Below are positions 1-35,202 of a DNA stretch of 35,202 nucleotides, piece after piece. The translations under genes were made by a program, and so were the position numbers. Source of the DNA: an uncultured Planctomycetales bacterium (GTDB lineage: Bacteria > Planctomycetota > Planctomycetia > Isosphaerales > Isosphaeraceae); the NCBI GenBank assembly GCA_903926465.1, contig CAIYJE010000043.1:1-35202 (forward strand), written 5' to 3'. The first letter of the stretch is position 1, and the number at the start of each line of letters is the position of its first letter. The notes below the pieces were generated by a model. The model ran no database searches and was not told the DNA's origin. It saw only the letters and a program-made list of their open reading frames with translations.

Positions 1-926
1 CGCACCGTGGGCTCCAGCGCCAGTAATGGCTCAGCCTCAAACAAGGCTCGGACCGGCTGTTCCTGCGGACTGCCAATCTCCACGATCAATGCCCCGCCCG
101 GGTTCAACCGATTCACGGCTCCCGCCACAATCGGCCGCACAATCTCCAGACCGTCCACGCCCCCACTGAGCGCCAGGTGGGGTTCATAGTCTCGAACGCC
201 TGGCTCCAGCCCAGCAATATCCTCTGCTGGGATATAAGGGGGGTTGGAAAGAATCGCGTCGAACGGCGGCTCCCCTTGCACAGGCTCGTATAGCGATCCG
301 AGCCGGAACTCAATCCGATCGGCCAGATTCAGAGTTACGGCATTTTCCTTGGCAATCGCCAGAGCTTCGGGACTCACATCGGTGGCAATGATCTGTGCCG
401 ACTTGTGCCGGCTCACAATGGCCAGGGAGATCGCACCCGATCCGGTGCCAATCTCCAGAACGCGGGGAGCCTCTTTCCCCTTGAACCGCGTGAGGAACTC
501 GGCCACCAGGGTCTCTGTATCGGGGCGTGGAATCAAAACGGCCGGAGAAACCTTGAGGGCGAGGGCATAGAACTCTTTGCGACCAACCAGATACGCCACG
601 GGTGCGCCGGCGGCTCGCTGCTTGACCAGGTCTTTGAAGGCCGCCCGTTTGACTGGGTCTGGTTCCTGGTCATACCCCGTGTAAAGCTGAACCCGTGACC
701 AGCCTAGCACGTGTGCCAGCAGAACCTCGGCATCCAGCCTGGGGCTTTCTGCATGCTTGGTTTTAAGGTAATCGGTGGTCCAGACAAGCAACCGCTTGAC
801 CGTCCAGCGTTCCTCGTCGCTTTCAGGGTTGTCACTCACCGGTGGTGGAGGCGCGGGGGCGGGCTGAGCCTGGCGAAAGGACCGCTTGGGAAAACTACGT
901 CGTTGTTCGGGAAAGGAACGGCTCAT
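1..926 (-). CDS. prmC: PrmC/HemK peptide chain release factor N5-glutamine methyltransferase (partial, C-terminus off the left edge)
   Basis: This enzyme uses S-adenosylmethionine to methylate the glutamine of the GGQ motif in release factors. The reverse-strand frame is open from the ATG at 926-924 to the window edge, about 308 codons. It shows a PrmC-like N-terminal helical region, the SAM-binding motif [14 protein letters not shown] and the catalytic motif NPPYIP. The ATG overlaps the TGA of prfA (ATGA, 4-bp overlap), so the two genes are probably translationally coupled. An alternative GTG at 839-837 would remove a proline-rich leader of about 29 residues; the overlap makes me prefer the ATG. 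The gene sits directly downstream of its own substrate gene, as in many bacteria. The last residues are missing because the window ends. Confidence 0.93.
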
Positions 927-2005
927 CGCAGGGCGAGCTCGCCAAGCTGTTCGCGCCGGTCGTGCTCAATCAGGGGCTCGGTTAGCAACTCGAGTTCCCC
1001 CTGCACGATCCGGTCGAGGTTATACAGGGTCAGTCCAATCCGGTGATCGGTCATCCGATTCTGCGGGAAGTTGTAAGTTCGAATGCGCTGGGAGCGATCG
1101 CCCGAACCAATCAGGGTCCGTCTGGCCTCCGCGCGTTCTTCGTGCACCTTTTCGCGTTGCATTTCAAACAACCGGCTTCGCAGTAACCGCAAGGCTTTCG
1201 CCTTGTTCCGGTGCTGGCTGCGTTCGTCACGGCAAATCACCACCAGCCCGCTGGGTCGATGGGTGAGCCGCACGGCGCTTTCGGTTTTGTTCACGTGCTG
1301 GCCGCCGGGGCCACCGGCTCGCATCACATCGACGTCAAGGTCCTCGGTGCGGATCTCAACCTCAACTTCTTCGGGCTCGGCCATCACGGCCACCGTGGCC
1401 AGTGACGTGTGAATTCGCCCTTGCGCTTCGGTTTCCGGAACCCGCTGGACCCGGTGCCCGCCGCTTTCAAACTGAAGGTGACGGTACGCGGATTCGCCCG
1501 AGATGCTGAATGAGGCTTCCTTGAACCCACCCAGTTCGGTGGGTACGAACTCCAGCCCCTCGAATTTCCAGCCCATTCGCTCTGCAAAGCGTCTGTACAT
1601 TTCGTACAGATCCCGCACAAACAGGGCCGCCTCATCGCCACCCGTACCAGCGCGTAGTTCCATGATCAGGCTGGCGTAGTCGGCGTCGGTCTGGCGTGCA
1701 TAAAGCACGTCCCGGAGGGCGTCCATCGCCACCGATTCCCGTTGCTTCAAGATTTCGAGTTCACTGCGGGCATATTCGGCGAGTTCTGGGTCAGCCGATT
1801 CCTCAAGCAACCGCTCAGCTTCCTGAATCTGCTGGTTGACCTCAAGGTAACGACCGAACGGAAGGGCAATTTTGGCCAGCCCGCCCCGTTCGCGAGCCAG
1901 AGCAGTAACCTGCGCAGGGTCAGTGGCAACTGCCGGATCAGACAGTGCCGCCTCAATTTCCTGATACCGCTGGTAATCCGCTTGCAGCTTGTCGAACACG
2001 CCCAT
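923..2005 (-). CDS. prfA: Peptide chain release factor 1
   Basis: RF1 recognises UAA and UAG stop codons in the ribosomal A site and triggers peptidyl-tRNA hydrolysis. From the ATG at 2005-2003 the protein is 360 residues, the usual RF1 length. The PxT-type recognition tripeptide (PET, about residues 190-192) and the flanking QGRIHTS are RF1-like. The catalytic GGQ loop ([16 protein letters not shown]) places the GGQ at 234-236. The frame stays open to 2062, but the extra 19 residues do not resemble RF1, whose N-terminus fits [13 protein letters not shown] sits directly against the chosen ATG, closer than an ideal ribosome binding site. The gene lies between rpmE and prmC. Confidence 0.96.
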
Positions 2006-2114
2006 CCTCAACCGTTGAAACCGATCCTGATCGAGCGAGATGGCCAACGAACAACGGCCCACCCGCGGTCAAACTGACCGGCGAGGGGCCGTAGTATCAG
2101 ATAGCCAGTGGAAA

Positions 2115-2360
2115 CTAGGCCTGAACAGGCTCTTCGGCGCCCTTCTTCTTGGCTTTGCCGTAGGTGCCCGAGAACTTCTTATTGAACCGGTCGACGCGGC
2201 CGGCCGTATCCATGAACTTCACCGTGCCGGTGAAGAACGGATGGCACTTGGAGCAGACTTCGACCATGATCTTCGACCGTGTGCTACGGGTGAGAAAGGT
2301 CGTTCCACAACCGCAGTTCACGGTTGCATCATCGTATTTGGGGTGAATGCCGTCTTTCAT
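2115..2360 (-). CDS. rpmE: 50S ribosomal protein L31 (zinc-binding type)
   Basis: This is an 81-residue basic protein of the large ribosomal subunit. It starts MKDGIHPKY, typical of L31. Four cysteines (C16, C18, C36, C39, as CGC and CSKC) form the zinc ribbon of the zinc-containing L31 type, as opposed to the zinc-free paralogue made under zinc starvation. The conserved CHPFFTG segment follows. The frame extends upstream to 2582, but the start at 2360 gives the family length. The tail [11 protein letters not shown] is a short extension. It leads the rpmE-prfA-prmC run, with about 110 bp to prfA. No clear Shine-Dalgarno sequence is seen before the ATG. Confidence 0.95.
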
Positions 2361-2578
2361 GGCCGAGGAGTCCCGATTTTCGAACGAAGCAGGTAAACGT
2401 GCCCGCGCACGGTGAGCCGCGCTGCAAGAAGGCAAGACAGTCAATGTAACCAACCGGCCGCACGAAATCGAGACCAAAATAGAGACCGGCTGTGCACTCC
2501 TGAACATGCCAGGCTGACAACCGGTCCAAAGAATGGCGATGGCGGTACCTGAAAGCAATGCAATCAGGCCTAAACCGC

Positions 2579-3280
2579 TCACTCGAACCGTGTATTTTGA
2601 ATATTGTCGCCCGGTGCATGGTCTACGAAGTGCCAGGAGAGTTCCTGGACCACAATACCCACGAACTTATTCTTGAAGGCGGTGGCGTTCACGCCGGCCT
2701 CGATCGGGATATGTCCGGTGACCGGATAGTTGGTGGACCGGTCTCCTTCATAGATGATCTTGGCTTCTTTGGATCGTTCGGAAATGGATCGCCCCTTGGC
2801 ATCGGTTGGGTGGGCAAGCTCGACGACCCGGATGTGGGTGTCGGAATGCCCCTCGAACAGGCCTGGACTGTTGGGGTTCTGCATCTCGAAGTTACGAATT
2901 TCCAGGAAGATGGCCACGTCCGCTTCAAAAGCGCGGGCGGCCTCGGCTGGGTCGGTCCAGGTTGGCTTGGCCTGGCTCCAGGCCCTGACCTGGGAGGGGT
3001 CGACCAGGTCGATCTTCTTGATCTCTTTGGTGAGGGTGGTGCAAAGACCACGGGTAATTTCTTGTTCAATCCCGATGCCGTCGCCAGAAGCGGCGGAGGT
3101 GGTCAGAACCACCACCCGTTTCCCTTTGAGAGAGGGACAGGGCGCGGGAAGCTTCTGATCAAATGGCTGTAGGAAGAACATGGCCTGACGTGGGTCGCAT
3201 CCGACGAGCGACCCAAACGTGCCGGCGGAAATTGCGAGTTTCAGGGCCGTACGGCGGTGCATCCGTTGCTGGCTCGGCAT
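2579..3280 (-). CDS. Putative twin-arginine lipoprotein, unknown function
   Basis: This 233-residue protein matches no characterised family that I recognise. Its N-terminus has an RRTALK motif (RR at 9-10), a hydrophobic stretch and a lipobox LVGC with the cysteine at 28. It is therefore predicted to be exported and lipid-anchored, possibly by the Tat route. The mature part is soluble-looking, with the segments [32 protein letters not shown] and [17 protein letters not shown]. This gives the impression of an alpha/beta fold that handles a per-request value rather than an enzyme with an obvious catalytic motif. AAAGGA lies 8 bases before the ATG and supports this start. It is upstream of rpmE with a 218-bp gap, so an operon link is not shown. 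Confidence 0.75.
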
Positions 3281-3368
3281 GAGGGACGTCCTTTCCCCTG
3301 CTTCGTCGGTGAATATATCTCTGGGTTCACGCGCGGCAAGGTAGCCGGGCGTTCCAAACTCGGCAAGA

Positions 3369-4160
3369 TCACTTATCCCGAGGGTCTGGTAATGGTTCGC
3401 CCGGGCCAGGGGTGAAAACCCGGCTGGGTGCCAGGTCTGCGGCCGGGCGATGAGGCCCGGCCAGTGCGGGTTTCCAGGATCGCCCGCCCTGGCGGACCGA
3501 TTCCAGCTCAGCTGCCCAGGTCTCGGCTTCCTGGCTGGCCTGATTCATCGATCGCTCGACCAGAAGGCGATATTCTTCCAGAGTTTCTCGGTTGGCGTCA
3601 CGCGGTACGCGTACGGCCGCCGGAACCACGCAGGTGGCCTCTGAAAATGGCTTGGGAACCGCGAACCGGTCCCAGCTATTGGCCCGCCAGCAACGACTGA
3701 ACGCCATGCCCGCCCCCACAATGGGCAAGCCCAGCCGACTGGCCGTGTAGATCATCCCCTGAGACACATGTCTGCGAGGGCCGCGTGGGCCATCGGGCGT
3801 GAAGCAGAGGTTCCCTTTCACGTTTTCCATTTCTCGAAGCGCGCGGGCACCGCCACGGGTGGTTGAGCCCCGGATCACGCCAAATCCCAACCGGCGCACC
3901 ACCTGGGTGATCATTTCACCATCGGCATGATCGCTGATCAGAATGTGCATCTCTGGCCAGTTCCAGTAATAGGCTGGAAACAGCATCACCTCATGAAAAA
4001 AGGCATAAATATAGGGCTGACCCTGCCGGCGGGTTTCTTCAGGATTCACCGAGGGATCGGCATACCGGAAATGGAATTTCACGGTGCCCACCAGGCGCCT
4101 GATCGACCACGCGCCGGCCACGCCCACCCCTTTGATCAGCAGCGGATGACGAATTTTCAT
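3369..4160 (-). CDS. DUF374 lysophospholipid acyltransferase-like protein
   Basis: This 263-residue protein resembles the DUF374 family, which belongs to the lysophospholipid/lipid A acyltransferase superfamily. Visible hallmarks are FHEVMLFPAYYW (H56, E57), the SDHADGEMI block (76-84), the RGSTTRGGARAL block (97-108) and TPDGPRGPRR (121-130). These are the conserved family blocks of the putative acyl-acceptor and acyl-CoA/ACP site. The N-terminal 25 residues could associate with the membrane, as in lipid A acyltransferases. The last 35 residues are proline- and arginine-rich and look disordered. GGGAGG sits 8 bases before the ATG. The likely role is acylation of a membrane lipid or lipid A precursor; the exact substrate cannot be read from sequence. 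Confidence 0.85.
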   Translation of the reverse strand: MKIRHPLLIKGVGVAGAWSIRRLVGTVKFHFRYADPSVNPEETRRQGQPYIYAFFHEVMLFPAYYWNWPEMHILISDHADGEMITQVVRRLGFGVIRGSTTRGGARALREMENVKGNLCFTPDGPRGPRRHVSQGMIYTASRLGLPIVGAGMAFSRCWRANSWDRFAVPKPFSEATCVVPAAVRVPRDANRETLEEYRLLVERSMNQASQEAETWAAELESVRQGGRSWKPALAGPHRPAADLAPSRVFTPGPGEPLPDPRDK

Positions 4161-4333
4161 GCCAACAACCTCCCTGCCCCCCGCTCAGGCCGTTGACGAC
4201 CTGCTTCATCCTTGGTGTGGGACTCTTACCGGAAACCGGCACAAAAACCCAGAGCAAAACCGGCAGTTCACCGGCATTCCACTCGGCGCTTGACCGACCG
4301 GCCGGCGAGAGTTCCCACTCTCATAGAGAGGAC

Positions 4334-4369
4334 GATCTGGAGCGCCGCCCCCCCCCCCCAAACCAGATC
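4334..4369. repeat. Small hairpin with a poly-C tract in its loop
   Basis: GATCTGG (4334-4340) and CCAGATC (4363-4369) are perfect 7-bp complements. The loop contains 12 consecutive C (4348-4359). A homopolymer of this length is prone to slippage. No coding frame depends on it here. Confidence 0.6.
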
Positions 4370-4407
4370 CAGGGCCACTTCTGCCGCTGCACCGGCTTCG
4401 AATTGCT

Positions 4408-4495
4408 GCGGTTCACGATTGGGCGGTAAAGGTGAGACAGCCGCCCTCGGCTGTCTTTTCGGGTTGTTTGTGCGTGCAACCCAATCGTGAACCGC
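4408..4495. repeat. 88-bp MITE-like inverted-repeat element, short form
   Basis: Perfect 16-bp terminal inverted repeats, GCGGTTCACGATTGGG at 4408-4423 and its complement at 4480-4495, flank a core with the hairpin GACAGCCG-CCCT-CGGCTGTC (4436-4455). Both the ends and the core recur in the larger element at 9574-9789, so these are two members of one repeat family. There is no coding capacity. Inner sequence beside the right arm (GTTGCACGCAC) also matches the inner arm of the larger element. Confidence 0.8.
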
Positions 4496-4673
4496 CACCA
4501 GGGAGAAATCTCGCCCCATCCATGAGATCATTCCCTGAAATCCAGGGGGCGATTCGCCAAAATGGGAACAGGTATTTCGCGGTATCTGAGCCCGTCCCTA
4601 TTTTGAACCGGTTTCCGTGCGATGACAGAAGAGCCTGAATCCTGAGCATTTTTCACAAAGTGCAACTGCCGCA

Positions 4674-5510
4674 TTAGCCCAAAGGCCAGGTACCGCTGAA
4701 GACCTCGACCGCGGGGCCGGTCATGAAGACCGAGGCATCGTCGGCCGCCCATTCCAGTTCCAGCGGGCCGCCCGGCAAATGCGCCAGCAATCGCCGAGCC
4801 GTTTTGCCTGTCAGAACCCCCGCCACACAAACCGAGCAGGCCCCGGTGCCACACGCCAAGGTAATGCCCGAACCCCGCTCCCAGGTTCGCATCCGCACCT
4901 CGCCCGAACCTAGAACCTGAACAAAATGCACGTTCACCCTGCGCGGGAAGGCGGGGTGATGCTCAATGGCCGCCCCGAGCTTTTCCACCGGAAACGCCTC
5001 GACATCATCCACGTAAATCACGGCATGGGGGTTCCCCATCGAGACGCAGGTCACGGCCCAGGTCTGGCCGTCTACCACCAGCGGGGCATTCACCGGCGGA
5101 TCGCCCGGCAGGGTGGTTGGAATTTCGGCCGATTTCAAGATCGGCGGACCCATCTCAACCCGGATCCGCTTTGCCCGCTCATTTCGAGCCTCGATGTCCA
5201 GAGTCAGAACCCCACGCCCTGTCTCAATCTTCACCCGGGGCTTGTGGGCAATACCATGATCGTAAACATACTTGGCCACACACCGGACGCCATTCCCGCA
5301 CATCTCAGATTCTGAGCCATCGGCGTTGAACATCCGCATCCGGGCGTCAGCCTTATCGGATGGGCCTATCAGGATCAGCCCATCAGACCCCACGCCAAAG
5401 TGCCGATCACTCACGGCCACCGCCAGAGCCACCGGATCGGCTACGGTCTCCTCGAAGAGATTCACGTAAACGTAGTCGTTACCCAGCCCCTGCATCTTCG
5501 TAAATCGCAT
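4674..5510 (-). CDS. dapF: Diaminopimelate epimerase
   Basis: This enzyme converts LL- to meso-diaminopimelate in the lysine and peptidoglycan pathway. The 278-residue length is typical. Both catalytic cysteines are visible: C71 in MCGNGVRC and C220 in [10 protein letters not shown]. The N-terminal [12 protein letters not shown] and the internal [10 protein letters not shown] are standard family blocks. The start ATG at 5510-5508 gives the usual [14 protein letters not shown]-terminus, although no strong ribosome binding site precedes it. Its presence fits recent evidence that planctomycetes make peptidoglycan. It is divergent from the M50 protease gene across a gap of about 260 bp. Confidence 0.97.
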
Positions 5511-5676
5511 CGTGGAGTTCTGCCCTAAGCCATGACGTGAGTCGTACTTTCAAAACCTGGTACAGGACTTGAAACAACGCCTCACCAAAATCTGGATCGT
5601 CCTCATGATCGTACCCCGAAGCAGGTCCTATTTTGGCAAAGCATCCCGCCCCAAGTCGAGAGACCGATCGGTCCGG

Positions 5677-5707
5677 TTGGCAAATGCCTGAGCCTAACGG
5701 GTATAAT
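5677..5707 (+). promoter_or_regulatory. Candidate sigma-70-type promoter for the M50 protease gene
   Basis: A -35-like TTGGCA (5677-5682, 5 of 6 to consensus) and a perfect -10 TATAAT (5702-5707) are separated by 19 bp. Transcription from here would begin near 5714, about 60 bp before the preferred GTG start at 5774. This argues against the upstream TTG and ATG starts of the same frame. Confidence 0.55.
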
Positions 5708-5773
5708 CATTTTGGAAAGCCCCGGGGGATCACGGATCTCCCCACTTCATTCCTCTGGTCGAAAGGCCTAGCC

Positions 5774-6583
5774 GTGTTCGGTGTTTCCGAATCGTCCCCC
5801 TTCGACCTGAACTTCCGGATGCTGAATGCACCGGTCAGGATTACCGGCTGGTTCTGGCTGATTTCCATCATGATTGGTGGAAATCATGACCCCCAGGGGG
5901 CCGTGATCTGGGTCTTCTCGGTGCTGGTCTCCATTTTGGTGCACGAGTTTGGCCACGGCCTGATGGCCCGTCGGTTTGGGCACAGCTTTGAGGTGACCCT
6001 TCACGGTATGGGTGGAGTTTGCACCTACGACGCAAGCCACGACAGCACCGGACAACGACTTGCCGTACTGGCGGCCGGGCCCTTTGCCCAGTTGCTGTTT
6101 CTGGTTTTCATCTGTGTGGTCTTTGGCGGCTGGATGGGGCTCACGGCAGGTTCAAACCTGGCACTGGCCCAGTTCTTGTTCGGCATGACCCCAGATCAGA
6201 CCGCGGCCGGCAACCTCTTCATGGCCATGCGCGAACACCAGACCGCGTTTGAAGCCTACCAAGACCTGTTCCAGATCAACCTGCTCTGGCCGCTCCTGAA
6301 TCTTCTGCCAATCTGGCCACTCGACGGCGGCCAGATGGCCTGTGAATCTCTGGCGCACGTGAACCGCAGAGATGGACGCCGCTGGGGACACATTCTTTCT
6401 CTTGTAACGTCTGGCCTTTTCATTATTTACATTCTTTATCAGGCACGCGGCGAACCCGGCAAGGATTACTTTTTCCGAGTCATCTGGTTCGGATTCTTCG
6501 GGTACTTGAATTACCAGGTCCTGCAGTCCTACCATGCCAGATACCGGGCCTACGGTCCTGACAATGATGGCGACTGGCGCTGA
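5774..6583 (+). CDS. Site-2 protease family intramembrane metalloprotease (M50)
   Basis: This is a membrane zinc protease expected to cut substrates within or near the bilayer, as S2P and SpoIVFB-type enzymes do. From the GTG at 5774 it is 269 residues. The zinc motif HEFGH is at 57-61, in a membrane segment beginning VSILVHEFGHGLMARRFG. The third ligand lies in NLLPIWPLDGG (D184). Other hydrophobic segments fall near 25-36, 96-120, 168-182 and 200-222. The frame is open back to a TTG at 5633, but that leader is low-complexity and overlaps the -10 box. GAAAGG lies 7 bases before the GTG, and FGVSESSPFDLNFRML resembles the usual N-terminus of planctomycete relatives as I recall them. The substrate is unknown. 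Confidence 0.88.
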   Translation: MFGVSESSPFDLNFRMLNAPVRITGWFWLISIMIGGNHDPQGAVIWVFSVLVSILVHEFGHGLMARRFGHSFEVTLHGMGGVCTYDASHDSTGQRLAVLAAGPFAQLLFLVFICVVFGGWMGLTAGSNLALAQFLFGMTPDQTAAGNLFMAMREHQTAFEAYQDLFQINLLWPLLNLLPIWPLDGGQMACESLAHVNRRDGRRWGHILSLVTSGLFIIYILYQARGEPGKDYFFRVIWFGFFGYLNYQVLQSYHARYRAYGPDNDGDWR

Positions 6584-6739
6584 TTTCACGGGTGGGTGTG
6601 CCAACTGCTCACTTCCCCAAGCGGGCTCCATGGTCCACAATGCCATTGGAGCCTGGCGATTCCGGTGGTCTCTTACCGATCTCCGGCATGTCTTAACCGC
6701 AAGGCTGACCACTGCACGTGTCTGTGCCGAAAGTGACCC

Positions 6740-9235
6740 ATGAGCAAGCCCAAGGCCCGTCGAACCGGGCGTTCCGTCCCTTCACGACCGGCCTCCACCG
6801 AAGACTCCCGGCCCAGCTCAGGGCAAGGCAATCGCACAGGGGAGCCTGAATTCGATCGCCTGCCCTCCATCATTCCACTGCTGCCGCTCAGGGCCGACGT
6901 GGTCTTTCCCCAGACCATTTCTCCGCTCATTGTGAATCGACCGAGCGGAATCAGGCTCCTGGATGAGAGCCAGGTTGGAAATAAACTACTGGGCCTGGCC
7001 ACCCAGCTCCGCTCCGACATCGATGACCCAACCCGCGACGACCTTTACCCGGTCCTGTGCGTGGGTTCCATCCTCAAAATGCTCAAGTTCCCGGACGGCA
7101 GCACCCGGGTGGTGATGCAGGGCGTGGCCCGCGCCCGACTGGTGGAAATTGTTCAACACGAACCGTATCTGCTCGGCAAAATTGAGCCCTTGGAAGAGGT
7201 TTCCGTGTCGGGCGTAGAGGTGGAAGCCCTGGTCCACCATGTAACGCACCTGTTTGATCGCATGGTCGAGCAAAGTGCCCAGGTGCCTGAAGAACTCCAG
7301 GTTGCGGTCATGAACACTCGCGACCCTGGCCGCCTGGCCGACCTGCTGGCCTCCAGCCTGCCGTTCCCCATCGAAGAAAAACAAAGGGCTCTGACCGAAC
7401 CGAACGTCAAGGCACGCCTGGAGTTACTGGGCCCGCTGGTGGCCCGCCAATTGGCCGTGATGGAACTGGCCGGCAAGATCCAGGCCCAGGTTGGGTCCGA
7501 ACTGTCTCGCGTGCAACGCGAACACTTCCTCCGTCAGCAGATCAAGGCCATCCAGGAAGAACTCGGCGAAGGCGAGCCTGAGAATCCTGAGATGTCTGAT
7601 CTCGCCAAACGCATTGAGGCCGCCAGCCCGCCAGCCGACGTCAAGAAAGAGGCCAATCGCGAGATCGACCGCCTGAACGACATGCATCCCAGTTCGGCCG
7701 AATTCTCGATCGTCCGTACCTACCTCGACTGGATTGCCTCACTCCCCTGGGCCAAGGCCAGCAAAGACCGACTCGATCTTAAACGGGCCCGCAAGGTGCT
7801 CGATACCGATCATTACGACCTCGAAAAAATCAAAAATCGGATCCTGGAATATCTGGCAGTCCGCAAACTCAAAAACGACATGAAGGGGCCGATCCTCTGT
7901 CTGGTTGGCCCACCCGGGACCGGTAAGACCAGCCTGGGGCGCTCGGTGGCCAAGGCGCTCGGACGCGAGTTCGTACGAGTGAGCCTGGGCGGAGTGCATG
8001 ACGAGGCCGAGATCCGGGGCCATCGCCGAACCTACGTGGCGGCCATGCCTGGCCGGATCATCCAGGGCATTCGCAAGTCCGGTACCAACAACCCGGTCTT
8101 CATGCTCGACGAGGTCGATAAGCTTGGCGCAGACTTCCGCGGCGATCCGTCGGCCGCTTTGCTGGAAGTGCTCGATCCCGAGCAAAACAGCACGTTCCGA
8201 GATCACTACCTGGACCTGGATTTTGACCTCTCAAACGTGATGTTCCTGGCCACCGCCAACTCGCTAGACACCATTCCAGCGCCCCTGCTGGACCGGATGG
8301 AAGTTCTTGAACTACCCGGCTACAGCGAGGAAGAAAAATCGCTCATCGCGCACAAGTTCATCATTCCGAAACAACTGGAGGCCCATGGACTCCAGCAAGA
8401 CGACCTTGTGCTGGTGGAAGCCGCGGTCCGAAGAATTATTGCCGACTACACCCGCGAAGCCGGCCTGAGAAACCTTGAGCGCGAAATTGCCACGGTCTGC
8501 CGCAAGGTGGCCCGCCGGTTCGCGGAAGGGAAGCGGAAGAAGGCCACCATCGAAGCGGCCGAGATTCCCACGTACCTTGGCCCCGCCCGTTACTACCGGG
8601 AAGTGGCAGACCGTACCGGGACCCCAGGAGTGGCCACGGGCCTGGCCTGGACCCCGATCGGAGGCGAGATCCTGTTCGTGGAAGCCACAGCGGTACCCGG
8701 CAAGGGAAGCCTGACCCTGACCGGCCTGCTGGGAGACTCCATGAAGGAAAGCGCCCAAGCCGCCCTGACCTATCTGCGCACCAAGGCCAAGGCGCTCGGC
8801 ATTGATGCCAGCCGCATCTCCCGGACCGATCTCCATATTCATGTGCCCGCAGGCGCGGTTCACAAAGACGGCCCGTCGGCCGGCGTGGCAATTTCTTCGG
8901 CTCTGATCAGCCTTTATTACGATAAAGCCATCCGCAAAGATCTGGCGATGACAGGCGAGGTCACCCTCACGGGCCGGGTTCTGCCCGTGGGTGGAGTTCG
9001 TGAGAAAGTTCTTGCCGCCAGGCGCGCGGGCATTACCCACGTCTTGATCCCTCGGCATAACGAGAAAGACCTGATCGATCTGCCCGTTGAGGTCAAGAAT
9101 GACCTCACGTTCCACATCGTTGAGACCCTCGACGATGTGCTTGAGCACCTTTTCGTTGAGAAAGCCCCGCAAGGTCGCAAGACTACAAGTCGGGGGACTG
9201 CCCAAACTCAACCCAGACGAGCTCAACGGCCCTGA
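6740..9235 (+). CDS. lon: Lon protease (endopeptidase La)
   Basis: This is an ATP-dependent cytosolic protease that degrades misfolded and regulatory proteins. The 831 residues contain, in order: a disordered basic leader (about 1-40), the N-terminal substrate-binding LAN domain (about 41-240), a helical linker (about 240-385), the AAA+ module, and the C-terminal protease domain. The AAA+ module has Walker A GPPGTGKTS from 390 and Walker B with D457 and E458. The protease domain has the Ser-Lys dyad at S713 (KDGPSAGVAI) and K756 (VREKVLAARR). The 43-residue spacing equals that of the E. coli dyad. The tail after about 805 is a short unstructured extension. It stands alone, with 156 bp separating it from the M50 gene. 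No heat-shock element could be identified. Confidence 0.98.
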   Translation: MSKPKARRTGRSVPSRPASTEDSRPSSGQGNRTGEPEFDRLPSIIPLLPLRADVVFPQTISPLIVNRPSGIRLLDESQVGNKLLGLATQLRSDIDDPTRDDLYPVLCVGSILKMLKFPDGSTRVVMQGVARARLVEIVQHEPYLLGKIEPLEEVSVSGVEVEALVHHVTHLFDRMVEQSAQVPEELQVAVMNTRDPGRLADLLASSLPFPIEEKQRALTEPNVKARLELLGPLVARQLAVMELAGKIQAQVGSELSRVQREHFLRQQIKAIQEELGEGEPENPEMSDLAKRIEAASPPADVKKEANREIDRLNDMHPSSAEFSIVRTYLDWIASLPWAKASKDRLDLKRARKVLDTDHYDLEKIKNRILEYLAVRKLKNDMKGPILCLVGPPGTGKTSLGRSVAKALGREFVRVSLGGVHDEAEIRGHRRTYVAAMPGRIIQGIRKSGTNNPVFMLDEVDKLGADFRGDPSAALLEVLDPEQNSTFRDHYLDLDFDLSNVMFLATANSLDTIPAPLLDRMEVLELPGYSEEEKSLIAHKFIIPKQLEAHGLQQDDLVLVEAAVRRIIADYTREAGLRNLEREIATVCRKVARRFAEGKRKKATIEAAEIPTYLGPARYYREVADRTGTPGVATGLAWTPIGGEILFVEATAVPGKGSLTLTGLLGDSMKESAQAALTYLRTKAKALGIDASRISRTDLHIHVPAGAVHKDGPSAGVAISSALISLYYDKAIRKDLAMTGEVTLTGRVLPVGGVREKVLAARRAGITHVLIPRHNEKDLIDLPVEVKNDLTFHIVETLDDVLEHLFVEKAPQGRKTTSRGTAQTQPRRAQRP

Positions 9236-9251
9236 GAACCGATTCTGATCC

Positions 9252-9285
9252 GGGACCGGCTTCTCCCTCGTGAGACGCCGGCCCC
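9252..9285 (+). terminator. Possible lon terminator hairpin
   Basis: GGGACCGGC (9252-9260) can pair with GCCGGCCCC (9277-9285) with one mismatch, 17 bp after the lon stop. A T-run (9304-9308) lies downstream but is not adjacent, so this is weak for an intrinsic terminator. Confidence 0.35.
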
Positions 9286-9379
9286 GGTCTTGCTTCTCAA
9301 GCGTTTTTGGTCGTGGCGTGGCCCGTGAGGGGCCCACGGCTGCGTTATGCTCGGGTTGTCTGATATCAGCCTGAATCGC

Positions 9380-9533
9380 AAGTTTTGAAATTGAACTTTT
9401 GGAATCACAGCCCGCAACATTTCAACGGACGGGGTACTCCTGTTAGCCCGCCGCGTAAGCTTTGAATTTGTGCTTTTGAGCCCCGAGTCCCCAAAATAGC
9501 AGCGGACGGGGTACTCCTGTTAGCCCGACGCGT
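9380..9533 (+). repeat. Two tandem 77-bp repeat units
   Basis: Units run 9380-9456 and 9457-9533. Their 31-bp ends (9426-9456 and 9503-9533) share CGGACGGGGTACTCCTG and TTAGCCCG followed by MCGCGT, differing at one position. Their beginnings (AAGTTTTGAA and AAGCTTTGAA) also match at the same 77-bp offset, while the middles are diverged. Confidence 0.85.
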
Positions 9534-9573
9534 GATCGAGGGATTCTTCGTGTCAGTCTTTTTTCAGGGGTTT

Positions 9574-9789
9574 TATAGCGGTTCACGGTTGGGTTGCACA
9601 CGAAAGGATTTGCTTGGTGTAACGCCTCAGTGTCTTGATCTTCGTTCGATGTAGGACAGCCGCCCTCGGCTGTCATCTTCGTGACGGCCCAGGAATTCAG
9701 AGACAGCCGAGGGCGGCTGTCCTACATACGGAAAAGGAACACCAGGAAAGGCGCTCAGTCTGTGTGCAACGCAAATGTTAACCGCTATA
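9574..9789. mobile_element. 216-bp MITE-like element with nested palindromes
   Basis: Terminal inverted repeats of 28 bp (9574-9601 and 9762-9789) match at 24 of 28 positions and begin TATAGCGGTT. Inside are perfect 26-bp inverted repeats (9649-9674 and 9702-9727) around a 27-bp spacer. Each of these arms is itself a hairpin, GACAGCCG-loop-CGGCTGTC. No transposase or coding frame is present, which fits a non-autonomous element or a structured intergenic repeat. Related to 4408-4495. Target-site duplication is not obvious. Confidence 0.7.
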
Positions 9790-9815
9790 TTCCCAACCAA
9801 GAAAAGCCCCAAGAG

Positions 9816-9940
9816 ATCCACTCGCTCACGCTTCGGGCTCGTATCAGAAAAGGATCCCTCGCTCACGCGTCGGGCTCATATTTCCGGCGTCTTGTTCAGA
9901 AAACCCCAAGAAACGCAACTTCAAAGCTCATGCGACGGGC
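9816..9940 (-). repeat. Inverted partial copies of the left repeat units
   Basis: The segment 9854-9876 is the reverse complement of 9522-9544 at 22 of 23 positions. The segment 9816-9839 is a diverged copy of the same motif. The segment 9911-9940 is the reverse complement of 9446-9475 at about 24 of 30 positions. Together they mirror the left units across the MITE-like element. Confidence 0.75.
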
Positions 9941-9997
9941 CATATCGCAGTTCTTCAGTTTGGCCAAGGGGCGTATCACGCCAAAAGAAACAGCCTG

Positions 9998-10465
9998 TTA
10001 CGCAATGCGGGTGTCAATTGCCGTCTCAACCTTGCGTTTGCGGTTCCAGTAAGCCGCCTGCAGCAGCCCGAAAATCACAGCGGCAGACTCCAGCGTGCTC
10101 CCGTCCCGATAAAACGGCTGCGTGAGAAGGAATACCAACAGAGCCTGAGCGTTCATCCCATCGGCCTGGTTCCAGGCCGAGACCGGCAACCGGCCGATCG
10201 AGATTGCCAAAGACGCCAGTCCCACGGCCAGCGCCTGATAGAGCCAACCTCCGCACGCCTTGGTACCGAATCGAACCCCCAGCCCCACCAAGGCTCCTGC
10301 CGCGGGAGCGAGCGGCCAGAGCCAGGCATCGAAAAGCAACCACCCCAGCCAGGCAAGCAAGGTTGCGAGCATCGCTGCAAGCGAACCACACACCACTCCA
10401 CGCCACACAAGGCCGATGTTTGTAAACCGATCCCGCCCCAATGTGGTCACATTCGCAAGTGTCAT
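9998..10465 (-). CDS. Small membrane protein, unknown function
   Basis: From the ATG at 10465 this is 155 residues; a TTG at 10489 would add 8. I do not recognise the family. Hydrophobic stretches near residues 20-45 (GVVCGSLAAMLATLLAWLGWLLF), 48-65, 78-92 and 108-115 suggest three or four membrane segments, ending in a basic tail (NRKRKVETAIDTRIA). It faces lon convergently across the repeat-rich gap and is divergent from the next gene. Codon use is ordinary for the window. It may be a lineage-specific planctomycete protein. Confidence 0.65.
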   Translation of the reverse strand: MTLANVTTLGRDRFTNIGLVWRGVVCGSLAAMLATLLAWLGWLLFDAWLWPLAPAAGALVGLGVRFGTKACGGWLYQALAVGLASLAISIGRLPVSAWNQADGMNAQALLVFLLTQPFYRDGSTLESAAVIFGLLQAAYWNRKRKVETAIDTRIA

Positions 10466-10747
10466 ATCAGCTTGAGATTTCAAGGACAAGGGATTCTCGA
10501 ACTGCCGGCATTATCTGGTTGAATTGATCCTACCAGATCGTTCGGCCTGAGGCTCCTTATCATCCGGCATGGTTGTTACGGCCCACCTTTCCGGGACAGC
10601 CAGAGTAAGCGTTTTGAACGGCGGCTCCGTTGCTCCAGGCACGCCCGGCCGCCCAGGGCCCGGAATTCACCAATCAGAGATGCGCAGGAAGGCCGATACG
10701 CAAATCGAAGACATGACGTTCACTGCCCATCCCCCCCGAGGATCTCA

Positions 10748-11653
10748 ATGGGCTGGAGCTTGCTACTTTCCGCAATTTTGGCTGCCGACGATGGAGCGGC
10801 CACCGTTCGCGTTGGTGCGATTGAACCTGCGGTCAATCGTACGGGCCTGGATATCCCCCTGCTCTCTGGGCCGACCACGGGCGAGAAACCAGCCCCTCCA
10901 GCAACTCCACGACTATTGCGCCCGAACCTCCAGCCTAGAGCGGTCACCACACCGCCACCAGCTAGCCCGGCAACTCCGCCCGTTGAGTCTGGTCCAATCC
11001 TGGAACCCCCACTCGCCGGACCAAGTACGGCACCCAAAGGCGTTCGGCTCGACCCTCCCCAGCTCAATGATGTACCACTGCTCGACGATTTTTCGAATCT
11101 CGATCCCCTGGAAGGTGACATTCCACCACTTCAGGGATCAGAGAATCCTGCGGCCCCAAAGCCCCGTTCTGCGCCGGCGAAACCTGGCTCACTGAGCCTT
11201 GAAATTGTGCCCGATGAGCTTTCGGAACTTGAAAATGCGCAGGGGACCGATCTGGAGTCGCTGCCCGATCGTCCCAAGCGGAGCGATCTTGCCGAATTTG
11301 ACGAGAATATCAAGGGTCGAGACAACCCACCCCTGGACTTTGGAACCAAGCGCAAGGGGCCACTGAGCCGGCTGAGGCCGGGCGGCAACGAGCCGCGCTC
11401 GATAGTGCCCCCGCCCCGTGAGCGAGCCAGCGAAAACAACGCCGACGTCGATATCTCCTTTCGACGCCAGCTCGACCGGGCGATTCGCGCGGCAGGTGCG
11501 CCCCATATCCGCTCTCAAGAGGTCTTGGTCCAAGATCGCAAGGTCTGGATCCGGCTCAAGGCCGATCGGTTCTGGAATAAACGGACCCTGCGCAAATCTG
11601 TGGAATCGCTGCCTATCCTTGCGGGATACGACGTTCGGCTGGATGTGGAGTAA
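10748..11653 (+). CDS. Proline-rich secreted protein with a possible BON-like C-terminus
   Basis: This 301-residue protein starts with a short hydrophobic leader (MGWSLLLSAILAADD), probably a signal peptide. A long proline-, alanine- and charge-rich low-complexity region follows to about residue 225. The last 70 residues (ISFRRQLDRAIRAAG, QEVLVQDRKVWIRLKADRFW and SVESLPILAGYDVRLDVE) have the alternating helix-strand pattern of BON domains, which often bind membranes or other envelope partners. That similarity is by eye only. GAGG about 6 bases before the ATG supports this start. It is convergent with the glycosyltransferase gene. Function is unknown. Confidence 0.7.
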   Translation: MGWSLLLSAILAADDGAATVRVGAIEPAVNRTGLDIPLLSGPTTGEKPAPPATPRLLRPNLQPRAVTTPPPASPATPPVESGPILEPPLAGPSTAPKGVRLDPPQLNDVPLLDDFSNLDPLEGDIPPLQGSENPAAPKPRSAPAKPGSLSLEIVPDELSELENAQGTDLESLPDRPKRSDLAEFDENIKGRDNPPLDFGTKRKGPLSRLRPGGNEPRSIVPPPRERASENNADVDISFRRQLDRAIRAAGAPHIRSQEVLVQDRKVWIRLKADRFWNKRTLRKSVESLPILAGYDVRLDVE

Positions 11654-11662
11654 TCGCCTGAA

Positions 11663-12865
11663 TCAGCGGGTAGAAAGCCACAGTTGTTTCATCCATTCCT
11701 CTCGCATTTTCACGTGGGCGCGTAGTTCCTGAAGTGGATACAAATGCCCTCGCCAAGAGACCCCGCCCCGACGAAGGGTTTGCCAGGTCGATTGAAAAAG
11801 TGCATACATATTCACAAGCGAACTCACCGGCATCAGCAACGCGTGGAACCAGCGAATTCCACTCTGCTTGCCCATCAGTTCCAGCATCAGTGCCATGGTA
11901 GCAACGCCAAGCCCACACACAAGCCGACACCAGATTGGCCCCACGAACAGACCTACAAACGGGGCAATGCCAACCACCAGGATGGCCGCCTGATAGGCCA
12001 ACGCCCGCCTAAGCTGGAACCTCGCCCCCGCGAAGAAGTTCTTCTCCAGGCCGCGGATCATGCCGCCAAGGCCCACCTGCCAGCGTACCGACACAGCTCG
12101 AGGACCCAGGATCACCCTGGACTTCCTGCCAGACCATTTCATGGCCCGGCCCAGTTGCATGTCGTCGTCCACCGAGAGGCGGATTCGCTCAAACCCGCCA
12201 ATCGCACGAAAGTCTGCCGCCCTGACCAGGTTGAACGCCCCGATGCCCAGATAGGCCCGGTATCGAGGATCTTGAACCCGCCAGCCAGGCGAGTGCATTG
12301 TCAGCCCGGTCTGAAACATGGCCAGAAAAACCCGCTCGCCCAGCGTTTCCGTGGGCAACTCTGGCGCCACCGTTACGTGAGCAATATCGCCAGCCACCGC
12401 TTCAGCCACGGCACGCCTCAAAGCCCCTTCGGCAAACACCACGTCGGCATCGGTAAACAGCACCCAATCTGTTCTGGTCAGCTCAAGCGCAGCCTGGAGC
12501 GCATGCGTTTTCCCCAGCCAGCCCGCAGGCAAATTGGCCACATGAACGACCTGAAGTCGGGGGTCCATCGCCGCCAGCCGATCAAGAATCGATCCGGTGG
12601 CATCACGAGACCGGTCATCCACGGCAATGACCTGGAGCGCGGGGTAGTCTAAAGCCAGCATCGATCGAGCGGCCTGCTCGACCATGGTTTCTTCATCGCG
12701 AGCGGCGAAAACGACCGCCAGCGAGGGCCAACCACCAGCCGGCTCAGCGTCTGAAAGTTCCGCAAGGTATCGAACCCAGCTCCGGTTCCGACCGGCGGTT
12801 ACAAAAAAACAGACCCAGATGATTGAGCCAATCACCCCGATTGCCGAAAGCAAAGCCGTCCACAT
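11663..12865 (-). CDS. Membrane glycosyltransferase, GT2 (HpnB-like)
   Basis: This is a family 2 glycosyltransferase with a membrane anchor. From the ATG at 12865 it is 400 residues; the frame extends to 12973, but that leader is not hydrophobic, and starting at 12865 gives an N-terminal membrane segment (about 2-20). The GT-A domain shows VVFAARDEE, VIAVDDRSRDAT, LFTDADVVFAEGAL (DxD-type metal site) and SVDDDMQLGRAMK. The C-terminal third has several hydrophobic segments. The layout resembles hopene-associated glycosyltransferase HpnB, but no hopanoid gene is nearby, so the acceptor is unassigned. The gene is divergent from the yjbQ-like gene. Confidence 0.85.
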   Translation of the reverse strand: MWTALLSAIGVIGSIIWVCFFVTAGRNRSWVRYLAELSDAEPAGGWPSLAVVFAARDEETMVEQAARSMLALDYPALQVIAVDDRSRDATGSILDRLAAMDPRLQVVHVANLPAGWLGKTHALQAALELTRTDWVLFTDADVVFAEGALRRAVAEAVAGDIAHVTVAPELPTETLGERVFLAMFQTGLTMHSPGWRVQDPRYRAYLGIGAFNLVRAADFRAIGGFERIRLSVDDDMQLGRAMKWSGRKSRVILGPRAVSVRWQVGLGGMIRGLEKNFFAGARFQLRRALAYQAAILVVGIAPFVGLFVGPIWCRLVCGLGVATMALMLELMGKQSGIRWFHALLMPVSSLVNMYALFQSTWQTLRRGGVSWRGHLYPLQELRAHVKMREEWMKQLWLSTR

Positions 12866-13017
12866 AGGTTTGGGGGTCCATCCAGAAAAAAAGAGGCATG
12901 ATCTGCCGGCCTGGCACCGGTATTGTAACTGTCTGGCCAGAGAATCGCTCAGAGCCTGGCCTGGCTCAGCCAATTGTTTTCCAGCAGTCCTGCCCTGGGA
13001 CCATCGAGAACCGATTC

Positions 13018-13446
13018 ATGTTCGCCCAAGAGAGCCTCACCCTTTCCACATCCGGCCGAGGCACGTACGAGTTCACAGACGCCGTTGAACGGATGGTAAG
13101 ATCCACGGGGGCCGAACGGGGCCTCTGTTCGATTTTCGTTCACCACACCAGCGCATCTTTGATTCTTTGCGAGAACGCCGATTCCAGCGTGCGACGTGAC
13201 CTGGAACGGTTCTTCGCGCGCTGGGTACCAGACGGTGATCCCCTGTTCTCTCATACGCTGGAAGGGCCAGACGATATGCCGGCCCACATTCGCTCGATCG
13301 TCTCGGGAGCCTCGGTTCAGATACCGATCGCGCATGGACAGCTTGACCTTGGCACCTGGCAAGGGGTCTTCCTTTGGGAGCACCGAACCAGCCCGCACCG
13401 TCGCCGGGTAACCGTGACTGTGATGGGTGCCCCGTCTGGGGCCTGA
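13018..13446 (+). CDS. YjbQ/UPF0047 family protein
   Basis: This 142-residue protein matches the small YjbQ family (about 140 residues). E. coli YjbQ has weak thiamine-phosphate synthase activity in vitro, but the real function is unsettled. Visible family blocks are FVHHTSASLILCENAD (H42, H43, S45), PDDMPAHIRS and LGTWQGVFLWEHR. The histidines and the WEHR end form the presumed active site. The frame starts upstream at 12898, but the ATG at 13018 gives the family length and avoids the divergent glycosyltransferase gene. It is followed at 88 bp by dihydroxyacetone kinase on the same strand. Confidence 0.92.
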   Translation: MFAQESLTLSTSGRGTYEFTDAVERMVRSTGAERGLCSIFVHHTSASLILCENADSSVRRDLERFFARWVPDGDPLFSHTLEGPDDMPAHIRSIVSGASVQIPIAHGQLDLGTWQGVFLWEHRTSPHRRRVTVTVMGAPSGA

Positions 13447-13534
13447 GTTCGCCGTGGGACCTGGCAGTTGCCCGCGTGCCGATCTACCATGCTGTCATTC
13501 CCCAGAACAACTTCCAACCTCCTGAGCGCCCGCC

Positions 13535-15262
13535 ATGAAGAAGCTGATCAATCGGCCCGAGGATCTTGTTGCCGAGATGCTCGAAGGCATTGCAGCCTGC
13601 TATCCAGGACTGGCCAGGCTGGAAGGCTGGCCGGTGATCGTTGCCAGTGATCGGCAACCCGATGCCCCACTGGTCGCTCTGATTTCTGGAGGCGGCTCTG
13701 GCCATGAGCCGGCCCACGCCGGTTATGTGGGAGCGGGCATGCTAACCGCGGCCGTGGCGGGGGCGGTGTTCACCTCACCCAGTAGCGATGCCGTGCTTGC
13801 CGCCATCCGGGCCGTGGGTGGGCCCGCAGGGGTCCTGCTGATCGTCAAGAACTACACGGGCGATCGCTTGAACTTTGGAATTGCGGCCGAACAGGCACGG
13901 CTTGACGGGATTCCGGTTGAGATGGTGATTGTGGCGGATGACGTGGCCCTGGCTCAGTCTGTTGAGAATGCGGGACGCCGGGGCATTTCCGGCACGGTTC
14001 TGGTACACAAGCTGGCCGGTGCCGCGGCGCAGGCCGGGTTACCGCTGAGTCTGGTTGCCGCCGAGGCACGCCAGGCCGCTGCCGCCGTGCGCAGCATGGG
14101 GGTGGCACTTTCAGCCTGCAACGTGCCAGGCGCAGAGGCTGCCAGTTTCGACCTGGGAGAGAATGAGGTCGAGCTGGGCCTGGGGATTCACGGTGAGCCA
14201 GGAGTTAAACGAGTACCCCTCTCCACCTGCGACCAGCTGGTCCGTCAACTCCTTGAGCCGATTGCTACCGATCTCGCCCTGAAACCAGGCGACCGGTGCG
14301 CCCTGCTGGTCAACAATCTGGGCGGCACCCCGCACATGGAACTGATGCTGGCAGCGCGTGAGGCACTCGCGGAACTGGAACGCCGGGCGATTGTCGTTGA
14401 GCGGGTTTACACCGGGGCCTTTCTGACAGCCATCGAAATGGCTGGGGTCTCGCTTTCCGTCATGCGGGTAGACGACCAGGCATTGGTTCGGTTAGACGCA
14501 GCCACCAAGGCCCCCGCCTGGCCGACAGCTCAAAGTGGGCCACGGAGCGATCCGGACAGTCGAATCCGTCAACTTCCTCGGCCAGCAAGCGCGATGGACG
14601 AGAAAGCCGGAGTACTCGCTCGTCCCACAACCCCCACTGGGGTTCGGCTGGCCCAGGCATTGACGTTAATCATCGACGTTCTGCGATCCAACGAAGCTCA
14701 ACTCAACGCACTCGACCGCGCGGTGGGAGACGGAGATCTTGGCCAGAACCTGAGCCGAGGCTCAGACGCCATCCTTCAGGCCTGGAACCGCCTGCCTTTT
14801 GACCAGCCGGTTGCGTTGCTTAGGCAGGTGGCCCAGATCGTGCAAAAAGAGGTCGGTGGTACCAGTGGCCCGCTCCATGCGGTGTTCCTGCTCAGAATGG
14901 CCCTGTCGCTAAGCGTGGCAAAGGGCCTGGATCCAGAGGCATGGCTGGCCGCGGCCAGGGCGGGGGCGGCGGGAATCTCTGAACTAGGCGGGGCGAAACG
15001 AGGTGACCGGACCATGCTCGATAGCCTTGAACCGGCCCTGGACGCGTTGGAGCAGGGATTAAGTGAGGGGCTCACTGACTCAAGAATTTGGGAGACCGCT
15101 GCAAGAGCCGCAAACGAAGGAGCAGCAGCCACCGCTCAGTTATTGCCGCGCCGGGGTCGGTCAAGCTACCTGGGCGTAAGAGCGCTCGGCCATCCAGACC
15201 CAGGCGCGAGTGAAGCCAGCCTGATCTTTCAGGCGCTGGCGACAACACCCCTCAAAACCTGA
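13535..15262 (+). CDS. ATP-dependent dihydroxyacetone kinase (DhaK-DhaL fusion)
   Basis: This enzyme phosphorylates dihydroxyacetone to DHAP using ATP. It is 575 residues. The N-terminal DhaK domain has SGGGSGHEPAHAGYVG (51-66) and the substrate-binding histidine H219 in GLGIHGEPGVKR. After a linker (about 320-360) comes the DhaL domain with RAVGDGDLGQNLSRG (VGDGDLG at 397-403), the ADP/metal-binding loop. Fusion of both domains on one chain marks the ATP-dependent class, not the PEP-dependent PTS type, which uses separate subunits. It leads a tight run with the HDAC-like gene 10 bp downstream. No glycerol dehydrogenase gene is visible, so the source of dihydroxyacetone is not shown. Confidence 0.95.
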   Translation: MKKLINRPEDLVAEMLEGIAACYPGLARLEGWPVIVASDRQPDAPLVALISGGGSGHEPAHAGYVGAGMLTAAVAGAVFTSPSSDAVLAAIRAVGGPAGVLLIVKNYTGDRLNFGIAAEQARLDGIPVEMVIVADDVALAQSVENAGRRGISGTVLVHKLAGAAAQAGLPLSLVAAEARQAAAAVRSMGVALSACNVPGAEAASFDLGENEVELGLGIHGEPGVKRVPLSTCDQLVRQLLEPIATDLALKPGDRCALLVNNLGGTPHMELMLAAREALAELERRAIVVERVYTGAFLTAIEMAGVSLSVMRVDDQALVRLDAATKAPAWPTAQSGPRSDPDSRIRQLPRPASAMDEKAGVLARPTTPTGVRLAQALTLIIDVLRSNEAQLNALDRAVGDGDLGQNLSRGSDAILQAWNRLPFDQPVALLRQVAQIVQKEVGGTSGPLHAVFLLRMALSLSVAKGLDPEAWLAAARAGAAGISELGGAKRGDRTMLDSLEPALDALEQGLSEGLTDSRIWETAARAANEGAAATAQLLPRRGRSSYLGVRALGHPDPGASEASLIFQALATTPLKT

Positions 15263-15272
15263 GGCATACCGC

Positions 15273-16250
15273 TTGAAAGCCTTCGCCAGCGATCGGTATA
15301 CACTACCGCTACCTCCCACGCATACGTTCCCCATGGCCAAGTACGCGATGTTGCGCCAGCGGGTGATTGAAGATCAATCGGTCGCTGCTCAAGATCTCCT
15401 TGAACCACCGGCCGCCACAGATTCTGAACTCAGGCTGGTGCACCACGCCGACTACCTGGAGCGGGTGGTGTGCGGAACTCTGACCGAGCGCGAGGTGCGG
15501 GAACTTGGCCTCCCCTGGTCCGAAGCCCTGGTCGAGCGGTCTCGACGTTCGGTTGGGGGCACAATTCAGGCGGCCCGCTGGGCGTTAAAAGACGGTTTGG
15601 CGGTGAATCTGGCAGGCGGAACGCATCACGCGGCCGCCGGTAAAGGGGCTGGATATTGCGTATTCAACGATGTGGCGGTGGCCATCCGCGTGCTCCAGGC
15701 CGAAGGGGTCATTGCCAGGGCCCTGGTGATTGATTGTGACGTGCACTTGGGCGACGGCACCGCCCAGATTTTTGCCAATGACCCGAGCGTGTTCACCTTC
15801 TCAATCCACGGTGCGAAAAATTATCCGCTGAGAAAGCCTGAAAGCGACCTCGACATCCCCCTGGACGATGGGACCAGCGACGACGAATACCTTGAGGCCT
15901 TGAAGTATGGCCTGGCCGCGGCTCTGAACCGATCGGGGGCGGATATTGCGTTCTACCTGGCCGGCGCAGACCCGTACGCGGATGATCGCCTTGGCCGACT
16001 GGCGTTGAGCATGGCGGGGCTGGCCGCCAGAGATCGCCTGGTCTTTCAGGCATGCCTCGATCAAAGGTTACCGGTCGCGGTGAGCATGGCGGGCGGTTAT
16101 GCTCGGCAAATTGCGGATACGGTGGCCATTCAGGCTGAGACCGTAAAACTGGCCAGCCTCTATGCCGGTCGCTGGCCGCAAGGGAACGGTGCCGGCCCTT
16201 GGAATTCCCTAGACTCTGACTCTCTACCCAGCAAAGGTGGCTCCCTATGA
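15273..16250 (+). CDS. Histone deacetylase-family (AcuC/class IV-like) zinc hydrolase
   Basis: This zinc hydrolase is likely to remove acyl groups from lysine or polyamines. The TTG start gives MKAFASDRYTLPLPPTHTFP, the usual bacterial N-terminus of this group. Motifs: LAGGTHHA with H118 and H119, VIDCDVHLGDGT with zinc ligands D156 and H158, and LAGADPYADDRLG with D233. SMAGGYA near the end carries the catalytic-region tyrosine. Length is 325 residues. It starts 10 bp after the kinase and overlaps the ceramidase-like gene by 4 bp (ATGA), so co-transcription is probable. The substrate is not known; reversal of acylation by the Pat-like protein (23633-26383) is only a guess. Confidence 0.93.
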   Translation: MKAFASDRYTLPLPPTHTFPMAKYAMLRQRVIEDQSVAAQDLLEPPAATDSELRLVHHADYLERVVCGTLTEREVRELGLPWSEALVERSRRSVGGTIQAARWALKDGLAVNLAGGTHHAAAGKGAGYCVFNDVAVAIRVLQAEGVIARALVIDCDVHLGDGTAQIFANDPSVFTFSIHGAKNYPLRKPESDLDIPLDDGTSDDEYLEALKYGLAAALNRSGADIAFYLAGADPYADDRLGRLALSMAGLAARDRLVFQACLDQRLPVAVSMAGGYARQIADTVAIQAETVKLASLYAGRWPQGNGAGPWNSLDSDSLPSKGGSL

Positions 16251-17749
16251 GCAGACTCTCCTCGATTCGATTACACCCACGAAAGATGCTCGTTTTCGCG
16301 GGGTTACTTGGTGGCGCATTGATGCCCCTGACAACCCAGGGCCAAGAATCCCCCGCGCACGTGCTCAGGGCCGGGGCCTCCACCAGCAATATCACCCCCT
16401 GGCTTGACATTTCCATCAATGGAAATATGACCGATGTCAAGGCAGGCTACATCCATGATGAACTCAACGTACGGTGCCTGGTGCTGGATGACGGCCACAA
16501 GAAGGTCGCGATTGCTGTCTGCGATGCCTGTACCGTGCCACTGTCCATTGTGGACGCCGCCAAGGCCCGCATTGCCGAGACAACGGGCATTGCGGCCGAC
16601 CATGTTCTGATCTCGGCCACGCACACCCATTCCTCGGGCTGCCTGGCGTCTGGGTTCCAGAGTGATCCTGACCCCGCCTATCAAAAATTCGTAACCACAC
16701 GCATTGTCGATGGGGTCCGCCGGGCGGTTCAGCAACTGGAACCAGCCAGGGTTGGATGGGGAGTCGGCAAAGAGCCTGACCAGGTTTTCAACCGTCGCTG
16801 GTTCTTGAAACCTGGCACCGTTCCCGCCGATCCGTTCGGCAAGACGACCGACCGGGTCCAGATGAACCCTGGCGCAGGGAACCCCAATCTGGTTGAACCG
16901 GCCGGTCCGGTGGATCCAGACGTGACGGTCCTCTTCGCGGAAACGCCGTTCGACCGGCCCATTGGCATGCTGGCCAACTACGCGCTTCACTACGTGGGCG
17001 GCGTGGGTGGCGGCCATGTTTCGGCCGACTACTTTGGTGCCTTCGCCGGCGAGGTCAAAAAGCTCATGGACGCAGACCGGGCCAACCCACCGTTCGTGGC
17101 CATGATGAGTAACGGGGCCAGCGGTGATATCAACAACATCAACGTCCGCACGCCGCAACCGGCCCTGGAGCCTTACGCCAAGATCCGCCTGGTGGCCACG
17201 GAACTGGCCGTGGATGCCGCGGAAGTGGAAGCCGGTATTCTGCCACGCACCGATGTCAGCCTGGATGCCCGGAGCATGGTCTTGCAATTGAAAGTTCGTA
17301 AACCGAGCCCAACGGAACTTGAAGACGCCAAGAAAGTGGTTGACGCGGCGGGTGGCGTGAAAGCCGAGATGAAAACCATGCCGCAAATCTACGCGCGAGA
17401 AACCGTGCTCCTGGCTGACTACCCAGACACGGTGCCCGTCACCATTCAGGCGCTCCGGGTGGGTGAACTGGGAATTATTGCCATCCCCTGCGAAGTCTTT
17501 GTAGAGATCGGCATGGAGATCAAGCAAAAGAGCCCACTCCAGACGACCATGCTTATTGAACTGGCCAACGGCTACAACGGGTACCTTCCCACCCGCAAAC
17601 ACCACGAACTAGGCGGCTATGAAACCTGGCGAGCCCGGTCCAGCTACCTGGAAGTGGGCGCGGCCGAGGCCATCGTCTCGGCGTCGCTGGAGCTATTGAC
17701 CGAAGTGGCCAGATCAAAACCAGCCGCCGTCCCTGCCACGGCGAAGTGA
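16247..17749 (+). CDS. Neutral/alkaline ceramidase N-terminal-domain protein, secreted
   Basis: This 500-residue protein resembles the neutral/alkaline non-lysosomal ceramidase domain, a large family in planctomycetes usually of unknown substrate. It starts MSRLSSIRLHPRKMLVFAGLL with a signal-like hydrophobic segment ending near TTQGQ (about residue 33). Zinc-site blocks include ISATHTHSSG (H126, H128) and ANYALHYVGG; the middle has MMSNGASGDINNIN. The chain lacks the full C-terminal domain of classical ceramidases, so ceramide hydrolysis should not be assumed. It overlaps the HDAC-like stop by 4 bp, with AAAGGTGG before the ATG, indicating coupled translation. The cdd gene follows. Confidence 0.9.
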   Translation: MSRLSSIRLHPRKMLVFAGLLGGALMPLTTQGQESPAHVLRAGASTSNITPWLDISINGNMTDVKAGYIHDELNVRCLVLDDGHKKVAIAVCDACTVPLSIVDAAKARIAETTGIAADHVLISATHTHSSGCLASGFQSDPDPAYQKFVTTRIVDGVRRAVQQLEPARVGWGVGKEPDQVFNRRWFLKPGTVPADPFGKTTDRVQMNPGAGNPNLVEPAGPVDPDVTVLFAETPFDRPIGMLANYALHYVGGVGGGHVSADYFGAFAGEVKKLMDADRANPPFVAMMSNGASGDINNINVRTPQPALEPYAKIRLVATELAVDAAEVEAGILPRTDVSLDARSMVLQLKVRKPSPTELEDAKKVVDAAGGVKAEMKTMPQIYARETVLLADYPDTVPVTIQALRVGELGIIAIPCEVFVEIGMEIKQKSPLQTTMLIELANGYNGYLPTRKHHELGGYETWRARSSYLEVGAAEAIVSASLELLTEVARSKPAAVPATAK

Positions 17750-17781
17750 CCCAACTTCCACCGCTCAAAAGGCGCAACGTC

Positions 17782-18195
17782 ATGCACATGTTGGAACCAG
17801 CGGTTCTTGACCAGCTCCAGACGGCCGCTCGACGAGCGGCCGATCTGGCGTATGCGCCCTACTCTCGGTTCAGGGTAGGAGCGGCGGTCCTGGCCGGCGG
17901 CCAGATTTTTACGGGGGCAAACATTGAAAACGCCTCCTACGGCCTGACTGTGTGCGCCGAGCGGACCGCCGTGTTCCAGGCCGTGCTGGCAGGTCATACA
18001 CGAATTGAAGCCGTGGCGGTGGCCTGTGTTGATGCGCCGGACGGGACAAACCCCGGTTCACTCATGCCCTGTGGCGCCTGCCGACAGGTGCTGGCAGAGT
18101 TCTCTGATCCTGAAATCCAGGTGCTGGTGGACCGGGTCAGATCATTCACCCTGGCGGAACTCCTTCCCCAACCGTTCAAACTGGATTCGTTCTGA
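17782..18195 (+). CDS. cdd: Cytidine deaminase
   Basis: This enzyme deaminates cytidine and deoxycytidine for pyrimidine salvage. The 137 residues fit the small tetrameric class. The zinc site comprises C58 and E60 (TVCAERTAVF) and PCGACRQ with C97 and C100. The substrate-binding FRVGAAV and NIENASYGLT are intact. An earlier GTG at 17746 overlaps the previous stop, but MHMLEPAV after AAAAGG is the more natural start. The 3' end, GAACTCCTTCCCCAACCG and onward, is repeated in decayed form at 20876-20914, past two glycosyltransferase genes. This suggests a recombination or insertion boundary at this gene. Confidence 0.94.
   Translation: MHMLEPAVLDQLQTAARRAADLAYAPYSRFRVGAAVLAGGQIFTGANIENASYGLTVCAERTAVFQAVLAGHTRIEAVAVACVDAPDGTNPGSLMPCGACRQVLAEFSDPEIQVLVDRVRSFTLAELLPQPFKLDSF
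18157..18195 (+). repeat. cdd 3' end, left copy of a 39-bp direct repeat
   Basis: The last 39 bases of cdd match 20876-20914 at 32 of 39 positions, including the TGA stop in both. Left copy reads ELLPQPFKLDSF and the right copy ELFPQPFRLHNF. The likely meaning is an attachment-like or recombination boundary, or a second cdd remnant. Confidence 0.6.
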
Positions 18196-18261
18196 TCGAC
18201 GGATACAAGCGAGCACGTCTCTGACCATCATAACTCAATAGCAATCTCACTCCATGGCTTT

Positions 18262-18283
18262 ATGGTGCCGACTACCATTTTTT
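18262..18283 (+). terminator. Weak terminator-like hairpin after cdd
   Basis: A 5-bp stem ATGGT (18262-18266) and ACCAT (18274-18278) is followed by six T (18278-18283). The stem is short, so the call is tentative. Confidence 0.35.
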
Positions 18284-18292
18284 GCAAAACCT

Positions 18293-18306
18293 TATTATCA
18301 ATAATA
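18293..18306. promoter_or_regulatory. AT-rich palindrome upstream of the glycosyltransferase gene
   Basis: TATTAT (18293-18298) and ATAATA (18301-18306) form a perfect palindrome about 100 bp before the start at 18407. Sites like this can serve as operators or promoters, but no partner regulator is evident. Confidence 0.25.
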
Positions 18307-18406
18307 GATGAACGAAGACGGTCCCATTTTGGAAAACAGATCCCTCTCCTGATCCGCATGATTCTGCTTGAATCCGAGCATCTGGAATAGAACTCCTGGA
18401 AAAACA

Positions 18407-19336
18407 ATGGCGGCCGATCTCTGGTCAATCACGTCTTACTTCAACCCAACGCAAAGCGTAAACCGACGCAATAATTACCACACTTTTCGCAGCCGATTAG
18501 ACGTACCCCTTGTCACCGTCGAACTGGCCTTTGACCAACCTTTTGAGCTGAGAGCTGGGGATGCCCACATCCTGATCCAGGTTCGAGGGGAGTCGGTGAT
18601 GTGGCAAAAAGAACGACTTTTGAATATCGCACTACAGCACATCCCAGGCCAGATCTCGAATATTGCCTGGCTGGATTGCGACGTGATCTTGGAGAACGTG
18701 AACTGGCCAGAAGAGGCCTGCTCCGCGCTTCAGCTCTCAAAAATCATCCAGCTCTTTGATGAGTCTCTTGATCTATCAAACGAACCCCTGCCAACCGATC
18801 TTGCAAGTGCGAAGGCCCAGTCGAGCGGTACGGGACTGGTCTCGACGATGAAAACCCGTTCGGATGCCGCGGAAATCCTGAAAATCCAGCATAAGCAAGT
18901 CATCCGACCTCGACCTGGACTAGCCTGGGCCGCGAGACGATCTTTGCTCAGCAATCATGGCTTCTATGATGCATTTATTATTGGCGGAGCCGACAGTGCC
19001 ATGGCGCGTGCGGCCTTTGGCTGGCTAGATGACGTTATTAAAAGAGCAAGGCTCAACGCCCGACAGGAGAAACATTACCTGGAATGGGCTATCCCTTTCC
19101 ATGATGCAATCCAAGGCAATGTCCAAAATATCCGTGGAAAACTCTATCATCTTTGGCACGGTGATTTTGACAATCGACAATACCTTCATCGTTTTGTCAA
19201 TTTAGCGGCTTTCGATTTTGACCCAGAAAAAGATATCGCAATATCCAACAAGGGCCCTTGGACGTGGGCATCCCACAAACCAGCCCTGCACAGCTACCTC
19301 AAGAGCTACTTTGAATCCAGGAATGAAGATAGTTAG
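18407..19336 (+). CDS. Putative GT-A-fold glycosyltransferase
   Basis: This 309-residue protein (start ATG at 18407; the frame is open back to a TTG at 18368) looks like a nucleotide-sugar glycosyltransferase. It has an acidic metal-site-like motif AWLDCDVIL (DCD at 90-92), and a C-terminal YHLWHGDFDNRQYLHRF block typical of one group of these enzymes. The remainder does not match a GT family I can name. It begins the lower-GC block: sample lines here gave 23-24 GC per 60 bases, against 34 of 60 in a ceramidase sample. A family or substrate cannot be assigned from this sequence alone. It lies 211 bp after cdd. Confidence 0.7.
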   Translation: MAADLWSITSYFNPTQSVNRRNNYHTFRSRLDVPLVTVELAFDQPFELRAGDAHILIQVRGESVMWQKERLLNIALQHIPGQISNIAWLDCDVILENVNWPEEACSALQLSKIIQLFDESLDLSNEPLPTDLASAKAQSSGTGLVSTMKTRSDAAEILKIQHKQVIRPRPGLAWAARRSLLSNHGFYDAFIIGGADSAMARAAFGWLDDVIKRARLNARQEKHYLEWAIPFHDAIQGNVQNIRGKLYHLWHGDFDNRQYLHRFVNLAAFDFDPEKDIAISNKGPWTWASHKPALHSYLKSYFESRNEDS

Positions 19337-19505
19337 TGAGCTCGACGTTTTTGATTCCCCACAGAAATTCGGTCGAGTTGCAAACCCCGGCCATTTTGCC
19401 TTGCGAGACCCTCTGAAACTGTCAAAGAGAGGCTCTTATTCCACACACGATTTAACCATCAACGAGTCAACTGCTCGCGCTTTCGGAAGATTCCATAAAT
19501 CATGA
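19323..19505 (+). CDS. Small ORF, uncertain
   Basis: A 60-codon ORF begins inside the end of the previous gene (ATGAAGATAGTTAGTGAG, overlapping its TAG) and ends 32 bp before the next glycosyltransferase. The translation (MKIVSELDVFDSPQKFG and onward) matches nothing I recognise. It could be a small protein or a remnant of a longer gene. No distinct ribosome binding site is present. Confidence 0.25.
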   Translation: MKIVSELDVFDSPQKFGRVANPGHFALRDPLKLSKRGSYSTHDLTINESTARAFGRFHKS

Positions 19506-19537
19506 CCCGGCATGAGAGAGTAACCTGGAGAGATTGA

Positions 19538-20605
19538 GTGATATGTCGCGTGGCCTATGTACTGAAGGACTATCCAAGACTTTCTCAAACTTTTGTTCTC
19601 AATGAGATCGTAGGTTTACTCTCAAGAGGAATAGACGTTCTCGTGCTCGCCCTGAATCACTCAGGCGAGGTGATCCATCATGAACTGGCAAAATCTAGCC
19701 AGGTTACCGGACGAATCATCTTCCATCTGGAATCATTCGAACGGGCACTCACTGCATTTTCACCTGATCTCATTCACGCCCACTTCGCTACGATCGCCAC
19801 GGAAACCGCGCTCAGACTTGGGGCCAAGCTTGGCATTCCCGTGACCTTCACCGCACACGGCTATGATATTTTTCGCTCACCGCCCCCAAACTTTTCTGCG
19901 CGAGCGAATCTGGCAGCACGCGTCATCACAGTTTCCAAAGCGAACCAGCGGTATCTGGTTGAGCGACTGGGTGTGAACCCCAACCAGATCACAGTCATTC
20001 CAAATGGTGTCGATACCTCCTACTTTGCCCCCAATCTAATCCAGACCAACCACACGGTTCCACAAATCGTTTGCGTTGCACGCCTGGAACCAGTCAAGCA
20101 ACACCAAATTCTGCTCGCGGCATGCGCTCTCATGAAAACTGGGGGAATCTCCTATCGTTGCACCATCGTGGGAGATGGATCCTGCCGGGAATCCCTCCAT
20201 GCCCTCCGAGACTCTTTGCAACTGCGTGACCATGTTGAATTCACGGGTGCGGCAGACAGTGAGCAGGTGCAACAGTTTTGGCGTTCTGCAGATGTTGCCG
20301 TTCTCTCCAGCCAGAGTGAAGGTTTTCCCGTCTGCCTGCTGGAGGCCGCCGCAACCGGAATTCCCGCAGTGGCTCCCTCCGTAGGTGGCATACCTGAAAT
20401 CATCGTCCACGAATCAACCGGCCTGCTGGTAACACCGGATGATCCTGATTCACTGGCTGACGCCTTGAAACGGTTCTGCTACAATCTGGCGCTTGCCGGC
20501 CAAATGGGCAAGAACGCCAGACGGCTGGCCTTGCAGAACTTCTCAATCGACCAGCAACTCAACTCACTGCTCGCAGTCTGGGACCAGGTCATCAGTTCCC
20601 GATAG
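19538..20605 (+). CDS. GT4 family glycosyltransferase
   Basis: This is a 355-residue GT-B-fold glycosyltransferase related to WcaL-like colanic acid enzymes. It has KDYPRLSQTFVLNEI near the N-terminus, HAHFATIATE and TFTAHGYDIF in the first Rossmann domain, VIPNGVDTSYFAP at the hinge, and SSQSEGFPVCLLEAAATG with GIPEIIVHESTGLLV in the donor site. A GTG start (19538) is preceded by GGAGAG with good spacing. Probably it transfers a sugar from a nucleotide donor to a growing surface polysaccharide. It sits alone with the GT-A-like gene within the block bounded by cdd sequences. Confidence 0.92.
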   Translation: MICRVAYVLKDYPRLSQTFVLNEIVGLLSRGIDVLVLALNHSGEVIHHELAKSSQVTGRIIFHLESFERALTAFSPDLIHAHFATIATETALRLGAKLGIPVTFTAHGYDIFRSPPPNFSARANLAARVITVSKANQRYLVERLGVNPNQITVIPNGVDTSYFAPNLIQTNHTVPQIVCVARLEPVKQHQILLAACALMKTGGISYRCTIVGDGSCRESLHALRDSLQLRDHVEFTGAADSEQVQQFWRSADVAVLSSQSEGFPVCLLEAAATGIPAVAPSVGGIPEIIVHESTGLLVTPDDPDSLADALKRFCYNLALAGQMGKNARRLALQNFSIDQQLNSLLAVWDQVISSR

Positions 20606-21017
20606 CCGACTCTCTCGGCCATGCATTAAGAACCGTCTTGGGAAACCCACACCGGCTTTCCGACCTCGAAGCCAACCAATACCATTCATGGTGGACCGAG
20701 AAATCGAAGCTTAAAAAAGCTATCTTTAGCCCGAGGGGACCCTACCACGCTTTTGAAGCGGGTACCAGGAAAGCCCGTGTCGGAATGCGTTCCTGCTCAC
20801 AGGCACCTCTGATTCTGTTCCGAAATCCGTCTTTCCAATCCCGGGTCGGCTGTTGAAACACACCCCGGTCAGACTGAACTCTTTCCCCAACCGTTCAGAC
20901 TGCACAACTTCTGAATCACTCCGTTCCACCTCCCTCTTGCCGCCCCCCTCCGACGATCGTAGATTGAATCTACCCTCACAACTTTCCCGCCGACTGCCAT
21001 CCACGCCCCAGGCAACC
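20606..21017. other. 412-bp gap holding a cdd remnant
   Basis: No intact gene was found. The right part (20785-20914) is a decayed cdd 3' end. The rest has no recognisable coding frame; an ORF at 20638-20856 was not accepted because it resembles nothing and has a poor start. Confidence 0.55.
20785..20914 (+). pseudogene. cdd (fragment): Decayed 3' fragment of a cytidine deaminase gene
   Basis: In one frame 20785 onward reads MRSCSQAPLILFRNP, which lines up with the CRQVLAEFSDP region of intact Cdd (PCGACRQVLAEFSDP). After a frameshift, 20822-20914 reads EIRLSN through ELFPQPFRLHNF and a stop, matching Cdd EIQVLVD and ELLPQPFKLDSF. At DNA level the last 39 bases match at 32 positions. The zinc ligand cysteines are not all preserved, so it cannot be functional. 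It lies after the glycosyltransferase block, so it may mark its right boundary or be the relic of a tandem duplication. Confidence 0.5.
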
Positions 21018-21827
21018 ATGCCTCCCACCAAGCCTCGCCAGTTGGCCCACCCAGGGCCGGCTCGGACGCACCAGACTCGACGATCATTTTTGCTACGCAC
21101 CACCGCAGCCCTTGCACTCTCGCCGCTTGCGGTTCCTCTGGTTCAGGCAAACCAGGAGCCTGCCCCCAACCCACTCAGGGTTCTTGTTTGGTGCGAAGGA
21201 ACCGCGCCGCGAACCGTTTACCCAGACGATATTGATGGAGCAATTGCCCAGGCCCTTCAGCCCAACCCAGGGCTGACAATCTCCAGGGCTCGCCTGAGCG
21301 ATACCGATGCCGGCCTGTCTGATGCCGCGCTAGACGCCTGCGATGTGATCATGTGGTGGGGCCGGCTCCGTCACGACGATGTTCCCCAGGCACGTGCCGA
21401 CGCCGTGGTTGATCGGGTCAGGGCTGGAAAGCTCGGGCTGGTGGCCTTGCATACCGCATTTGGAAGCAAGCCGTTCCGGAGCCTGATGGGAATGCCCTGC
21501 GAACCTCGGTTCTGGCAAGAGGAAGGCCGACCTGAACAGGTGGAAATCGCGTCCCCAGACCACCCGCTGGCCAGAGATTTGAAGCCGTTCCTGCTGCCCA
21601 GAACCACCATGTTTGTCGAACCATTTCTGGTACCTGAACCGGAAACCGTGATCCTGAAGTCAAGCTGGGACCAGGGCCCCATGTTCAGGAGCGGGATGGC
21701 CTGGACCAGAGAACACGGGCGTATTGTCTACCTTCGTACTGCCGATGATGGGTTCCCCGTTCTCTTCCACCCGGCCGTCCGGCAACTTCTTGCCAACGCC
21801 GCTGGATGGGTGGGGCACCGCACTTAA
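21018..21827 (+). CDS. ThuA-like domain protein, Tat-exported
   Basis: This 269-residue protein carries a twin-arginine signal: TRRSFLLRTTAALALSP, then PLAVPLVQANQE as a likely cleavage region. The mature part is a ThuA-like (trehalose utilization) glutamine-amidotransferase-like fold, with RVLVWCEG, the DVIMWWGRLRHDD segment and LGLVALHTAFGSKPFRSLMG. ThuA-type domains are abundant in planctomycetes, often periplasmic and without proven activity. The frame extends upstream to 20853, but the ATG at 21018 gives a normal signal; the extra residues are compositional noise and overlap the cdd remnant. Confidence 0.82.
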   Translation: MPPTKPRQLAHPGPARTHQTRRSFLLRTTAALALSPLAVPLVQANQEPAPNPLRVLVWCEGTAPRTVYPDDIDGAIAQALQPNPGLTISRARLSDTDAGLSDAALDACDVIMWWGRLRHDDVPQARADAVVDRVRAGKLGLVALHTAFGSKPFRSLMGMPCEPRFWQEEGRPEQVEIASPDHPLARDLKPFLLPRTTMFVEPFLVPEPETVILKSSWDQGPMFRSGMAWTREHGRIVYLRTADDGFPVLFHPAVRQLLANAAGWVGHRT

Positions 21828-22048
21828 CCGCGCGTGGATGCTTGACGACAACCCACAAAGCGGACTAACCTTTCAGGTATACATGGAAAAACGGATCGAA
21901 TGGGCCGGATCAGTTCGTTTCAACGCTCTGAATCCTATGCCTTGTGTTCGATCTGGAGGTTTGCTAATTGTTCCTGCGTAAGCTAGGAATGCTTGGCAAA
22001 GTGGGATGGACAGGAAACGGCTGGCTCGTTTGTCAGCCCTGGAACCCC

Positions 22049-22054
22049 GAGGAG
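22049..22054 (+). promoter_or_regulatory. Strong ribosome binding site deciding the redoxin start
   Basis: GAGGAG at 22049-22054, 8 bases before ATG at 22063, selects this start over the in-frame ATG at 22006. Confidence 0.8.
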
Positions 22055-22062
22055 TTGCGTCG

Positions 22063-22680
22063 ATGCGTAAGATGCTGTCTGGCATGTTTGCACTGGCTCT
22101 GTGTGCCGCCCCCGTCATGGCTGGCGAATTCAACAAGACCGTCAGCGTGGGCCAGAAGGCCCCTGCTCTCGTTGGCATTCCTGCCTCCACCCCCGACGGG
22201 CAGGACGCAAGCCTGACCCTGGGTGACGTTAAAGAAGACGTCGTTGTGGTGGTCTTCCTTGCCAACCATTGCCCAGCCGTTATCACCTACGAAGACCGGA
22301 TCAACGACTTCGTCTCTGAGTACAAGGGCAAGTCGGTCAAGGTGCTGGGCATCGCCTGCTCCGGTGCCGGTTCCAAGTCCACCGACGACTTGAAGGCCAT
22401 CAAAGAACGGGCTGTCAAGGACAAGAAGTTCAGCTACACCTACGGCTGGGATGAGAGCCAGGACGCCGGCAAAGCCTACGGCGCCGTGAACACCCCTTCG
22501 TTCTTCGTGCTCGACAAGACCCGTACCATTCGTTACATGGGCGCGTTTGACGATAGCCAGAACGAAGCCAAGGCCTCCAAGCACTACATAAAGGACGCCG
22601 TTGACGCTCTTCTGGCCGGCAAAGAAGTGACCGTCAAGGAAACCCGTCCCGTTGGCTGCGGCATTCAGTACAACAAGTAA
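22063..22680 (+). CDS. Secreted redoxin (thioredoxin-fold, AhpC/TSA-like)
   Basis: This 205-residue protein has a Sec signal, with cleavage probably after APVMA (residue 20). It is a thioredoxin-fold protein with the NHCP site (FLANHCPAV, C70), a single-cysteine arrangement rather than the CxxC of thioredoxin. DLKAIKERAVKDKKFSYTYGWD and VNTPSFFVLDKTRTIRYMGAFDD are typical of planctomycete redoxins. C-terminal cysteine VGCGIQYNK could pair with the active-site cysteine. Role is likely periplasmic thiol or peroxide chemistry; the partner is unknown. A strong terminator follows the gene. Confidence 0.88.
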   Translation: MRKMLSGMFALALCAAPVMAGEFNKTVSVGQKAPALVGIPASTPDGQDASLTLGDVKEDVVVVVFLANHCPAVITYEDRINDFVSEYKGKSVKVLGIACSGAGSKSTDDLKAIKERAVKDKKFSYTYGWDESQDAGKAYGAVNTPSFFVLDKTRTIRYMGAFDDSQNEAKASKHYIKDAVDALLAGKEVTVKETRPVGCGIQYNK

Positions 22681-22759
22681 TCCGCACGTCCCAACCCATG
22701 TTATCCTGCGTTGATACCCAGCTTGCCGGTCCTTTCTGACCTGTGAACTGGTAAAACTA

Positions 22760-22800
22760 AAGCCCGCCCCGGCGCACTTGTGCCGGGGCGGGCTTCTTTG
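22760..22800 (+). terminator. Strong intrinsic terminator after the redoxin gene
   Basis: A 14-bp GC-rich perfect stem (AAGCCCGCCCCGGC at 22760-22773 with its complement at 22782-22795) with an 8-base loop is followed by TCTTTG. It separates the redoxin gene from the next lipoprotein gene. Confidence 0.85.
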
Positions 22801-22839
22801 TTCTTGCTTCCCACAGATTGTCCTCAAGGAGCCATCCTC

Positions 22840-23532
22840 GTGACCAACCTTGCCCGTACCGCTTACGCCAGCTTGCTGCCGATGTTTGTACTGCTAAGCA
22901 CCGGCTGCACAGAACCGGCACCCACGGTGAATGTGGTGGCCTCCTCCGACGATACAATTCATCCCCAACCGCCAGCAAAATCCGCCACGCCTGCACCAGC
23001 AGACTCGGCCCCGGCCAAAAGCACGGTCCAGTCCGTGGATCTCAGGGCAGGCGCTCCTGCAAAGCCTGACGAGGCAGCCGTTGAATTTAAACGGATGAAC
23101 TACGAAGAGTTTCAAAAATTCCTCGCCACCAATCCGGATGGCAAGGTGAAGTACACCCTGGTTGATGCCTGGGGGACGTTCTGCGGGCCCTGCAAGGAGA
23201 ACTTCCCCCATGTGGTAGAGATGCACCACAAGTTCGGCCCCAAGGGGTTGCGAGTGGTTTCCCTCTCCTTTGATGACCCCGAGGATGAGCGGGCCTTGAA
23301 AGACGCGGAAGCCTTCCTGAAATCACAAAATGCCGTGAATACCAACCTGCTGCTGAATGAAGACAATGGCGTTGCCTACGAGAAGTTCAATGTAAACGCC
23401 ATCCCCGCGGTATTCCTGTTCGGGCCCGACGGTAAAGAGGTCAAGCGGTTCACCCTCGATGACCCGAACGACCAGTTCACCTACGCGGATGTGGAAAAGA
23501 CCATCGGCAATCTACTGGTAGACGGAAAATGA
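22840..23532 (+). CDS. TlpA-like thioredoxin-domain lipoprotein
   Basis: This 230-residue protein starts GTG after AAGGAG with 8-base spacing. Its leader ends in the lipobox LSTGC (C23), so it is probably lipid-anchored. A low-complexity Pro/Ala/Ser linker (about 25-80) precedes a thioredoxin domain with WGTFCGPCK (C115, C118), NFPHVVEMHHKF, and VNAIPAVFLFGPDG with the cis-proline. This is a TlpA/ResA-type membrane-bound reductase that could serve cytochrome c or envelope protein maturation. A hairpin (23553-23575) follows. The gene is convergent with the Pat-like gene. Confidence 0.9.
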   Translation: MTNLARTAYASLLPMFVLLSTGCTEPAPTVNVVASSDDTIHPQPPAKSATPAPADSAPAKSTVQSVDLRAGAPAKPDEAAVEFKRMNYEEFQKFLATNPDGKVKYTLVDAWGTFCGPCKENFPHVVEMHHKFGPKGLRVVSLSFDDPEDERALKDAEAFLKSQNAVNTNLLLNEDNGVAYEKFNVNAIPAVFLFGPDGKEVKRFTLDDPNDQFTYADVEKTIGNLLVDGK

Positions 23533-23552
23533 GTGGGTGCCCAATGAACAAG

Positions 23553-23575
23553 GCCCAGGTTGATCAGACCTGGGC
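23553..23575. terminator. Possible bidirectional terminator
   Basis: GCCCAGGT (23553-23560) and ACCTGGGC (23568-23575) form an 8-bp perfect stem with a 7-base loop. It lies between two convergent genes and could serve both. The T-tract is poor. Confidence 0.55.
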
Positions 23576-23632
23576 TTGCTCACCTCACCCAAACCTAGAT
23601 CCTGTCGGTTCCCTGAACCTTGTCCGCCAGAG

Positions 23633-26383
23633 TCAACAACTCTCGGGTTGCAGCTCCAGGTTCGCCCGGATGATGCCGTCTTCAGGCATATCCGAGAGCT
23701 GAAATCCCAGCTTTCTGCAGACCGCCTGCATCCCTGTGTTCTGGCTGAGAATCTCTGCGCCGATCCGTTCGAGCTTGGAATCTCGGGCCACCTGAATGAG
23801 TCGCCTGAGGAATTCCGCACCCAGCCCCTGTTTCTGAAAGGCATCGCTTACCAGCATCGAAAACTCGGCCTCGGGCCGAAGGTGCTGCTTGCTCAAGCGA
23901 CCGACACCGATAATTTGCGGCTGCTGGGTCTGCGGGTCCGTGAGCTCGGCAACCAGCGCCATCTCGCGATCATAATCAATGAAACAGATGCGTTGAAGCC
24001 GATCATGGGCCACACGCTGGCTGAGCTTCATGGCATGGAAGTACCGCAGGTAAACGCTGGACTCTGACAGCGTTTCATGGAACTTGATCAGCAGCGGCTC
24101 ATCCTCGGGACGGATTGGCCGCATGCTGACCTTACGCCCATCTTTGAGCTGCCAGGTCCCCACATACTGGCTGGGATACGGCAAGATTGCCAATTTCGGC
24201 AACTGGCTTTCCTGCATGTCCAGATCATGAAGGACCACCCGTGCGTCCAGAGCCACGATCTGCTCATGAGAGGCCAAGAGCGGGTTGATGTCGATCTCTT
24301 TGATCCAGGGCAACTCCACCACCAGCCGGCTGAACCGAACTGCCAGGCGTTCCATCTCACCCAGATCCACGGGCGAACGACCGCGCACCCCCTTGAGCGC
24401 CTGAAAGATCTTCGTCCGCTCCATCATCCGGCGCGCCAGGGTGGTATTCAGCGGTGGAAGCCCGAGCGAGCGGTCCTTATACACCTCTACCAGTTGTCCT
24501 CCCGAGCCAAACAACAGCACGGGCCCAAACTGGCTATCAATGCTACTGCCCAGAATGACCTCATAACCGTCCAGCTTCACCATGGGCTGAACGGTCACAC
24601 CCAGGAAATGGCCGGGGCCGGCCTTCTCCAGGACCGAGCTTGAGATTTCCAGGAACGATTGCCGGACCGCGGCGGCATTTCGGATATGGAGCTTCACCCC
24701 ACCCACGTCGGTCTTGTGGGTGATAGTTTCCGAGTGCAGCTTGAGAACCACCGGGTATCCCAGCGTTTCGGCCACAGCCACGGCCTGATCTTCTGTACCC
24801 GCAAACTCGGTGGGAACCGTGGGAATGCCGTACAGATTCAGAAGCTGTTTAGACTCAAGCTCGGTCAGCAGCGTCCGACCAGAGGCCCGCACCTTGTTCA
24901 GGAGCTGGGCGGCCTCTACGGGATGACAGACCGCATGGTCGCTTTCGGCCATCCCGGGGGTTTCATAGAGGGCGTTGAGATTTTCAGAGTACCGGGCCAT
25001 CAGGGTGAAGATCTGTGCGGCCGTGTCTGGAAACGGATAAGTGGGAATCCCCGCCTTGCTCAAAATGGCCTCGCCCGCCGACACATCGGCGCCACCCATC
25101 CAGCTTGCCAGAATGGGCTTCTTGAGCTCACGCGCAACCCCCTTGAGCCGCTCGGCGGTCTGAGTGGGGTCAGTCATCGCCTGTGGTGTCAGAATCACCA
25201 ACAAACCATCGCTATTGGGGTCGCTGGCGCTCACACTCACCCCGCGCGCATACCGTTCAGGGTCGGCGTCACCCAGCACATCCACCGGGTTGGCGTGGCT
25301 CCAGGCCGCCGGCAAGAAGGTATTCAGCTCGGCAATGGTAGTGGCTGAAATCTCAGCCAGTTGCCCCCCATTGGTGATCAGGGCATCGGTGGCCAGTACG
25401 CCAGGCCCCCCCGCGTTCGTCACAATGGTCAGCCGTCGCCCCCGAGGACGCGGTTGCTTGGAAAGCACCTCGGCCATGTAGAACAGCTCTGCGATCTTGT
25501 TCACTCGCAACACACCACACCGGCGAAAGGCAGCGTCAAGCACGTCGTCGCTGCCGGCCAGGCTTCCGGTGTGGGATGCAGCGGCCTTGGCCGCCTGCGC
25601 GGTCCGTCCGGCTTTGATGACAATGATCGGCTTGGTCTGGGCCACCTCACGCGCAGCCGAGAGAAACGAGCGGGCGTCTCCGATCGTCTCCATGTACAGA
25701 ACAATACTCTTGGTGTGGGGATCGTCTCCAAGGTAGTCGATCATGTCTCCCCAGCCCACATCCAGCATCGACCCCAGCGAGACGAACCGACTGAAGCCCA
25801 CATTCTCCTTGAAACTCCAGTCCAGCACCGCCGTGAGCAAGGCCCCAGACTGGCTGACCATCGCCACATTGCCTGGCCTGGCGATGGCCGATGCAAAGGT
25901 GGCATTCAGCCCACCCACCGGATTCATCACCCCCAGGCAGTTGGGACCCACAATGCGGAGTTGTCCCCGACGCGCCTGATACATCACCTGGCGTTCAAGT
26001 TCGGCCCCCTCAGGCCCAATTTCCTTGAATCCCGCAGAGATGATGATCGCCCCTTTGGCCCCAACCTCCACGCACTCCTCGATGATTCCAGGCACCGAGG
26101 GAGCCGGTGTCACAATCACCGCCAGATCCACCGGTTCTGGCAAATCCTTGAGACTGGGATAGCTCTTGATTCCCAAAACATTCGTTCGCTTGGGGTTGAT
26201 CGGATAGATCGTGGCGCCAAACGGGTTGCTGAGCAAATTCCAGAGGATCGTACGGCCAACCGAACCAACCTTGTCGGTGGCTCCCACCACAGCCACGCTT
26301 CGCGGCTCGAAAATGACATCGAGCGGCTGCCTTCGGCCGTACAATAAGCCATTCGATCCCGTAGACGGCTCTAGCTGCGCCAT
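23633..26383 (-). CDS. Pat-type acyl-CoA synthetase (NDP-forming)/GNAT protein
   Basis: This 916-residue protein combines a CoA-binding and ligase domain of NDP-forming acyl-CoA synthetases, an ATP-grasp domain and a C-terminal GNAT acetyltransferase. This is the architecture of the Pat/YfiQ protein lysine acetyltransferases. Visible: [16 protein letters not shown] (CoA-binding, near residue 35), [10 protein letters not shown] and [41 protein letters not shown] (ATP-grasp), and [24 protein letters not shown] (GNAT acetyl-CoA loop, pyrophosphate-binding QKQGLG). AAGGGAG lies 6 bases before the chosen ATG; the frame is open to 26422. In E. coli and Salmonella this type acetylates acetyl-CoA synthetase and other proteins. 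An alternative is a metabolic NDP-forming acyl-CoA ligase. Confidence 0.93.
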
Positions 26384-27137
26384 GACAAACTCCCTTTGGA
26401 TCAGGCAAAGCCTTCCCTGCACTCTTTAGATCTTCGCGAATAAAGCAATCATAGTCGGTTCCGGTCATCACTGGCTAGAAATGCCCAGCGTTGGTTTTCT
26501 GTAACAATTGCTCATACCAGACTCAAGCGCTCAGGTCATCCGCCTGACGGAAGCAGCCCATTCCAGAGCCCCAGAACTCGCAGAAGTTGCCTGAGCGGGC
26601 GGGTCCAGCTCCTGCCACGTGTCAGGCGACCGGTGCCCACAGCCTGAAATCCAGGGTAGAGCAGATGGGTGCCACAGGACGGCATACACCACGTGGAATC
26701 CCAACTCAAAAAAACGCCACGCCTGCAAACAATAATTGTCAAAACCGACTTAATCAGCACTCCTTACATAGCCAAGGCCAAATTCCATCCCAACAAAACT
26801 GGAGATTTTTGAGTCATAAAGTGTAATTTAAATCCAATCCGAGAACTTCAGAAACGAACGTCGGAATATCTCACGGTTGCCCTTCTCAGCAACAATGAAT
26901 TCCGTTGTGAGGCCATCTCACTGAAAATCCTTTCACTTGCAACCCAGACCCTTTCAGAGGGCTCGCTTCACTTTTCAAGGAATAACCTTAAATGGCAACT
27001 GCGTTTTAAGTGTGTTCACGTTTTCCTCTGAACATTCGTTTGTTGTCATTTCTTTTACTAGCGCCTGTTATAATTTTATTTGCATGCAACTAATTTTCTT
27101 CCTTCGCCAGCACGCATTGACCTTGGTTGAGTGACGC
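26384..27137. other. AT-rich 754-bp gap before the ABC-transporter cluster
   Basis: No convincing ORF. GC is lower than in the genes; two sampled lines (26821-26880 and 27001-27060) have 25 and 21 GC of 60. A promoter-like sequence lies at its right end. No RNA gene is recognisable. It may hold regulatory DNA for the surface-glycan cluster or be decayed sequence. Confidence 0.5.
27043..27074 (+). promoter_or_regulatory. Candidate promoter for the ABC-transporter cluster
   Basis: TTGTCA (27043-27048) and a perfect TATAAT (27069-27074) are 20 bp apart, longer than the usual 17. The start at 27138 lies 64 bp past the -10. It is plausible but weakened by the spacer and the AT-rich surroundings. 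Confidence 0.4.
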
Positions 27138-29045
27138 ATGGATCCAGCCGGACAGCCCTCCACGAATCAGGCTCAATTTCAGAGAGACCGACCGGTTCTG
27201 GCCGGGGCGCGGGCATTCTCTGGGATCTCCGGTAAAGCGAGCCAATTTTCGACAGCGGTCAGGCATTACTGGGGGCTGACCCGGTGGACCGTGGCAACGA
27301 TGATGGGGATTGCCCCACGGCTCACCCTGGGCCTGATCGGTGTGAGTGTGGTCAGCGGCCTGACCCCCGTGGTGATGTTTGTGGCCCTTCGAGGCGTGAT
27401 CGATACACGATCACGGCTTGAAGGCTCGGGTGCCTCCGGATTCAAGACCCTGGCACCCTGGCTGGTGATGCTATTCGCCGCGGCTGCCGCCGAAGCGATT
27501 GTGAGTCTGGCCCGCAAGCTGATCCGCAGCCTGCTGCTTGATCAGGCCAATCGCGAACTGACGGCCGCGGTCCTGACTCAGGCGGCACGCCAGCCTGTCG
27601 CCTTTTTCGAGCGACAGAAATCACAAGACACCCTGGAGCGGCTCGAAGGCCAGGTTGCCACGCGACTCGTGGAATTGATCAACCGGATCTCACAAGTTCT
27701 GACATCAGGGATTCAGGTTCTGACCTTGATGGCCATCTTGGTCCGGATTGAGCCACTCGTTACCGTGGTCGCCATTCCATTTTTTATTCCCTACCTGTGG
27801 TTCCAGATTGCACTCAGCCGTAACGTTTTTCTCGATCAGGAATCACGAACTGGAACTCGTCGGCGCGTCAATTACTACCTGGGAATGCTCACCCGCCCGG
27901 CGCATGCCGCCGAGGTGCGGCTGCTGGGACTGGCCCCCTATTTTGTCACCCGGTTTCGCGATGTGATGAGCGAATTCAATCACCGGGACGCAACTCGGCA
28001 CTGGATCGATTTCAAAGGTGGAGTCTTCTTTGCATGTCTGAGTTTGGTTGGCTTCTTCGGGGTGTTCGCCAAGGTCGCGTATTCCGCCATGAGCGGGCTA
28101 GCCAGCGTGGGAGACCTGGCGGTCTTTGCATCGGCCGTGGTACGGCTTCGAAGGTCGCTCGAAGAGATGTCCCAGTCCATCAGCATTGGGCTGGAGCAGG
28201 CACGACATGTGGAAACGCTGCGAACCTTTCTGGAAATTCCGGCCCATGAAGAATCCACCATGGGCGACCCGCTACCAGAACCGTTTGAGGCCGACATTTG
28301 CTGCGAACACGTGAGCTTCCGCTATCCAGGCGCCTCCAATCTTGCGCTCGATGACCTGAGCCTGAAAATCACGGCCGGCGAGACAATTGCCATTGTTGGA
28401 GAGAATGGCTCTGGCAAGACGACCCTCGTGAAGTTGCTTGCTGGATTTTACGCCCCAGACGAAGGCCGAATTTTGATCTCTGGACGCGACATCCAGGAAT
28501 TATCTCTTCCCGACCTGCGCCGTCGAATTAGTTTTGTTTTCCAAGAATTCGGCCGCTATGCCGCCAGCGTGACAGACAATATTGCCTACGGAGACTGGCC
28601 CAGGCTGAGGGAAGACCAAGCCGCCACCAGGAATTACGGCGACAGGGCCAGCCTGGATCGCTCTGTCAAGCGAATGCCAGACGGATACGATACCCTGCTG
28701 GGTAGGCAATTCGGTGCGTTTGAGCCCTCTGGAGGCGTCTGGCAGAAAATCGCCATCGCGCGTGCCCTGGCAAGAGAGGCACCGCTCCTGATCCTGGATG
28801 AGCCAACCGCCAGCGTAGACCCGCGCGCGGAATATGAACTGTTCAAGCAGCTCGCCGAGCTTGCCAAGGGCAGAACCACGCTGCTGATCTCGCATCGCTT
28901 CTCCACAGTTTCCATGGCCCAGCGCATTTTGGTGATGGACCGCGGACGGATTGTTGAACAAGGAACCCACTCCGAACTTGTGGCGCTCAATGGCCAATAT
29001 GCCAGGCTCTATGGCTACTACCAGCGAAGAATGTTCAATGATTGA
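27138..29045 (+). CDS. ABC exporter half-transporter (fused permease and ATPase)
   Basis: This 635-residue protein has an N-terminal membrane domain (segments near 60-85, 105-130, 190-235 and 295-325) and a C-terminal ATPase. Walker A GENGSGKTT begins at 421; the signature reads PSGGVWQKIAIAR (530 on) instead of LSGGQ; Walker B LLILDEPTA has D554 and E555, and the H-loop is LLISHRFS. The ATPase FQEFGRYAASVTDNIAYGD resembles the class of exporters that includes peptide/lantibiotic-type transporters with a GGxWQ signature. In this context export of a lipid-linked glycan or other envelope molecule is also possible. It leads the glycosyltransferase cluster; the next gene starts 30 bp after its stop. 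Confidence 0.9.
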   Translation: MDPAGQPSTNQAQFQRDRPVLAGARAFSGISGKASQFSTAVRHYWGLTRWTVATMMGIAPRLTLGLIGVSVVSGLTPVVMFVALRGVIDTRSRLEGSGASGFKTLAPWLVMLFAAAAAEAIVSLARKLIRSLLLDQANRELTAAVLTQAARQPVAFFERQKSQDTLERLEGQVATRLVELINRISQVLTSGIQVLTLMAILVRIEPLVTVVAIPFFIPYLWFQIALSRNVFLDQESRTGTRRRVNYYLGMLTRPAHAAEVRLLGLAPYFVTRFRDVMSEFNHRDATRHWIDFKGGVFFACLSLVGFFGVFAKVAYSAMSGLASVGDLAVFASAVVRLRRSLEEMSQSISIGLEQARHVETLRTFLEIPAHEESTMGDPLPEPFEADICCEHVSFRYPGASNLALDDLSLKITAGETIAIVGENGSGKTTLVKLLAGFYAPDEGRILISGRDIQELSLPDLRRRISFVFQEFGRYAASVTDNIAYGDWPRLREDQAATRNYGDRASLDRSVKRMPDGYDTLLGRQFGAFEPSGGVWQKIAIARALAREAPLLILDEPTASVDPRAEYELFKQLAELAKGRTTLLISHRFSTVSMAQRILVMDRGRIVEQGTHSELVALNGQYARLYGYYQRRMFND

Positions 29046-29075
29046 TTCCCTGCTCATGCATGACGAGACTGTTCG

Positions 29076-31001
29076 ATGACGAAGCTCCTGATCATTTATG
29101 ACGTGGAGGGCTGGGCCTACCACTTCCGCGCGCAAGCATTGCATCGGCATGCGCCGCCAGATTTCCAGGTCCGAATCGCGGGAACCGATATCCTGGATGG
29201 AAAACGGGAGGAATATGCCGCCTCAAGCCTGGAAGTTGAACAATGGGAGCAGAATCACGGCACCAGGGTCCAACCTTCCCTCCATGCTCTGACCATGGAC
29301 ATGATCCTGGGAACGGATGCGCCTGACATCATCTTTGCGCTCTGTCACCATCAGGCCAAACATATTCGCCGCGCCATCGAAGAACGAGGGTGGACGACCC
29401 GGCTGATTGTTTCCTGGAATAATGGCTGGCCACGCAGAGAGAAAGACTTCCATGCGTTGCTCACCCAGGCAGATTCGGTGCTCATCAACAATCAAGAATA
29501 CTGGGATAAGTCTGGCAAAATTGCCAAGACCAAGCAGATTTCCAATGGTGTTGACCTCCAGACCTTTCGTGTGATCCGGCCCCTCTCAACGCGTCAGCCT
29601 CGGATCCTTTGGTGTGGTTCAGAATACCATCGTACGATCAAGGGTTACGACGACCTGATCGTTCCTCTGTTTACCAGGATGCGAGCCGAGGGTGTGGATT
29701 GCGACAGCCTGATCGTCAATTCACGCGGACCAGAGCGACGCAATCCGCGAGAGATGGCAGACTGGTACAACCAAGGAACCGTACTGGTTTGTGCCAGTGA
29801 AACCGAGGGCACTCCCAATCCAGCGTTAGAGGCTGCCGCCTGTGGTTGCACCCTGGTCTCAACCCGCGTTGGCAACATGCCAGAACTCATTCGCAACGGC
29901 GAGAATGGATATCTTGTTGAACGGAATGTTGAATCGCTGCACGCAGGAGTCCGAAACGCCGTCAATAATTACCAGGCGCTCTCCACGCGGCTCCAGCACG
30001 ACATTCAGGATTGGGGATGGGCCAGGCGAAGCCTCCAATTTTTTGAATTCTTTCGCGACGTTATGCCCAACAAGTCAATCACCGCATCCACAAAGGCTCC
30101 CGAGACCTTGGACACCAGGCCTGACCTCTCTGGCAACATCACCGTCTTTGTCTCCACCGTGGGTGCGGCAAGTTTCAACGAGTGCATGGCCCACCTGGAC
30201 CAGCAAGACTGCCGTTTTCGCCTGAAAGTCATCAAGGGCGTTGCACCCATGTCCGCCGCATTCCAGTTGATGATGGACCGGTGCCAAACCCCTTACTACG
30301 TCCAGGTCGACGAGGATATGCTGCTTCGGCCAGACGCTATACAATCACTTTACCAGTGGATTCAAGGCACGGAACCCGATGTTGCCCTGGTGGTTGCGTG
30401 GCTATGGGACGACCACCTGAGGCGCGGAATCCAGGGAGTGAAAGCGTTCCGGCACTCCATCGTTAGTCATTACCCGTTTGCCGATGTGGAATCGTGTGAA
30501 AAAGACCAGCTCTTGCGCATGCAGCAAGACGGTTTTCGTTATATCAAACCGCTTGACCCGGAACCGACCGAGTATGGCCGCTGGACTCTCGGGAGGCATG
30601 GCACCCACTTCAATCCCAAAACGATCTTTGAACGGTATGCAACGCTTGAGCACCGCCGTTGTCAGTACCCAGAAAAAATGGCCTGGTTCGCCACTCATGC
30701 AAGTGACTTCCTGAGCCGATTCCGAGATGACCCGAGCGAACTGAACCTGATGGCCGTGATGGGCATGCTTGCCGGCCGATTGAGCGGCTCTAGACCCCAT
30801 GGTGAGAAAGACTATACCACGTATAACGATCAGCCCGGCCTCCGAGAGGCCCAGGCCTTCTTCAGGGCCCTTACCCAGAAGGAAAGTTTGGAGCACAATC
30901 AGACAATCTCAAGTAAGAACCCCGAACCGGAATCACAAGAGGGGAGCATCAACGCCATACCACACCTAGATCCCATCTTTAAACAAAATCAGATATCATG
31001 A
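29076..31001 (+). CDS. Bifunctional glycosyltransferase, GT4 fused to GT2-like
   Basis: This 641-residue protein joins two glycosyltransferase folds. Residues 1 to about 330 are GT-B (GT4-type) with SNGVDLQTFRV, ILWCGSEYHRTIKGYDDL, ETEGTPNPALEAAACG (E244) and GNMPELIRNGENGYLV. From about 350 a GT-A-like domain starts with NITVFVSTVGAASFNECMAH and has a DxD motif DED (412-414) in YVQVDEDMLLRPDAIQ. The last 40 residues are low-complexity. Each domain might transfer a different sugar, or one might be regulatory. The N-terminal domain lacks part of the usual first Rossmann half, so its catalysis is less certain. It overlaps nothing; the next gene follows 81 bp later. Confidence 0.87.
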   Translation: MTKLLIIYDVEGWAYHFRAQALHRHAPPDFQVRIAGTDILDGKREEYAASSLEVEQWEQNHGTRVQPSLHALTMDMILGTDAPDIIFALCHHQAKHIRRAIEERGWTTRLIVSWNNGWPRREKDFHALLTQADSVLINNQEYWDKSGKIAKTKQISNGVDLQTFRVIRPLSTRQPRILWCGSEYHRTIKGYDDLIVPLFTRMRAEGVDCDSLIVNSRGPERRNPREMADWYNQGTVLVCASETEGTPNPALEAAACGCTLVSTRVGNMPELIRNGENGYLVERNVESLHAGVRNAVNNYQALSTRLQHDIQDWGWARRSLQFFEFFRDVMPNKSITASTKAPETLDTRPDLSGNITVFVSTVGAASFNECMAHLDQQDCRFRLKVIKGVAPMSAAFQLMMDRCQTPYYVQVDEDMLLRPDAIQSLYQWIQGTEPDVALVVAWLWDDHLRRGIQGVKAFRHSIVSHYPFADVESCEKDQLLRMQQDGFRYIKPLDPEPTEYGRWTLGRHGTHFNPKTIFERYATLEHRRCQYPEKMAWFATHASDFLSRFRDDPSELNLMAVMGMLAGRLSGSRPHGEKDYTTYNDQPGLREAQAFFRALTQKESLEHNQTISSKNPEPESQEGSINAIPHLDPIFKQNQIS

Positions 31002-31082
31002 TACCTATGGGTTCGGTACCTGGCCCAAGTTTACACATTTCCGGATCTTCGAATTCCTGACATCACCAGAGTTCAACACGCC

Positions 31083-32045
31083 ATGTCTTTTACCCAACAG
31101 GTTGAAAGCGGTTCTAACGTACCAGCGCCAGCCGCCACGGCGATCTGGCCGCAGGTCAGCGTGATTGTTCCTGTGTTCAACGGAGCCACGGTTATTGGCA
31201 ATTGCCTGAGTGCCCTGCTGAATCAGGATTATCCAGGGCCTCCGGCTGAGCTGATTGTGGTAAACAACCATTCAACCGACGATACGGCGGCGGTTCTGGA
31301 ACGCTATCGAGCGCGAATTGTGATTTGCAGCGAATCCGAGCGTGGATCCTCACCCGCGAGAAATACCGGGATTCGCCGGGCCAGCCACGAATTCGTTGCC
31401 TTCACAGATGCCGATTGCGTGCCCCGGCCAAACTGGTTGAAAGAGCTGGTCACGGTGGCCTTGGCAGAGCCCGATGCGGCCTTTGTGGGTGGAGGAATCA
31501 AGGCATTACGGCCAACCAACGCCATTGGCGAATTCGCTGAATCCCTTTTCGACCATCGAAAAGCCATCCTGGAATCCAAGCCACCTTATATCATCACGGC
31601 CAACTTGCTGGCACGTCGGGCAGACCTGCTCCGCTTCGGGCTCTTCAACTCGGCTTATCCACGAGGGCAGGATACCGAAATGGCCTGGCGGGCGTACTTT
31701 TTCCACGGGGCACGCTTCGCGTTTGCAGACCGAGCCGTGGTGGAACATGTCAACAGCGCCAGTTTTGTGGAATTGATCCACAAGGGGTTCCAGCATGGCC
31801 GCGGCTCTGCCCGTCTCTGGCAAGATTTTCAGGACCAGCTTGGCTCCACGCCCCGCAAGCGCGCACGTCAAACCAAGGCCTTTAAGGACGCCTGGCGAGA
31901 GACTCTTGCCCTCATCCCCAAACCCTGGCAGCGCGAAAATCGTTTGAAATCGGACCCGCACCGGCTCGACCCCTTCTACTCCGCGTACTTCCGGCTGGCT
32001 CGGCACCTGGCTTTTATCTATTACACGTATCGACCTGGAGCCTGA
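31083..32045 (+). CDS. GT2 family glycosyltransferase
   Basis: This 320-residue GT-A enzyme has VSVIVPVFNGATVIGNCLSA at the N-terminus after about 25 leading residues, VVNNHSTDDT, GSSPARNTGIRRA and the metal-binding FTDADCVPRPNWL (DAD at 109-111). The motif YPRGQDTEMAWRA supplies the catalytic-base region. The C-terminal part is basic and may contact the acceptor or membrane. It belongs to the same run as the neighbouring glycosyltransferases and the following gene starts 3 bases after its stop codon. Confidence 0.92.
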   Translation: MSFTQQVESGSNVPAPAATAIWPQVSVIVPVFNGATVIGNCLSALLNQDYPGPPAELIVVNNHSTDDTAAVLERYRARIVICSESERGSSPARNTGIRRASHEFVAFTDADCVPRPNWLKELVTVALAEPDAAFVGGGIKALRPTNAIGEFAESLFDHRKAILESKPPYIITANLLARRADLLRFGLFNSAYPRGQDTEMAWRAYFFHGARFAFADRAVVEHVNSASFVELIHKGFQHGRGSARLWQDFQDQLGSTPRKRARQTKAFKDAWRETLALIPKPWQRENRLKSDPHRLDPFYSAYFRLARHLAFIYYTYRPGA

Positions 32046-32048
32046 CGC

Positions 32049-32879
32049 ATGAGCGAGACCTGTCGTGCAACCATTGTGATGCCGCTCAAGTCACAACGTG
32101 ACGAGTGGTTCTCTCAGGCCCTGAGTTCAGCCCTGAGCCAGACGGTCTCCACGGAAGTGCTGGTTGTGACGTCACCCGCAACGCCGGAATCCAATCGAGC
32201 CCTCTTGCGCCAAGCCGTGGCAGAACACCCACGGTTACGGACGATTGAGAGACCGTCTGGTGCTGGTTTCGCCCAGGCGATCAACCTCGGCTTTCAGGAG
32301 GCCAAAACTCAACGCGTGGGTTTGCTCCTGACCGATGATTGGCTCTCTGGCAATGCCGTGGAGAAATGCCTGGAGCATCAGGCCGATATTGTAGCCACGT
32401 CCCGTGTGGCCTATGCCGCCGATGGTGTCCAGATCCTTTGGAAAAGAGTTGCAGAGCAGGCTCGCTTTGATGCCATGCCCACCCTTCAGGAGCAGGCCAG
32501 TTACGTGGGCCACTTCATCCTGTTTCAACGCGCGTCGGTTCTGGCCGTGGGCGGAGTGGACCCTGAAATTGGGCTGACCGGTGCCGACGACTATGACCTG
32601 ATCTGGACCATGCTCGAACAAGGCGCAAGCGTGCGGCTGATTCCCGAAGCCCTGTACCACTATCGAGACCACGATGGCGAACGGTTGACCATGCGTACTC
32701 AGCAAGACCAACTTCTTGATCTCCGCAAGATTCTTGCCAAGCACAAAGTTAGCCCGGAAGAAACCGAACGGCTGGTTGCCGGCAAGGCCCGGTGGTATGG
32801 AGTGCCCTGCCACTTTGCCATTGATCATCCAGACTGGTACCACAAAATCGATCAGAGTCCTCGTGTTGGAGAGATTTAG
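32049..32879 (+). CDS. GT2-like family glycosyltransferase
   Basis: This 276-residue protein resembles GT2 enzymes: ATIVMPLKSQRDEWFSQALS, VLVVTSPATPESN, GAGFAQAINLGFQEAKTQ and LLLTDDWLSG (D96, D97 in the position of the DxD). Then GGVDPEIGLTGADDYDLIW and YHYRDHDGERLT match the usual acceptor-side blocks. The metal motif is DDW, not a textbook DxD. It ends 3 bases before the kinase/GT4 fusion gene and is likely co-transcribed with it. Confidence 0.87.
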   Translation: MSETCRATIVMPLKSQRDEWFSQALSSALSQTVSTEVLVVTSPATPESNRALLRQAVAEHPRLRTIERPSGAGFAQAINLGFQEAKTQRVGLLLTDDWLSGNAVEKCLEHQADIVATSRVAYAADGVQILWKRVAEQARFDAMPTLQEQASYVGHFILFQRASVLAVGGVDPEIGLTGADDYDLIWTMLEQGASVRLIPEALYHYRDHDGERLTMRTQQDQLLDLRKILAKHKVSPEETERLVAGKARWYGVPCHFAIDHPDWYHKIDQSPRVGEI

Positions 32880-32882
32880 CAC

Positions 32883-35000
32883 ATGGCCGGCGAAGTTTCG
32901 CTCGAAAGCCTGGGTGTCGATCTAATCAACCTGATCAAACGACTCGGCTCTTCCCTCAGCGGCGTTGAACGACTTACAACCCAGCCTTCCAAACATCAGC
33001 GCCGAGGAAGCTGGAAGCTGACGCTGGCCGATGGTCGGATTTTCAAAGGCCGGCGGCTGGAAAGCCACGATCGGATGGTGGCGGTTACACAACTGTCTAA
33101 ACTCTTGCATGCGCTCCCGTTCAGCAGAGTGGTTGCGCAACAGGGCGAAGCCTTAATTGAAGAATGGATTCCCGGCGCTGGTCTGGACACGCTGCCTCTT
33201 ACTCTGGAACTCGTGGAACAGGTGGGAGGCATTCTGGGGTCGGTTGCGCAGGCCGGTCAGGGAAACCCACTCTTGGGTAAATCTCATCGACGCCTGATTA
33301 CACGCTGGCCCAAGCTGAACCAGGCCTTTCAGGAACTTGAGCAAGCGGGATTGATTGGTGCCGATATCGCGGCCAAACTCCAATCCAGGGCCAGGGCCAA
33401 TGCCCCGGAACGGCTGCAAGCAGGTCTGCTGCATCTTGATTTCCAGCCGCGAAACATCGTGATGACCCCACAAGGGCCAAAAGTCGTTGACAACGAACTA
33501 CTCGATTCTGGAATCCTCGATCTGGATCTTGCGCGCACGTGGTATCTTTGGCCAATGTCGGCCGCTCAACAGTCTCGATTCTTGCGCGGATATGAGCGTT
33601 TTCGAAGCCCACAATCCTTTCTACTCCACGAACGTTTCTGGGCCATTTATACCCTGGCGTGTGCAGCAGCCTATCACCAACGAATTGGTGGGGCCTTGGA
33701 TACCGGCTTGATCGAAGCTCTGGAGAATCTGGCTAAAGGTGAGTTACCTCGCGTTTGGGGTGCTAGCCTGGCCGGCAGCGTCCAAGCACGCCCAGAACCG
33801 ATTCGCCTTGCGTTTCTGTGTGACTACCTGGCAATTGGTGGCCAGGAACGAATCTGCCTGAACCTTCTTCGTGGCCTGGACCGATCTCGATTTGCACCGT
33901 ACCTCTATGCCTTTCGGGGCGGTGCCTTGGTTCCCGAGTTCAAGGAACTGGGAATTCCGATTCTGATCGGATCGACCCGCGACCCCCTGAAGGCTCAGAA
34001 CGACTGGACGCTACTGGATAAGGAAGAAAAAGAGGCCTATCGAGATACACTGGCAACCGCTTTGGCCCGCGATAGGATTGACGCGGCACTGGTGTTCGCC
34101 TGGCGAGACGGTATTCCAGCCGCGCAGCGGGCCGGTGTTCGCGTGGTGATCGAAAAACTGGACGGGCCAGGATTGCTAGGGAAGATCGTTGACAAAAGTT
34201 CGTTTGATCGTGTGGTCTGTGAATCCGCAACCTTGCGCGATGAACTGCTGGGCCGGCTAGGCGAACTCGGGCTGGAGGAGGAGCGGATCGAGCTGATCTA
34301 CCCTGGAATTGACCTGACTCATTTTGATCCCGCGCGATTTAACCGTGACGAGGAGCGAGCCAAGCTCGGGCTCAAGGGCGATGATCTGGTGGTAGGCACC
34401 GTGAGTCGCTTGATTGCCGGTAAGAATATCGACCAGTTAATCAAAGCCTTTGCTCACGTGAATCCGGCGGAATGTCCTGGCACACCCAAGCTCCTGATCT
34501 TGGGTCCAGACGGCGGCGCGCAACGAAACCTGGAAGCGATGGCAGCAGATCAGGGCGTGAGCGAGAGGACCCGTTTTCTTCCACCCTCTTACGATGTCGC
34601 AACGATACTTGCCGTGCTTGATGTGTTTGCGATGACATCCGCGAGTGAAGGGTTACCCACTGCGATTCTGGAAGCCCTGGCCATGGGCCTTCCCATTCTG
34701 ACCACCGGAGCAGGTTCAATACCGGAGGTCATGCTCGACAACGGCTTTCTACTGCCCGGTTTCGGACATCCTGGCTTGGGGCAGAGATTAACCACGCTAC
34801 TCTGCGACCAGGAAATGCGCACCGAGATGGGCCTGAAGAGCCGCGCTTTTTCCGCACGGTTCGCGCTGCGACACTCGATCGGGCGATACGAGGATCTGAT
34901 CACAGAATGCCTGAATGAGAAACCGGCTCGCGCGGAAAACCAGCAAGAACGACCTCTGGTTGTCCTCCAACAAATAGATAAGGCTTTTCTCATCGCGTAG
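32883..35000 (+). CDS. Kinase-like (APH/choline-kinase fold) and GT4 fusion protein
   Basis: This 705-residue protein has two parts. Residues about 30-270 resemble the aminoglycoside/choline-type phosphotransferase fold: LLHLDFQPRNIVM carries the catalytic loop HxDxxxxN (H184, D186, N191), and VVDNELLDSGILDLDLART carries the metal-binding acidic residue (D203). Residues about 307-690 are a GT4 domain: RLAFLCDYLAIGGQERIC, LIYPGIDLTHFDPARF, VGTVSRLIAGKNIDQLIKAF and SASEGLPTAILEALAMG (E589). This could phosphorylate an acceptor sugar or lipid and extend it. No glycine-rich loop of a kinase is obvious, so N-terminal catalysis is not proven. GGAGAG sits about 10 bases upstream of the ATG. Confidence 0.85.
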   Translation: MAGEVSLESLGVDLINLIKRLGSSLSGVERLTTQPSKHQRRGSWKLTLADGRIFKGRRLESHDRMVAVTQLSKLLHALPFSRVVAQQGEALIEEWIPGAGLDTLPLTLELVEQVGGILGSVAQAGQGNPLLGKSHRRLITRWPKLNQAFQELEQAGLIGADIAAKLQSRARANAPERLQAGLLHLDFQPRNIVMTPQGPKVVDNELLDSGILDLDLARTWYLWPMSAAQQSRFLRGYERFRSPQSFLLHERFWAIYTLACAAAYHQRIGGALDTGLIEALENLAKGELPRVWGASLAGSVQARPEPIRLAFLCDYLAIGGQERICLNLLRGLDRSRFAPYLYAFRGGALVPEFKELGIPILIGSTRDPLKAQNDWTLLDKEEKEAYRDTLATALARDRIDAALVFAWRDGIPAAQRAGVRVVIEKLDGPGLLGKIVDKSSFDRVVCESATLRDELLGRLGELGLEEERIELIYPGIDLTHFDPARFNRDEERAKLGLKGDDLVVGTVSRLIAGKNIDQLIKAFAHVNPAECPGTPKLLILGPDGGAQRNLEAMAADQGVSERTRFLPPSYDVATILAVLDVFAMTSASEGLPTAILEALAMGLPILTTGAGSIPEVMLDNGFLLPGFGHPGLGQRLTTLLCDQEMRTEMGLKSRAFSARFALRHSIGRYEDLITECLNEKPARAENQQERPLVVLQQIDKAFLIA

Positions 35001-35202
35001 CGAAGCGGAGCCGAAGAGAAAAGACACTTGGACGAAGCGCTGCGACACGGGTTGGCGGGATCAGCGGCCTCAATTGGCGTGATTCAGGCCAGTAAGAGCA
35101 TTCGATCGAGGGTTAGAGCACGCTTTCAGGGAGAAATTGCTCCCCAGGCGCGCAGCGTGAGAGAAACCGCGTCCCTTTGGTGGGCAAGAACGCGGTCTGG
35201 GC
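35001..35202. other. Unassigned right edge
   Basis: The 202 bases to the window end hold no identifiable gene. The same frame as the preceding CDS stays open to the edge after its stop (a TTG is at 35028), but 67 open codons in GC-rich DNA are not significant. The next gene may lie beyond the edge. Confidence 0.3.

Follow-up and report, generated by a model that had tools for sequence, protein, structure and literature searches.

Nested repeats in a planctomycete intergenic gap: a short-repeat cluster, a probable IS630-type MITE and a REP-type hairpin pair

The gap between two converging genes of an Isosphaeraceae genome holds a nest of three layers: an outer cluster of short repeats, a 216-bp MITE within this cluster, and a pair of hairpins within the MITE. 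The window, i.e. the whole stretch of 35,202 nucleotides analysed here, is contig C43 of a 6.89 Mb draft genome comprising 207 contigs. The nest is located between lon (6740-9235, with Lon domains) and a reverse open reading frame at 9998-10489 (163 aa), for which no Pfam match was found. We read the layers as a time sequence, in which an old cluster was entered by a young IS630-type MITE already carrying the REP dimer, and assign to this reading a probability of about 0.82. A single planctomycete intergenic gap would then record three repeat-insertion layers differing in age. The first-pass annotation had described nested inverted repeats around a MITE-like core, and had offered serial insertion of non-autonomous elements or a structured RNA or DNA signal as explanations. 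The observation is real, and is largely explained as nested mobile repeats.

All the inverted repeats claimed in that annotation are present, with the identities it gave. In the outer layer, about six short repeats of the AGCCCGACGCGTGAGCGAGGG type form a symmetrical cluster. Its left half (9368-9573, forward strand), which has relatives without a MITE at other loci of the genome, comprises three repeats arranged head to tail, the first (degenerate) from 9368 and the others from 9445 and 9522. The tandem 77-bp units previously placed at 9380-9533 correspond, in a shifted register, to 9368-9444 and 9445-9521, which are 73% alike. The right half (9790-9940, reverse strand) exhibits repeats at 9839-9819, 9876-9855 and about 9940-9925, the last being recognised by eye within the arm at 9911-9940. 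Two outer inverted pairs are found, namely 9522-9548 with 9850-9876 (27 nt, 93%) and 9446-9475 with 9911-9940 (30 nt, 80%). The MITE occupies 9574-9789 on the forward strand, its 216 bp counted with the TA that flanks either end (TA/TAGCGG ... CCGCTA/TA, where slashes mark the ends of the element). Its terminal repeats (TIRs), each 28 nt with the target TA, are at 9574-9601 (forward) and 9762-9789 (reverse) and match at 24 of 28 positions (86%). Further inside is a perfect 26-nt inverted repeat (9649-9674 and 9702-9727), each arm of which is itself a hairpin with an 8-bp stem and a 4-nt loop (predicted fold, z = -5.6). The fold and the genome matches define GTAG-tagged hairpins of the REP type at 9651-9674 (left, forward) and 9702-9725 (right, reverse), and the 27-bp spacer between them (9675-9701, forward) is not inverted in the window copy. 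As neither the outer 22-mer nor the inner 24-mer gave any match with up to three mismatches in 100 shuffles of the window, the short repeats of these two layers are not due to chance.

Neither the core nor the outer repeat is restricted to this gap, since the same genome contains at least 27 copies of the MITE, of 216-218 bp, and 40 matches to the outer repeat; the proposed refutation of a mobile or repeated element, by a single copy without relatives, thus fails. The figure of 27 is a lower bound: scoring covered 40 of the 164 candidates from the first look, and incomplete copies (C67:252565 and C65:17814, for instance) were left out. Both ends are clear in 26 of the 27, the right end of C55:71298 being degraded. 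The main family comprises 25 copies; 24 of them are 91.2-98.6% identical to the consensus (20 of these at 94.9-98.6%), and C62 is at 86.6%, a value lowered by its flipped spacer. The copies on C184 and C121 form a subfamily, 75% alike to the window copy, and were excluded from the consensus alignment, the age comparison and the conservation test, while C10, which has another payload, was excluded from the 216-bp set. The flanks vary between copies. On C169, two copies (L062; 21805-22020 and 24269-24484) lie 2.2 kb apart in opposite orientation and flank a decayed Y1_Tnp gene. The element thus exhibits the features of a bacterial MITE: it is short, multi-copy, bounded by TIRs and too short to encode a transposase.

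The ends of the MITE read TA/TAGCGGTT...AACCGCTA/TA, with the imperfect 28-bp TIR pair TAGCGGTTNACG..TTGCACAC, and the insertion site is YTAR. Among 28 aligned entries (the 27 copies and C10, a different TIR element), the preceding base is a pyrimidine in all 28. A purine follows in 26 entries as they stand, and in 27 once a register shift allows for a 1-bp deletion in C8; only the window copy, with a T on its right flank, then departs from the pattern. Nine copies of the outer cluster without a MITE could be aligned, the alignment of C168 being poor in its central part. At the empty site on C182 the sequence is TTTTAAGCC, and the filled sites on C43 and C98 have TA on both sides of the element, i.e. 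one extra TA of exactly 2 bp. Among the nine empty clusters, a TA at the site is particular to C182; the other eight are without it. The duplication of the target TA, seen in the comparison with the empty site and in the YTAR flanks, is a characteristic of IS630/Tc1-mariner-type elements and, by analogy, is probably the mark of this mechanism. IS630 itself reportedly exhibits a preference for CTAG. For ISY100, 34 of 39 products were inserted in TA with duplication of the TA, according to the available part of PMC2170065. Serial insertion of non-autonomous elements consequently holds for the core, given its copy number, its terminal repeats and the 2-bp duplication relative to the empty site. 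It does not hold for the outer symmetry, which is not the insertion of one element and belongs to an older inverted cluster that is found elsewhere without the core.

The 40 matches to the outer repeat were obtained with up to two mismatches, and the control gave none. In the stretches examined, 12 of 28 outer clusters contain the repeat in both orientations. The hairpin of the outer repeat is weak (z = -1.9). Three genes with a Y1 transposase domain, on C25, C177 and C169, the last with an internal stop, are bordered on both sides by repeats that are, by eye, similar to the outer repeat, though not identical, and that also fold weakly (z = -1.2, -1.0 and +0.9). These bordering repeats suggest that the outer repeat may have originated with a tyrosine transposase. 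The idea of a general planctomycete repeat was dropped, the exact 22-mer being found in 2 of 294 genomes of the phylum, own genome included. The Y1_Tnp genes of L117, L119 and L120 are bordered by inverted repeats of the AGCCCG/GAGCCG type, in gene-specific variants. Because 20 of the 25 main-family MITE copies are 94.9-98.6% identical to their consensus, whereas the outer clusters are 60-83% alike among themselves, we consider the cluster to be the older layer.

The MITE on C98 occupies the same position in another copy of the cluster, reversed with respect to the window copy. The two cores are 96% alike and have no derived changes in common (six are particular to C43 and three to C98), and the two clusters are 80% alike over 290 columns. 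On account of the unshared changes and the reversed orientation, the C98 copy is best read as a probable independent insertion. One insertion copied together with its cluster, the core being flipped later between the terminal repeats, is an unlikely alternative. The shared site with opposite orientations, the 30 bp of identical left flank and the inversions that do occur within the element, as in the spacers of C62, C184 and C121, would fit such a history, but a single insertion should diverge like its flanks unless it was later homogenised, which is not the pattern of these cores. Six of the 27 copies, the window copy among them, have at least one of the 40 outer-repeat matches at a distance of up to 500 bp. 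The expected number is 0.14 for placement anywhere in the genome, and 0.9 or 1.4 if 15% or 10% of the genome, both assumed figures, is open to insertion. None of the 24 elements of a related 96-bp class is located within 500 bp of the outer repeat. With a looser outer motif, the counts in the stretches examined are 9 of 28 MITE entries (C10 included) and 0 of 24 of the 96-bp class. These counts are in line with an insertion preference for the outer cluster.

Within the MITE, the 26-bp arms exhibit an unpaired GTAG at the foot of the hairpin and are arranged head to head, 27 bp apart. The hairpin motif has 113 matches in the genome with up to two mismatches and none in the reversed control, and the pair is present in all 27 MITE copies. 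Unpaired GTAG, a short hairpin, a high copy number and head-to-head dimers are all features of GTAG REPs. Free pairs or groups, without TIRs at the thresholds used, are found on C25, C94, C70, C16, C180 and C106, and those on C131, C51 and C119:79122 keep traces of TIRs. In the 24 copies used for the conservation test (without C62, owing to its flipped spacer), the hairpins deviate from the consensus at 15 of 1152 positions and the remainder of the element at 200 of 4032, so that the hairpins are about four times less diverged. Variable columns number 10 of 48 in the hairpins and 92 of 168 in the remainder (p = 1.4e-9, an overstated value since the sites are not independent). In the older 96-bp family (21 copies), the hairpin is not specially conserved, its rate of change being 14.9%, compared with 16.8% for the TIRs and 18.4% for the other positions. 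Three of the 27 copies (C62, C184 and C121) have the spacer in inverted orientation with respect to the linkers, that of C62 scoring 27 of 27 in reverse, which points to probable recombination between the hairpin arms. Exchange between the arms could also keep them alike. No cognate RAYT flanked by the inner hairpin was found in the flanks examined on C129, C72, C64, C131, C25 and C177, a weak absence in a draft genome where the C129 flank is cut by the contig start. We therefore use the label "REP type" without assigning the hairpin to a known RAYT. A complete MITE copy with its hairpins lies 293 bp before the domain match of the decayed Y1 gene on C169.

The proposed order of events would be as follows. 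An inverted short-repeat cluster would have spread through the genome and then diverged. An IS630-like transposase (DDE, TA-specific), a family that we infer, would have moved the young 216-bp MITE in trans, and the MITE would have inserted at a TTAA-like site in the cluster centre with duplication of the TA. The head-to-head GTAG-hairpin pair, a REP dimer presumably acquired from free dimers, would already have been aboard and copied as a passenger. No autonomous IS with matching TIRs was found among four PF13358 matches in the own genome and four in G014, a relative from the host's own family, although this absence is weak in a 207-contig draft with one PF13358 match at a contig end. One gene of G014 (L124) has an end-like match of 21 of 28 alongside, facing away. 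An autonomous parent was not found by eye near lone TIRs in 20 stretches of the own genome, nor beside the atypical TIR copies of G028, G029 and G003.

An assignment of the TIRs to a tyrosine transposase instead of an IS630-like enzyme is very unlikely. The TA duplication observed against the empty site speaks against it; IS200/IS605-type enzymes are not known to make such a duplication. A TIR relic (L116:1207-1234, 24 of 28) does lie 32 bp past the stop of the RAYT gene on C129, which passes the NF047646 cut-off (82.5 versus 80 bits). Among 22 of 30 RAYT loci scanned in six genomes, however, a TIR is present in the examined flanks of only two, in one case 1.3 kb away. TIRs beside RAYT genes are described in the available part of PMC3733652, in which such an arrangement is a "TIRtron" (Di Nocera 2013).

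Maintenance of the entire nest as a functional RNA or a terminator between lon and the converging frame is scarcely credible: the conservation of the hairpin arms and a very strong predicted fold (9360-9960, z = -15.2 against 20 shuffles) could be cited for it, yet any long inverted repeat yields such a z, which is thus no evidence of function, the same element occurs at 27 places in the genome, no Rfam match reached the gathering threshold, and terminator-like matches number 1 versus 1.4 expected. Two two-sided changes in the hairpin arms both keep pairing (11 are one-sided), and in the TIRs 62 changes are one-sided and two are two-sided, neither giving a Watson-Crick pair; this is too little to count covariation as evidence of RNA structure. 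The structured signal of the first-pass annotation thus receives little positive support from Rfam, the terminator scan or the paired-arm changes.

Elements with similar ends and other contents are also found. Copies of core length were not found in 58 relatives, of which three have short end or hairpin matches (at most 13 candidates scored per genome), and no match was found in plasmids, phages and viral contigs by blastn of the core or by exact pattern of the hairpin pair. Of 45 genomes of the order, 5 contain a match to a 25-mer TIR pattern with up to one mismatch. In the own genome, where the survey covers 100 of 132 TIR matches with pairing up to 420 bp, there are at least 24 TIR pairs of 88-101 bp, which mostly contain a single hairpin (by eye). 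One of these is a second element in the window (4404-4499, forward), of the 96-bp class, with one GACAGCCG hairpin and TIR scores of 20 and 24 of 28. At about 4556-4620, the window contains a palindrome like the AAAATGGGGACAGG...CCAGTCCCCATTTT repeats upstream of the C129 RAYT gene (L116, first 360 bases). The survey also revealed at least two elements of 152-153 bp with another hairpin, one without a clear hairpin (C74:12610-12756), and two with outer-type repeats inside and weaker ends (C9:31925-32083 and C10:29504-29722, second TIR 19 and 20 of 28, respectively).

Elsewhere in the family, G014 has a TIR element of about 276 bp holding a C-rich inverted pair, and G029 one with a C-rich hairpin (L152). 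In G028, from another genus, elements of 171-178 bp exhibit similar TIRs around a head-to-head GTAGGGGCG GTAG pair, with one GTAG abutting the TIR as in the 96-bp elements; at eight of nine loci read, both TIRs score at least 18 of 28. An element of about 80 bp in G028 (L157:1498-1580) has apparently lost most of the hairpin pair. In G345, of the same genus as G028, the GTAGGGGCG pair is present at six places without TIRs, and on its C19 a partial RAYT match below the cut-off adjoins this pair. When compared by eye, any two of the three TIR consensus sequences (own genome, G014, G028) have 24 of 28 positions in common. We tentatively suggest, at less than even odds, that an Isosphaeraceae family of TA-specific TIRs has repeatedly picked up the hairpin repeats common in each host and shuttles such REP hairpins by means of a DDE transposase, the pair being flipped by recombination between the arms. 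The payloads would be GTAGGACAGCC in the own genome, GTAGGGGCG in G028 and C-rich hairpins in G014 and G029. If this is true, a DDE transposase spreads repeats that are usually credited to tyrosine transposases. The MITE that carries REPs, whose payload is apparently exchangeable, is the part that merits further study: REP-dimer MITEs with similar ends and unrelated hairpins across genera offer a concrete, testable second route of REP spread where a matching RAYT is not seen.

Several known systems resemble parts of the nest. Within the own genome, the IS630-family IS on C73 has 27-bp ends that, by eye, begin with TA/TAGC and end with a TGCRC-like motif. The middle of its TIR differs from that of the MITE, which rules it out as the parent. 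RUP of Streptococcus pneumoniae and Correia/NEMIS of Neisseria are likewise small, many-copy MITEs of the IS630 type with TA ends and TA duplication, and RUP is reported to favour regions of IS elements (available parts of PMC2229807 and PMC2817692). The RUP TIRs match those of the resident IS630-Spn1, whereas such a match was not found for the window MITE, and the same parts of these two papers report no REP-dimer payload. The inner hairpins share with REP/BIME and RAYT systems, as far as described in the available parts of Nunvar 2010 (PMC2817692) and PMC3733652, the GTAG tag, the 8-bp stem, the short loop, the dispersion and the head-to-head dimers, here with a 27-bp spacer. In contrast to these systems, many copies of the inner hairpin ride inside TIR elements, and a RAYT bordered by the inner REP was not found in the genome. 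In the literature searched, no report of a REP-carrying MITE nest in Isosphaeraceae was found. A close precedent is a passing note on Anabaena variabilis, in which GTAG-15 dimers lie within long TATAGGA palindromes (Di Nocera 2013, PMC3733652, available part). As in the window, a long inverted repeat beginning with TATAG surrounds a GTAG-REP dimer, and the arrangement recurs within one genome, although the sequences are different and the phylum is distant. In that paper, the palindromes are regarded as targets for insertion, and none devoid of REPs was found; the enclosing repeat described here, in contrast, is a MITE that duplicates TA and occurs with other payloads as well. The parts of the nest are each of a known general kind; little has been written on their combination, or on how it recurs in related bacteria with other hairpins.
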